A stretch of DNA of 47,055 nt from Thermoclostridium caenicola. Its GTDB lineage: Bacteria; Bacillota; Clostridia; DSM-8532. The notes beneath the pieces were generated by a model that saw only the letters and a program-made list of their open reading frames with translations, was not told where the DNA came from and did no database searches. Shown here piece by piece: positions 1 through 47,055 of the stretch. The first letter of the stretch is position 1. Every line of letters begins with the position of its first letter. The stretch lies in NCBI RefSeq assembly GCF_900142095.1, contig NZ_FQZP01000016.1:1-47055 (forward strand), read 5' to 3'. Made by a program: the position numbers and the translations under genes.

Positions 1-54
1 TCTTCATTCTTAATTATCATTTCCGTCACCCAATAATATTTTACTATATTAATG

Positions 55-92
55 CAAAAAAGCCCAGTTCTCACTGGACTTTTTCGACAGTC
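55..92 (-). terminator. Terminator downstream of ftsZ (probably bidirectional)
   Basis: On the minus strand an 8-bp stem (AGTCCAGT / ACTGGGCT, one G-U pair, loop GAGA) is followed directly by six T residues, which fits an intrinsic terminator closing the division operon. The plus strand also has five T residues after the stem. A second perfect hairpin (11-bp arms AGGCATATACT) lies just before it at 95-118 and may help 3'-end stability. Confidence 0.8.
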
Positions 93-94
93 TG

Positions 95-118
95 AGGCAT
101 ATACTCAAGTATATGCCT
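95..118. repeat. Perfect inverted repeat after ftsZ
   Basis: Arms of 11 bp (AGGCATATACT at 95-105 and its exact complement at 108-118) are separated by two bases. It lies in the ftsZ 3' untranslated region, between the stop codon and the terminator at 55-92. It has no T-tract of its own on the minus strand, so its role is unclear; an RNA stabiliser is a reasonable guess. Confidence 0.5.
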
Positions 119-153
119 TTACATTTTACATGGAGCAAATTGTCCTGTCAATA

Positions 154-1251
154 TCAGCGGAAACCTTTTCTCTTGAGAAATGCAGGAATCTCCGGACCCT
201 CGTTGTCATCGTCCAGTTCCAGCTTCTTCACCGGGGTCTCCAGCTTCTGGGTGCTGCCGCCGACAGCAAACAGGCGTTCCGGCCTCTTGATTTCAGGCCC
301 TTTGTCGAAGCCTGTGGCAATAACCGTAATGATCATTTCATCCTTCAGGTTTTCATCGATCACGGCACCGAAAATGATATTGGCTTCCGGATCGGCTGAG
401 GCCTGAATCAGTTCGGCCGCCATATTGACTTCCTGGAGTCCAAGGTCAGGGCCACCGGTGATGTTCAGCAGGACACCCCTGGCACCTTCAATGGATGTTT
501 CCAGAAGCGGGCTGGAGATGGCCTGCCTTGCGGCTTCCTCGGCCTTGTTCTCTCCGGTTCCCCTTCCGATGCCCATATGGGCAAGTCCGGTATCCTGCAT
601 AATGGTCTTCACGTCTGCAAAGTCCAGGTTGATGAGACCGGGTACGGCAATGAGGTCGGATATACCCTGAACGCCCTGCCTCAGCACATCGTCCGCCAGG
701 CTGAAGGCCTTCACCAGGGGCATCTTCTTATCGGCTATCTGAAGCAACCTGTCGTTTGGAATGGTAACCAGGGTATCCACCACGGCCCTGAGGGCTTCCA
801 CACCCTTTTCTGCGTGCTGCATGCGCTTCTTGCCCTCAAAGGTGAAAGGCTTGGTGACAACGCCCACGGTGAGAATACCCATTTCCTTTGAAATCTGCGC
901 GATGACCGGCGCGGCTCCGGTACCCGTGCCGCCGCCCATGCCGGCGGTTACAAAGACCATATCCGCGTCCTTGATGGCCATGGCGATTTCATCGCGGCTT
1001 TCGTTGGCCGCTTTTTCCCCGATTTCCGGATTGGCTCCGGCTCCGAGTCCCTTTGTCAGTTTATCTCCAATCTGGATTTTCGTATTGGCCTGTGAAAGGA
1101 AAAGCGCCTGCTTGTCCGTGTTTACGGCTATAAATTCGACGCCGCGCAGACCGGCGCTGATCATGCGGTTGACCGCGTTATTGCCGCCGCCTCCGACGCC
1201 AACGACCTTCAGACGGGCAAAACTGTCCATATCGATATCAAATTCCAACAC
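154..1251 (-). CDS. ftsZ: Cell division protein FtsZ
   Basis: Tubulin-like GTPase that polymerises into the cytoplasmic Z-ring and organises septum synthesis. The 365-residue product has the GTP-binding signature GGGTGTG at residues 106-112, the T7 synergy loop NLDFADV at about 208-214, and a C-terminal conserved peptide ([10 protein letters not shown]) used to bind partner proteins. The start is a GTG at 1251, supported by an AGGGGGA ribosome site seven bases upstream. It is the last gene of the dcw cluster but is separated from sbp by 203 bp that hold its own promoter. ftsA, which often precedes ftsZ, is absent here. Confidence 0.97.
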
Positions 1252-1339
1252 TTTTGTGTCCCCCTTTTATCGGTTATCGCAAGTAATTCAATATGGCTTG
1301 TAATCTGGACACAGCAGTTCTCATATCTCTTATATTACC

Positions 1340-1368
1340 ATTATATTAACAAACCCTGTCAAACGCAA
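1340..1368 (-). promoter_or_regulatory. Putative sigma-A promoter of ftsZ
   Basis: On the minus strand TTGCGT is followed after 17 bases by a perfect TATAAT. An overlapping TTGACA starts directly after the TTGCGT and could pair with GGTAAT after 17 bases instead. Either reading places a start site in the sbp-ftsZ gap, so ftsZ can probably be transcribed separately from the upstream division genes. Confidence 0.6.
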
Positions 1369-1454
1369 TGATTTCTTTCAAAAATTCTGCCCTTTTGGAT
1401 CAATATATTGCGTTTTTTCCATCTTCCCGACCATTTCAGGCAGTATATATAGTA

Positions 1455-1793
1455 TTATTTCATTTCATCCAGCTTCAGCAGCTTCCTTCTGATATTGCCA
1501 AAATTGATGAATATCCTGTTGCCGAAGGCGAACACTGCGGCCAGGTAAAGCTGGATGCCCAGCTTGTCCCCGATAAAAGCCAGAAGCGCTGCCAGAAGGG
1601 AATTGCCGAAAAAGCCTGACAGGAAGACCTTGATATCGAACTTGCCTTCCAGCGAAGCCGAGAAGCCTCCCAGAACCGAGTCCAGCGCGGCAAGTATGGC
1701 CACAGCCGCATAATTGGAGTAGGCCTGGGGGATGTGGAAGGGAAGGAAAATGCCAATAATCAATCCTGCTATCAGTCCCAGTATGGGAATCAT
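1455..1793 (-). CDS. sbp: Small basic protein Sbp (DUF1290 family)
   Basis: Small membrane protein of 112 residues of the Sbp/DUF1290 family, which is found next to ftsQ/divIB and ftsZ in Firmicutes and actinobacteria. Its biochemical role is not established. Hydrophobic segments occur at about residues 2-18, 27-42 and 60-90, with a basic C-terminus. The family-typical stretch around ALDSVLGG is present. The ATG at 1793 is chosen because a GAGGTGG site lies just upstream; a TTG at 1796 is also possible. It follows ftsQ by about 10 bases, so the two are surely co-transcribed. Confidence 0.88.
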   Translation of the reverse strand: MIPILGLIAGLIIGIFLPFHIPQAYSNYAAVAILAALDSVLGGFSASLEGKFDIKVFLSGFFGNSLLAALLAFIGDKLGIQLYLAAVFAFGNRIFINFGNIRRKLLKLDEMK

Positions 1794-1802
1794 CAAACCA
1801 CC

Positions 1803-2588
1803 TCAATCCGGTATGAAACTCGGGTTCTGACCTTTGATGAATTCCAGTCTTCCCCGTTCACTCGTGCCTATCTTTGTGAAAAAAATCTGCTTGGCAAAAT
1901 CAATAGTATATTGAAGCCTGTCCGTCGGATCAAACCGTACCACGACCCGGTTGTCAAAGGACATCATGGCCGTGTCTTCATCCACCACATCGATCCAGTC
2001 CACCACAGGCCACAGCTGGAAGTCCGAGTTCTCATCGGATTCCCTGATGGCGCCGACGATATTGTCGGCCAGGCGGACGTGCCCGATATCAGAGGTTTCA
2101 AGCTGTTTGCCCACTGAATAACTGGAAAAATCAATACCACGCACTTCCTTGAGCCCTTCAGGAGGAGAACCCTGACAGACTTCAAGCACGTAGCCCTCAG
2201 CGTCCACGGTCAGGTAGCTTCCGAGATAGGGCAAATAGACTGACGGCTGTCTTTCGGCAACACGGATGCCCACTTCGTTAGGGAAAATGACAAATACCCT
2301 TGCCTCCTTGATGCGGGGCAGGGCTTCAATGGCCGTTTCCGCGTCAAGCAGCCTCAAACCGAGAATTGCCTCAGGAGAAAGCCTGAGCTGCCTGTATGGG
2401 TTTTCACCCAAGGCAATTCCCGATGCGAGCCTGATCTCTTCTTCGCTGTAATAACCGGCACCCTCAACGCGTATGTTTTTAACGGTGAAAATGGGTGTAA
2501 AGAAAAGCATGAGCACCAGCAGCACCGGACACATCAGCAGAAACAGTATCTTCAGCAGCCTTTTCTTTCGTTTTTTTCCACGGCTCAT
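1803..2588 (-). CDS. ftsQ: Cell division protein FtsQ/DivIB
   Basis: Bitopic divisome protein that links FtsL and the septal synthase complex. It has a lysine/arginine-rich cytoplasmic start, one membrane segment at about residues 11-30, then an extracellular POTRA domain beginning FTVKNIRVEG, followed by the FtsQ beta domain. An upstream in-frame ATG at 2654 would overlap the end of murA and add non-conserved residues. The ATG at 2588 has a GGTGA site eight bases before it and starts the basic segment directly, so it is preferred (261 residues). It lies between murA and sbp, as in other Firmicutes dcw clusters. Confidence 0.9.
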   Translation of the reverse strand: MSRGKKRKKRLLKILFLLMCPVLLVLMLFFTPIFTVKNIRVEGAGYYSEEEIRLASGIALGENPYRQLRLSPEAILGLRLLDAETAIEALPRIKEARVFVIFPNEVGIRVAERQPSVYLPYLGSYLTVDAEGYVLEVCQGSPPEGLKEVRGIDFSSYSVGKQLETSDIGHVRLADNIVGAIRESDENSDFQLWPVVDWIDVVDEDTAMMSFDNRVVVRFDPTDRLQYTIDFAKQIFFTKIGTSERGRLEFIKGQNPSFIPD

Positions 2589-2643
2589 CGGCACCATCAC
2601 CCATGTGCATATTATATCAGAGAGAGGGGGGAAATAACAGCCT

Positions 2644-3909
2644 TCAGGTCTCAACCCGTTTGATATCGGCTCCTATGCTGGAAAGGACCTTTTCCATCCG
2701 CTCATAGCCCCTGTCAATATAGTTGACGCCCGATATGCTGGATGTGCCTTCCGCGGCCAGCGCGCCAATGACCAGCGCGGCTCCGCCCCGCAAATCCCTG
2801 GCCTCCAGCTGGGCAGCCTTGAGTTTGTCGACACCGCGGATGATGGCCGTCCTGCCCTGCACACTGATGTCCGCACCAAGCTTCATGAGCTGCTCGGTAT
2901 AGCGGAACCGGTTTTCAAAAACAGTTTCAACAACCACACTGGTTCCCCTGCACTTGGAGAGAAGGGCTACCATTTGTGGTTGCATATCCGTGGGAAATCC
3001 GGGATAGGGAGAGGTTCGAACCAGATCCAGGGCTGTCAGGTTGCCATTGGACTCCAATGCGATCACATTTCCAGAGTAGTTTTTTATCCGGCAGCCGCAG
3101 CGCTTCAAACAGTACAACACCGATCCGATATGGTCATAAATCACACCCGTGACCACGAGGCTTCCTCCTGTGGCAGCCGCGGCGGCCAGATAAGTTCCTG
3201 CCACAATGCGGTCGGGAATGATCCTGTGCACGGGTTCGGCTTTTATCTCGCGGGTGCCCTGGATGCGGATGACACCTGTTCCGGCGCCGGATACCTGGAC
3301 GCCCAGTTTTCTTAAAAAGGCCTGCAAATCGTCAATTTCAGGTTCTTTGGCTGCATTCCGGATGATGGTTTCGCCCTCTGCCATACTGGCCGCCAGCATG
3401 ATGTTTTCGGTTGCGCCCACACTGGGGTAATCCAGAAGGATCTCGCAGCCGGTCAGCTTTTCGGCCCGGCAGCACAGGATGCCATCGTTGATACCATCTA
3501 TCTGGGCTCCCATCTGGGAGAGGGCCTTCAAATGCATATCGATGGGCCTTAAGCCGATTTCACAGCCGCCGGGATAACTCACATGGACTTCCCCGCACCT
3601 TGCCAGCAGGGCGCCCAGGATAATGATGGATGAACGCATTTTTCTCGCCAGCGCTTCAGGAATGCTGCTGGCCGTCAGCCGGGAAGCATCCACTTCAATC
3701 CTGCTTCCCTCCCTGCGGATGCCGCAGCCCAGGGCCCCAAGTATCTCCAGCATGGTGGTCACATCATCCAGTTCCGGGCAATTCTCAAGGATGCTGGTAC
3801 CTTTGTTCAAAAGCGTAGCCGCCAATACCGGCAACACAGCGTTTTTGGCTCCGGGCACCTCAATGATGCCGCAAAGCCGCGAACCTCCGGTTATGACGAG
3901 ATTGCTCAC
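2644..3909 (-). CDS. murA: UDP-N-acetylglucosamine 1-carboxyvinyltransferase MurA
   Basis: Catalyses the first committed step of peptidoglycan synthesis: transfer of enolpyruvate from PEP to UDP-GlcNAc in the cytoplasm; it is the target of fosfomycin. Seen in the sequence are PGAKNA near the N-terminus (catalytic Lys/Asn), the active-site cysteine in PGGCEIG at about residue 116 (so the enzyme should be fosfomycin sensitive) and FPTDMQPQ with the catalytic aspartate. The GTG at 3909 has a GGGGG site eight bases upstream and starts at the conserved NLVITGG block; a GTG at 3918 is the alternative. Length of 421 residues is normal. It lies between ftsW and ftsQ, where murG or murB is often found. 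Confidence 0.96.
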   Translation of the reverse strand: MSNLVITGGSRLCGIIEVPGAKNAVLPVLAATLLNKGTSILENCPELDDVTTMLEILGALGCGIRREGSRIEVDASRLTASSIPEALARKMRSSIIILGALLARCGEVHVSYPGGCEIGLRPIDMHLKALSQMGAQIDGINDGILCCRAEKLTGCEILLDYPSVGATENIMLAASMAEGETIIRNAAKEPEIDDLQAFLRKLGVQVSGAGTGVIRIQGTREIKAEPVHRIIPDRIVAGTYLAAAAATGGSLVVTGVIYDHIGSVLYCLKRCGCRIKNYSGNVIALESNGNLTALDLVRTSPYPGFPTDMQPQMVALLSKCRGTSVVVETVFENRFRYTEQLMKLGADISVQGRTAIIRGVDKLKAAQLEARDLRGGAALVIGALAAEGTSSISGVNYIDRGYERMEKVLSSIGADIKRVET

Positions 3910-4052
3910 GCAAAACACCCCCGGAAGCTAAGTAATTGAATACATTTCATAATATGCTCCCGGGAAAATCCTGTTACTGGAAGCCTGTCCGTCTATATCT
4001 AGAGTTGGGGACAACCTGAAGCACGCCATCAGGGTCTGGCTTTCCGGACGGC

Positions 4053-5204
4053 TCAGCCCTCGCCCTGGCGGGCCCGTTTCAGAAGCTCAGCCCCTTTGAC
4101 CGGGGCCAGGCTGTATGTGTTGTTCCTGGAGATGTTGAGAAGGATCCCCATTCCCACAAGGTGGAACAGCATGGAGGTTCCTCCATAGCTGATAAACGGC
4201 AGGGGCATGCCGGTTACGGGTATGGTGGCCGTTACAACGGCGATGTTGACGATGCTTTCTATGGCTATCAGCGATGTCAGCCCGATGGCCATGAGACTGC
4301 CCATCATGTCCGGCGCATTCATGGAAATGCGGATACCGCGCCAGATAAGCAGCAGGAAGAATGCGATCACCGTGAAGGCGCCCACAAAACCCAGTTCCTC
4401 GGCAACGATCGAGAAGATGAAGTCGTTCTGGGGCTCCGGGATGTACAAATACTTCTGCAGGCTTTTCCCAAGCCCTCTGCCGAAGATGGAACCAGAAGCG
4501 ATGGCATAGAGGGAATTCACCACCTGGTATCCTGCTCCCTGGGGATCGGAAAAGGGATCAAGGAACGAAACAAATCGTTTCCAACGATATTCCGAACTGT
4601 AGATAAGGTAGGCTGCTGCCGCCAGGGCAGGTCCGCCGATGGCAAAAAAGTGGAGGAGCCTCGCACCGGCGCAGAACAGGATAACAGCCGCAACAGCCGT
4701 GATGAGAATGGCGCAGCTGTAGTGGGGTTCCAGAAGAAGCAGAAAGTCCACAAAGCCAACGATCAACAGATAGGGCACCAGGCCGCTGAAGAAAAAACGC
4801 AATCTTCCGTGGTTCTTGGCCAGGCTGAAGCTCAGGAACATGATCAGAGAGAGCTTCATAAGCTCGGAAGGCTGGAAGGTGGTAAAACCAAGGTTAAACC
4901 AGCGCCTGGCGTTGTTGGATACCGAACCTATGCCGGGTATGGCCACCAGAATCAGCAGGACAATGCTGACCAGCATCAGGATGGGCGAAAGGAGCGCCAG
5001 TCGGCGATAATCGATATTTGAGACAACAAACATCAGGACAAGGCCCACACCACTCCAGAGCAGCTGCCGGATAAGATAATGGTATTTGTTGTTGACGGTA
5101 AAGGCAGCATAATAGGAGCTGGCGCTGAAAACCATGACAATACCGATGGCCGTGAGCGCAATCACGGCGAAGAGGAGCCAGAAGTCATATTCCCTTTTTC
5201 TCAT
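4053..5204 (-). CDS. ftsW: Septal peptidoglycan glycosyltransferase FtsW (SpoVE-like SEDS protein)
   Basis: SEDS-family polytopic membrane enzyme that polymerises lipid II together with a class B penicillin-binding protein at the division site. The 383-residue protein has about ten hydrophobic segments and conserved blocks such as FQPSELMKL (substrate region), EPQNDFIFSIVAEELG and PLPFISYGGTSM. In sporulating Firmicutes the gene at this position is often spoVE, so the role may be vegetative, sporulation-linked or both. It sits 105 bp after mraY, where murD would usually come first. The partner is probably the PBP at 9236-11557. Confidence 0.93.
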   Translation of the reverse strand: MRKREYDFWLLFAVIALTAIGIVMVFSASSYYAAFTVNNKYHYLIRQLLWSGVGLVLMFVVSNIDYRRLALLSPILMLVSIVLLILVAIPGIGSVSNNARRWFNLGFTTFQPSELMKLSLIMFLSFSLAKNHGRLRFFFSGLVPYLLIVGFVDFLLLLEPHYSCAILITAVAAVILFCAGARLLHFFAIGGPALAAAAYLIYSSEYRWKRFVSFLDPFSDPQGAGYQVVNSLYAIASGSIFGRGLGKSLQKYLYIPEPQNDFIFSIVAEELGFVGAFTVIAFFLLLIWRGIRISMNAPDMMGSLMAIGLTSLIAIESIVNIAVVTATIPVTGMPLPFISYGGTSMLFHLVGMGILLNISRNNTYSLAPVKGAELLKRARQGEG

Positions 5205-5309
5205 CCTGCAATCATCCTTCTTATGCCGGTGAACTAAGCCAACTGTTGCAGCGGAGGCCCGTCAGCCGGTCCGATAAAAAACTGAATCACAGCCGGGTCC
5301 TGAATACTA

Positions 5310-6293
5310 TTATAGGAGCAGCACAGCCACGACGCCGGCAGCAAGGGTGACCAGGGCAAAGACTGTCACCACTTTGGTCTCCTTCCATCCCTTGTACTCG
5401 TAATGATGGTGCAAGGGAGACATCAGGAAGACTCTCCTCCGGGTCCTCTTGAACCAGAAAACCTGTATCACTACAGATAATGCCTCAGCCACATAGATTA
5501 TGCCTGCAATCCCCAGATAGATTGCCGTGCCCGTCATCAGCGCCATGGCTGCCAGGGCACCGCCGAGGGCCAATGCGCCCACATCGCCCATGAACACCTT
5601 TGCGGGATGCAGGTTGAAGACCAGAAAACCCAGAAGGCCTCCCGCCAGTATGGCGCAGAACGTGCGGATATATTCCCAGTCGTCCCGGAATGTGGACATG
5701 ACGGTAAGGAAGAGCAGGACAAGGGTGGTCACCGTGCCCGCCAGACCGTCCAGACCATCGGTAAGGTTAACGGCATTGGTAAAGGCTGCCAGCACAAAGA
5801 TGGAGAAAGGCACCGCGATGGCCACAGGCAGCGTAACGGGCGCTTTCAAACCGATAAAGGGAATGACCAGGGTACTGGCAGAAGGGATATAGCTTATGGC
5901 ATACCAGGTGAAGGCACCCGACACGATCAGGAGGCCCAGCATCTTCTGCTTTGGTTTCAGGCCGGTGTTATGCTTTCTTACAACCTTCAGGTAATCGTCG
6001 AGAAAACCGATGAGACCAAAGCCCAGGGTGACCAGGATCAGGACCAGGATGCGATGATCCTTTATGGCATACCAGCCGCCCACCAGGACCATGGGTATCA
6101 GAAAAAGCAGTCCGCCCATGGTAGGCGTTCCGCTCTTGGCCTTATGGGATTCAGGGCCTTCCTCCCTCACAGTCTGACCGCATTTGAGCCGCTTCAGCAG
6201 GGGAATCATAATCCTGGCAAGGGCCAGTGACATGGCAAACGCGATGAGATAGGCCAGCAACTGGTGCGGTATGACATTGAAGATTTTATTCAT
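5310..6293 (-). CDS. mraY: Phospho-N-acetylmuramoyl-pentapeptide transferase MraY
   Basis: Integral membrane enzyme that moves phospho-MurNAc-pentapeptide onto undecaprenyl phosphate to make lipid I. Seen are the catalytic FLDDYLK aspartates, NAVNLTDGLDGLAG, the MGDVGALALGG loop and LHHHYE near the C-terminus, in a polytopic protein of 327 residues. The ATG at 6293 is preferred over an earlier one at 6356, because the earlier start lies inside murF and adds a non-conserved leader; a purine-rich GAGGGAAAAGGA stretch precedes 6293. It starts about 10 bases after the murF stop. Confidence 0.96.
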   Translation of the reverse strand: MNKIFNVIPHQLLAYLIAFAMSLALARIMIPLLKRLKCGQTVREEGPESHKAKSGTPTMGGLLFLIPMVLVGGWYAIKDHRILVLILVTLGFGLIGFLDDYLKVVRKHNTGLKPKQKMLGLLIVSGAFTWYAISYIPSASTLVIPFIGLKAPVTLPVAIAVPFSIFVLAAFTNAVNLTDGLDGLAGTVTTLVLLFLTVMSTFRDDWEYIRTFCAILAGGLLGFLVFNLHPAKVFMGDVGALALGGALAAMALMTGTAIYLGIAGIIYVAEALSVVIQVFWFKRTRRRVFLMSPLHHHYEYKGWKETKVVTVFALVTLAAGVVAVLLL

Positions 6294-6303
6294 TCCTTTT
6301 CCC

Positions 6304-7719
6304 TCACTTGTTCTGCGCTTCAGTATTCCGGGATGCCCCTGTAACCTTGCCGCCAAAAAGCCTGTCGGCGAGAAGATCCAGATTCATCTTCCGCGATCCT
6401 TTGAAAAGGATAACATCGCCTCTGGCTAATTTCTGGCTTAAATAGTTTTGCGCATCTTCGGCATTTTGAAACAGCCTGGTGTTCTCCAAGGGCATGCCGT
6501 GGTCGGAAGCACCTTCCACATACCAGCGGGCCAGGTCACCGATGGCAACCAGATAGTCTATCCCCGATTCAGCCACCTGCATGCCTATTTCCCTGTGGGC
6601 ATCCTCAGCCCATTCCCCCAGCTCCAGCATATCGCCCAGGACAGCCCATTTGCGCCGGTTGACGCCGATCTCCGACAGGACCCTGAGTGCCGAGCTGACC
6701 GAAGCGGGAGCCGCGTTGTAGGCATCGTTGATGACCTTGATGCCGTCCACGTCCACAATATTCATGCGCATGCGGTCCCCGGTATAGCTCAGAAGGCCTT
6801 TTTCTATGGTCCCGCAGTCAAATTCCAGCGTCATGGCCACGCTGATGGCCGCAAGGGCATTCTGGACATTGTGAATCCCCGGTGCCGGCACAAAGAACCG
6901 ATGCTCCCAGGCGGGACACTGTACCGAGAAGCTGATCCCCTCTTCCCCTTTGGACAGTAAATCGCTTGCCCGGATATCGCAGGTTTCATCCATGCCGTAG
7001 AAAAGGGTTTTCTGCTTAAGAAGGCCCTTCAGGCCTGACAACAGTTCATCGTCCCCATTGAGCAGTACGACGCCGTCATCCTGCATGCCGCGGATGATCT
7101 CCAGCTTGGCCTTGAGAATGTTCTGCCGCGAGCCCAGCCGTTCAATATGGGATATGCCGATATTGGTGATAACCGCTATATCGGGGCGCACGATCCGGGT
7201 CAGGTAATCGATCTCGCCGAAGCCCCGCATCCCCATCTCGAACACGGCGGCCTGACAGGAGTCATCCAGTTCCAGCACCGACAGGGGAAGGCCAATCTCG
7301 TTATTGAAATTACCCTTTGTTTTATGCACCTTAAGCCCTGCCGACAAAGTGGCGGCGATCATTTCCTTGGTACTGGTCTTGCCGACGCTTCCGGTTACGG
7401 CGATCACGGGTATATGGAATCGGGAGCGATGATATTCCGCCAGCTTTCCCAGCGCTTCCACCGTCTTTTCCACCAGCACGGCCGGGACGCCGTCGGGAAT
7501 GGAAGCTCCTTTTTCGGCCATAACCAGGACTGCTCCCTTGTCCAGCGCTTCACGGATGTAATTATGTCCGTCAAAGCGCTCTCCCCGTATGGCGACAAAA
7601 AGGCAGCCCGGTTCAAGGCTTCGGGTGTCGGTGGACACGCTCCTGATCATTATATTCCCGTCGGCAGCCAGTTGTCCATTGACCGCCCGGGCAACTTCGG
7701 CGGCATACATTTCCTTCAT
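6304..7719 (-). CDS. murF: UDP-N-acetylmuramoyl-tripeptide:D-Ala-D-Ala ligase MurF
   Basis: Cytoplasmic ATP-dependent ligase that adds the D-Ala-D-Ala dipeptide to the UDP-MurNAc-tripeptide. The 471-residue protein has the Mur-ligase three-domain layout: an N-terminal substrate domain containing the VSTDTRSLEPG block, the central ATP-binding P-loop GSVGKTSTKE, and a C-terminal domain with the NDAYNAAPASV and LGDMLELG blocks typical of MurF. Its start codon follows the murE stop by only a few bases, so it is translationally close-coupled to murE. Confidence 0.96.
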   Translation of the reverse strand: MKEMYAAEVARAVNGQLAADGNIMIRSVSTDTRSLEPGCLFVAIRGERFDGHNYIREALDKGAVLVMAEKGASIPDGVPAVLVEKTVEALGKLAEYHRSRFHIPVIAVTGSVGKTSTKEMIAATLSAGLKVHKTKGNFNNEIGLPLSVLELDDSCQAAVFEMGMRGFGEIDYLTRIVRPDIAVITNIGISHIERLGSRQNILKAKLEIIRGMQDDGVVLLNGDDELLSGLKGLLKQKTLFYGMDETCDIRASDLLSKGEEGISFSVQCPAWEHRFFVPAPGIHNVQNALAAISVAMTLEFDCGTIEKGLLSYTGDRMRMNIVDVDGIKVINDAYNAAPASVSSALRVLSEIGVNRRKWAVLGDMLELGEWAEDAHREIGMQVAESGIDYLVAIGDLARWYVEGASDHGMPLENTRLFQNAEDAQNYLSQKLARGDVILFKGSRKMNLDLLADRLFGGKVTGASRNTEAQNK

Positions 7720-7722
7720 GTA

Positions 7723-9180
7723 TCACTCAAGCTCCTTCAGTATGTTTTCGACGATCTCCCGCTCGTCGTAATGGATGGTCTTGTCCTTGAAAATCTGGTA
7801 GGTTTCATGGCCCTTGCCCGAGAGAACGATCACATCGCCGCTTCGGGCGTTTTTCATAGCATAGCGGATGGCCTCGGTCCTGTCCTCAATCACCACGTAT
7901 TCCCCATTGGTCTTCCTGATACCCTCCTCGATATCCCTGAGGATTTGCGCCGGCTCCTCGGTCCTGGGGTTATCGGAGGTAATGATGGTGAAATCGGCAA
8001 TCCGGCCCGATATCTCGCCCATGAGCGGCCTCTTGGTGCGGTCCCTGTCACCACCGCAGCCGAAGACGCTGATAAGGCGCCCCCTGGCAAACTCCTTCAC
8101 GGTGGACAGGATGTTCTCCAGGCTGTCGGGTGTGTGGGCATAATCGATCATCACGGTATAGTCCTTTCCGGGAGTGGGCACCACCTCGGCGCGTCCGGGT
8201 ACCTGTACCTTCTTCAGACCATCCCGGATGGCTTCAAAGGGTATGCCCAAAAGTCCGCAGACAGCGATGGCACCCAGCGCGTTGTATACGCTGAAAAAGC
8301 CGGGAACCGAAACACTGATCCGTTCCCTGAACCAGGGGGTTACCGCATCAAACTCCACTGAGCTGGAATGGGTGGTGATATTCTCGGCCCGCACATCTGC
8401 CGGCTTCTCTATGCCAAAGGTCAGAATATCACAGGTTGCGCCGTCCAGAACCCGCTCGGAGTAGGCGGCATCCACGTTGACGATGCCCTTTTGGCACATG
8501 GTAAAGAGGCGGAGCTTGGAGACAAAATAGTCCTCCATATCCGGATGCTCGAACCCGCCGATATGGTCTTTCGAGAAATTGGTGAAGACACCGATGTCAA
8601 AATCGCAGCCGGTTACCCGGTGAAGCTTGAGCCCCTGGGAGGAGACCTCCATAACCACCGTGTCGGCCCCCTTTTCCTTCATGCGCTCAAACATCTCCTG
8701 GAGGTCATAGGATTCCGGCGTGGTGCGCCTTGCGGGGATCTTCTCGCGACCGATGCAGTTGGCCACGGTGCCGATGAGGCCCACGGTTTTCCCAGCCTCT
8801 TCCAGGATGGAACGTATCATATAGGTGGTGGTGGTCTTGCCCTTGGTGCCGGTCACGCCCACCAGGGTCATGCTCCGGGAGGGATTTCCGAACCAGTTGG
8901 CAGATATCAGCGCCAGGGCTTCCCGGGAATTCTTTACCCGGATGATGGTGACATCCTCGCCGATCACATGGATATCTTTTTCCACCACCAGGGTGCATGC
9001 CCCGTTGTCCACCGCCTGCTGGGCGTATTTGTGACCGTCGGTGGTGAAACCGTCTATGCATACGAAGAGGTATCCGGGCAAGGCTTTGCGGGAATCATAG
9101 GTCACTCCCCTGATCTCCTTGTCCAGTCCGCCACGGACCTCAACCAATTCCAGGGATTCAACCAAATCCTTCAGTTTCAT
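7723..9180 (-). CDS. murE: UDP-N-acetylmuramoyl-L-Ala-D-Glu:meso-diaminopimelate ligase MurE
   Basis: Adds the third residue of the stem peptide. The P-loop GTKGKTTTTYM, the VMEVSSQGL block and the IDYAHTPDSL block are present. The C-terminal SDNPRTEEP motif contains DNPR, known to recognise meso-diaminopimelate rather than lysine, so an mDAP wall is inferred. The protein has 485 residues, normal for the family. A GGAAGGA site precedes the ATG. It lies between the PBP gene and murF in the usual order. Confidence 0.97.
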   Translation of the reverse strand: MKLKDLVESLELVEVRGGLDKEIRGVTYDSRKALPGYLFVCIDGFTTDGHKYAQQAVDNGACTLVVEKDIHVIGEDVTIIRVKNSREALALISANWFGNPSRSMTLVGVTGTKGKTTTTYMIRSILEEAGKTVGLIGTVANCIGREKIPARRTTPESYDLQEMFERMKEKGADTVVMEVSSQGLKLHRVTGCDFDIGVFTNFSKDHIGGFEHPDMEDYFVSKLRLFTMCQKGIVNVDAAYSERVLDGATCDILTFGIEKPADVRAENITTHSSSVEFDAVTPWFRERISVSVPGFFSVYNALGAIAVCGLLGIPFEAIRDGLKKVQVPGRAEVVPTPGKDYTVMIDYAHTPDSLENILSTVKEFARGRLISVFGCGGDRDRTKRPLMGEISGRIADFTIITSDNPRTEEPAQILRDIEEGIRKTNGEYVVIEDRTEAIRYAMKNARSGDVIVLSGKGHETYQIFKDKTIHYDEREIVENILKELE

Positions 9181-9235
9181 GCTATCCTTCCTTCCCTTAC
9201 AGGCTCCGCCTGTTTAGATTCGTACCGTTTCCTTC

Positions 9236-11557
9236 CTAATCGGCGATCAGGAGCATGAACTCCACGTCTACCACTTCGCCCTTCGGAAGAAGCGTACCCG
9301 GTTCATACTGCTGGCTCAGCGCGGTACCCTCGCCCTTGATCCGGATGTTGAGCCCAAGGCTCCGCATGGTGGCCGTAGCCTCGTCCACGGTTTTGTTGGT
9401 AAGGTCGGGCATGGGCACCATATTGTCCTGCGGGCTGCCTTCGGTATACAGGATTACCGTGGAATTCCTGGGAACACTGAAGTCGGCCCTGGGCGTCTGA
9501 GCCGTCACGACGGCATTTTCGTCCTGGCTGCCTTCCACCAGGTAATTCAGGTTATAGGCCTTGAGCTTTTCAACCGCTTCCTTCACGGTCAATCCTACCA
9601 CCGAAGGTACATAGACCTCTTCGGTCATCTTCTTCATGTCTTCCTCGCTGTACTGCCTTTCCACCTGCAGGTATTCCAGGATGTCCTCGCAGAGCTTCCC
9701 GGCAACCGGCGCGGCCAGGATACCGCCAGACCGCAGGTGCATCTCCACCTGGGGATGGTCCAGAACCACCAGGACCACGATCTCCGGTTTGTCGGCAGGT
9801 GCTATGGCGGCGAAGGACACAACATAGCGGCCTTCGGACTCGGTTTGAAGGGTTTCGGACGTACCGGTCTTGCCTGCAATCCGGTAACCGCTGACATAAG
9901 CATTTTTTCCCGTTCCTTCAGATACTACACCTTCCAGGATGGTTCTGACGGTCCGGGATGTCTCCTCCGAGATGACCTTACGGATCACCTGGGGTTCAAA
10001 CTTCTGTATAATGTTCCCGTTGCTGTCGCTGATCTGCTTGACGAGCATGGGTTTCATCAGGTTGCCACCGTTGGCTATGGCACAATATGCAGTGGCCAGC
10101 TGAATGGGGCTTATCTGGAAGCGCTGTCCGAACCCGGCCACCGCCAGGTCGATTTCGGTGGGATTCTTGTGCCAGAGATTCCGGTATTCTTCGTCGGTGG
10201 GCTCCCCGGCCAGTTCCAGTCCGGTCCGTTTCTGGAATCCGAACATCCGCACATAGCTGTAGAACTTGTCAATGCCGACAGCCAGGGCCTCCTGCACAAA
10301 CACCGGGTTGCAGGAGTTATACACCGCATGGGCGAAATCCTGCTGACCATGCCCGCCCGCGTGCCAGCAGTTGATGGTATGCCCGGCCAGGGAATAGGGC
10401 TTGCACACCACCGTGGTTTCGGGCCTTACAATGCCTTCCTCCAGCGCTGCAGCCGCAGTGATGGCCTTGAAGGTGGAACCCGGCTCATAGGTATCATTGA
10501 CAACCTTGTTGCGGAACACGGTCGACCAGAGCAGATTGGTGTTCTCAATGCTGGAAAAGCCCTTCCAGTCCGGATCGTCCACAAAATCCGGCTTGGCGTC
10601 GGGATCGTTGGGATCGAAATCGGGATAGGACGCCATGGCCAGGATCTCCCCTGTATTGGGGTTCATCACGATGGCGGCTGCACCCCTCTTCAGGTTATAG
10701 TTCAGCGCAGCCTGTTCCAGGGCCTTCTCGGTGAAATACTGGATGGTCTCATCAATGGTGAGGAACACGTCATAGCCGTCCACAGCTTCCACGTAGCGTT
10801 CCTTGCTGAAACTGATGGGCCTGCCAAGCACGTCCACCTCGTTCATGATCTTGCCCGGCATGCCTCTTAAGGTGGCATCCAGCTTCAGCTCGATACCGGC
10901 CAGTCCCTGATCGTCAACTCCCGTGAAACCCAGGACGTGTGCCGCCAGGCTGCCGTTGGGGTAATAGCGCTTGGAATCCTCATCGATATAAATGCTCTGG
11001 AGACCCAGTTCGCCTATCACATAATTTCTCACCCTGGCGCCCAGGTCCCTGTCTATTTTTCGCTTGATGTATTCAAAACGGGAGTTCTTGTAGAAGATTT
11101 CCAGGATGTCCCCGGCATCCATCTCCAGCATCTCTCCCAGCTTTTGGGCCAGCTGCTGGAGCTTTTCCGGCTCTTTCACTTCGCTTCTGAGGCCGTTGGG
11201 ATTAACCGAGACGGTGTCCACCGACGCACTGATGGCCAGACCCTTCCCGTTCCGGTCGTAGATGGTGCCGCGCTTGGGATTGATCATCCGCTTCTGGGTC
11301 TGGGTCGAATACGCCTTTTTCTGGTATTCCTCACCCTTGACAAACTGGATGAATCCCACCCTGTATAGCATGAAAAAAAGCGACAGGGTGAAGACCAGCA
11401 GCATGAAGAATTCCCTTCTTTTCAACATTCGCGTGTTGGGTTGGGTGGGAATTTCCCCCGCTTGCTTTTTCTTCCTGACGCTTTTCAAGTCCACCGGAGC
11501 TTTCAAAGCAGTCCTGGGCTGCGTACCTGTTCTGTATTTGCCATTACCGCTTTTCAT
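9236..11557 (-). CDS. spoVD: Class B penicillin-binding protein with two PASTA domains (SpoVD/FtsI type)
   Basis: Membrane-anchored transpeptidase that crosslinks septal or spore-cortex peptidoglycan. The 773-residue protein has a cytoplasmic basic segment, one membrane helix at about 50-72, a dimerisation domain, and a transpeptidase domain with S361 in STFK, SCN at 415-417 and KTGTS at 563-567. Two PASTA domains follow at about 647-707 and 713-770. Known members with this layout are SpoVD and PBP2B of Firmicutes; with only one such gene in the cluster, I cannot tell a division enzyme from a sporulation enzyme. An AGGAG site lies seven bases before the ATG. Confidence 0.93.
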   Translation of the reverse strand: MKSGNGKYRTGTQPRTALKAPVDLKSVRKKKQAGEIPTQPNTRMLKRREFFMLLVFTLSLFFMLYRVGFIQFVKGEEYQKKAYSTQTQKRMINPKRGTIYDRNGKGLAISASVDTVSVNPNGLRSEVKEPEKLQQLAQKLGEMLEMDAGDILEIFYKNSRFEYIKRKIDRDLGARVRNYVIGELGLQSIYIDEDSKRYYPNGSLAAHVLGFTGVDDQGLAGIELKLDATLRGMPGKIMNEVDVLGRPISFSKERYVEAVDGYDVFLTIDETIQYFTEKALEQAALNYNLKRGAAAIVMNPNTGEILAMASYPDFDPNDPDAKPDFVDDPDWKGFSSIENTNLLWSTVFRNKVVNDTYEPGSTFKAITAAAALEEGIVRPETTVVCKPYSLAGHTINCWHAGGHGQQDFAHAVYNSCNPVFVQEALAVGIDKFYSYVRMFGFQKRTGLELAGEPTDEEYRNLWHKNPTEIDLAVAGFGQRFQISPIQLATAYCAIANGGNLMKPMLVKQISDSNGNIIQKFEPQVIRKVISEETSRTVRTILEGVVSEGTGKNAYVSGYRIAGKTGTSETLQTESEGRYVVSFAAIAPADKPEIVVLVVLDHPQVEMHLRSGGILAAPVAGKLCEDILEYLQVERQYSEEDMKKMTEEVYVPSVVGLTVKEAVEKLKAYNLNYLVEGSQDENAVVTAQTPRADFSVPRNSTVILYTEGSPQDNMVPMPDLTNKTVDEATATMRSLGLNIRIKGEGTALSQQYEPGTLLPKGEVVDVEFMLLIAD

Positions 11558-11717
11558 CTGATTTCTCCTGCAAAAAAAGGACGACGGACTGATCCGCTGT
11601 ATGCTTCACTATCAATCCATGGTCCTGCATGATTCTGTATAAAATATATACCTGACGCGCTCATTATATTTCTTTTCCATAAGAAAGCCGGTTCCGGGGC
11701 ATTGCTGGTCATACCTG

Positions 11718-12227
11718 TCACGGGAAAGCCGCCCGCACCGCATCCAGGATACCTTCCAGCAAGGATTTCCGGCCCCCGGATGCTTCTTCGATGTATTGTT
11801 GATCCAGCACCACATTGTAATCATTCTTGGGAACGCTTACCGGAACAATCTGGAACCGATCGGGCTTGTGCATGCCCAGTTCGGTCTCCGCAATCTGCTT
11901 GACCCTGTCCAGATCGATGCTGGTTTCTATTTCAACCTTCAGGAGCCTGTTCTCGTTCCTCAATGTATTGTATTCCTCGTTCATCCTGTTCATGGCGGCA
12001 TTCAGATCCGCCAGCAAGGAGAAGCGGTAGAGCACCACAAAGCACATGGCAACCAGGGCCACAATGCAGAAGCACAGCCTGCCCTTGGGAATATGGGCAT
12101 ACCTCGGTACAGCAACGCGGGATACCCTTACCTGGCGCTCCTTCGGCTGATGCGTTTCATGCCGCTCCGGCCTCTGGGGCAGTTTGGGCGCCACACTGCC
12201 GTAAACATAACCACTTCTGGTTTCCAT
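11718..12227 (-). CDS. ftsL: Cell division protein FtsL-like
   Basis: Bitopic divisome scaffold protein. It has a long basic cytoplasmic part (about residues 1-48), one membrane helix (GRLCFCIVALVAMCFVVLY) and an extracellular coiled coil with a leucine/asparagine heptad pattern (MNRMNEEYNTLRNENRLLKVEIE). This is followed by the DLDRVKQIAETELGM block common to FtsL proteins. The ATG at 12227 is preceded by GGGAGG at nine bases and is preferred over one at 12260. Sequence conservation in this family is low, so the call rests mainly on topology and position between rsmH and the PBP. Confidence 0.85.
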   Translation of the reverse strand: METRSGYVYGSVAPKLPQRPERHETHQPKERQVRVSRVAVPRYAHIPKGRLCFCIVALVAMCFVVLYRFSLLADLNAAMNRMNEEYNTLRNENRLLKVEIETSIDLDRVKQIAETELGMHKPDRFQIVPVSVPKNDYNVVLDQQYIEEASGGRKSLLEGILDAVRAAFP

Positions 12228-12260
12228 GTGATGGTACCTCCCTTCCGGACTCGTTTCCAC

Positions 12261-12746
12261 TTTTGCAGCGCTGTCTGGATTCTTCTGCCGACATTTGAAC
12301 CTTATCTCCGCTGAACGGACCGTAACTCATGGCTGCACGCCTTATCTCAGGCAATTCACAGTTCCCTAAAGAGAACAACGTGGCGTACTTTACCGTAACG
12401 CCACCTCTCGCCGACATCAGAGATGAAGTTCCGGGTCTGCCCTCGGGCAGACCCTGGAGAAGATCATTTCGGATAATCTTTCCAGCTCACTTTTCTTTTG
12501 TGTGTTTCCTTTGTTTCTTACCTGCTTCTCTTTTGTAAACTTTTCCTTTTCTCTTGTGTAAACCTTGTCCACTTTATCTTTGGTAACTGGTTCAAATCTT
12601 TTGTAACTCCGGCTTTCGCCGGCAAATGGTCTTCTTTGGTGGATACAGCCTTTGCGCTTTGGTTTCTTACCGTTCTTTTGTGTCTTTCCGATATTCTTCT
12701 TTTGTAAATTCTGCTTTTATCCTTTGCACCGGCTTAAGTCAATCAA
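12261..12746 (-). other. Unusual 486-bp spacer between rsmH and ftsL with purine-rich degenerate repeat
   Basis: No convincing gene lies here. From 12494 to 12704 the minus (transcript) strand is strongly purine-rich. The 7-mer CAAAAGA or a close variant recurs about ten times, mostly 20-25 bases apart (plus-strand TCTTTTG or TCTTTGG at 12494, 12529, 12577, 12597, 12633, 12674, 12698). One minus frame is open for 71 codons (12518-12733) but has no ATG, and its Lys/Arg richness simply reflects the base composition. A perfect hairpin at 12433-12454 follows. Confidence 0.6.
12433..12454. repeat. Perfect 22-bp palindrome in the rsmH-ftsL spacer
   Basis: Arms GGGTCTGCCC (12433-12442) and GGGCAGACCC (12445-12454) are exact complements with two bases between them. 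The stem is very GC-rich but lacks a T-tract on either side, so it is not a normal terminator. It could be a processing site, a pause hairpin or a protein binding site ahead of ftsL. Confidence 0.6.
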
Positions 12747-13688
12747 TTAAAGCTTTTCCGCAACCCGGAGCTTGGCGCTCCTGGCTCTGGGATTCCTTTC
12801 GAGCTCATCCTCGGACGGCGTCACAGGCTTCCTTGTCAGAATCCTTATCTGCGGCGTCCTGCCGCAGACACATTTGGGAAAATCCCCGGGACAAATACAG
12901 CCTTGCGCCTTGTCCTTGAAAATCTGTTTCACAATCCGGTCTTCCAGGGAGTGGAAGGTGATTACTGCCAGCCGGCCTCCGGGATTCAGAAAATCGATGA
13001 TCTCGCCCAGCGTTTTTTCCAGAACCTCCAGTTCCCTGTTGACCGCTATGCGGATGGCCTGGAAGGTTCTTTTGGCCGGATGCGGTCCTTCCCGTCTCGC
13101 AGCGGCCGGTATGGCCGCCTTGATGATGTCCACCAGTTGACCTGTTGTGGTTATCTTTTGTGTTTCTCTGCTTTTCACAATGAATTCCGCTATCCGCGAA
13201 GCCCACTTCTCCTCTCCGTACTCCCGGATGATTCGGGTCAGTTCCTCGCGGCTCAGGTTGTTGACAACCCATGCGGCATCCATTTCTTCGCTTTTGTTCA
13301 TTCGCATGTCGAGGGGCGCATCCTGCTGGTAGCTGAATCCTCTTTCTCCCTCATCCAGTTGGTAGGAGGAAACGCCCAGATCCATGAGTACCCCGTCGAC
13401 TGCCTTCAGCTTTTGCATCCCGATGACTTCTCTTATTTTTTCAAAGTTCGTATGGTAAAGGACGTATCGTCCTTGGGTTTGCACGTTCTCAAGCTTTTGC
13501 CCGGCCGCCCGTATGGCGTCCTGATCCTGATCGATGCCTATCAGCAGACCTTCCGGCCCCAGTCTTTTCAAAATCTCTGATGAATGCCCGGCTCCGCCCA
13601 GGGTGGCATCCACATAAACGCCGTTTGCGCGGATATTCAGATAATCTATGCATTCATCCAGCATGACGGGTTTGTGTTCAAAGGTCAA
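12747..13688 (-). CDS. rsmH: 16S rRNA m4C1402 methyltransferase RsmH (MraW)
   Basis: S-adenosylmethionine-dependent enzyme that methylates N4 of C1402 in the 16S rRNA P site. The 313-residue protein shows the [13 protein letters not shown] start, the SAM-binding [14 protein letters not shown] block, the [18 protein letters not shown] block and the [12 protein letters not shown] block, all diagnostic. The start appears to be a TTG at 13688 that gives the family-typical N-terminus TFEHKPVM; the ribosome site (AAAGGA) is about 13 bases away, so initiation may be weak. It follows mraZ by 26 bases. Confidence 0.95.
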
Positions 13689-13714
13689 GGCCGGATTCTC
13701 ATCCTTTCAGCTTT

Positions 13715-14155
13715 TTACGGAAGGTTTATGGGTAGGCTGTCCAGTATCTCGTTGATGTCATAGGAGCTGGTCACTTCTTCATACTTCTGCGGATCCCAGA
13801 TCTCCACCTTGGTGTCGACACCGGCGAAAAGCACTTCCTTTGTCAACCCGGCCCAATCCTTCAGCTCCTGGGGAATCACAAACCGCCCCTGGCTGTCCAG
13901 GCTGCAGGTTACTGCGTTGGCAAAGTAGTGGCGGATGATGGCCCGGTAGTTCTGCCTGCTGGTCTGGAGGGTCTTGATCTTCTCTTCAAACTCCTCCCAG
14001 GCTTCCATGGGATAAAGGTAGAGGTTCTGATCCTCACCGCGGGTAATGATGAACTCAGTACCCAGCTTGTGACGGTAAGCGGCAGGCACGAAAACACGGT
14101 TTTTTGCGTCCAACGTATTCGTGTATTTGCCGTTAAAACCTCCCACCACTTTCAC
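13715..14155 (-). CDS. mraZ: Transcriptional regulator MraZ
   Basis: DNA-binding protein with two tandem AbrB-like MraZ domains; in studied bacteria it binds repeats upstream of its own dcw operon and modulates it. The first domain begins near GKYTNTLDAKNRVFVPA and the second near ANAVTCSLDSQGRFVIP. The frame stays open to a GTG at 14200, but that codon lies inside the promoter at 14179-14207. The GTG at 14155 has GGAG eight bases upstream and gives 146 residues, close to the usual 143, so it is preferred. It is the first gene of the dcw operon. Confidence 0.92.
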   Translation of the reverse strand: MKVVGGFNGKYTNTLDAKNRVFVPAAYRHKLGTEFIITRGEDQNLYLYPMEAWEEFEEKIKTLQTSRQNYRAIIRHYFANAVTCSLDSQGRFVIPQELKDWAGLTKEVLFAGVDTKVEIWDPQKYEEVTSSYDINEILDSLPINLP

Positions 14156-14178
14156 CCACTTTGCTCCACTTACATTGT

Positions 14179-14207
14179 ATTCTACTCCATCTATCGGCAC
14201 CCGTCAA
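14179..14207 (-). promoter_or_regulatory. Sigma-A promoter of the dcw operon
   Basis: On the minus strand TTGACG and TAGAAT are separated by exactly 17 bases. The start site would fall near 14172, leaving a leader of about 17 bases before the mraZ GTG at 14155. I did not find the tandem GTG-type MraZ boxes known from other species in a clear form. Confidence 0.75.
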
Positions 14208-14237
14208 CCCTTCGCTTAACCTTGCCGGAAGGTCAGC

Positions 14238-14267
14238 AAAAAAGGGATGCTCCGTCCGGAACATCCC
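14238..14267 (-). terminator. Terminator upstream of mraZ
   Basis: Minus-strand stem GGGATG / CATCCC extended by an inner TCCG/CGGA pair block (one mismatch) and followed by six T residues. It ends the rodA-lgt-yfmH-yfmF transcription unit, and would also end any RNA begun at the putative promoter at 14318-14345. Confidence 0.85.
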
Positions 14268-14317
14268 TGCAGGTTCACCAAATACCATATATTGTATTGT
14301 ATAAATAAACAATACAC

Positions 14318-14345
14318 TAAATATGTTCGGGCAATGTTTTGTCAA
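14318..14345 (-). promoter_or_regulatory. Putative promoter in the rodA-mraZ gap
   Basis: Minus-strand TTGACA (14340-14345) and TATTTA (14318-14323) are 16 bases apart, in a very AT-rich setting with a perfect 9-bp-arm palindrome just upstream (14369-14387). Transcription from here would meet the terminator at 14238-14267 after about 75 bases, before reaching mraZ. Confidence 0.4.
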
Positions 14346-14438
14346 ATATTATGCAATTTTGCTTATTGAAATTTTGTAACAAAATTTTAATATTTCATGT
14401 GTGGAACCGATCCCTTCCGCCGGGTTCCCTGTACGGTC

Positions 14439-15569
14439 TCAGGCCTCAAACATGGGCTTCTGACGCCGCATGGAGACGCTGACAATAATCCCAACGGCCA
14501 GGTAATTGACCACCACCGAGGATCCACCGCTGCTGACGAAGGGCAGCGGAATACCGGTCATCGGCAGGATGCCGATGTTCATGCCCACGTTTTCCACAAA
14601 GTGGAACAGGAACATGGCCATGAGGCCAATCACCAGGAAGGTTCCGAACTTGTCCTTGGCAAAGCGCGCAATATAGAGGCAACGCAGCAAAAGTACGGCA
14701 AACAGCGCCACCAGCACAACAGCGCCAACAAAGCCCATCTCCTCTCCTACCACCGCAAAGATGGAGTCGGTCTCCACCTCGGGCACCATGAAGGTGGCTT
14801 TGCCCTTGCCGAGACCCACCCCGGTGAGCTGCCCCCTTCCGATATGGCGGATGGCCATGCGCACCTGGTATGCGCCGCTGTTTTCATGTGCTGAAGGATT
14901 AAGGAAGGACTGTATGCGCGTGATCATGTGATTCGGCAGAACATTGACCAGCACGGTAAACCACAGCAGCGGAAACACCAGCAGGACAGACCCGCCGAAA
15001 ATGAATATATAACGGTATTTAATACCGCTGACAAAAAGCATGCAAAGAAACATGAAAACGTAGACCATGGCGGTGCCGAAATCCGGCTGAAGCAGCACAA
15101 GACCGATGGGCAGCGCCGTGGAGGCCAGGAGCAGCAGAACATGCTTGAGACTTCGGCCCTGCTGCAGCCTTTCGAAATAGAAGGCCGCGGCGATGACCAT
15201 GGCCACCTTGCCCAGCTCGGACGGCTGAACGCTCAAAGGCCCCAGCATCAGCCAGCCCCGGGTTCCCGTTTCCTCTCTTCCCACGCCCACCAGCAGAACG
15301 GCCACCAGAAGGAAAACCGTGATGAAATAGGCCGGTATCCCCAGTATCTTCAGATCCTTGTAGTCGATGATCATGACGATGATCATGACCGCGATCCCCA
15401 GAATGGAGGCGATCAGCTGTTTCATGAAGAGATTGGGGATTTCCTTCTGATCGGCCATCCCTTTCAGCACGATAAGGCCTATCACGTTGATGAGGATGAC
15501 ATTGATGATGATGAACCAGTCAATATTCTTAACCAGCGATGGTCCCTTGTTCTTTTCTATGGCATACAT
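14439..15569 (-). CDS. rodA: Rod shape-determining SEDS protein RodA
   Basis: Second FtsW/RodA/SpoVE family protein in the window: a polytopic lipid II glycosyltransferase for side-wall synthesis. The 376-residue protein has about ten hydrophobic segments and the blocks GWLMLGPLSVQPSELGKVAMV, LLQPDFGTAMVY, FAVVGEEMGFVGA and TGIPLPFVSSGGSS. The QPDFGT and SSGGSS blocks are more RodA-like than FtsW-like. A terminator follows at 14238-14267. It is 60 bases after lgt and probably co-transcribed. Confidence 0.88.
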   Translation of the reverse strand: MYAIEKNKGPSLVKNIDWFIIINVILINVIGLIVLKGMADQKEIPNLFMKQLIASILGIAVMIIVMIIDYKDLKILGIPAYFITVFLLVAVLLVGVGREETGTRGWLMLGPLSVQPSELGKVAMVIAAAFYFERLQQGRSLKHVLLLLASTALPIGLVLLQPDFGTAMVYVFMFLCMLFVSGIKYRYIFIFGGSVLLVFPLLWFTVLVNVLPNHMITRIQSFLNPSAHENSGAYQVRMAIRHIGRGQLTGVGLGKGKATFMVPEVETDSIFAVVGEEMGFVGAVVLVALFAVLLLRCLYIARFAKDKFGTFLVIGLMAMFLFHFVENVGMNIGILPMTGIPLPFVSSGGSSVVVNYLAVGIIVSVSMRRQKPMFEA

Positions 15570-15629
15570 AAACCGATAATAATCCCTCGTCGCTGAATGA
15601 TTGGATGTTCAGCCCCAAGCCGCTCCGGT

Positions 15630-16727
15630 TCAGTTCCCGCTGCCGGAGGGTGTCGTGTCAACGGTTCCGTCGGGGTTTTCGGCGGTTTCAGCTGCAGCGT
15701 CATCCGCACCTGCCGGAATTTTATCCCGGGTTTCCGGGACGGGCTCAGCTGCCGCCTTCCCATTCTCATTATCGGCCAAAACCGTGGCCGTGTCATTGGA
15801 AACTATTCTCTCCTGCTGTTTCTCTTCTTCCCTGAGACGATTCAGAACCTCGGCATAAGCGCTCTGACCGCCTTCTGCCGGTATTTCCTTCCGGGTTTTT
15901 GCCCTGATGGCAGCGATGAACAGGAAGATGGCGGCGCCAACGAACAATACCGCCGCAAAGACCTGGTTGTATCGCACGTTGTTGCCCGACTGGAAATCAT
16001 CCACCCGCAGAAATTCGAGATTGAACCTTGCAAAACTGTACAGCATCAGGTACCAGGCAAAAACCCTGCCAGGCACCCTGTTCCTTTTCCTGATGGCCAA
16101 CAGGATGAAGAACGCCAGAAAGTTCCATATGGACTCATACAGGAAAGTGGGATGGACAAGCTTATTCGGATCGATGCCCGGGTCCGGGAAAGTCTGGATA
16201 ATGTTTCCGGTCATACCCCAGGGCAGATCGGTGTTTTTACCGTAAAGCTCCTGGTTGAAGAAATTCCCCCAGCGGCCGATGGCCTGGGCCAGAGGAAGAT
16301 ATACGCAGGCAAAGTCGACCAGGGTCCACATGCGGATCTTTCTGATCCTGGAGAAGATGAAGACCGAAAGCACGGCGCCTATCACAGCGCCATAAATGGC
16401 CAGGCCGCCTTCCCAGATATAAAGGATACGCTTCAGATCGTTTTTGAACAAATCCCACTTGAACACGACAAAGAACAGCCTGGCAAAGATGACGGATACG
16501 GGCAGGGCAAACAGGAACATGTCGATCAGGTCCTCTTCCCTGATCCTGAATTTTTCGGCCTGCTTCGTGGCCAGAATCAGGCACAGCAGGATGGCCACGG
16601 AAATGACGATGCCGTACCAATGAACACTGATGGGCCCGATTCCAAAAACCGGTCCCAGCTCAAAGGCTTCCGGGCTCACCTCCAGTCTTATGCCAAGTTT
16701 CGGAAATGCAATAAAGTCGACCCCCAT
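15630..16727 (-). CDS. lgt: Prolipoprotein diacylglyceryl transferase Lgt with acidic C-terminal extension
   Basis: Membrane enzyme that attaches diacylglycerol to the lipobox cysteine of prolipoproteins. The multi-pass core has SVHWYGIVISVAIL near the N-terminus and the signature AQAIGRWGNFFNQE. A tail of about 90 residues, rich in Glu, Ala, Asp, Pro and Thr, extends beyond the last membrane segment; most Lgt proteins end near residue 270-290. The ATG at 16727 is preferred because a GGAGG site lies eight bases upstream; a GTG at 16742 overlaps that site. It follows yfmH closely. Confidence 0.93.
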   Translation of the reverse strand: MGVDFIAFPKLGIRLEVSPEAFELGPVFGIGPISVHWYGIVISVAILLCLILATKQAEKFRIREEDLIDMFLFALPVSVIFARLFFVVFKWDLFKNDLKRILYIWEGGLAIYGAVIGAVLSVFIFSRIRKIRMWTLVDFACVYLPLAQAIGRWGNFFNQELYGKNTDLPWGMTGNIIQTFPDPGIDPNKLVHPTFLYESIWNFLAFFILLAIRKRNRVPGRVFAWYLMLYSFARFNLEFLRVDDFQSGNNVRYNQVFAAVLFVGAAIFLFIAAIRAKTRKEIPAEGGQSAYAEVLNRLREEEKQQERIVSNDTATVLADNENGKAAAEPVPETRDKIPAGADDAAAETAENPDGTVDTTPSGSGN

Positions 16728-16745
16728 ATGACTTACCTCCACGTT

Positions 16746-18020
16746 TTATATCGGATGGATCACCGACAGGACGGTTGTTTTTGTAAACAGGCTCCGGAGA
16801 ATCTGGTTGGTATATGCCAGATCCAGTTCCTCAAAAATCCTGCTCAGTTCAAAGTAGCTGGTCTTGTTGAAATAGCAGTCCATCATCTCCCTGGCGATGA
16901 CATCGGGCGAGTTGAGCGTCCTGACGAAAACACCCTCATGAGATTTCCTGATGCGGTCGAAAACCTCCTGATCCAACCCCTTTTCAACGGTGGCTTCGAT
17001 CTCCCTGCGAATCTCACCGGCAACCCTCTCGGGATCAGAGGACTGACCGCCCCAGTTGACGAATCCATAGCTCTGGTCGGCAGAAACCTCAAACCGGAAG
17101 GAATCATTGATCAGCCCATCATAATACAGCCGGTTGAAAAGCTCAGAGCTTCTGCCCATGATGGCGGCCAGAATGATACCAAGGGCTGTCCGCCGCTTGA
17201 GCAGCTCGTATCCCGATACGCGTACCGGATCCTTGATACCCATGTTGAACAGCGGCATGGACACCCGGAGCTTTTGCTCCTTGTACGTCAAGTTCACTTC
17301 CTCCGGTTCTTCCGGATAACGCTTTTCGGGTTTTCCCCTGTCCTTAGATTTTATCATACTGTCAACCGTTGTGAAAACCAACTCGGGATCCACGTCGCCT
17401 GATACGACCACCACCATATTGCTGGGCGTATAGAAGGCATTGTAGCATTCGTAAAGAAGCTCCTTGTTGATTTGCGCGATGCTATCCAGTGTGCCCGCGA
17501 TGTCCACCTTGACCGGATGGTTGACATACAGGCAATCCAGCAGGTTGAAGAACAGCCTCCAGTCCGGGCTGTCTTCGTACATGCGGATTTCCTGACCGAT
17601 GATGCCCTTCTCCTTCTCCACGTTTTCATCGGTCAGCCAGGGATTCTGGACATAGTCCAGCAGCATCCTGAAGTTTTCTTCAAACAGGTCGGTGCAGGTG
17701 AAATAGTATGCGGTCTGGTTGAAGGAAGTGAAGGCGTTGGGCGAGGACCCCATCCTGGAGAACTTGTCCAGCATGTTGCCGTCCTCCTGTTCGAACAGCT
17801 TATGCTCCAGAAAATGGGCGATGCCGTCCGGCACGCGCATGACCTGACCATCGCTCTTTTTGAAAACATTGTCGATGGAGCCGTAATCGGTGGCAAACAA
17901 AGCGGTTTTCTTGTTGTATCCGGGCTTTCTCACCAGAAAGGCTTTGAGACCTGACGGGTGATCGTATTCATAAAGGGTTTCTCCCAATCGTTCATAGGTT
18001 ATGGTTTTATAGTTCATCAT
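16746..18020 (-). CDS. yfmH: M16 family zinc peptidase, YfmH-like
   Basis: Insulinase-type metallopeptidase. The inverted zinc motif HFLEH is present in the N-terminal domain (about residues 69-73), with the further glutamate expected in the EKGIIGQEIRMYEDSP block, so the protein should be catalytically active. The pair YfmF/YfmH has been linked in Bacillus to the 5-aminopentanol modification pathway of elongation factor P; whether that holds here is inference from family name only. The partner gene lies directly upstream. 424 residues, cytoplasmic, no signal peptide. Confidence 0.9.
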   Translation of the reverse strand: MMNYKTITYERLGETLYEYDHPSGLKAFLVRKPGYNKKTALFATDYGSIDNVFKKSDGQVMRVPDGIAHFLEHKLFEQEDGNMLDKFSRMGSSPNAFTSFNQTAYYFTCTDLFEENFRMLLDYVQNPWLTDENVEKEKGIIGQEIRMYEDSPDWRLFFNLLDCLYVNHPVKVDIAGTLDSIAQINKELLYECYNAFYTPSNMVVVVSGDVDPELVFTTVDSMIKSKDRGKPEKRYPEEPEEVNLTYKEQKLRVSMPLFNMGIKDPVRVSGYELLKRRTALGIILAAIMGRSSELFNRLYYDGLINDSFRFEVSADQSYGFVNWGGQSSDPERVAGEIRREIEATVEKGLDQEVFDRIRKSHEGVFVRTLNSPDVIAREMMDCYFNKTSYFELSRIFEELDLAYTNQILRSLFTKTTVLSVIHPI

Positions 18021-18058
18021 GCATCCTCCTTTTCAGGACATGGCCGCTGTGTCCCATA

Positions 18059-19357
18059 TTATGCCTGCACCTGGTTGGGTTTCAGGAAATAGATGGTGTC
18101 CAGCTGGATCTTCCGGGCCACACGCACCACATTGTCGATGGTGACCGCATCCAGTTTCTGGGCCATGGTTTCGAAATCCTCCCCATCCTGGGTCAAATGC
18201 TGGCTGAGGAAGAAGTCCACAATGGCCCCCTGGCTGTCCTGCATGGTCTTGATTCCCGTTCTTAAGGATTTCTTGGTGGCATCGATCTCATCCTGGGTGA
18301 TCCTGCCTTCCTTCATATCTTCAAACTGCTGCAGAATGATTTCTTCGGCCTTGGCCCGATTTTCCTGCTCGATGCCGCTCATGATCACCATGAGGCCCTT
18401 GTACTTTTCAAGGACCGAACTGGCGTAGTAGGCCAGCCTTGCCTTCTCCCGCACGTTCTGGAACAGCTTGGAGTGGACATCCCCGCCCAGTATCCCGTTG
18501 TACACCACCAGCGGGTAATAGTCAGGGGATGACGGCCCCACATTTGTCCTGAAGCCCAGGCAGAGCTTTCCCTGGTTGACATCCATGCTCTCGTCCACGC
18601 GCCTGACTTCCTTAACGGTTTTGGTCACATCGGGAAGCACAGTTTTGCCCACATTGACGCGGGGGATCTGCGTAAACTGTTCAATAAACCGGTGGGCGCT
18701 TGCATCATCAATGGAGCCGGACATATAGACAAAACAAGGGTAGGAAGTGATCATCTCTTGGTATATGGCATAGGTTTTCTGCGGGGTCAAAAGCAGCGCA
18801 TCCTCCTCATAGCCCTCATCGGGTATGGCGAAGGCCTCACCGCTGCACATCTCCTCCATGCATCGCAGGAACGAGAACCGCATCTTATCGTTGATCCGGC
18901 TTCTGATATAATCGATCAGGTTATCCCGTTCCTGCCTGAATACCGAAGCCTTAAAGCCGTTGTCTTCCACGACAGGGTTCTGAAGAATGCACATGAGGAG
19001 CTGGCTGCACTGGTCAAACAGATTGTCCTGACCGCTGGTGTAGGCATCGGCGATATGGGACATGTGGAAGCTGACGATCTGGGTTTCGCCCTTCTTGCTG
19101 CAACCGCCGTCCACATCGGCACCGTACAGTTCCTCCAGCCGAATCTCCAGTTCCCGCTGAGTGGCAAATTTCTGGCATCCCCTCTTAAGCACCGAGGGTA
19201 TAATGGCATTTCCGGATGCACGCTCCCTTTCCAGGCTATCCAGAAAGAAGACATCCACCCGGTTGGTTTTGAACTTCTCAGAGTTAATCCGGTAAAAGGT
19301 TATGCCGTTTTTCTCCGCAAGCTTTTCCGCGGATGTTTTCACTGTGGTCGATTCCAT
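18059..19357 (-). CDS. yfmF: M16 family peptidase-like protein, YfmF-like (zinc motif missing)
   Basis: Second M16-fold protein, 432 residues from the ATG at 19357, which has GGAGGG seven bases upstream; an earlier ATG at 19429 is less likely. I see no HxxEH motif in the N-terminal domain, so it is probably the non-catalytic half of a heterodimer with the YfmH-like protein, as in many M16 pairs. The C-terminal domain keeps the substrate-groove blocks around GGDVHSKLFQNVREKARLAYY. It is the first gene of the yfmF-yfmH-lgt-rodA unit. Confidence 0.88.
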   Translation of the reverse strand: MESTTVKTSAEKLAEKNGITFYRINSEKFKTNRVDVFFLDSLERERASGNAIIPSVLKRGCQKFATQRELEIRLEELYGADVDGGCSKKGETQIVSFHMSHIADAYTSGQDNLFDQCSQLLMCILQNPVVEDNGFKASVFRQERDNLIDYIRSRINDKMRFSFLRCMEEMCSGEAFAIPDEGYEEDALLLTPQKTYAIYQEMITSYPCFVYMSGSIDDASAHRFIEQFTQIPRVNVGKTVLPDVTKTVKEVRRVDESMDVNQGKLCLGFRTNVGPSSPDYYPLVVYNGILGGDVHSKLFQNVREKARLAYYASSVLEKYKGLMVIMSGIEQENRAKAEEIILQQFEDMKEGRITQDEIDATKKSLRTGIKTMQDSQGAIVDFFLSQHLTQDGEDFETMAQKLDAVTIDNVVRVARKIQLDTIYFLKPNQVQA

Positions 19358-19509
19358 AGTGGATCCCTCCAAAATTTTCGCTAAGCCGTGAAACGGGTCC
19401 ATGGCAGGTCGGAACGTCCGCTTCAACATTATTGTGGCATTGCATGGGTATTTTTATTTGATAGAATATGATTAAACAGCTTAGCCGTTTGCATCTTTAA
19501 AGTTAAATT

Positions 19510-19518
19510 ATTATATCA
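19510..19518 (-). promoter_or_regulatory. Extended -10 promoter upstream of yfmF
   Basis: Minus-strand TGATATAAT forms an extended -10 element (TGnTATAAT) in an AT-rich stretch. No good -35 box is seen at 17 bases. It lies about 150 bases before the yfmF start, in the divergent gap with the membrane protein gene at 19680. Confidence 0.5.
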
Positions 19519-19679
19519 TAAAATTTATTCCAGATCATACCGCATCAGGTCCACCGTCCCGGCATTGCACCTGCCGGTTGCCGGAAAACCGGAAATCTGA
19601 CCGATATATTATACAAGAGCGCGGCCGTTTACTGCCCATTTCCCGGCCCTTGCCGCGGATGCCCGCAAGGAGGTTCCCG

Positions 19680-20318
19680 ATGTTTTACCTCAGCTTCCAG
19701 AATCAAATCCAACTGCTGCTGTTGCTCGTTTTTTCCTCCTATGTTTTTTTGTCAGGTCTGTCCGTCGGCCCAAAGGATCCCCGCCTGAAGGCCATGGCCC
19801 TTTCCTTTGCCATCCCGCTGATTCTCGGTTCCTATTCGTTTCTTGCAGGACCCCACAATATACACATCGCTTCCCTGTACCTGGATCTGTCATGGTTTTT
19901 GCTGATCCTGGCGCTGACCCTGGTATCCCTAATCCGATCTTCATCCGATTTCCTCAGATTTCTTCATCCTTTGCTGATTCTTCTGCCCATGGCGGCCATC
20001 TTCATGCAAGCCATGTTGCTGGAACTGGACTGCAGGTTCTATATGTGGTATTTCACGCTTGCTCTTGCCGCCATTCAGCTGCTCCTGACCATCGCCCGGC
20101 TTGTCGGCAGAAACCATTCCCGCCTGATGCTCCACCTGGGCGTCTTCCTGATGACCCTCAGCTTTGCCCTGAGTCTTTCTGATATCCTGATTCCGCCGCT
20201 GATTCATGGTTCGGCAGCCGCCGGTCTGTCCCTGTGCGCCCTCTATTTTTACATGCACACCTACGGCAGGCTGAAGGCCGAACACAACAGGAAAATCCAG
20301 GCGCCAGAAAGGCAATAA
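19680..20318 (+). CDS. Multi-pass membrane protein of unknown function
   Basis: I do not recognise this 212-residue protein. It is very hydrophobic with about six to seven predicted membrane segments (for example around residues 8-23, 37-55, 62-80, 90-108, 115-135, 143-160 and 170-185) separated by short polar loops, and a basic C-terminal tail. The layout resembles the 7TM sensor modules of some signalling proteins but without an attached output domain; this is only a resemblance. The ATG at 19680 has a textbook AAGGAGG site six bases upstream. It is transcribed divergently from yfmF. Confidence 0.7.
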   Translation: MFYLSFQNQIQLLLLLVFSSYVFLSGLSVGPKDPRLKAMALSFAIPLILGSYSFLAGPHNIHIASLYLDLSWFLLILALTLVSLIRSSSDFLRFLHPLLILLPMAAIFMQAMLLELDCRFYMWYFTLALAAIQLLLTIARLVGRNHSRLMLHLGVFLMTLSFALSLSDILIPPLIHGSAAAGLSLCALYFYMHTYGRLKAEHNRKIQAPERQ

Positions 20319-20416
20319 GATACCTGCTGCAGCCAGGCTGCAGGCAAATTCTGACGCTTCTTCCCACCTCTTCATTAAAATGCGATTAGAAAACCATTAA
20401 GTTCCGGTTGGCTTCC

Positions 20417-20445
20417 TTGTTCTGGCAGGCAGCCTGTGCTATGAT
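20417..20445 (+). promoter_or_regulatory. Putative sigma-A promoter of the DUF4097-like gene
   Basis: TTGTTC and TATGAT are separated by 17 bases, with the start site near 20452 and a leader of about 100 bases before the ATG at 20553. A small palindrome (CTGCAGCC/GGCTGCAG, about 20327-20345) lies before it, after the upstream membrane protein gene. Confidence 0.5.
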
Positions 20446-20552
20446 TTTTGTGCAAAAATCCGTGGAAAAGTGAAACGCAGGAATGCCATAGCCCGAAAAC
20501 GGGGTTTGAGCATTCTTGCATTAGAATGCAAATCCGGGCGGGAGGTTTTGCG

Positions 20553-21755
20553 ATGAGCACCAGAAAAATCATCATGTGGACTTTGGCGTCCGTGCTGCTC
20601 ACGGGTGGTGTGCTGATCGTTTATTTTCTGGGAGGATTCACGGGTATGCTTTTCACAGATCTTGAGACATTTGAAGTTAACGATTTCAGGGAGTTCGATG
20701 CGGGCCCCGTGGGCGGGATAGAGATTTCGGCATCAGGCACCGATACCGATATTATTGTAGTGGATTCCCCAAAAATTATGGTTTCCCTGAAAGGGACGGT
20801 GCGCACCCAGGACGCTTCGTTCGTTCCCTATATCGAAGCCGATGTCATCGGCAATACGCTGCGCATTGAGATAAAGAAAAAATCTTCCTCCAAGGCCATG
20901 TTCTATTCGGGTGACGTCCGCCTGACGCTGGAGATTCCCGAATCCTTTACGGGCCATCTGGCTTATAACGGTGCATCCGGCAGGCTGAACGCTTCCAGGC
21001 TGAAGCTGAATTCCTGTAAGCTGGCTACTTCGTCAGGAGATATCTCCCTTGGAGACCTGGAGGTGAACGGCATTGCTTCCGTCCACGCGACATCGGGAAG
21101 GATCGGGGTTGAGAAGCTTCAGGCATCCAGCGCCAGCTTTATGGCTTCCTCAGGGGATATCTACCTGGGAGACATCACAGTCCGGGAAGGTTTTTCAGCG
21201 GATGCTTCCTCGGGGCAAATCGTCATTGAGAGCCTCATCGCGTCCAACGCGACATTGAAGAACACCTCGGGCGACAAGAGAATCGCCAGTCTGACCGTAT
21301 CGGGAGAAGCTGTCCTTGAAGGCAATTCGGGTTCCACGAAACTGGATCGCGTCAGTACCGGTAAGCTGGTCATCCGCTCAAGTTCCGGAGATGTCAGCGC
21401 CGAAACTGCCCGCTCAGGGCAGACAACCATCCAGACTTCTTCGGGCAGGATTTCGGTGAAGGGTCTTGAAGGGGATGCGGATTTGTCCTCGGGCTCAGGC
21501 AGCATCACCCTCCAGTGCGAGAAACCGGCCTCATCCATTCAAATCGCATCTTCCAGCGGAAGCGTCAACCTGAGCCTTCCCGGCAGCGCCCAGTTTACAT
21601 TGGACGCGCAGACCAGTTCAGGCCGCATCAGGACGGATTTCAGCCTCGAAAAGTCTTCCTCCGGAGAGAAATACCTGCGCGGAAGCGTCGGTAACGGTTC
21701 CCTTGCCGTATTCGTAAAAACCACTTCGGGGAATATAACGGTTTCGAAGAACTGA
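20553..21755 (+). CDS. DUF4097-like membrane-anchored beta-repeat protein
   Basis: 400-residue protein with an N-terminal membrane anchor (about residues 5-28), followed by an extracytoplasmic region built from short repeats. The motif (A/T/S)SSG(D/R/Q/S) with alternating hydrophobic residues recurs roughly every 20 residues (SSGDISLGDL, TSGRIGVEKL, SSGDIYLGDI, SSGQIVIESL, TSGDKRIASL, SSGDVSAETA, SSGRISVKGL, SSGSVNLSLP). This is typical of the DUF4097 (putative adhesin) fold, a right-handed beta-solenoid. The function is not known; family members are often near envelope-stress systems. The ATG at 20553 has GGGAGG seven bases upstream. A 32-bp palindromic terminator follows. Confidence 0.8.
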   Translation: MSTRKIIMWTLASVLLTGGVLIVYFLGGFTGMLFTDLETFEVNDFREFDAGPVGGIEISASGTDTDIIVVDSPKIMVSLKGTVRTQDASFVPYIEADVIGNTLRIEIKKKSSSKAMFYSGDVRLTLEIPESFTGHLAYNGASGRLNASRLKLNSCKLATSSGDISLGDLEVNGIASVHATSGRIGVEKLQASSASFMASSGDIYLGDITVREGFSADASSGQIVIESLIASNATLKNTSGDKRIASLTVSGEAVLEGNSGSTKLDRVSTGKLVIRSSSGDVSAETARSGQTTIQTSSGRISVKGLEGDADLSSGSGSITLQCEKPASSIQIASSSGSVNLSLPGSAQFTLDAQTSSGRIRTDFSLEKSSSGEKYLRGSVGNGSLAVFVKTTSGNITVSKN

Positions 21756-21824
21756 CTGAGGTAACCGTATGTTCAATAATGAATGGCGCCGGAACCATTC
21801 CGGGTATGGTTTCTTCCAAATAAC

Positions 21825-21864
21825 AAAGGATGTATGACGCGCGTCATACATCCTTTCTTTTTCT
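21825..21864 (+). terminator. Strong palindromic terminator between the DUF4097-like gene and ahcY
   Basis: A perfect 32-bp palindrome (AAAGGATGTATGACGC at 21825-21840 and its exact complement) is followed by CTTTTTC on the plus strand. It ends the plus-strand gene and, as a hairpin on the other strand, probably also serves ahcY, which converges on it. Confidence 0.85.
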
Positions 21865-21914
21865 ATCTCATGCTTACTTTTGAAGCTTACGGAGCAAATA
21901 CCGGATAACGAGCA

Positions 21915-23165
21915 TCAATCCAGATTCCAGCTGCCCAGGTACTGCTCCTGATCCGCCGTGAGGGTATCGATGCGTATGCCCATGCTTTCCAGCTTCTTCA
22001 TGGCAATCCGCTGATCGATGCTCTCCGGGATGTCGAACACGCCCGGCTTCAGCCTGTCCCTGTTTTCCACGATATAGAGGGAGGCCAGGGCCTGGACGGC
22101 AAAGCTCATATCCATGATTTCGGCAGGATGCCCGTCCCCGCAGGCCAGGTTGACCAGACGGCCCTCGCCCAGAAGGTAGATCCACCGGCCGTCCGCCATC
22201 CTGTAGCCGGTGATGTCCTTTCGGCACTCGCGGACTTCCACCGCCAGGGCCTCCAGTTCGGGGATGCAGATCTCCACGTTGAAGTGGCCCGCGTTGCAAA
22301 GCACGGCACCATCCTTCATCCTTTTGTAGTGATCCCCGTAGATCACGCGGTTACATCCGGTGACGGTGATGAAGATATCGCCGAGGGGTGCCGCCTCATC
22401 CATGGTCATCACCGAGAAGCCGTCCATCACGGCTTCAATGGCCTTGACCGGATCCACTTCCGTGACGATCACCCGCGCACCAAGCCCCTTGGCCCGCATG
22501 GCAACACCCTTCCCGCACCAGCCGTATCCGGCGACCACCACGGTCTTGCCGGCCACGATCAGGTTGGTGGTGCGGTTGATGCCGTCCCAGACCGACTGCC
22601 CGGTGCCGTAGCGGTTGTCGAACAGGTGCTTGCACATGGCGTCGTTGACGGCCATCATGGGTATCTTGAGGGCTCCGTCACGCTCCATAGCCTTAAGCCT
22701 GAGAATACCGGTGGTGGTCTCCTCGCAGCCGCCCCAGACATTGGGCAGAAGGTGCGGCAGCTCATTATGCAGGCAGTTGACCAGGTCACCCCCGTCGTCT
22801 ATCACGATATGCGGCCCATGCTCCAGGGTCTTCCGGATGTGCTCCCTGTACTCCTCAGGCGTTGCGTTGTACCAGGCGAATACCTCCATACCATCGGCAA
22901 CCAGGCCTGCCGCCACATCATCCTGGGTGGAGAGGGGGTTGCTGCCGGTAACGGCCACCTGCGCCCCGCCGGCGGCCAGCACCTTCGAAAGATAGGCCGT
23001 TTTCGCTTCCAGGTGGATGGACAGGGATATCTTCACCCCTTCAAAGGGTCGCGTCCGCTTGAACTCCTCCTCAAGCCCGGAAAGGATGGGCATATGGCGC
23101 TTCACCCATTCGATCTTGCGCCTGCCCGAATCTGCCAGAGAAATATCCCGAATCATGCTCTTCAT
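21915..23165 (-). CDS. ahcY: Adenosylhomocysteinase (S-adenosyl-L-homocysteine hydrolase)
   Basis: Reversibly splits S-adenosylhomocysteine into adenosine and homocysteine, recycling the by-product of SAM methylations; uses bound NAD. Seen are the substrate block VTGSNPLSTQDDVAAGL, DDGGDLVN, the NDAMCKHLFDNRYGTGQS block with the conserved Lys and Asp, the NAD-binding VVAGYGWCGKGVA and NAGHFNVEI. The protein has 416 residues and lacks the long insert and the C-terminal HYRY of the eukaryote/proteobacterial type, so it belongs to the shorter thermophile/Clostridia type. An AGGAG site precedes the ATG. No SAH riboswitch was recognised upstream. Confidence 0.96.
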   Translation of the reverse strand: MKSMIRDISLADSGRRKIEWVKRHMPILSGLEEEFKRTRPFEGVKISLSIHLEAKTAYLSKVLAAGGAQVAVTGSNPLSTQDDVAAGLVADGMEVFAWYNATPEEYREHIRKTLEHGPHIVIDDGGDLVNCLHNELPHLLPNVWGGCEETTTGILRLKAMERDGALKIPMMAVNDAMCKHLFDNRYGTGQSVWDGINRTTNLIVAGKTVVVAGYGWCGKGVAMRAKGLGARVIVTEVDPVKAIEAVMDGFSVMTMDEAAPLGDIFITVTGCNRVIYGDHYKRMKDGAVLCNAGHFNVEICIPELEALAVEVRECRKDITGYRMADGRWIYLLGEGRLVNLACGDGHPAEIMDMSFAVQALASLYIVENRDRLKPGVFDIPESIDQRIAMKKLESMGIRIDTLTADQEQYLGSWNLD

Positions 23166-23238
23166 GCTTCAAATTCTCCTCTCTGAAACAGGAAGGCTCG
23201 CGGCACCTCCCTGCATGAAAGTGCGTCACTGTAATTGG

Positions 23239-23247
23239 ATTGTATCA
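23239..23247 (-). promoter_or_regulatory. Possible extended -10 promoter of ahcY
   Basis: Minus-strand TGATACAAT (extended -10) lies about 75 bases before the ahcY start. The -35 region is poor. It is arranged back-to-back with the GntR-operon promoter at 23303-23331. Confidence 0.4.
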
Positions 23248-23302
23248 GACTGAGGCTGAAAAATAAAGGTTAGCCTGTTTTCTTGTATCTGGAATTTCCC
23301 TG

Positions 23303-23331
23303 TTGACAAATAAAGAGCCAGGTTATATACT
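23303..23331 (+). promoter_or_regulatory. Consensus sigma-A promoter of the gntR-ABC operon
   Basis: TTGACA and TATACT are separated by 17 bases, close to the sigma-A consensus. The palindrome at 23329-23352 overlaps the downstream edge of the -10 box and the start site, a position from which a bound repressor would block initiation. Confidence 0.85.
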
Positions 23332-23352
23332 ACATTACATGAGTAATGTAGT
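23329..23352. promoter_or_regulatory. Perfect palindromic operator for the YtrA-type GntR regulator
   Basis: Two exactly complementary 10-bp arms (ACTACATTAC and GTAATGTAGT) flank a 4-base centre (ATGA). It lies over the start region of the promoter and 17 bases before the regulator gene, so autorepression is the simplest reading. That the adjacent GntR protein is the binder is inference. Confidence 0.75.
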
Positions 23353-23369
23353 AATGGCGTGGTGATGTA

Positions 23370-23753
23370 ATGAAATTTGATCCGGCCGATATAAAGCCCA
23401 TTTATATCCAGATCGCCGAAGGCATTGAGGACGATATCCTCAACGGGCTGCTAGAGGAAGGAAAGGAATGCTACTCCCAGTATGAAATTTCAAGGATGTT
23501 CAACATCAATCCGGCTACCGCGGCCAAGGGCATCAACCTCCTGGTGCAGGAAGGCATCCTGTATAAGGTGCGCGGGCTCGGCATGCATGTGTCGAAGGGG
23601 GCAAAAGCCATGATTCGCGCAAAAAGGCGTCCGGCCATTGCAGAAAGCTTAAGGCAGCTGGTTCTGGAGGCGGAGAGACTCGGCATCAGCAAGGAGGAAC
23701 TCATCCACATGATCCAGGAAACGACCATTCCCGAAAAGGAGGACCCCTCATGA
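23370..23753 (+). CDS. GntR family regulator, YtrA subfamily
   Basis: 127-residue transcription factor. The N-terminal winged-helix DNA-binding domain (about residues 8-77) has the pattern IYIQIAEGIEDDILNG..YEISRMFNINPATAAKGINLLVQEGILYKVRGLGMHV. It is followed only by a short helical tail of about 45 residues, the hallmark of the YtrA subfamily, whose genes usually sit with ABC transporters. A GGTGAT site precedes the ATG. Its stop overlaps the next ATG (ATGA), so it is translationally coupled to the ATPase gene. It probably represses its own operon through the operator at 23329-23352. Confidence 0.93.
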   Translation: MKFDPADIKPIYIQIAEGIEDDILNGLLEEGKECYSQYEISRMFNINPATAAKGINLLVQEGILYKVRGLGMHVSKGAKAMIRAKRRPAIAESLRQLVLEAERLGISKEELIHMIQETTIPEKEDPS

Positions 23754-24643
23754 ATGTTGTCATTTTGCAAGATCTGGTCAAACGCTACAGGGACAAAACC
23801 GCTCTCAGGGGCATCAACCTTGAGCTGCAGGAAAACTGCATTGTCGGGTTGATAGGCCGTAACGGAGCCGGCAAGACCACACTGATGAGAACCCTGGCCG
23901 GTTATCTGAAACCCACGGAGGGTACGGCGCTGGTTTTTGGCGAGAAGCCCTTTGATAATATCCACGTACTTTCCAACATCATGTACATGGACGATGACAG
24001 GTTCCGGGATTCAGACACACTGAGGGATCTCTTGGACCGGGCAGCCCTGTCCTACAGCCGGTTTGACAAGACCCTGGCGCTAAAACTTCTGGAGTACTTC
24101 AACATACCCGTAAAGGCCAGGATAAAGAAGCTTTCCAGGGGTATGCGGACCCTCTTCTCGCTGGTCATCGCCCTCATGAGCCGTTGTCCGTTGACCATGC
24201 TGGACGAACCCACCCTCGGGCTGGATGCATCCCACCGCAAGGAATTCGCAAGCCTGCTTCTTAAGGATTATGCCAACCACCCCCGCACCATCATCATTTC
24301 CAGCCACCTGATAAGCGAGCTCGAAAACCTGATGGAGCAGGTGGTGCTCATCGATAACGGCAAGCTGGTTTTTCACAAGGCCATCGAGGATGTGCAGCGC
24401 TATGCGCTATACCTGGCCGGCCACAGAAAGGTCCTGGAAGAGGTGGCCGGACGGCATCAGGTCATCTGCCGGGAGTCCATGGGTGAAAGGCTGGTCCTTG
24501 GTATCGTCAACCATCTGACCGCGGAAGAGTTGCGGCAGCTGGAAATGCAGGGCATTGAGATCAGCGCCATGAGCGTCCAGGACGTCTGCGTCAACCTGAC
24601 CGCACCAGGCAAAGGAGGTGTTCTTGATGTTATCGCAAAGTAG
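23750..24643 (+). CDS. ABC transporter ATP-binding protein (YtrB-like)
   Basis: 297-residue ATPase. Walker A is GRNGAGKTT at about residues 38-46; the signature is LSRGMRTL, a variant of LSGGQ found in YtrB/BcrA-type ATPases; Walker B is PLTMLDEPT; the switch histidine is in SSHLISE. A C-terminal extension of about 90 residues follows the core, as in many drug/peptide exporter ATPases. It overlaps gntR upstream and is closely followed by a permease gene. The substrate cannot be told from the sequence; cell-envelope-active compounds are typical for YtrA-controlled transporters, which is inference. Confidence 0.92.
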   Translation: MNVVILQDLVKRYRDKTALRGINLELQENCIVGLIGRNGAGKTTLMRTLAGYLKPTEGTALVFGEKPFDNIHVLSNIMYMDDDRFRDSDTLRDLLDRAALSYSRFDKTLALKLLEYFNIPVKARIKKLSRGMRTLFSLVIALMSRCPLTMLDEPTLGLDASHRKEFASLLLKDYANHPRTIIISSHLISELENLMEQVVLIDNGKLVFHKAIEDVQRYALYLAGHRKVLEEVAGRHQVICRESMGERLVLGIVNHLTAEELRQLEMQGIEISAMSVQDVCVNLTAPGKGGVLDVIAK

Positions 24644-25334
24644 CAGGCTTCGCGCCATGAAAGCGCTTTTGTACGGCTATTACCTGGATTTCAAGTCATT
24701 TTTCGAGATCTACTTCTCGATATTGTTAGGCCTTATCATCAGCAAGTTCCTGATCACGCCGTCGGCGTCGAGCAGCAGTTCCCTGAACTCCGCGTTGATC
24801 AACTGCATGATCATGCTGCCTGTCGCCATGATGGTGATAACCAGCAATTCCGAGCTCAAAAAGAAATTTTCCTTCCCTGTGGACAGGGATCTGTTGGTTT
24901 TGTGCCACATCCTGCTCATCCTGGTGCTGCCGCTTGTTATGCTGCTGATGTCCTGCTTTTTCTATCTCGTTGAACTGCTCTTAGCGGAACTGACCCTGAG
25001 CGTAACCACTAACTTCTTCTATTCGTTGGCCATTACTAAAAGCAGCTTCCTTATTGGGTTTGCCATATCCTATATGGCCATTGTCTGCATAACCGCCCTC
25101 ACCTGGATGGTCTCCGCCTGGTTCTACCGCCACAAGGTCCCCGTCGGTGTGATCGGCGCAGCGTTCATTCTGGGTCTGATATATTTGGATGACTTCAGAG
25201 ATTCCGTCTTCGGGCTGATAGGCCGGCTGTTCCACAATCCCACGCCGGGCCTTTTATCCCTTAAGCTGGCCGTAATCACCCTGGCAGCCTTTGCGCTGGG
25301 ATACATCCCCATCAAACGAATGGAGGTGAAATAG
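24627..25334 (+). CDS. ABC transporter permease subunit
   Basis: 235-residue integral membrane protein with about six hydrophobic segments (for example around residues 22-40, 50-68, 85-110, 125-150, 165-182 and 205-225). It has no ATPase motifs. The ATG at 24627 is preceded by AAAGGAGG at eight bases and overlaps the end of the ATPase gene by 17 bases, so the two are translationally coupled. It is the membrane partner of the ATPase by position. No family more exact than a YtrC/ABC-2-like permease can be supported. Confidence 0.8.
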   Translation: MLSQSSRLRAMKALLYGYYLDFKSFFEIYFSILLGLIISKFLITPSASSSSSLNSALINCMIMLPVAMMVITSNSELKKKFSFPVDRDLLVLCHILLILVLPLVMLLMSCFFYLVELLLAELTLSVTTNFFYSLAITKSSFLIGFAISYMAIVCITALTWMVSAWFYRHKVPVGVIGAAFILGLIYLDDFRDSVFGLIGRLFHNPTPGLLSLKLAVITLAAFALGYIPIKRMEVK

Positions 25335-25336
25335 CC

Positions 25337-25810
25337 ATGAACAAATGGGTGATGATAGCCCTGTCCATCGCCCTTGTCCTATCCTTCGCCCTTGTTTATG
25401 CGCTCAGCCCAAGCGATGAAGCGTTTCTGTCCAGATACGCCTCCGGGGAGTACATCACCGTTGCCGCCTTTGACGTGCCTTTGGACATCAACGGAATCGT
25501 CGATACAGTAAACACCATGTATCCTTTTACCATGAAGAAAGTGAGGATGGACATCGATAAGCTGGAGGTCCGGGTCAACAGGAACATTTCCGGAAACCTG
25601 GCGGATTTCTTGAAGGCGAATTTGGATGTCAAACTGTTCTTTGTGCCCGAAACCTATGATCGGCTTAACACGGAAATCCGTTTCCCCCGTTCCGTCTACC
25701 GTTTTTCGGCCGAAACCTTTGCCATCGTCGGGTGGTTCGAGCATTTCAGAGAACTGCTGGGCAATGAAATCCTAATCTGTGTACCCATGAATTACACCTT
25801 CGCCGAATAG
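25337..25810 (+). CDS. Membrane-anchored protein of unknown function in the ABC operon
   Basis: I do not recognise this 157-residue protein. It has an uncleaved signal-like helix at about residues 4-23, no lipobox cysteine, then a mixed polar domain that is probably outside the membrane. It starts three bases after the permease stop codon, with GGAGGTGAAA overlapping that stop, so it is a true operon member. A role as an accessory subunit of the transporter is plausible from position only. The operon ends at the terminator at 25827. Confidence 0.7.
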   Translation: MNKWVMIALSIALVLSFALVYALSPSDEAFLSRYASGEYITVAAFDVPLDINGIVDTVNTMYPFTMKKVRMDIDKLEVRVNRNISGNLADFLKANLDVKLFFVPETYDRLNTEIRFPRSVYRFSAETFAIVGWFEHFRELLGNEILICVPMNYTFAE

Positions 25811-25826
25811 ACCATCTGGACACAAT

Positions 25827-25868
25827 AAGGAGTTGTTCCGAGAGAGAGGCGGAACAACTCCTTGCTTT
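25827..25868 (+). terminator. Terminator of the gntR-ABC operon
   Basis: 14-bp perfect stem (AAGGAGTTGTTCCG at 25827-25840 with its complement at 25850-25863), a 9-base purine loop, then GCTTTT. The convergent purine nucleoside phosphorylase gene ends 30 bases further on and may use the same hairpin. Confidence 0.85.
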
Positions 25869-25897
25869 TCCAGGTATTATCTGAAAAAACTCCGTCC

Positions 25898-26722
25898 TTA
25901 TGGCCACTGGCTGACAATCTCCTTTACAAGCGATGAGAACTTCTGCTCCACTTTTTTGCCGGTTTCCATCACTTCCTCGTGGGTGAGGGGCTGGTCCAGG
26001 ATGCCCGCCGCCATGTTGGTGATGCAGGATATGCCCAGCACCCGCATCCCCATATGCCTTGCCACGATCACTTCGGGCACAGTGGACATGCCCACCGCGT
26101 CGGCGCCCAGGGCGCGCAGGGCCCTGATCTCAGCCGGCGTCTCAAAGGAAGGCCCCTTGCAGTAGGCATAAACACCGTATTTGAGGTCGATCCCTATCCT
26201 TTCCGCGCACGCCTGCGCCACCTTTTGCAGGGTGCGGTCGTAGGCAGCGGACATATCGGGGAACCGAGGGCCCAATTCATCAAGGTTCTCACCCCTTAAA
26301 GGGTTTTCGGCAAAGAAGCTGATATGGTCCCTGATGAGCATCAGATCCCCGGGCTCAAAGCCGGTGTTCACGCCCCCGGCCGCATTGGTGACGATGAGGT
26401 TTTTGATGCCCAGCAGGCCGAAGGCCCGGACAGGATAGACCACGGTGCTCATATCATGACCCTCGTAATAATGGAAACGCCCTTTCATGGCCACCACGTT
26501 CCTGTCGCCAAGCCGCCCGAAGATGAGCTTTCCCTCGTGACCCGGAACAGTGGTGTTGGGGAAGTTGGGAATCTCCCCATAAGGGATCTCCTGCTTGCCT
26601 TCAATGAAATCGGCCAGCCTTCCAAGCCCGGAACCCAGGATGACGGCGATCTCCGGAACGCCATCGATCATGCCCTTCAGATATTCCACGGTCTTTTCAA
26701 GCTTCTTCTTCATATCTTTCAT
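25898..26722 (-). CDS. punA: Purine nucleoside phosphorylase (PunA/PNP family 2)
   Basis: Splits purine nucleosides with phosphate to free base and ribose 1-phosphate; cytoplasmic trimer in known homologues. Diagnostic blocks are ILGSGLG (phosphate loop), GRFHYYEGH, VTNAAGGVN, the base/ribose region YCKGPSFETPAEIRALRALGADAVGMSTVPE and SCITNMAAG. The 274-residue length is normal. The family mostly prefers inosine and guanosine. It is the last gene of the hisS-aspS-lepB-polC run, 17 bases after polC, with a strong AGGAGG site. Confidence 0.95.
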   Translation of the reverse strand: MKDMKKKLEKTVEYLKGMIDGVPEIAVILGSGLGRLADFIEGKQEIPYGEIPNFPNTTVPGHEGKLIFGRLGDRNVVAMKGRFHYYEGHDMSTVVYPVRAFGLLGIKNLIVTNAAGGVNTGFEPGDLMLIRDHISFFAENPLRGENLDELGPRFPDMSAAYDRTLQKVAQACAERIGIDLKYGVYAYCKGPSFETPAEIRALRALGADAVGMSTVPEVIVARHMGMRVLGISCITNMAAGILDQPLTHEEVMETGKKVEQKFSSLVKEIVSQWP

Positions 26723-26739
26723 AAATGCCCCTCCTGTTT

Positions 26740-29700
26740 TTATCCGAACAGCGAAACCTGACTGCTTGCCTCCATGCCGTCCAGGCAGCCGTGCTCCGCC
26801 AGGATATCGATCACCGCCCTGGACACGCCGGATCGCATCTTCAGATCCTCTATGGACACGAATTCACCATCCTTACGCGCTTCCACAATGCTGGCCGCCG
26901 CGGAGGCCCCCAGTCCCTGCAGCGCGGTAAGCGGCGGCAGGATGCCATCCTCGGTTATGATATACCGGGTGGCCTCGGATTTATACAAATCCACGGGCAG
27001 GCACCGGATGCCCCGGGCATACATCTCCCGGGCCACCTCCAGGATGGTCAGAAGGTCTTTCTCCTTTTGGGTGGCCAGCTTGCCCTTTTCCTCAATTTCC
27101 CTGATGGCCAGGTTCACCGCGTCGGCTCCCCTGGATATGATGTTGGCGTCAAAGCTGTCGGCCCGGACACTGAAATAGGTGGCATAAAAGGCTTCGGGAT
27201 GGTATACCTTGAACCAGGCGATCCGGAAGGCCATCATCACATAGGCCGCCGCGTGGGCCTTCGGGAACATGTATTTGATCTTCTTGCAGGATTCTATATA
27301 CCATTTGGGAACGCCCTTCTCCTTCATGAGGGCTTCCTGTTCGGGCGTCAGCCCTTTTCCCTTTCGGACGCTCTCCATGATCTTGAAGGCCGTCAGGGGC
27401 GGCAGGTCGTTCATCATGAGAAAGATCATGATATCGTCACGGGTACAGATAACCTCGGGCAGCGTGGCGATCCCGTTTCTCACCAGATCCTGCGCATTGT
27501 TGAGCCAGACGTCGGTACCATGGGACAGGCCCGATATGCGGATCAGTTCCGCAAAGGTGGTGGGCTTGGTGTCCTCCAGCATTTGCCTGACAAACTTGGT
27601 GCCGAATTCGGGAACGCCGAGGGTTCCCACCGGGCTGTCGATCTGCTCGGGGGTAACGCCCAGGGGCTCCGTGCTAGAAAAGATGCCCATGGTCCTTTTA
27701 TCGTCCAGCGGGATGGTCTTGGCATCCACACCCGTCAGATCTTCCAGCATGCGGATGACCGTCGGATCATCGTGGCCCAGGATATCCAGCTTGAGGATAC
27801 GGCCGCTGATGGAATGGTAGTCGAAATGGGTCGTAATGATGCCTGAATCGGGGTCATCGGCCGGATGCTGTATGGGCGTGAAATCATAGATCTCCTTGTA
27901 TCGGGGCACCACCATGATGCCGCCGGGATGCTGGCCAGTGGTGCGCTTGGTGCCCATGCAGCCCGCAGCCAGGCGCTCCATCTCAGCCCGTGTGCCGGGT
28001 ATGTTTCTCTCTTCCAGGTACTTCTTGGCAAAGCCGAAGGCCGTTTTCTCCGCGATGGTGGCTATGGTGCCGGCCCGGAAGGTATAACCTTCTCCGAACA
28101 GTTCCTCGGCATACTTATGGGCCCGCGGCTGATATTCGCCCGAGAAGTTGAGGTCGATATCCGGCTCCTTGTCGCCGTCAAATCCCAGGAAGGTTTCAAA
28201 GGGAATGTCATGCCCGTCCTTGATAAGGGGCTGACCGCAGTTGGGGCATAATTTGTCGGGCAGGTCGTAGCCGCAGGCAATCTGCTTGTCCTTCACAAAA
28301 AACTCTGAATACTTGCAGTTCCCGCACCGGTAATGGGGCGGCAGCGCATTGACCTCGGTGATGCCGATCAGATAAGCCACAAAGGATGAACCCACGGAAC
28401 CCCTGGAGCCGACCAGATAGCCATCGGACAGAGATTTCTGGACCAGCTTCTGGGCGATCATGTAAAGGGATGAAAAGCCGTTCTTGATGATGGAACCCAG
28501 CTCCCGATCCACCCGCTGCTGCACCAGTTCGGGCAGCGGATCCCCGTAAAGTTCCCTGACCTTAAGCTCGCTCATGTGCCTGATTTCCTCTTCGGCACCC
28601 TCCAGATGGGGCGGGTAGGTGCCGTCGGGTATGGGCTGTACATCCTCGATGAGCTCGCTGATGGCCACCGGGTTGGTCACAACCACCTCAAAGGCTTTCT
28701 CCTCGCCCAGGTAGGCGAATTCCTCCAGCATCTCCTCGGTGGTCCTGAAGAAGATGGGCGCCTGCTTGTCGGCATCCCTGTATCCCTGGGCGGCCAGCAG
28801 GACCTGCCTGAAGATGGCATCCTCAGGATCCAGGAAATGGACGTCACAGGTGGCCACCACGGGCTTATTCAGTTTCTCGCCCAGTTCCACAATGCGGCGG
28901 TTGAGATCCCGCAGGGCTTCCTCGTTGGGAACGAGGCCTTCCCGGATCATGAACTGGTTGTTGCCGACGGGCTGTATCTCCAGATAGTCATAGCGGGCGG
29001 CGATGGCCTCAAGCTCCTCCTGGGGCCTGCCTTCCCGCAGGGCCCGGAATAATTCTCCGGCCTCGCAGGCGCTGCCCAGGATAAGCCCCTCCCGGTATTG
29101 CTCAAACAGGGACCATGGCACCCTGGGCCGTTTATAGAAATATTTCAGATGGCTCTCCGAAACGATTTTATACAGGTTCTTCAAACCCGTCTGGTTCTTC
29201 ACCAGGATGATGGCGTGATAGGTATCGCCGCTCTTGTAGTCCAATTCACCCTTGCTGTTGTACCGCTCATCCACCAGGAGATAGGCTTCCATGCCATAGA
29301 TCACCTTGATCTCCTTGTTGGACTTTTTGAGCTTTGCGGCAACTTCCTGGGCTTCGGGGAAGGCCTGGACCACGCCGTGGTCGGTGATGGCCACGGCCTT
29401 ATGCCCCCATTCGGCCGCCCGCTGGAGCACATCCTTTATGGAAGTGATGGCATCCAGCTGGCTCATCTGGGTATGCAGGTGGAGCTCCACCCGTTTATGC
29501 TCAGCCTGATCCTTTCTGCCAGGCGGATTTTCAAGGCATTCAACGGCTTTGAGCCTGATGGTCAGTTCCTTCTCAAAAACATCAAACTCCGCATCCCCAT
29601 TGACACGGACATAGCTTCCCACCTTCAGCCTCTCCTTGATCTGCGCCATCTCCTTTTCATTGGGGAAGGCCTTGCAGGTAAGGGAAGAAGTGCGGTCGGT

Positions 29701-30549
29701 GATGTCCATGGTGAGCAGGGTGCGCCCGCTTTTCAGTTCGCGGGTCTCCATCTTGATAATTTGGCCGGACAGGACAACATTCCCGGAATTCATATCTACG
29801 TCCGCCATGCGCAGGGTTTCACCCGAGAACGGCCTGCCGTAAACCATATTCTCGCTGTTGGCAGCCGGGGCCTTTTCCGCAGCCTTTTTTCTGTATCTGA
29901 AGCCACCGTTTTCCTGCACGGCGGAAGAAGGCGTCCCATTTCTGTTCCCGGATTTCGGCGCGGCGTTTTCACCGGCAGCAAGCACCTGGGCCACGATCCG
30001 GGCTTCCTCCTCCATCTTTTCTGCGATATAATCGGCCGTTGCGTATTCCTGGCCTTCCGGCTCACTGAATGAGACCTTGACATCGCTGCGGAACAGCATC
30101 TTGAAGGCTTTCTCCATCTGCTTTCCGGCACCGGAAACGTTCAGCACCGAAGCCCCTGCCCCGGGCAGGCAGACCGTCAGATTCCTGCCCCTGAGCCTGA
30201 ACCGGGCGCCTTTCAGAAAAGGAGCCAGATGGGCCCTGCCGCGGCACGTATAACGGGTGAGCATCTCCTTGTGCCAGTCGTCCAATTCTTCCGGCAAGGG
30301 GATGGAAAAGCCGGGATGGATATCCACCTGTGTGTTGAAATAGTCGGAAATGGTTTTTTCAAGCTGCTGGATCCGGTCAGGAGCAACCTTATTCCCGATA
30401 TCCAGACAGAGTTCGATGCGTTTTTCGGATTTATGATAATGGAGATTGGTAATAAAGGCCTGTGAAAAATCCTGCCGGAACTGCTCGACGGGTATGATCT
30501 GCTTAAACGCCTCGCAAAGCGGTGACTTCTTGAGAACGTTTTCCTCCAT
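26740..30549 (-). CDS. polC: DNA polymerase III alpha subunit, PolC type, without the 3'-5' exonuclease domain
   Basis: Replicative DNA polymerase of Gram-positive bacteria. Domain order over 1269 residues: N-terminal region, OB fold at about 255-335, PHP domain from 353, palm/fingers, and a C-terminal helix-hairpin-helix region. The polymerase aspartates are in PDIDLNF (796-802) and LKLDILGHDD (D922). Zinc-ligand cysteines lie at about 742, 745, 759, 768 and 771. PHP metal ligands look intact (H357, H359, D390, H391, E421, H445, H571). PolC normally has about 1440 residues because a DnaQ-like exonuclease of about 180 residues interrupts the PHP domain; here only about 20 residues lie at that point (about 424-443) and no DxE exonuclease motif is seen. 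Confidence 0.95.
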   Translation of the reverse strand: MEENVLKKSPLCEAFKQIIPVEQFRQDFSQAFITNLHYHKSEKRIELCLDIGNKVAPDRIQQLEKTISDYFNTQVDIHPGFSIPLPEELDDWHKEMLTRYTCRGRAHLAPFLKGARFRLRGRNLTVCLPGAGASVLNVSGAGKQMEKAFKMLFRSDVKVSFSEPEGQEYATADYIAEKMEEEARIVAQVLAAGENAAPKSGNRNGTPSSAVQENGGFRYRKKAAEKAPAANSENMVYGRPFSGETLRMADVDMNSGNVVLSGQIIKMETRELKSGRTLLTMDITDRTSSLTCKAFPNEKEMAQIKERLKVGSYVRVNGDAEFDVFEKELTIRLKAVECLENPPGRKDQAEHKRVELHLHTQMSQLDAITSIKDVLQRAAEWGHKAVAITDHGVVQAFPEAQEVAAKLKKSNKEIKVIYGMEAYLLVDERYNSKGELDYKSGDTYHAIILVKNQTGLKNLYKIVSESHLKYFYKRPRVPWSLFEQYREGLILGSACEAGELFRALREGRPQEELEAIAARYDYLEIQPVGNNQFMIREGLVPNEEALRDLNRRIVELGEKLNKPVVATCDVHFLDPEDAIFRQVLLAAQGYRDADKQAPIFFRTTEEMLEEFAYLGEEKAFEVVVTNPVAISELIEDVQPIPDGTYPPHLEGAEEEIRHMSELKVRELYGDPLPELVQQRVDRELGSIIKNGFSSLYMIAQKLVQKSLSDGYLVGSRGSVGSSFVAYLIGITEVNALPPHYRCGNCKYSEFFVKDKQIACGYDLPDKLCPNCGQPLIKDGHDIPFETFLGFDGDKEPDIDLNFSGEYQPRAHKYAEELFGEGYTFRAGTIATIAEKTAFGFAKKYLEERNIPGTRAEMERLAAGCMGTKRTTGQHPGGIMVVPRYKEIYDFTPIQHPADDPDSGIITTHFDYHSISGRILKLDILGHDDPTVIRMLEDLTGVDAKTIPLDDKRTMGIFSSTEPLGVTPEQIDSPVGTLGVPEFGTKFVRQMLEDTKPTTFAELIRISGLSHGTDVWLNNAQDLVRNGIATLPEVICTRDDIMIFLMMNDLPPLTAFKIMESVRKGKGLTPEQEALMKEKGVPKWYIESCKKIKYMFPKAHAAAYVMMAFRIAWFKVYHPEAFYATYFSVRADSFDANIISRGADAVNLAIREIEEKGKLATQKEKDLLTILEVAREMYARGIRCLPVDLYKSEATRYIITEDGILPPLTALQGLGASAAASIVEARKDGEFVSIEDLKMRSGVSRAVIDILAEHGCLDGMEASSQVSLFG

Positions 30550-30651
30550 GGTTTTTCCGTCCTTTCAGGAAATGGTGGCTTATCCTTGGCAATGCCTGTA
30601 CCCAGATCCTATTCTACCATATGCGCCCACAAAGAGGGGAGCACTTTCTTG

Positions 30652-31200
30652 TCAAACCGAACCGAAATCGCTGAATGGGAAGATGCGCAGGATGCACCTG
30701 CCTATGACGCGATCCTTGTTTACAGGGCCAAAGACCCGGCTGTCGCGGCTTTTGTCCGGCAGCCGGTTATCGCCCATCACAAAGATGCAACCTTCCGGCA
30801 CGATGATATCCGAGTAGAAATCGCTCATCTCCTGGGTGTAGGAGCCATTGATATAGGGTTCCCGGAGCTCCTTCCCGTCCACGTAGACCTTGCCTTCCTT
30901 TATCTGAAGATGCTGGTTTTCAACAGCAACAATACGCTTGATGGCGTATTTCCGGTTGTCGCTTCCCAGGAGCTCGGGGATACGCAAGACCACAATATCG
31001 CCCTGTTGCAACGTGCCAAAACGGGGGGTTATCGCCTCAATGATCAGCACATCGCCATTGTTCAGGGTGGGAACCATGGAAGTGCCTTCAACAACCGTGA
31101 TCCTGCCCAGAAAGAACACAACGAGCAGGACCAGCAATACGGCGATGCCGAAATGCAGCGCCCAATCCAGAATTTCTCTCAGAATCTTGTTATGCTTCAC
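30652..31200 (-). CDS. lepB: Signal peptidase I
   Basis: Membrane-bound serine protease that removes signal peptides from secreted proteins. The 182-residue protein has one N-terminal membrane helix (about residues 16-33), the catalytic serine at about 41 in EGTSMVPTL, the general-base lysine at about 88 in YAIKRIVAV and the box E motif [13 protein letters not shown], in the short SipS-type layout. The start appears to be a GTG at 31200, overlapping the end of aspS by 11 bases, with GGTGA upstream. It lies between aspS and polC. Confidence 0.94.
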
Positions 31201-32989
31201 TTTTATCGTTCACCGTCGTCTTGATATGGAGTTCTTCAAGCTGCTTTTCGTCCACCACGTCGGGGGCGTTGGACATCAGGCAGGCAGCGGTCTGTACCTT
31301 CGGGAACGCGATGACATCCCGGATATTGTCGGTGCCCGCCAGCAGCATGGTTAACCGGTCGAGGCCGAAGGCCATCCCGCCATGGGGCGGCGTGCCGTAT
31401 TTGAAGGCATCAAGCATGAATCCGAAGCGTTCGCCGGCCTGCTCATCCGACAGCCCGATGACCCGGAACATCCTGGCCTGCAGTTCCTGGCTGTGGATTC
31501 GGATGCTGCCGCCGCCGACCTCGTAGCCGTTGATGACCATATCGTAAGCCTTGGAACGGACTCTGCCGGGATCCGTATCCAGATAATCAATATCCTCGTC
31601 CATAGGTGCCGTAAAGGGATGATGCTTGGCCACCCACCGCTGTTCTTCCTCATCATATTCCAAAAGCGGGAATTCGGTCACCCACAGGACATCGTAGCGC
31701 TTATGGTCGATGAGGCCCAGCTTCTCGCCCAGTTCCAGGCGAAGATGTCCAAGGGCGTCAAATACGATTTCATCCTTGTCCGCCACAAAGAGGAGCAGAT
31801 CGCCGGGCTCTGCGCCAAGCCGTTCCTTAATCTGCCCGATTTCGGTTTCGGTGAGGAATTTGGCAATGGGGGACTTGAGGCCTTCCGCTTCCACCACCAT
31901 CCAGGCAAGGCCCTTGGCCTTGTAGGTCTTGACCACCTCACCCAGCGCGTCGATCTCCTTGCGGGAGAATTTTGCGCCTGCACCCTTGGCGTTGATGGCG
32001 CGCACGCTGCCGCCGTTTTCCACTGCGTCCCGGAAAACCTTGAAGCCCGATTCGGCCACCAGGTCGGAGATGTTCACCAGTTCCAGCCCGAAACGGGTAT
32101 CGGGCTTATCGGAGCCGTAACGCTCCATTGCCTCCTTATAGGTCAGCCGTTTGAAGGGAACGGGTATGTCAAGGCCCAGCGTTTCCCTGAACAGGCGGCT
32201 GATAAACCCCTCGTTGACCGCAATGACATCCTCCATATCCACGAAGGACATCTCAAGGTCAATCTGGGTGAACTCCGGCTGGCGGTCGGCCCTTAAGTCC
32301 TCGTCCCTGAAGCATTTGACAATTTGCATGTAGCGGTCAAAGCCGGACACCATCAGGAGCTGCTTGAATATCTGGGGCGACTGGGGCAGGGCGTAGAATT
32401 TGCCCGGATGGACGCGGCTGGGCACCAGGTAGTCCCTGGCGCCTTCCGGCGTGCTCTTGGTGAGGAACGGCGTCTCTATTTCATAAAATCCGTTATCATC
32501 ATAATAGTCACGGGCGATCTTCGCGATGCGATGGCGAAGATGAAGGTTTCTCTGCAGATGCGGGCGCCGCAGGTCCAGATAACGATACTTGAGCCTCAGC
32601 GCCTCGTTGGCGTCCACATTCTCTTCGATATGGAAGGGCGGTACCTCGGATTTATTGAGAATCCTGAGCTCGGAAGCGATGATTTCTATCTCTCCGGTCA
32701 CCATGTTCCGGTTGATGGCCTCCTCGCTTCTCCGGGCCAGGGTTCCACGCACGGCCAGGACATATTCGCTCCTGACCTGGGATGCCTTTTCATGGAGCTC
32801 AGGGTTGGTCTCGCTGTTGAAAACAACCTGGATAATGCCGCTTCTGTCTCTGAGGGTGACAAAAATCAGTTTTCCCAAATCTCTTCTTCTCTGCACCCAG
32901 CCCATGACCACAACTTCCTTGCCCACATCGGCCGTGGTCAGTTCCGTGCAGCGGTGTGTCCTTTTCATGCCTTTCAGGGTCTCAGCCAT
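31190..32989 (-). CDS. aspS: Aspartyl-tRNA synthetase
   Basis: Class II aminoacyl-tRNA synthetase of the bacterial type, 599 residues. It has an N-terminal OB-fold anticodon-binding domain (about residues 12-105), the catalytic core with motif 2 in [19 protein letters not shown], the GAD insertion, and motif 3 [16 protein letters not shown] near the C-terminus. Whether it is discriminating for tRNA-Asp cannot be decided by eye. It lies 19 bases after hisS, the common pairing in Firmicutes. No T-box leader is visible. Confidence 0.97.
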
Positions 32990-33008
32990 ACCATCTATCT
33001 ACCTTTCC

Positions 33009-34277
33009 TTATAAGTTTCCCTTAGTCTTGACCAGCCTGTCGGTGAGGGTATCCAGGCTGATATCCTTTGCCTCGCCGGTTGTCATATCCCGCAGGGCAG
33101 CCTTATTGCTCTCCACTTCCGTATCGCCGATGATGAGCGCATACCTGGCGCCCAGCTTGTCGGCGTATTTCATCTGGGCCTTGACGCTCCTGCCCATGAT
33201 ATCCTTGATGCAGGTGATGCCTTTGGCGCGCAGGTTCCAGGCCAGTTTTTCGCAGAGCTTCTCCGCCTTCTCGCCGATGGGGCCGAGATAAATGTCCGGT
33301 CTGCCTTTTGACGGGATCTCGATACCCTGGTTTTCCATCTCAAGGAGCAGCCTTTCAACACCAATGGCAAAGCCAATACCCGGCGTCGGCACACCGCCGC
33401 AGAGCTCAATGAGACCGTCGTAGCGGCCGCCGCCGCAAACCGTGCCCTGAGTGCCGATGTTGCGCGAGACAAGCTCAAAGACCGTCCGGTTGTAATAATC
33501 CAGACCCCTGACGATCCCCTTGTCGATCTCGTAATGGATACCGATATCCTGAAGTTTTTGGGTCACTTTTTCGAAATGGTTCCTGCAATCCTCACAGACA
33601 TGATCCAGCAGGGTCGGCGCCTCCTTGAGGTAATACCGGCAACCTTCCTCCTTGCAGTCCAGGATGCGCATGGGATTCCGGTTGATACGCTCCCTGCAGG
33701 TATCGCACATCTTATCGATCTTGTCAGCCAGAAATGCCTTGAGCCGCTGGTTGTACTCGCCGCGGCACTTGGGACAGCCAATGCTGTTCAGATTAAGGGT
33801 GAGATTTTTGATATTGAGACTGTCAAAAAACATGACCAGAAGGGAAATGACTTCCGCATCGGCCGCCGGATCCGCCGCTCCAAACAGTTCCACGCCGAGC
33901 TGATGGAATTCGCGGAACCGGCCTTTCTGCATCTTTTCATAGCGGTAAGCCGTGATATTGTAAAACAGTTTTGTGGGTTGCGGCCACGAGGCCATGCCAT
34001 GCTCAATATAGCTTCTGACCACACCCGCCGTACCTTCCGGACGCAGGGTCAGGCTTCTTCCTCCCTTGTCCTCAAAGGTGTACATTTCCTTCTGGACGAT
34101 ATCGGTGGTATCGCCCACGCCCCGCTGGAACAGTTCGGTATGCTCAAAAACCGGCAGGCGGATTTCCTTGTAGCCGAATCTTTGGCACACTTCAGCAAAT
34201 TTCTGCTCCACGTAGTACCATTTGTCTATCTCGTCCGGCAGTATGTCATGGGTCCCTTTCGGAGCCTGCATCAACAT
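33009..34277 (-). CDS. hisS: Histidyl-tRNA synthetase
   Basis: Class II synthetase. Blocks seen: QAPKGTHDILP at the start, motif 1 region RLPVFEHTELF, motif 2 YRYEKMQKGRFREFHQLGVE, the histidine-specific GIVRGLDYYNRTVFE and GGGRYDGL, and an anticodon-binding C-terminal domain. A Cys-rich insertion (CPKC, CDTC, DCKEEGC, CEDC) lies at about residues 168-235, common in Firmicutes enzymes. The ATG at 34277 is chosen over 34295, because the GGGAG ribosome site lies between them; an ATG at 34271 is also possible. It heads the hisS-aspS-lepB-polC-punA run. Confidence 0.96.
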   Translation of the reverse strand: MLMQAPKGTHDILPDEIDKWYYVEQKFAEVCQRFGYKEIRLPVFEHTELFQRGVGDTTDIVQKEMYTFEDKGGRSLTLRPEGTAGVVRSYIEHGMASWPQPTKLFYNITAYRYEKMQKGRFREFHQLGVELFGAADPAADAEVISLLVMFFDSLNIKNLTLNLNSIGCPKCRGEYNQRLKAFLADKIDKMCDTCRERINRNPMRILDCKEEGCRYYLKEAPTLLDHVCEDCRNHFEKVTQKLQDIGIHYEIDKGIVRGLDYYNRTVFELVSRNIGTQGTVCGGGRYDGLIELCGGVPTPGIGFAIGVERLLLEMENQGIEIPSKGRPDIYLGPIGEKAEKLCEKLAWNLRAKGITCIKDIMGRSVKAQMKYADKLGARYALIIGDTEVESNKAALRDMTTGEAKDISLDTLTDRLVKTKGNL

Positions 34278-34317
34278 GGTCGGCCACACTCCCATCGTTT
34301 CGTCAGTCTATCGATTC

Positions 34318-34346
34318 ATTGTATCCGTTCCTTGATGGCTTGTCAA
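34318..34346 (-). promoter_or_regulatory. Consensus sigma-A promoter of the hisS-aspS-lepB-polC-punA unit
   Basis: Minus-strand TTGACA (34341-34346) and TACAAT (34318-34323) are separated by exactly 17 bases, giving a start near 34311 and a leader of about 34 bases. The leader is too short for a T-box. The -35 box touches the inverted repeat at 34344-34389. Confidence 0.85.
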
Positions 34347-34389
34347 CGCATGGCCGGGACATCATTCTCCGAAATCCGGCCATGCGTTG
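34344..34389. repeat. 14-bp-arm inverted repeat next to the hisS promoter
   Basis: CAACGCATGGCCGG (34344-34357) and its exact complement (34376-34389) flank an 18-base loop. It lies between the aldolase stop and the hisS promoter and shares three bases with the -35 box. No T-tract follows on the minus strand. It may act as a weak terminator for the aldolase gene or as an operator. Confidence 0.6.
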
Positions 34390-34421
34390 CGTGTTGTGGC
34401 CCATACTGCCGGATTTCCGGC

Positions 34422-35102
34422 TTATTTGCTGTATTTCTTGTATCCAGGATGGCGGCCGGTCAGTTTGAATCCTTCCCGCATTTTGATAAGGCGGTCAATG
34501 TTTTCTTTGGCTATTTCCCGCTCGCCGCCCAGGAGCCTGGCCGTTAGGCTGATCTTGGCCTGGAGCTCAAGGGTCTCCATCCGGTAATAGGCGGTGATCA
34601 GATCGGCCCCAAGGGCAAGGGCCCCATGGTTCTCCAGAAGCACCACGTCATGCTCCCTGATAAAGGGCGAAATGGCATCCGGCACCTCATAGGTGGAAGG
34701 GGTGCCGAAAGGGGCAATGGGAACCGATCCCAGGGTCAGAACGGTCTCCACCATTGAATAGGAATCCATGGGTATATGGGCAACGGCAAACCCGGTGGCT
34801 GTCGGCGGGTGGGCATGGACAACCGCTCCCACATCGGGCCGTTCCTCATAGCAGCGCATATGCATCTTGATCTCGCTGGACGGCCTATATCCCGGGGCGC
34901 CGGAAACCAATTCGCCTTTGGCGTTGATCAGCACCAGCTTCTCCGGTGTCATGAAGCTCTTGCTGATGCCGGTGGGCGTTGCCATGAACAGATCGTCCTC
35001 AATCTTGACGGTGATATTCCCGTCGTTGGCTGCAACCCAACCAAGCTGCCACATCCTGTGGCAGATGTCACACAATTGTTCCCTCAACTGCTGATACTCC
35101 AT
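34422..35102 (-). CDS. Class II aldolase/adducin family protein (fuculose-phosphate aldolase-like)
   Basis: 226-residue zinc-dependent aldolase-fold protein. It has the N-terminal NDGNITVK block (substrate/phosphate binding), the PTGISKSFMTPEKLV block, zinc ligands in VVHAHPP and the ENHGAL block with the third histidine, typical of L-fuculose-1-phosphate and related aldolases. The natural substrate (fuculose, rhamnulose, ribulose or a methylthio-sugar phosphate) cannot be decided, and no sugar pathway genes are adjacent. The ATG at 35102 follows GAGGGAG at six bases; an earlier start at 35117 is weaker. Confidence 0.88.
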   Translation of the reverse strand: MEYQQLREQLCDICHRMWQLGWVAANDGNITVKIEDDLFMATPTGISKSFMTPEKLVLINAKGELVSGAPGYRPSSEIKMHMRCYEERPDVGAVVHAHPPTATGFAVAHIPMDSYSMVETVLTLGSVPIAPFGTPSTYEVPDAISPFIREHDVVLLENHGALALGADLITAYYRMETLELQAKISLTARLLGGEREIAKENIDRLIKMREGFKLTGRHPGYKKYSK

Positions 35103-35193
35103 AGCTGTCTCCCTCACTTTTCTGAAATAATTCGATAAGTGTATTGTATCATATACGCTGCATACTTTGTCGGTTTTTTGACAATTTTTATCC

Positions 35194-35234
35194 TGAGATT
35201 GCCACGCTCCGCTGACGCTGCGCTCGCAATGACA
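35194..35234. repeat. Short palindromic intergenic repeat (candidate)
   Basis: The stretch begins GAGATTGCCACGC and ends GCTCGCAATGACA; the outer parts (ATTGC and GCAAT, with further partial pairing) can fold into a hairpin. It resembles the widespread short intergenic repeats that read GTCATTGCGAGC...GTGGCAATC in many bacterial genomes. Only one copy is in the window, so repetition in this genome is not shown. Confidence 0.45.
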
Positions 35235-35286
35235 ACCGCGCAGAAAGGAAGCCCGTAAAAGTCAAGGTCGCATTGCGATAAGACGC

Positions 35287-35325
35287 AAAAAAACAGCCCT
35301 TTCATCTTACCGATGAAAGGGCTGT
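35287..35325 (-). terminator. Terminator downstream of the histidine kinase gene
   Basis: A 14-bp perfect stem (minus strand GATGAAAGGGCTGT loop / complement, loop of five bases) is followed directly by seven T residues on the minus strand. It lies about 80 bases after the kinase stop codon and closes the two-component operon. Confidence 0.9.
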
Positions 35326-35407
35326 CAGCAACGCTTCATTCAGGCCGGGCGTTCCCACGCTGTGAGAAAATGACGCGCTCTGCCCAAAATCATAGGGGAT
35401 TTGGTTT

Positions 35408-37732
35408 TCAAGGCGTTGTGGCAGCATCCTCACTGTTCCGTCCTTCATTTTCTTCAAGGGTGTCCCCGCCATCATCGGGCCGGGATGCTCCTTCACTGTT
35501 TTCCGGGGAATCCTCGCAGGCATCTTCGGTCATCGGGGATTCTTCCACATCTTCAGCGTCTTCATAAGACACGCCGGATTCCTGAACTTCACTCTCACCC
35601 TGAAGCAGGGGCGTATCCCCGTCAGCCTCATCCAGGGATTGGGCGGTTTCCTCCCCGTACCCACCGGCATCCGAATCAGGCGCTTCTTCTTCCATTGTCC
35701 GGTCCCCTATATCATCGTCCAGCCGGCTGAAGACCAGGGTCACCTTGAACAGGTCGCCGTCGATGCTGATATCAAAGCTTCCGCCGCAGGCATGGGTAAA
35801 GCTGCTGGCAATGGCCAGCCCGAGACCCGAGCCTTCGGTGGAACGGGCCTTATCCCCCCGCACAAAGCGCTCCACGATCTCATCCGCGTCGAAGTTCATC
35901 TCATAGTTGGCGATATTCTTGATCTCCACTTTTGCCTTGTGTTGATCCACAGTCAGATCCACATAAACCCTGGACCTGTCCATGGAGTATTTCAGCGCGT
36001 TTGAGATGAGGTTCTGGAATACCCGGTAGAGCCTTCTGCCGTCGCTCAGGACATAAACCGGCGCGTCGGGTATTTTGACCTTGAAAATCAGGCCGGACTC
36101 CTCAATCTCCTCATTCATGTCGGCCAGGGTCTGCTCCAGGAGCCTGCCCAGATCAAGCCGCTCCATGTTCAGCACCATGTTTCCGCTGGCGGCACGGCTC
36201 AGTTCAAACAGGTCCTGGATAAGGGTCTTGAGCCGGTCGGCCTTCTGGGCAAGTATTCTCACATAATCCTTCACCGTGTCCGGCAGGCCTTCCTCCCTGG
36301 CGATCAGGTCGGTATAGCTGATGATGGATGTCAGCGGCGTTTTCAGGTCGTGGGAGACATTGGTGATGAGCTCCATCTTCATGCGCTCGCTTTTCAGCTT
36401 TTCTTCCACGGCCTTTTGGATACCGTTCTGAATATGGGTCAGGTTCTCCCAGGCCATGCGGAGATCCGAGTTGGGGGACAGGGATGAGGCGGTTTCATAC
36501 TTCCCGTTCTTCATGTCCGCAATCCGATCCACGAGAAGGCCAAGTTCGTCCACGGTCTGCCTGTAGTTTTTGAGGTACAGATAAAGCAGGAAGAAGCCGG
36601 CAGCAACAAAAAACATGGCTATGGGCGCAGCCCTGTTCCCGGCGACTGCGAAGCAAAACGCCAGGAACACCAGGACCACCTCTGCCGCAACCAGGGCATG
36701 GATCCGCCACAGCAACGCTTTCTGGAAGGGCTTCCTGCTCTCGAATCTCCGATAAACACCCACAAGCCAGGTGATAGAGTTATGCGTGAAGAACCGCTTC
36801 CTGTTGACCCGCCAATCCACCAGCATGATGTAGAACCACCACAGGCCGCAAAGGGAGAACATGCAACTTAAAAAGGTATCACCGGTGTTTTCCCAAAGCT
36901 GGTAGAGAAACAACAGAACCAGCAGCGAAAGAATTGCTTTTACCTCAAACCACACGCGCCCCGATATGCGGGCCAGGGTTTCGTCAAACTCCCGCTTGGT
37001 CCGCCTTTTGAGAAGGGCGATCAGCATCAGGACAAAGTCCAGGACTATGGCTCCAATAAACCCGAAGCAAAGCCATCTTGCTTCAGCATACCGCTGCCAT
37101 ATCCGGTAGAGGCTGCTGATGCCATAAGGATTCTCCGCGATATCTTTTCTGACCATAAGAAGAATGCGGATCTCCGGATGCTGGATGCCCTTTTTCAGAT
37201 AACCTCCCAGCCAGGTGTCCTGGTAGCCGCTTCTTTCGCTGTAAACGTTTACGGGCCGGTTCCTGTTCTGCGCCATGACGCTTGTACCGTTGTAGTAAAG
37301 ATAATAGTCATAGCCCTGGGGCAGGATCACCTTGTCCCCTGCCTGCAGTACGGTCCCGTCCAGGGTGGTTGCAGACTCCCGGGCAAGCACCGCTTCCTTA
37401 TCCACATTTCCGATCTTTTTGCCTGTGATGAGATTTTCGGCATAATAGAGCAGGTTCTCACCCTCATCCCTGAAGGTGCTGACATAACTCTCCATATAGT
37501 CGGTGCCGGTGACAACCCGCATAAGATGTTCAAAACGCTCTGATATGTCCTCTTTGAACCTGGAGGTATCCTTGATGTCCCACCGGATAATGGCCATGAT
37601 GTCATCAAAATGGCTGACAATATCCTCGGCAGCTGCCAGGCCCACAACTGCCAGCGCGATGAAAAGATTCACCCCGAGAAAGAAGCACAGCCATGCCAGA
37701 AAAGCCCTAGATTTTTTCGATCTTGTAACCAA
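35408..37732 (-). CDS. Membrane sensor histidine kinase with a long acidic C-terminal tail
   Basis: 774-residue sensor kinase. An N-terminal membrane helix (about 11-34) is followed by an outside domain of about 175 residues and then a cluster of further helices between about 219 and 388. Next are the phosphoacceptor histidine H461 in SHDLKTPLT, the N-box NLISNALKYS (574-583) and the G2 box GSGLGLAI (634-641). After the ATPase domain comes a tail of about 100 residues (672-774), almost all Glu, Asp, Ser, Gly and Ala, which I have not seen in this family. It overlaps the response regulator gene by 26 bases. The core resembles VanS-type kinases; the signal is unknown. Confidence 0.9.
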   Translation of the reverse strand: MVTRSKKSRAFLAWLCFFLGVNLFIALAVVGLAAAEDIVSHFDDIMAIIRWDIKDTSRFKEDISERFEHLMRVVTGTDYMESYVSTFRDEGENLLYYAENLITGKKIGNVDKEAVLARESATTLDGTVLQAGDKVILPQGYDYYLYYNGTSVMAQNRNRPVNVYSERSGYQDTWLGGYLKKGIQHPEIRILLMVRKDIAENPYGISSLYRIWQRYAEARWLCFGFIGAIVLDFVLMLIALLKRRTKREFDETLARISGRVWFEVKAILSLLVLLFLYQLWENTGDTFLSCMFSLCGLWWFYIMLVDWRVNRKRFFTHNSITWLVGVYRRFESRKPFQKALLWRIHALVAAEVVLVFLAFCFAVAGNRAAPIAMFFVAAGFFLLYLYLKNYRQTVDELGLLVDRIADMKNGKYETASSLSPNSDLRMAWENLTHIQNGIQKAVEEKLKSERMKMELITNVSHDLKTPLTSIISYTDLIAREEGLPDTVKDYVRILAQKADRLKTLIQDLFELSRAASGNMVLNMERLDLGRLLEQTLADMNEEIEESGLIFKVKIPDAPVYVLSDGRRLYRVFQNLISNALKYSMDRSRVYVDLTVDQHKAKVEIKNIANYEMNFDADEIVERFVRGDKARSTEGSGLGLAIASSFTHACGGSFDISIDGDLFKVTLVFSRLDDDIGDRTMEEEAPDSDAGGYGEETAQSLDEADGDTPLLQGESEVQESGVSYEDAEDVEESPMTEDACEDSPENSEGASRPDDGGDTLEENEGRNSEDAATTP

Positions 37733-38408
37733 TGCCCCACACCACCTTCAGATATTTGGGCTCTCTCGGGTTAATCTCTATCTTTTCCCTGATCCGCCGG
37801 ATATGCACCATGACGGTATTCTCCACATGGAAGGCCGGCTCGCCCCAGACCCGTTCATAGATTTCCTCTGCCGGGAACACCCTTCCCGGATGCCGCATGA
37901 GAAGCTCCATGATTTTGGTTTCGGTAGCCGTCAGCCTGACAGGCTCACCCAGGAGGGTCAGGGTCCTGGTTTCCGGATCATAGCAGAGATCGCCCGTACG
38001 CAGGACATTCTTCTTCTCGGCGCCGTTCACGTCGCCCAGGATCATGTACCTGCGCAACTGGGCCTTGACCCTTGCCACGAGTTCCAGCGGGTTGAACGGC
38101 TTGGTCACATAGTCGTCGGCGCCCATGGACAACCCCAGGATCTTGTCGCTGTCCTCCGACTTGGCTGACAGGATGATGATGGGTATATTCCTTTCCTCGC
38201 GGATCTTCAGGGTCGCCGAAAGACCGTCCAGCCTGGGCATCATGATGTCCAGCAGGATCAACTGAATGCTGTGGTTCGCCAGGATATCCAGGGCCTGGAG
38301 ACCATCGTAGGCCTTATAAACCTGGTACCCCTCGTTTTCAAGGTTGATGCTTATGGCCCTGACGATCTCCCGGTCGTCATCCACCACCAGAATACCGGGC
38401 TTATCCAT
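37707..38408 (-). CDS. OmpR/PhoB family response regulator (VanR-like)
   Basis: 233-residue two-domain regulator. The receiver domain has the acidic pair DDD (about residues 10-12), the phosphorylated aspartate at 54 in LLDIMMP, and the lysine in YVTKPF. A winged-helix DNA-binding domain begins near GDLCYDPETRTLTLLGEPVRLTATE and ends YLKVVWGIGYKI. The ATG at 38408 has GGAGGT about eight bases upstream and is preferred over one at 38447. It overlaps the kinase gene downstream, so the two form one system. The adjacent transglutaminase gene could be a target but nothing in the sequence proves it. Confidence 0.94.
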   Translation of the reverse strand: MDKPGILVVDDDREIVRAISINLENEGYQVYKAYDGLQALDILANHSIQLILLDIMMPRLDGLSATLKIREERNIPIIILSAKSEDSDKILGLSMGADDYVTKPFNPLELVARVKAQLRRYMILGDVNGAEKKNVLRTGDLCYDPETRTLTLLGEPVRLTATETKIMELLMRHPGRVFPAEEIYERVWGEPAFHVENTVMVHIRRIREKIEINPREPKYLKVVWGIGYKIEKI

Positions 38409-38583
38409 GCAGCCACCTCCCATCCACCATGATACAATACGGCGCAAAAAGTTTCAGCAAAAAAGAAAGAAACCCTTCAAGCCCGGGCATTATCCTAACA
38501 GGATAACCTTACGAAAGGCCTGACGGATTTCTTACATTTTTCTTAAGAACCAAACCCGGCAATAAGCTGCGGGAGATAAGCCT

Positions 38584-39954
38584 TCACCTGACCCAGATGT
38601 CCACCACGCCGTACGCATCGTTGACCGAATAGGTCAGGCCCCTGATCCCCCATGCATTTGCCGTGTTCTGGATAAGCCTTGGGATATCATAACCTCCCGT
38701 GTCATAATCGAGAATTCGCAGGGACAGGTGATCCCTGCCGTCGGCGACCGCCGCTCCCACAAGGCCTGAAAATTCATCAGGAGAAGCCACAGTCAGCCCA
38801 TAGTAATGGTAATAGTTGTACAGCGTATCCACGCATTGGGGATAAGCCGCCTTGTCCCAGGAATGATCCTTCTGAATCTCATGGTCTGCCAAATTGAAAT
38901 AGACGTGGGTCAAAACCTGCGAACCGCCGGCCATCACCGGATCATCCCAGGTGGTGTCCACATGGTAGTACTGCCCGTCCAGGCAGACCATATTCCATGC
39001 GTGGGCATTTCCCTTGGAATATCCGACCACCACCAGGCTGCGGATATTCACCCGATCCAGCAGCAGCTTCATGGCCTTGGCATACCCTTCGCACACGGCC
39101 GAACCGTTTACCAGGACGCCATAGGCCGTATAGGCTTCCGGTGGTGTACTGCCCTTTCGCTGGTTCTCTATATCGTACCGGCAATTGTTCACGATATAGT
39201 CATGAATGGCCAGTTCCTTTTCAAAATCAGTCATACCCGGCTCAATAATGGCGGCGATGATCTCATCAGCCCGCTGAGACGTGGCCTGTACGGCGCTTAA
39301 GACTTCGTCCCGGCTTTTGCTGTATCTCAGCGTCAGCTGGCCGTCCGACCGGTAGCGGCAGCCCTCATAAAACATGATCTCAGGGTCTTCCAGGACGATC
39401 TGTTCGATGATGTCAAAAATGATTTCGGAATCGTTTTCCGTTCCCAGGACGGGAAGGGAAACCTGCTCCCTGGCATCCTTCAGGGCTTCCCGGATCAGCG
39501 TATGTATCCGCTCGATTTTCTGACCGTAGGTAAGGCTGGTAGCCTCCTTCCGCTCGCCGGTCATCGCACCGGTTTTGCGATCTAAGCCGGTATCCCCGGC
39601 CATGTCCGGTGAAAGCCCGGACGACGCGACAGGTTCTGCAGTACTGTTATTCCCTGCCCGAAAAGAGGTTTCAGGAGTTTCGGGCCGGAAAGGCTCAGCG
39701 GCCGGAATCTGACCGGCTGTCTTCCCGGGAGTGACATCCTCCCTGTCCGGAATCATGAAGCGCCCCTGGACCCATTGGGCGATCTGGGCCCTGTACAGAA
39801 AGGCCGCAAAAACCAGCAGCACAAAAAAGGCCCACCCCCAGCCCCCGGAACGGCGTTTAGCGGGGTGGCCGCATCGTCCGCAATGCTTCCAGTTAATTGG
39901 TATATAGGAACCGCATCTTTGGCATTGTCTGAAGCCAGCATAGCGATATGACAA
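38584..39954 (-). CDS. Zinc-ribbon, membrane-anchored transglutaminase-like protein
   Basis: About 456 residues. An N-terminal zinc ribbon (CQRCG...CGRCG, about residues 11-29) is followed by one membrane helix (about 39-56), a low-complexity linker, and a C-terminal extracytoplasmic domain with the transglutaminase/protease triad. This is Cys in GSAVCEGYAKAM, His in GNAHAWNMV and Asp in YHVDTTWDDP. Such domains act as peptidases or crosslinkers, often on cell-wall or surface proteins; the substrate is unknown. GGAGGT lies only one base before the ATG at 39960, so a TTG at 39954 (seven bases spacing) may be the real start. Confidence 0.82.
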   Translation of the reverse strand: MSYRYAGFRQCQRCGSYIPINWKHCGRCGHPAKRRSGGWGWAFFVLLVFAAFLYRAQIAQWVQGRFMIPDREDVTPGKTAGQIPAAEPFRPETPETSFRAGNNSTAEPVASSGLSPDMAGDTGLDRKTGAMTGERKEATSLTYGQKIERIHTLIREALKDAREQVSLPVLGTENDSEIIFDIIEQIVLEDPEIMFYEGCRYRSDGQLTLRYSKSRDEVLSAVQATSQRADEIIAAIIEPGMTDFEKELAIHDYIVNNCRYDIENQRKGSTPPEAYTAYGVLVNGSAVCEGYAKAMKLLLDRVNIRSLVVVGYSKGNAHAWNMVCLDGQYYHVDTTWDDPVMAGGSQVLTHVYFNLADHEIQKDHSWDKAAYPQCVDTLYNYYHYYGLTVASPDEFSGLVGAAVADGRDHLSLRILDYDTGGYDIPRLIQNTANAWGIRGLTYSVNDAYGVVDIWVR

Positions 39955-40045
39955 ACCCATACCTCCGTCAATCGGTGTTCAGGCATTACACATTCATACT
40001 CCAGCATCCATGCTATATGTGTACCATATGAAATGACTGGCAAAG

Positions 40046-40822
40046 TTATTTCACATTCTTGTTTCGGACATAAATATGCTTGATATGGGGTTTTCCGGTG
40101 TCCCGCTCGTCAATCTCAAAACGGTTGATAGCCTTGATAAGCGGGGTCAGCTTGTTGAACCCGTAGTTTCTGGAGTCAAAATCAGGTCTTTTTTTCTGGA
40201 TGAGGCTTCCCACCTCTCCCAGGAAAGCCCATCCCGAGTCGTCGGCCAGATCCGATATGGTGGAAGATATCAATTTTATCACATCTTCAGGGATCCTGTC
40301 ATCGCTCTCGGCTTCACTGCTGGGCTTGCTGGTTTTCGGGCTTTTAACCTTGGGCGGCGGAGTTTCCTTCTTCTCTTCCGACTTTCCGATGATCTCCAGG
40401 TAGATGAACTTGTCACATGCCGCAATGAACGGGCTGGGGGTCTTCTTTTCCCCGATGCCGATCACCTTCATGCCCGCTTCCCGCAGGCGGATGGCCAGGC
40501 GTGTGAAATCGCTGTCGCTGGAAACAATACAAAAACCATCCACCTTCCCGGAATAGAGGATGTCCATGGCATCGATGATCATGGCCGAGTCGGTGGAGTT
40601 CTTCCCTGTTGTATAGCTGTACTGCTGTATGGGTGTTATGGCGTTTTCCAGAAGCACACCCTTCCATCCGGACAGGGTGGGCTTTGTCCAATCGCCGTAG
40701 ATTCGCTTGAAAGTCGGTGTGCCATACAGGGCGATTTCCTCCATCACCGCCTTGATATTGCTGTATGGCACATTATCCGCATCTATCAGAACGGCCAGCC
40801 GCAGATCCTGCATGTCTTCCAT
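40046..40822 (-). CDS. NYN domain (LabA/DUF88-like) protein with C-terminal OST-HTH domain
   Basis: 258-residue protein. The N-terminal NYN (PIN-like) nuclease domain has the acidic residues expected at the active site in LAVLIDADNVPYSN, STDSAMIIDAMD and CIVSSDSDFTRLAIRLRE. A charged, Lys/Pro-rich linker (about residues 150-175) leads to an OST-HTH/LOTUS domain (WAFLGEVGSLIQKKRPDFDSRNYGFNKLTPLIKAI), which binds RNA in studied proteins. An RNA nuclease role is the family expectation; the target is unknown. The ATG at 40822 has AGGGGGA six bases upstream. A TGGTATAAT promoter lies at 40859. Confidence 0.88.
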   Translation of the reverse strand: MEDMQDLRLAVLIDADNVPYSNIKAVMEEIALYGTPTFKRIYGDWTKPTLSGWKGVLLENAITPIQQYSYTTGKNSTDSAMIIDAMDILYSGKVDGFCIVSSDSDFTRLAIRLREAGMKVIGIGEKKTPSPFIAACDKFIYLEIIGKSEEKKETPPPKVKSPKTSKPSSEAESDDRIPEDVIKLISSTISDLADDSGWAFLGEVGSLIQKKRPDFDSRNYGFNKLTPLIKAINRFEIDERDTGKPHIKHIYVRNKNVK

Positions 40823-40858
40823 CCCGATTCCCCCTTTTCTCATAACCTTCTTCCTTTA

Positions 40859-40867
40859 ATTATACCA
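40859..40867 (-). promoter_or_regulatory. Extended -10 promoter of the NYN gene
   Basis: Minus-strand TGGTATAAT is a perfect extended -10 element about 37 bases before the start codon. The -35 region (TGCCAG at 17 bases) is weak, as is usual with extended -10 promoters. Confidence 0.6.
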
Positions 40868-40944
40868 ACTGGACCACGGGACTGGCATCCACGAAAGAAG
40901 GCGAGAAAGGATCCAATTTATGGGTCATACACGGAATGTTCCGC

Positions 40945-42861
40945 CTAGCGCTCGTAGTAGGTGTATCCCCTCAATCCGTTTTCATAGGCCCGCATGATCT
41001 CGCGTCTTTCACTGGCGCTGATGTAACCGCTGCGTATAGCCTCCTCGCAGGTTTCCCGGAAATTCGCGCACATGATCTTGGGATCATACTCCACATAGGA
41101 CAGGACATCGGACACGCTGTCCCCATGAAGTTCCTTGGTCAGATCAAAGGTGCCGTCGGGATTGATCCGGACGCTGACCACGTTGGTATCGCCGAACAGG
41201 TTGTGGAGATCACCCAGGGTTTCCTGGTAGGCGCCCACCAGGAACACGCCCAGGTAGTAATCATCGCCGTTTTTCAGTTCATGGAGCGGAATGCTCTTGC
41301 GCACATCGTGCAGATCGATGAACCGATCGATCTTGCCGTCGCAGTCGCAGGTGATATCGGCAATCACCGCGTTTCTTCTGGGCAGTTCCAGCAAGCGGTG
41401 CACCGGCATGATGGGAAAGAGCTGATCGATGGCCCAGCTGTCCGGAATGGACTGGAACACCGAGAAATTGCCATAATAGATGTCGGCCAGGGCATGCTCG
41501 ATATCCTCCAGTTCCGGCGGGAAATGCTTCAGCTCCTCCTTCTCCCTGGCAATCTGGTACATGGTATTCCAGAACAGTTTTTCGGCCAGGGCGCGCTCTC
41601 TCAGGCTGATCCGGCCATGCTTGAACATGTCGCGGATCTCATCCCGGTAATACAGCGCGTCGTTATAGCATTCCTGGATGTTCTTGACCGAGATGTTTCT
41701 GTAAACGTCATACAGGTTCCTGATCTGTTCCGATGCGTTCTCATCGGGCTGTTCGGGCACGTCATAGGTCTCAAACCTTTCCACATCCAGCACGTTGAAC
41801 AGGAGCACCGAGTAATAGGCCACCACCGCGCGTCCGGATTCGGTCACGATGATGGGATGCGGTATTTTCTCGGCATCCAGCACGGTCATGACCGCTTCCA
41901 CGATATCGGTGCAGTACTCCTCCACCGTATAGTTGCGGCTGTGGGTGAAGTTGGTATTGGAACCGTCGTAGTCCACGGCCAGGCCTCCGCCCAGGTCCAG
42001 GTAGCCCATGGGCGCTCCTTCCTTGACCAGTTCCGCATAAACACGGGTAGCCTCCAGGACGGCTGCGCGGATATCACGGATATTGGGTATCTGGGAGCCC
42101 AGATGGTAATGGAGCAGCTTCAGGCAGTCCAGCATCTTCTCTTCCTTGAGCTTATCCACCACCTCGATGAGCTGGGACATGTTCAGGCCAAACAGGCTGC
42201 GGTCCCCGCCCGACTCGGTCCAGTGGCCGCCGGCCTTCGACGAGAGCTTGATGCGGAGCCCGATAATGGGTTTTACGCCCAGGGCACGGGAGCGCTCCAA
42301 CACAATATCCACCTCATTGGGGATCTCTATCACGAAGATGCATTTGAACCCCATCTTCACGGCATAGAGCCCCAGATCCACAAATTCTTCGTCCTTGTAG
42401 CCGTTGCAGATGAGGCAGGCCTCCCTGTCCTTCATCAGGGATAGGGCGGCAATGAGTTCCGCCTTGCTGCCCACTTCCAGGCCGTGGTGGTAACGCTCCC
42501 CAAACCGGGTCACTTCCTCGACCACCTGTTGCTGCTGATTGACCTTGATGGGATAAACCCCCTTGTACTGGCCCTTGTAGCCCAGCTTCCCCATGGCTTC
42601 CCTGAAGGAATTGTTCAAAAAGGAGATCTGCGCGTCCAACAGGTTCTCGAACCGAAGCAGGACCGGCATGTCCATTCCGCGTTCCCGGACGCCGGAGATG
42701 ATATCCATGATGCTGACACCCGAAGATTGGTCCTTGTACGGGTTGACAACTACCTCTCCCTTGTCGGATATGGAGAAATATCCGGCGCCCCAGTTTTTTA
42801 TGCCGTAAAGCTCTTCGGACTTCTCTTTCGTCCAGCGGCTAAGCACATCCGTCTTGTTCAT
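40945..42861 (-). CDS. speA: Biosynthetic arginine decarboxylase SpeA
   Basis: PLP-dependent fold III enzyme that turns arginine into agmatine, the first step of polyamine synthesis by the agmatine route. The 638-residue length is that of SpeA. The PLP lysine is in KGVYPIKVNQQ; other blocks are GLEVGSKAEL, LHYHLGSQIPNI, YLDLGGGLAVDYDGS, ESGRAVVAYYS and DITCDCDGKID. The ATG at 42861 has GGAAGG nine bases upstream. It is the third gene of the polyamine unit, about 210 bases after nspC. Enzymes turning agmatine into putrescine are not in the window. Confidence 0.95.
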   Translation of the reverse strand: MNKTDVLSRWTKEKSEELYGIKNWGAGYFSISDKGEVVVNPYKDQSSGVSIMDIISGVRERGMDMPVLLRFENLLDAQISFLNNSFREAMGKLGYKGQYKGVYPIKVNQQQQVVEEVTRFGERYHHGLEVGSKAELIAALSLMKDREACLICNGYKDEEFVDLGLYAVKMGFKCIFVIEIPNEVDIVLERSRALGVKPIIGLRIKLSSKAGGHWTESGGDRSLFGLNMSQLIEVVDKLKEEKMLDCLKLLHYHLGSQIPNIRDIRAAVLEATRVYAELVKEGAPMGYLDLGGGLAVDYDGSNTNFTHSRNYTVEEYCTDIVEAVMTVLDAEKIPHPIIVTESGRAVVAYYSVLLFNVLDVERFETYDVPEQPDENASEQIRNLYDVYRNISVKNIQECYNDALYYRDEIRDMFKHGRISLRERALAEKLFWNTMYQIAREKEELKHFPPELEDIEHALADIYYGNFSVFQSIPDSWAIDQLFPIMPVHRLLELPRRNAVIADITCDCDGKIDRFIDLHDVRKSIPLHELKNGDDYYLGVFLVGAYQETLGDLHNLFGDTNVVSVRINPDGTFDLTKELHGDSVSDVLSYVEYDPKIMCANFRETCEEAIRSGYISASERREIMRAYENGLRGYTYYER

Positions 42862-42890
42862 AGCAATCAACCTTCCATCCTAATCCTGAT

Positions 42891-42943
42891 ACCGGTTTTA
42901 CCGGATAAGATAAAACCGGTTCGTCTGCACAAATCCGGTTTTA
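42891..42943. repeat. Inverted repeat plus extra copy between nspC and speA
   Basis: ACCGGTTTTA (42891-42900) and its exact complement (42911-42920) are 10 bases apart; a third copy, CCGGTTTTA, is at 42935-42943. The 211-bp gap between the two coding regions has no other clear feature. The element could be an mRNA hairpin setting relative expression of speA, or a regulator site; there is no T-tract, so it is not a standard terminator. Confidence 0.5.
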
Positions 42944-43072
42944 CATGCATCAACTTTTCTGCATGCCGCAAAGGGAACGCAGTCGCTATTATCTGTCATG
43001 CAACAACGGCTTTCAGAAACCAGCGCCATGCCCCGGCAGCATAATCAACGCGCTGAGTACGGCTTCTCATTC

Positions 43073-44206
43073 TCACAGGCGCAATTTGTAGTCGGAATAC
43101 CCGAACCGCTTCAGGATCCGGATCCCGTCTTCTTCGCTGAACAGGGCGATGGACGGCAGGTTCACGCCATTGAACATGTTATTCTTCACCATGGTGTAGT
43201 GTGCCATATCGCAGAATACCAGCCTGTCACCCGGCTTCAGCGGCTCGGGGAACGAATAGTCGCCGATGACATCCCCGGCAAGGCATGTGAGACCGCCCAG
43301 CCGGTAGGTATGGGCATATTCGCCGGGCTTGCCCGCACCGATGATGTTGGGCCGATAGGGCATTTCAAGGACATCGGGCATGTGGCATGCCGCAGAGGTA
43401 TCCAGAATGGCGATATCCATGCCGTTGCGGACGATATCCAGGACGCTGGCCACCAGGTACCCGGTATTGAGGGCAATCGCCTCTCCCGGTTCCAGATACA
43501 CATCCACGCCATACTTGTCCCGGAAGGCCAGAATGGTCCTCTCCAGCCTTGCCAGGTCGTAATCCGTACGCGTGATGTGGTGGCCGCCTCCGAAATTCAC
43601 CCATTTCATCTGCCCGATATAGGGGCCGAACTTTTCCTCGATGACCCTGACGGTCCGTTCCAGCGTATCGGAGTTCTGCTCGCACATGGTGTGGAAATGG
43701 AGGCCCACAAACCCGTCCAGTTCATCGGGCCTGAAGTTGTCCAGGGTTACCCCGAGCCTGGAATGGGCATAGCAGGGATTATAGATGGGCGTTTCAATCT
43801 CCGAATACTCCGGATTGACCCGGATGCCGCACTCGATGGGTTTGGGATAATTCCTTACCCTATCCCTGTATTTGCGCCACTGGCTGAAGGAGTTGAAGAC
43901 GATATGGTCGCAGTATTTCATTATCTCATCGAACTCATCCTCGATATAGGCGGGAGAATAGATATGCACTTCCCCGCCCATTTCCTCGAAGCCAAGGCGC
44001 GCCTCGAACAGGGAGCTCGCCGTAATGCCTTTCAGGTACTTCCGAATCAGCGGAAAAACGGCATACATGGAGAATCCCTTCAGGGCCAGCAGGATACGGC
44101 ATCCGGTTTTCTGCTGGACCGAATCCAGGATCTCCAGGTTCCTTTTCAGGAGGCGCTCATCCACGATATAGCAGGGTGTGGGCAGCTTATGAAAGTCCAG
44201 TTCCAT
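43073..44206 (-). CDS. nspC: Carboxynorspermidine/carboxyspermidine decarboxylase NspC
   Basis: PLP-dependent alanine-racemase-fold decarboxylase that makes spermidine (or norspermidine) from the carboxylated precursor. 377 residues. The PLP lysine is at about 43 in LLALKGFSMY; other family blocks are YNPCYAHSRLGV, GLHFHTMCEQN, NFGGGHHI, LEPGEAIAL and LDTSAACHMPDVLEMPYRP. The last cysteine/aspartate block is the substrate-binding loop. It starts 10 bases after the dehydrogenase stop codon, so the two steps are co-expressed. Confidence 0.94.
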   Translation of the reverse strand: MELDFHKLPTPCYIVDERLLKRNLEILDSVQQKTGCRILLALKGFSMYAVFPLIRKYLKGITASSLFEARLGFEEMGGEVHIYSPAYIEDEFDEIMKYCDHIVFNSFSQWRKYRDRVRNYPKPIECGIRVNPEYSEIETPIYNPCYAHSRLGVTLDNFRPDELDGFVGLHFHTMCEQNSDTLERTVRVIEEKFGPYIGQMKWVNFGGGHHITRTDYDLARLERTILAFRDKYGVDVYLEPGEAIALNTGYLVASVLDIVRNGMDIAILDTSAACHMPDVLEMPYRPNIIGAGKPGEYAHTYRLGGLTCLAGDVIGDYSFPEPLKPGDRLVFCDMAHYTMVKNNMFNGVNLPSIALFSEEDGIRILKRFGYSDYKLRL

Positions 44207-44216
44207 AGACTCACCC

Positions 44217-45416
44217 TCAATCCAGCAACGCGGGAGCGAAGTCCTCGTACCACGGCAATCCCTGCTTGTTCAGCTCTTCCATGAACGGATCGGGATCGAA
44301 CTCCTCCACATTATAGACACCGGGCTTTTTCCATATTCCCTTGATGATCATCATGGCACCAATCATGGCCGGAACACCGGTGGTGTAGGATATGGCCTGG
44401 GATCCCACTTCCGCATAGGCCTCCTGGTGATCGCAGACATTATACACATAGTATTTGACGGGCTTTCCATCCTTGACGCCCTGCATGATGCAGCCGATAT
44501 TGGTTTTGCCCTTGGTTCTCGGACCCAGGGAAGCCGGATCGGGCAGCACCGCCTTGAGGAACTGCAACGGTATGATCTCCTTCCCCTCAAAGAGGATGGG
44601 CTTGATGGAGGTCATGCCCACATTCTCAAGCACCTTCAGGTGGGTGAGGTAGCTGTCGGAGAATGTCATCCAGAAACGGATTCTCTTAATGCCCGGGACA
44701 TTCTTTGCCAGGGACTCCAGTTCCTCATGGTAGAGCAGGTAGATATTCTTGGGCCCAATCTGCGGGAAGTCATATACCCTCTTTACCGACAGGGGCTCTG
44801 TCTCCTTCCATTGGCCGTCCTCATAATAGCGGCCCTTGGCGGTTACCTCACGGATATTGATCTCCGGGTTGAAGTTGGTGGCAAAAGGATAACCGTGGTC
44901 GCCGGCATTGGCGTCCAGGATATCGATGTAGTGGATCTCGTCAAAATAATGCTTAAGGGCATAGGCGCAGAAGACGCCGGTTACGCCGGGATCAAATCCG
45001 CATCCCAACACGGCGGTGATGCCTTTTTCCTTAAACCGGTCATGGTATGCCCACTGCCACTTATACTCAAACTTCGCTGTTTCGGGAGGCTCGTAATTGG
45101 CCGTGTCCAGATAATGTACCCCGGTCTCCAGACAGGCGTCCATGATCGCCAGATCCTGGTAGGGCAATGCCACATTGATGACCACATCGGGCCTGAAATC
45201 ATTGATGAGTCTGGCCACTTCCTTTGCGTCATCCGCATTCACCTGGGCGGTCTGAATCCTTGTCCGTCCACCGTCCAGTTTTTCCTTGAGCGCATCGCAC
45301 TTTGACTTTGTTCTGCTCGCGATGAGAATCTCCTCAAACACATCAGGATTCTGACAGCATTTGTGGACAACCACGTTGCCCACGCCGCCTGCACCGATAA
45401 TAAGGGCTTTTCCCAA
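44217..45416 (-). CDS. Carboxynorspermidine/carboxyspermidine dehydrogenase (saccharopine dehydrogenase family)
   Basis: Condenses aspartate beta-semialdehyde with putrescine (or diaminopropane) and reduces the imine to the carboxylated polyamine. The 399-residue protein starts with the NAD(P)-binding Rossmann motif GKALIIGAGGVGNVV; family blocks include ASRTKSKCDALKEKL and GCGFDPGVTGVFCAYA. The start is called as TTG at 45416: GGAGG lies eight bases before it, and that same GGAGG overlaps the ATG at 45431, which would itself have no ribosome site. The assignment as the polyamine enzyme rests on family and on nspC/speA next door. Confidence 0.9.
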   Translation of the reverse strand: MGKALIIGAGGVGNVVVHKCCQNPDVFEEILIASRTKSKCDALKEKLDGGRTRIQTAQVNADDAKEVARLINDFRPDVVINVALPYQDLAIMDACLETGVHYLDTANYEPPETAKFEYKWQWAYHDRFKEKGITAVLGCGFDPGVTGVFCAYALKHYFDEIHYIDILDANAGDHGYPFATNFNPEINIREVTAKGRYYEDGQWKETEPLSVKRVYDFPQIGPKNIYLLYHEELESLAKNVPGIKRIRFWMTFSDSYLTHLKVLENVGMTSIKPILFEGKEIIPLQFLKAVLPDPASLGPRTKGKTNIGCIMQGVKDGKPVKYYVYNVCDHQEAYAEVGSQAISYTTGVPAMIGAMMIIKGIWKKPGVYNVEEFDPDPFMEELNKQGLPWYEDFAPALLD

Positions 45417-45449
45417 TTCCAATACCTCCATTTTCTGCAAAATTGCAAG

Positions 45450-45481
45450 TGCATTATACATAATGTGCATTATACATAAAG
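45450..45481. repeat. Tandem 15-bp direct repeat over the polyamine operon promoter
   Basis: GTGCATTATACATAA occurs at 45450-45464 and again at 45467-45481 (17-base period). The junction forms a perfect palindrome ATAATG-TG-CATTAT (45461-45474) that covers the -10 box. This looks like a regulator binding array; the regulator is not identified. Confidence 0.65.
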
Positions 45482-45497
45482 CCCATCGTTCCATCAA
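45469..45497 (-). promoter_or_regulatory. Sigma-A promoter of the polyamine operon
   Basis: Minus-strand TTGATG and a perfect TATAAT are separated by 17 bases; the start would be near 45462, about 46 bases before the TTG start codon. A second TATAAT occurs 17 bases downstream as part of the direct repeat. Confidence 0.8.
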
Positions 45498-45595
45498 GAA
45501 TTTTTGAATAAAAATTCATAAATATTCGGAAAAGGGCCTGTAACATGTTTAATCTGCCACTTCGGCACAGAATTATGCAGAGAAACAGGCATAAG

Positions 45596-45622
45596 AAAAG
45601 GGGCTGCCCGAATGGTGCCCCT
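45596..45622 (-). terminator. Terminator downstream of the AbrB-like gene
   Basis: Minus-strand stem GGGGC / GCCCC with a 12-base loop followed by TTTTC, about 25 bases after the stop codon. Confidence 0.65.
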
Positions 45623-45645
45623 GATATGCGATCATATGCTGCAGA

Positions 45646-45891
45646 TTATTTCAGGTTTTTCAGTTCATTGAGACAGTTTTCGCAGATCAACTTGTCCTTT
45701 TTCTCGATCACGTTCTCGGTGGTCTTGCAGAACGTGCATCTGGGCTTATATTTCTGAAGGACAACATAGCAGCCGTCCACTTTGAGTTCCATGGCATCCC
45801 TGATTTCAATACCGAGCTTGCGTCTGAGCTCCACAGGCAGCACAACACGTCCAAGTTCATCCAGTTTCCTCACAATACCCGTCGATTTCAT
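45646..45891 (-). CDS. abrB: AbrB family transition-state regulator with C-terminal zinc-binding cysteines
   Basis: 81-residue DNA-binding protein. The N-terminal swapped-hairpin domain MKSTGIVRKLDELGRVVLP...ELRRKLGI is nearly identical in pattern to Bacillus AbrB/SpoVT. The C-terminal part has two CxxC pairs (C52/C55 and C70/C73), a probable zinc site seen in many clostridial AbrB-like proteins. AbrB-type regulators control entry into stationary phase and sporulation; the targets here are unknown. An AGGAGG site lies six bases before the ATG, with a possible promoter (TTGTGA, 17 bases, TAATTT) about 40 bases upstream. Confidence 0.92.
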   Translation of the reverse strand: MKSTGIVRKLDELGRVVLPVELRRKLGIEIRDAMELKVDGCYVVLQKYKPRCTFCKTTENVIEKKDKLICENCLNELKNLK

Positions 45892-45960
45892 AGTGACCTC
45901 CTCATAAATGTGCGCTAAATTATTTTTTACCCCTCTTTTTCACAAATGAAACAACAAATT

Positions 45961-45992
45961 CAGGCACAAACCGGATACCGGTTCTGTGCCTG
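45961..45992 (-). terminator. Hairpin downstream of the small lipoprotein gene
   Basis: CAGGCACA-AACCGG pairs with CCGGTT-(C)-TGTGCCTG, one bulge, loop ATA. It lies about 18 bases after the lipoprotein stop codon. The T-tract on the minus strand is broken (GAATTTGTTGTTT), so termination may be partial and let transcription continue into the AbrB-like gene. Confidence 0.6.
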
Positions 45993-46009
45993 ACGTTGAT
46001 TTCTGAAAC

Positions 46010-46306
46010 CTACTTTTTATACCAGGCAGTACCATCGGGGTCAAGGATCATCTTGCCAAAAATCTTACCCCAAGTTTTCATCCCTACCAAACTCAAGGTG
46101 ATGTCCTCTCCGTTAACTTCATATGTCCCCTCCATCACGGTGCTGCCCATGTTCACAACGAGCACGTTGTCGGCCTTAAGTTCAATATATATCGATTCGT
46201 CATACTCGTTATAGTATTTTCCAAGGTATTCCGCCTTACCACAGCCGGCCAGCACCATTACCAAAAGGCACACCATAACTGTCAATACAGTAGCACGCAA
46301 TCGCAT
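46010..46306 (-). CDS. Small lipoprotein of unknown function
   Basis: 98-residue protein with a signal peptide and lipobox (VLAGC) whose cysteine is near residue 22, so it should be lipidated by Lgt and held at the outer face of the membrane. The mature part of about 75 residues is beta-rich, with a lipocalin-like pattern of alternating residues (YIELKADNVLVVNMG..EGTYEVNGEDITLSLVG). I do not recognise a family. The ATG at 46306 is chosen because AGGGAG lies seven bases upstream; the ATG at 46312 is too close to it. Confidence 0.75.
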   Translation of the reverse strand: MRLRATVLTVMVCLLVMVLAGCGKAEYLGKYYNEYDESIYIELKADNVLVVNMGSTVMEGTYEVNGEDITLSLVGMKTWGKIFGKMILDPDGTAWYKK

Positions 46307-46491
46307 ATCCATTCTCCCTTGCAACAAGGTTATCATGAACATATCATATATGAATATCCTTGAATGCGCAATGAGATATTGAACCAAACCATGGCCCTAT
46401 CACCGGCTGCTCCGATACAGTTCCCGGTCCCATGGCTTTACAGTATGACGTACCGGAAATCAAGGGCTGCACCGAAAACATCCAGTGATAC

Positions 46492-46523
46492 AAAAAGCCC
46501 TTGCAACGTTGCGTTGCAAGGGC
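46492..46523 (-). terminator. Terminator of the tRNA-Gln/tRNA-Lys unit
   Basis: Perfect 12-bp stem GCCCTTGCAACG with a three-base loop, followed by five T residues on the minus strand, directly after the tRNA-Lys CCA end. Confidence 0.92.
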
Positions 46524-46525
46524 CC

Positions 46526-46601
46526 TGGTGACCCACCGGAGACTCGAACTCCGGACACCTTGATTAAAAGTCAAGTGCTCTACCGCCTGAGCTAGTGGGT
46601 C
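46526..46601 (-). tRNA. tRNA-Lys (anticodon UUU)
   Basis: 76 bases with an encoded CCA end. The acceptor stem GACCCAC pairs with GTGGGTC; the D-arm has AGCTCAGGCGGTAGAGC, the anticodon loop is CTTTTAA (anticodon TTT) and the T-arm GGAGTTCGAGTCTCC is standard. Confidence 0.95.
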
Positions 46602-46606
46602 ATATC

Positions 46607-46682
46607 TGGCTGGGATGGCAGGACTCGAACCTACGCATGCCAGAGTCAAAGTCTGGTGCCTTACCAACTTGGCTACATCCCA
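46607..46682 (-). tRNA. tRNA-Gln (anticodon UUG)
   Basis: 76 bases with an encoded CCA end. It starts TGGGATG, has AGCCAAGTTGGTAAGGC in the D-arm, the anticodon loop CTTTGAC (anticodon TTG) and the T-arm GTAGGTTCGAGTCCTGC. It lies five bases before tRNA-Lys, so the pair is one transcript. Confidence 0.95.
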
Positions 46683-46704
46683 CCATAAAAAAGACGCAAC
46701 AACA

Positions 46705-46733
46705 ATTATAATCAGTGTTTGCCGCTTTGTCAA
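46705..46733 (-). promoter_or_regulatory. Perfect consensus sigma-A promoter of tRNA-Gln/tRNA-Lys
   Basis: Minus-strand TTGACA, 17 bases, TATAAT: a full match to the consensus, as expected for a strong stable-RNA promoter. The start would lie near 46698. Confidence 0.92.
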
Positions 46734-46747
46734 GCAACGCTTTTGAA

Positions 46748-46820
46748 AAAATAAAAAGTCAGTTTCGAAGTTGGAAACCGGAGCTCGTCTCAGTTTCCAA
46801 CCTCTGTTGACCTGACTTGT
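46748..46820 (-). terminator. Long hairpin terminator of tRNA-His
   Basis: Outer arms AAGTCAG/CTGACTT and inner arms GTTGGAAAC/GTTTCCAAC form a nested hairpin on the minus strand, directly after the tRNA-His CCA end and followed by TTTATTTTTT. The inner loop is 14 bases. It is larger than a usual intrinsic terminator. Confidence 0.75.
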
Positions 46821-46897
46821 TGGGGTGGGTAATGGGGTTCGAACCCATGACCTCCAGGGCCACAACCTGGCACTCTAACCAACTGAGCTATACCCAC
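46821..46897 (-). tRNA. tRNA-His (anticodon GUG)
   Basis: 77 bases with an encoded CCA end. The acceptor stem GTGGGTA pairs with TACCCAC; the discriminator is C and a G precedes the stem at 46898, as needed for histidine identity. The anticodon loop TTGTGGC has GTG; the T-arm is ATGGGTTCGAACCCCAT-like. It has its own promoter and terminator. Confidence 0.95.
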
Positions 46898-46915
46898 CAT
46901 GCTGGCGCAAAGACT

Positions 46916-46944
46916 ATTTTAAGGCCTTAGCGCCTGTTTGTCAA
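46916..46944 (-). promoter_or_regulatory. Sigma-A promoter of tRNA-His
   Basis: Minus-strand TTGACA, 17 bases, TAAAAT, placing the start near 46909, about 11 bases before the mature 5' end. Confidence 0.88.
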
Positions 46945-46969
46945 GCAAAAAGATCATCCATGTTGTTGT

Positions 46970-47055
46970 TCTGTGATATTGTCAGGGTGTAACTGATCCG
47001 AGAAAATGTCAGTATGAGCAAGGAGCAGATCACCTTGACAAAGAACGAACTGAAA
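46970..47055 (+). mobile_element. Probable left end of an insertion sequence (ISNCY/IS1202-like), cut by the window edge
   Basis: An ATG at 47014 opens a frame reading MSKEQITLTKNELK to the end of the window. This resembles the N-terminus of ISNCY/IS1202-type transposases, which start with a similar basic segment before a helix-turn-helix. The 40 or so bases before it (with ATTGTCAGG and a repeated TGTCAG) could be the terminal repeat. Only 14 codons are visible, so both the family and the exact element edge are uncertain. Confidence 0.5.
47014..47055 (+). CDS. Transposase N-terminus (partial)
   Basis: Fourteen codons are visible before the window ends. No good ribosome site precedes the ATG, which is common for transposase genes. 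The assignment rests on resemblance of MSKEQITLTKNELK to known ISNCY-type transposase starts and remains tentative. Confidence 0.45.
   Translation, partial: MSKEQITLTKNELK

Follow-up and report, generated by a model that had tools for sequence, protein, structure and literature searches.

A conserved, strand-specific array of a short RNA motif in the division operon of Clostridia

On its sense strand, the untranslated gap between rsmH and ftsL in the dcw operon of Thermoclostridium caenicola contains the motif UACAAAAGA(U/A)AAA 9-10 times, at intervals of about 22 nt. The window analysed here is a 47,055-nt stretch of that genome, and its features are collected in Table 1. The array is a real, conserved and strand-specific RNA motif array of Clostridia, characterised by its motif, spacing, strand, hairpin insertions, conservation and preference for the dcw operon. 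No description of it was found in the titles or abstract beginnings of the open-licence full-text literature. It is best read as a multi-site platform for a putative RNA-binding factor, for which we infer both the partner and the regulatory effect. A probability of roughly 55% is given to a cis-acting RNA array in the Clostridia dcw operon that would be read by a putative factor dosing the downstream division genes.

The initial annotation had placed the repeat at 12494-12704, in a gap of 486 bp. The end at 12494 stands, while the start lies at about 12727 instead of 12704. The gap length holds with a GTG start of ftsL at 12260 and becomes 519 nt (12228-12746) with the ATG at 12227; the latter, behind GGAAGGGAGG, is the likely start. 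Read from 12260, the ftsL frame matched PF04999 above the cut-off and PF04977 (DivIC) just under it. The unit-to-unit spacings are 22, 24, 41, 36, 20, 25, 23, 22 and 13 nt, and excision of the stem-loop at 12609-12622 brings the 36 nt between units 4 and 5 to 22 nt. The repeat was confirmed as real with a motif model trained solely on arrays from other families (30 regions, 284 sites), which avoids circularity. This out-of-family model found 9 units in the window gap, compared with a mean of 0.37 and a maximum of 2 in 300 dinucleotide shuffles (0/300 matching), and 1 unit on the opposite strand. With the first motif model, trained partly on the window gap itself, mononucleotide shuffles of the gap (n = 200) gave a mean of 0.4 units and a maximum of 3. 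A tandem-repeat finder returned 2.5 copies only, because the units are degenerate and unevenly spaced.

Table 1. Positions of the array, its neighbours in the window, and arrays outside the dcw operon in other genomes
Feature	Position	Strand	Remarks
mraZ	13715..14200	-
rsmH (mraW)	12747..13688	-
Untranslated gap, rsmH stop to likely ftsL ATG	12228..12746	-	519 nt
Array, 10 degenerate units, consensus YACAAAAGAWAAA	12494..12727	-	spacing ~22 nt
Unit 1, GCAAAGGA, degenerate	12720..12727	-	both motif models
Unit 2, ACAAAAGA	12698..12705	-	both motif models
Unit 3, ACAAAAGA	12674..12681	-	first motif model; no call by out-of-family model
Unit 4, ACCAAAGA	12633..12640	-	both motif models
Hairpin CCGGC-GAAA-GCCGG	12609..12622	-	in 36-nt gap between units 4 and 5; E -10.4, shuffle p 0.03
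Unit 5, ACAAAAGA	12597..12604	-	both motif models
Unit 6, ACCAAAGA	12577..12584	-	both motif models
Unit 7, ACACAAGA	12552..12559	-	both motif models
Unit 8, ACAAAAGA	12529..12536	-	both motif models
Unit 9, ACAAAGGA	12507..12514	-	both motif models
Unit 10, ACAAAAGA	12494..12501	-	both motif models
Strong hairpin GGGTCTGCCCGAGGGCAGACCC after array	12433..12454	-	conserved in genus alignment
Second hairpin GTGGCGT..ACGCCAC, then GTTGTTCTCTTT	12380..12404	-	conserved in genus alignment
Likely ftsL ribosome binding site GGAAGGGAGG	12237..12246	-
ftsL (FtsL-type protein)	11718..12227	-	start from ribosome binding site and relatives
Arrays behind 6S RNA	L121:3183-3591, L189:1251-1513 (Rfam), L219:4312-4372 (by eye)		terminator-like hairpin after
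Array closely behind Clostridiales-1 sRNA (RF01699)	L114:2577-2999		terminator-like hairpin after
Arrays 3' of ppdK-like gene	L114, L133
Three units between T-box leader and ileS start codon	L086:3975-4463
Arrays before ychF-like, glutamine-synthetase-like and sugar-ABC-like genes	L123, L134, L119
Arrays of 10-11 units directly behind stop codon of unknown ~360 aa protein	L090:3882-4113, L091:3988-4221		terminator-like hairpin after
Array, context unclear	L120
Six intergenic units, Anaeromicropila populeti	L222:2511-2684		strong hairpin and T-rich tail behind; by eye

That no gene, tRNA or known riboswitch lies in the gap was borne out. Rfam 15 covariance models gave no family match there (at E up to 5, two hits, both scoring well under their gathering thresholds), and no open conserved reading frame was found in the array stretch in the three frames of the window and four congeners. 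Across the window Rfam returned three tRNAs only; all three genes are encoded on the minus strand, close to the end of the window (46529-46897). One consensus scan found no promoter in the gap. A decayed K/R-rich coding region had also been proposed, and one frame of the window does hold 71 open codons. In the first 270 nt, stops numbered 1-5 per frame in the window and 3-7 in each frame of the four congeners (L002-L005), and unit spacings of up to 30 nt were spread evenly over the remainders 0/1/2 modulo 3 (164/171/143). The proposal was thus given up, and the chance that the array is a coding sequence, decayed or real, is negligible.

The same gap was then compared in relatives, as the initial annotation had suggested. 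rsmH was found in 59 of the 61 genomes taken as own, genus, family, order and class representatives, and the best 30 loci (29 from the family, window included, and one from the order) were used; the family genomes left out are G007 and G030 (rsmH fragments) and G031 (no match). Units and spacing were present in 30/30 loci, whose rsmH-ftsL gaps of 259-551 nt held 6-17 units by the first motif model, compared with about 0.5 in shuffles, and 5-17 by the out-of-family model, two of the loci (L002, L003) being near-identical and one (L018) a regular tandem repeat. With the out-of-family model, 0/300 dinucleotide shuffles reached the observed count in each of the 30 gaps. Cores aligned with cores in all four alignments, and cores were more conserved than linkers in the genus alignment (0.874 vs 0.589) and in the three others (0.706 vs 0.491; 0.908 vs 0.702; 0.800 vs 0.523), an excess that is partly built in since the cores are defined by the motif. 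The 39-bp double-unit repeat that replaces the irregular array in the rsmH-ftsL gap of L018 (G013) is possibly a recent expansion.

Verified dcw arrays amount to 61 genomes in 17 families, every one running in the same direction as the first dcw genes. They lie between rsmH and ftsL in families f1, f2, f16, f26, f29, f40, f54, f64, f68, f72, f76 and f80, between mraZ and rsmH in f39, f48 and f58, and before mraZ in f15 and f53. A link to the control of ftsL had been suggested at the outset. The array does sit in the dcw operon, but a tie to ftsL specifically has partial support at most; because the position varies, the array is a feature of the operon and not of ftsL as such. Copy number varies widely as well, L079 (G056) and L102 (G192) being very large arrays, for which the model gave 26 and 23 hits, respectively, within the gap. 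The constancy of the core bears on another reading, in which the units are adjacent targets of a trans-acting small RNA with UCUUUUGU-like segments. A fixed core of 8 nt might act as its seed-pairing site; the core is, on the other hand, unchanged across 17 families, and ten or more adjacent targets would be unusual, which makes this reading very improbable.

The taxonomic range was delimited by several scans. Of 391 class genomes, 58 contained a match to a three-unit pattern and 11 to its backward control; some of the matches to the pattern are coding or tandem repeats. The pattern misses carriers, namely the window's own genome and G003, G011, G022, G023 and G024 of the family, and the dcw arrays of G069, G089, G147 and G185. 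Among 40 fetched stretches, chosen mostly for a match to this pattern, 29 had an array beside dcw genes, all on the dcw strand, which added 27 genomes beyond the first 30. When the model was run on the surroundings of rsmH at 60 more loci of the class, four had an array (L256, L260, L276 and L284), of which L276 is the most degenerate. The array is absent from many Clostridia. One locus (G169/L274) with 6 model hits was later found to have 2 units; it was excluded from the carriers and kept among the 59 regions of the spacing analysis. In the 60 class loci, mraZ-rsmH gaps were 6-342 nt where both genes matched, and the rsmH-ftsL distance, measurable in 33, was 17-688 nt; these loci are mostly array-free, so a long gap need not hold an array.

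An independent pattern scan of named genomes gave at least 117 loci, of which at least 32 are dcw arrays, all on the dcw gene strand. These belong to records named Clostridia, Clostridiales, Clostridiaceae, Eubacteriales, Clostridium, Eubacterium and Acetivibrio straminisolvens (the last at L212), and the named-genome set overlaps the class-genome set (contigs L118, L148 and L159, judged by their length, are in both). In a phylum draw of 398 genomes (383 of other classes, the rest being the window's own genome and 14 more of its class), no dispersed array was found with a stricter exact three-unit pattern, which is blind to degenerate arrays, the window's own included. One genome matched, through a simple tandem repeat, and the backward control matched one genome, 8 times. 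Several candidate elements outside this range were rejected. The Bacteroidetes matches L195, L225, L210 and L208 of the named-genome scan are palindromic or simple repeats by eye, L174 is a regular repeat, and the remaining ones were dismissed on spacing and frames only. In Bacteroides luti (L195:6414-6465, L225:1216-1267), ACAAAAGA recurs at 22-nt spacing within palindromic repeats, by eye a different element. For a phage origin, 38 stretches from a viral scan each had an open frame running through or a regular period, and none was a dispersed untranslated array.

As a measure of the preference for the dcw operon, exact unit pairs at a distance of 20-25 nt were counted in 32 genomes, some with and some without the array. 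The total was 76 pairs in 20 genomes, and 69 of the 76 lay in the dcw array. The other 7 (G000:C6, G170:C24, two in G318, G106:C1 and the non-dcw arrays of G186 and G269) are within chance, since 15 pairs in 7 genomes turned up with the backward control. The carriers G089, G069, G147 and G240 have no exact pair at all. A genome-wide coding-like repeat of the kind in Xanthomonadaceae was rejected, given how few exact pairs lie outside the dcw array. In the window's own genome the only other exact pair (G000:C6:39787-39814, L041 about 1501-1545) lies in the leader of a CYTH-like frame, named by eye, with a third, partial unit upstream.

Thirteen non-dcw array loci were inspected, with genes named by eye from their translations (Table 1). 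Rfam, run on eleven of them (L219 and L222 excepted), confirmed 6S RNA at two loci, a T-box at one and Clostridiales-1 in L114. The 6S-linked arrays are in Lachnospiraceae-type records, one of them Eubacterium plexicaudatum ASF492, and L090 and L091 come from two related genomes. The array of Anaeromicropila populeti apparently resembles a free-standing RNA. These loci indicate that the element is one of untranslated RNA, most often placed in the division operon. The ties of the motif reach beyond division genes.

Further evidence at the RNA level came from the spacing. Across 501 gaps in 59 regions, which are related so that the gaps are not independent, the spacing distribution had a peak at 22-25 nt and another group of values at 15-19 nt. 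The 98 gaps of 30-70 nt had a mean linker folding of -3.76 compared with -2.01 in mononucleotide shuffles, and 41 of them held strong hairpins compared with 18.3 in shuffles (0/300 reaching). Excision of the hairpin restored 17-25 nt in 27/41 (7.7 shuffled; 0/300 reaching), and the stem began 3-7 nt after the core in 27/41 (5.8 shuffled; 0/300 reaching); as shares of strong hairpins, these are 0.66 vs 0.42 for excision and 0.66 vs 0.32 for the stem start. The spacing was not restored by 14/41 strong hairpins, and 57/98 long gaps had none, some of which may hide units too degenerate for the model. Stem sequences at equivalent places differ between species, and the distant family f72 has the same layout with other stems (L097, by eye). 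The restoration of spacing by hairpin excision points to single-stranded RNA. Linker folding was about equal on the sense and antisense strands (-3.76 vs -3.36) and thus does not separate them; the strand is given by the orientation of the arrays and by those in non-coding transcripts. Among the ideas first put forward, that of a leader bound by an RNA-binding protein is therefore favoured, with motif and spacing conserved in 17 families, strand specificity and tolerance of hairpins.

These data also bear on a DNA-level element, with iteron-like or transcription-factor sites about two helical turns apart. Plasmid iterons are direct repeats of about 20-22 bp that act as duplex DNA sites; the array has direct repeats of similar length, near 22 bp, and one main locus per genome. 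Unlike iterons, it tolerates hairpins and follows the transcript strand. Its spacing peaks at 22-25 and 15-19 nt instead of 21 nt, and where hairpins are inserted, the usual distance returns only when they are looped out. All dcw arrays are on the gene strand, others stand behind stop codons and 6S RNA, and the position within the operon shifts. The spacing histogram and the hairpin insertions showed no fixed duplex-DNA period of an iteron or tandem repeat, L018 (G013) being the exception. A DNA-level element is accordingly regarded as quite unlikely.

Hairpins also follow the array. Most rsmH-ftsL arrays have, by eye, a G+C-rich hairpin between the array and the start codon, and none is present there in f39. 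The window hairpins at 12380-12454 are conserved in the genus but do not resemble those of other genera. Of the 59 regions, 10 had a match to a TTTRTTGT-type tail, and terminator-like hairpins were seen by eye in relatives. In the window gap a terminator scan called no intrinsic terminator (stem plus U-run), both hairpins included. Attenuation may thus operate in some lineages and is not common to all.

Several known systems were compared with the array. The TRAP sites of the trp leader are GAG/UAG triplets 2-3 nt apart. Like the array, that leader has many short single-stranded repeats in untranslated RNA, spaced along the RNA and often near a terminator-like hairpin. In contrast, the array has an 8-nt core every ~22 nt, lies in another operon and has no obligatory terminator, and its core and spacing do not correspond to (G/U)AG triplets 2-3 nt apart. 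The CsrA motif GGA sits in hairpin loops of the sponge RNAs CsrB/CsrC and RsmY/Z, which share with the array ten or more copies of one motif among hairpins within a few hundred nt. The array differs in that its conserved core ACAAAAGA lies outside hairpins, not as GGA in their loops, and in that it is mostly embedded in an operon. By analogy, the array would work like a multi-site protein-binding leader (TRAP, CsrB), and the defining features of either that were tested are absent from it. FtsO of Escherichia coli is a small RNA from ftsI mRNA, a base-pairing sponge cut from coding sequence. It has in common with the array, whose function would be of this kind, a regulatory RNA role within the dcw operon; unlike the array, it is part of a coding sequence and has no repeats.

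If the array were a sponge, it would titrate an RNA-binding protein as CsrB/RsmY do, and would be freed from the operon transcript either through processing or because transcription ends at the hairpin that follows it. Many copies interspersed with hairpins, the frequent strong end hairpin (by eye), the linkage of some arrays to 6S RNA or an sRNA, and the intergenic array of Anaeromicropila populeti with its hairpin and T-rich tail would fit such a role. Against it, exact pairs outside the dcw array are 7/76, so that mRNA targets are not visible at such stringency, family f39 has no hairpin before the start codon, and the terminator scan was negative in the window gap. A sponge is therefore considered hardly likely.

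Among the candidate partners for the platform, Hfq was matched in 43/80 genomes, with no match in 12/30 verified carriers, and SpoVG in 64/80, with no match in 5/30; both were rejected as required partners on these grounds. KH domains of the KhpA/B type were present in 80/80 genomes (G318, G148 and G240 with a single match each) and, being universal, are not discriminating. In Streptococcus pneumoniae, where KhpA/KhpB (EloR/Jag) act on division mRNA, we know of no repeat array, and binding of the array by these proteins is putative. A second-hand report has EloR/KhpA of S. pneumoniae binding 5' untranslated regions, that of the ftsA transcript among them (PMC6403258), and a KH-type partner is suggested for this reason. 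In Bacillus subtilis KhpA likewise reportedly binds RNA, and in C. difficile it is reported to do so as a complex with KhpB (PMC12456014). By this analogy KhpA/KhpB are possible partners and the most plausible known candidates for the array-binding factor.

Rho was found in 70/80 genomes, among them 30/30 carriers, and in the larger draw in 319/391 class genomes and 50/50 verified carriers. The nominal Fisher p of 2e-5 used 51 carriers (50 on recount) and ignores kinship; by family, p is about 0.05-0.1 by a rough hand estimate. Rho is compatible with the array, but not established. The association would suit an RNA coat, that is, a protein shielding long untranslated RNA from Rho-dependent termination or RNases, with division-gene regulation secondary. 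So would the arrays in untranslated RNA behind 6S RNA, Clostridiales-1 sRNA and a T-box. However, the array genomes are clustered by family, which leaves the p value above, and the dcw array makes up most of the untranslated stretch and would shield little but itself. An RNA coat is unlikely.

Under the preferred reading of a platform for a dosing factor, the operon transcript would contain a long stretch, rich in A and for the most part unstructured, in which (U/C)ACAAAAGA(U/A)AAA recurs about 5 to 27 times, ~22 nt apart. Hairpins inserted between the units would be looped out, with the spacing kept along the single strand. A sequence-specific RNA-binding factor would then occupy several units side by side, and the bound factor could set the output of the downstream division genes through translation, stability or hairpin read-through. 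A more specific and tentative version, which we hold at clearly less than even odds, is that a dedicated protein beads ~22 nt apart on the division-operon RNA (in some species also on a free-standing array or on RNA that follows 6S, an sRNA or a T-box), reads the 8-nt core, loops out hairpins and ties its own abundance to how much division or sporulation-septum machinery is made.

Few bacterial gene clusters are conserved as widely as the dcw operon. FtsL, FtsQ and FtsB of Clostridioides difficile are reported to be dispensable for growth and important for spore formation (PMC10693644). An array kept in 17 families while its position moves offers a ready bait for the factor that would read it, and its sequence can be edited in tractable species, which may show how division or sporulation genes are dosed.
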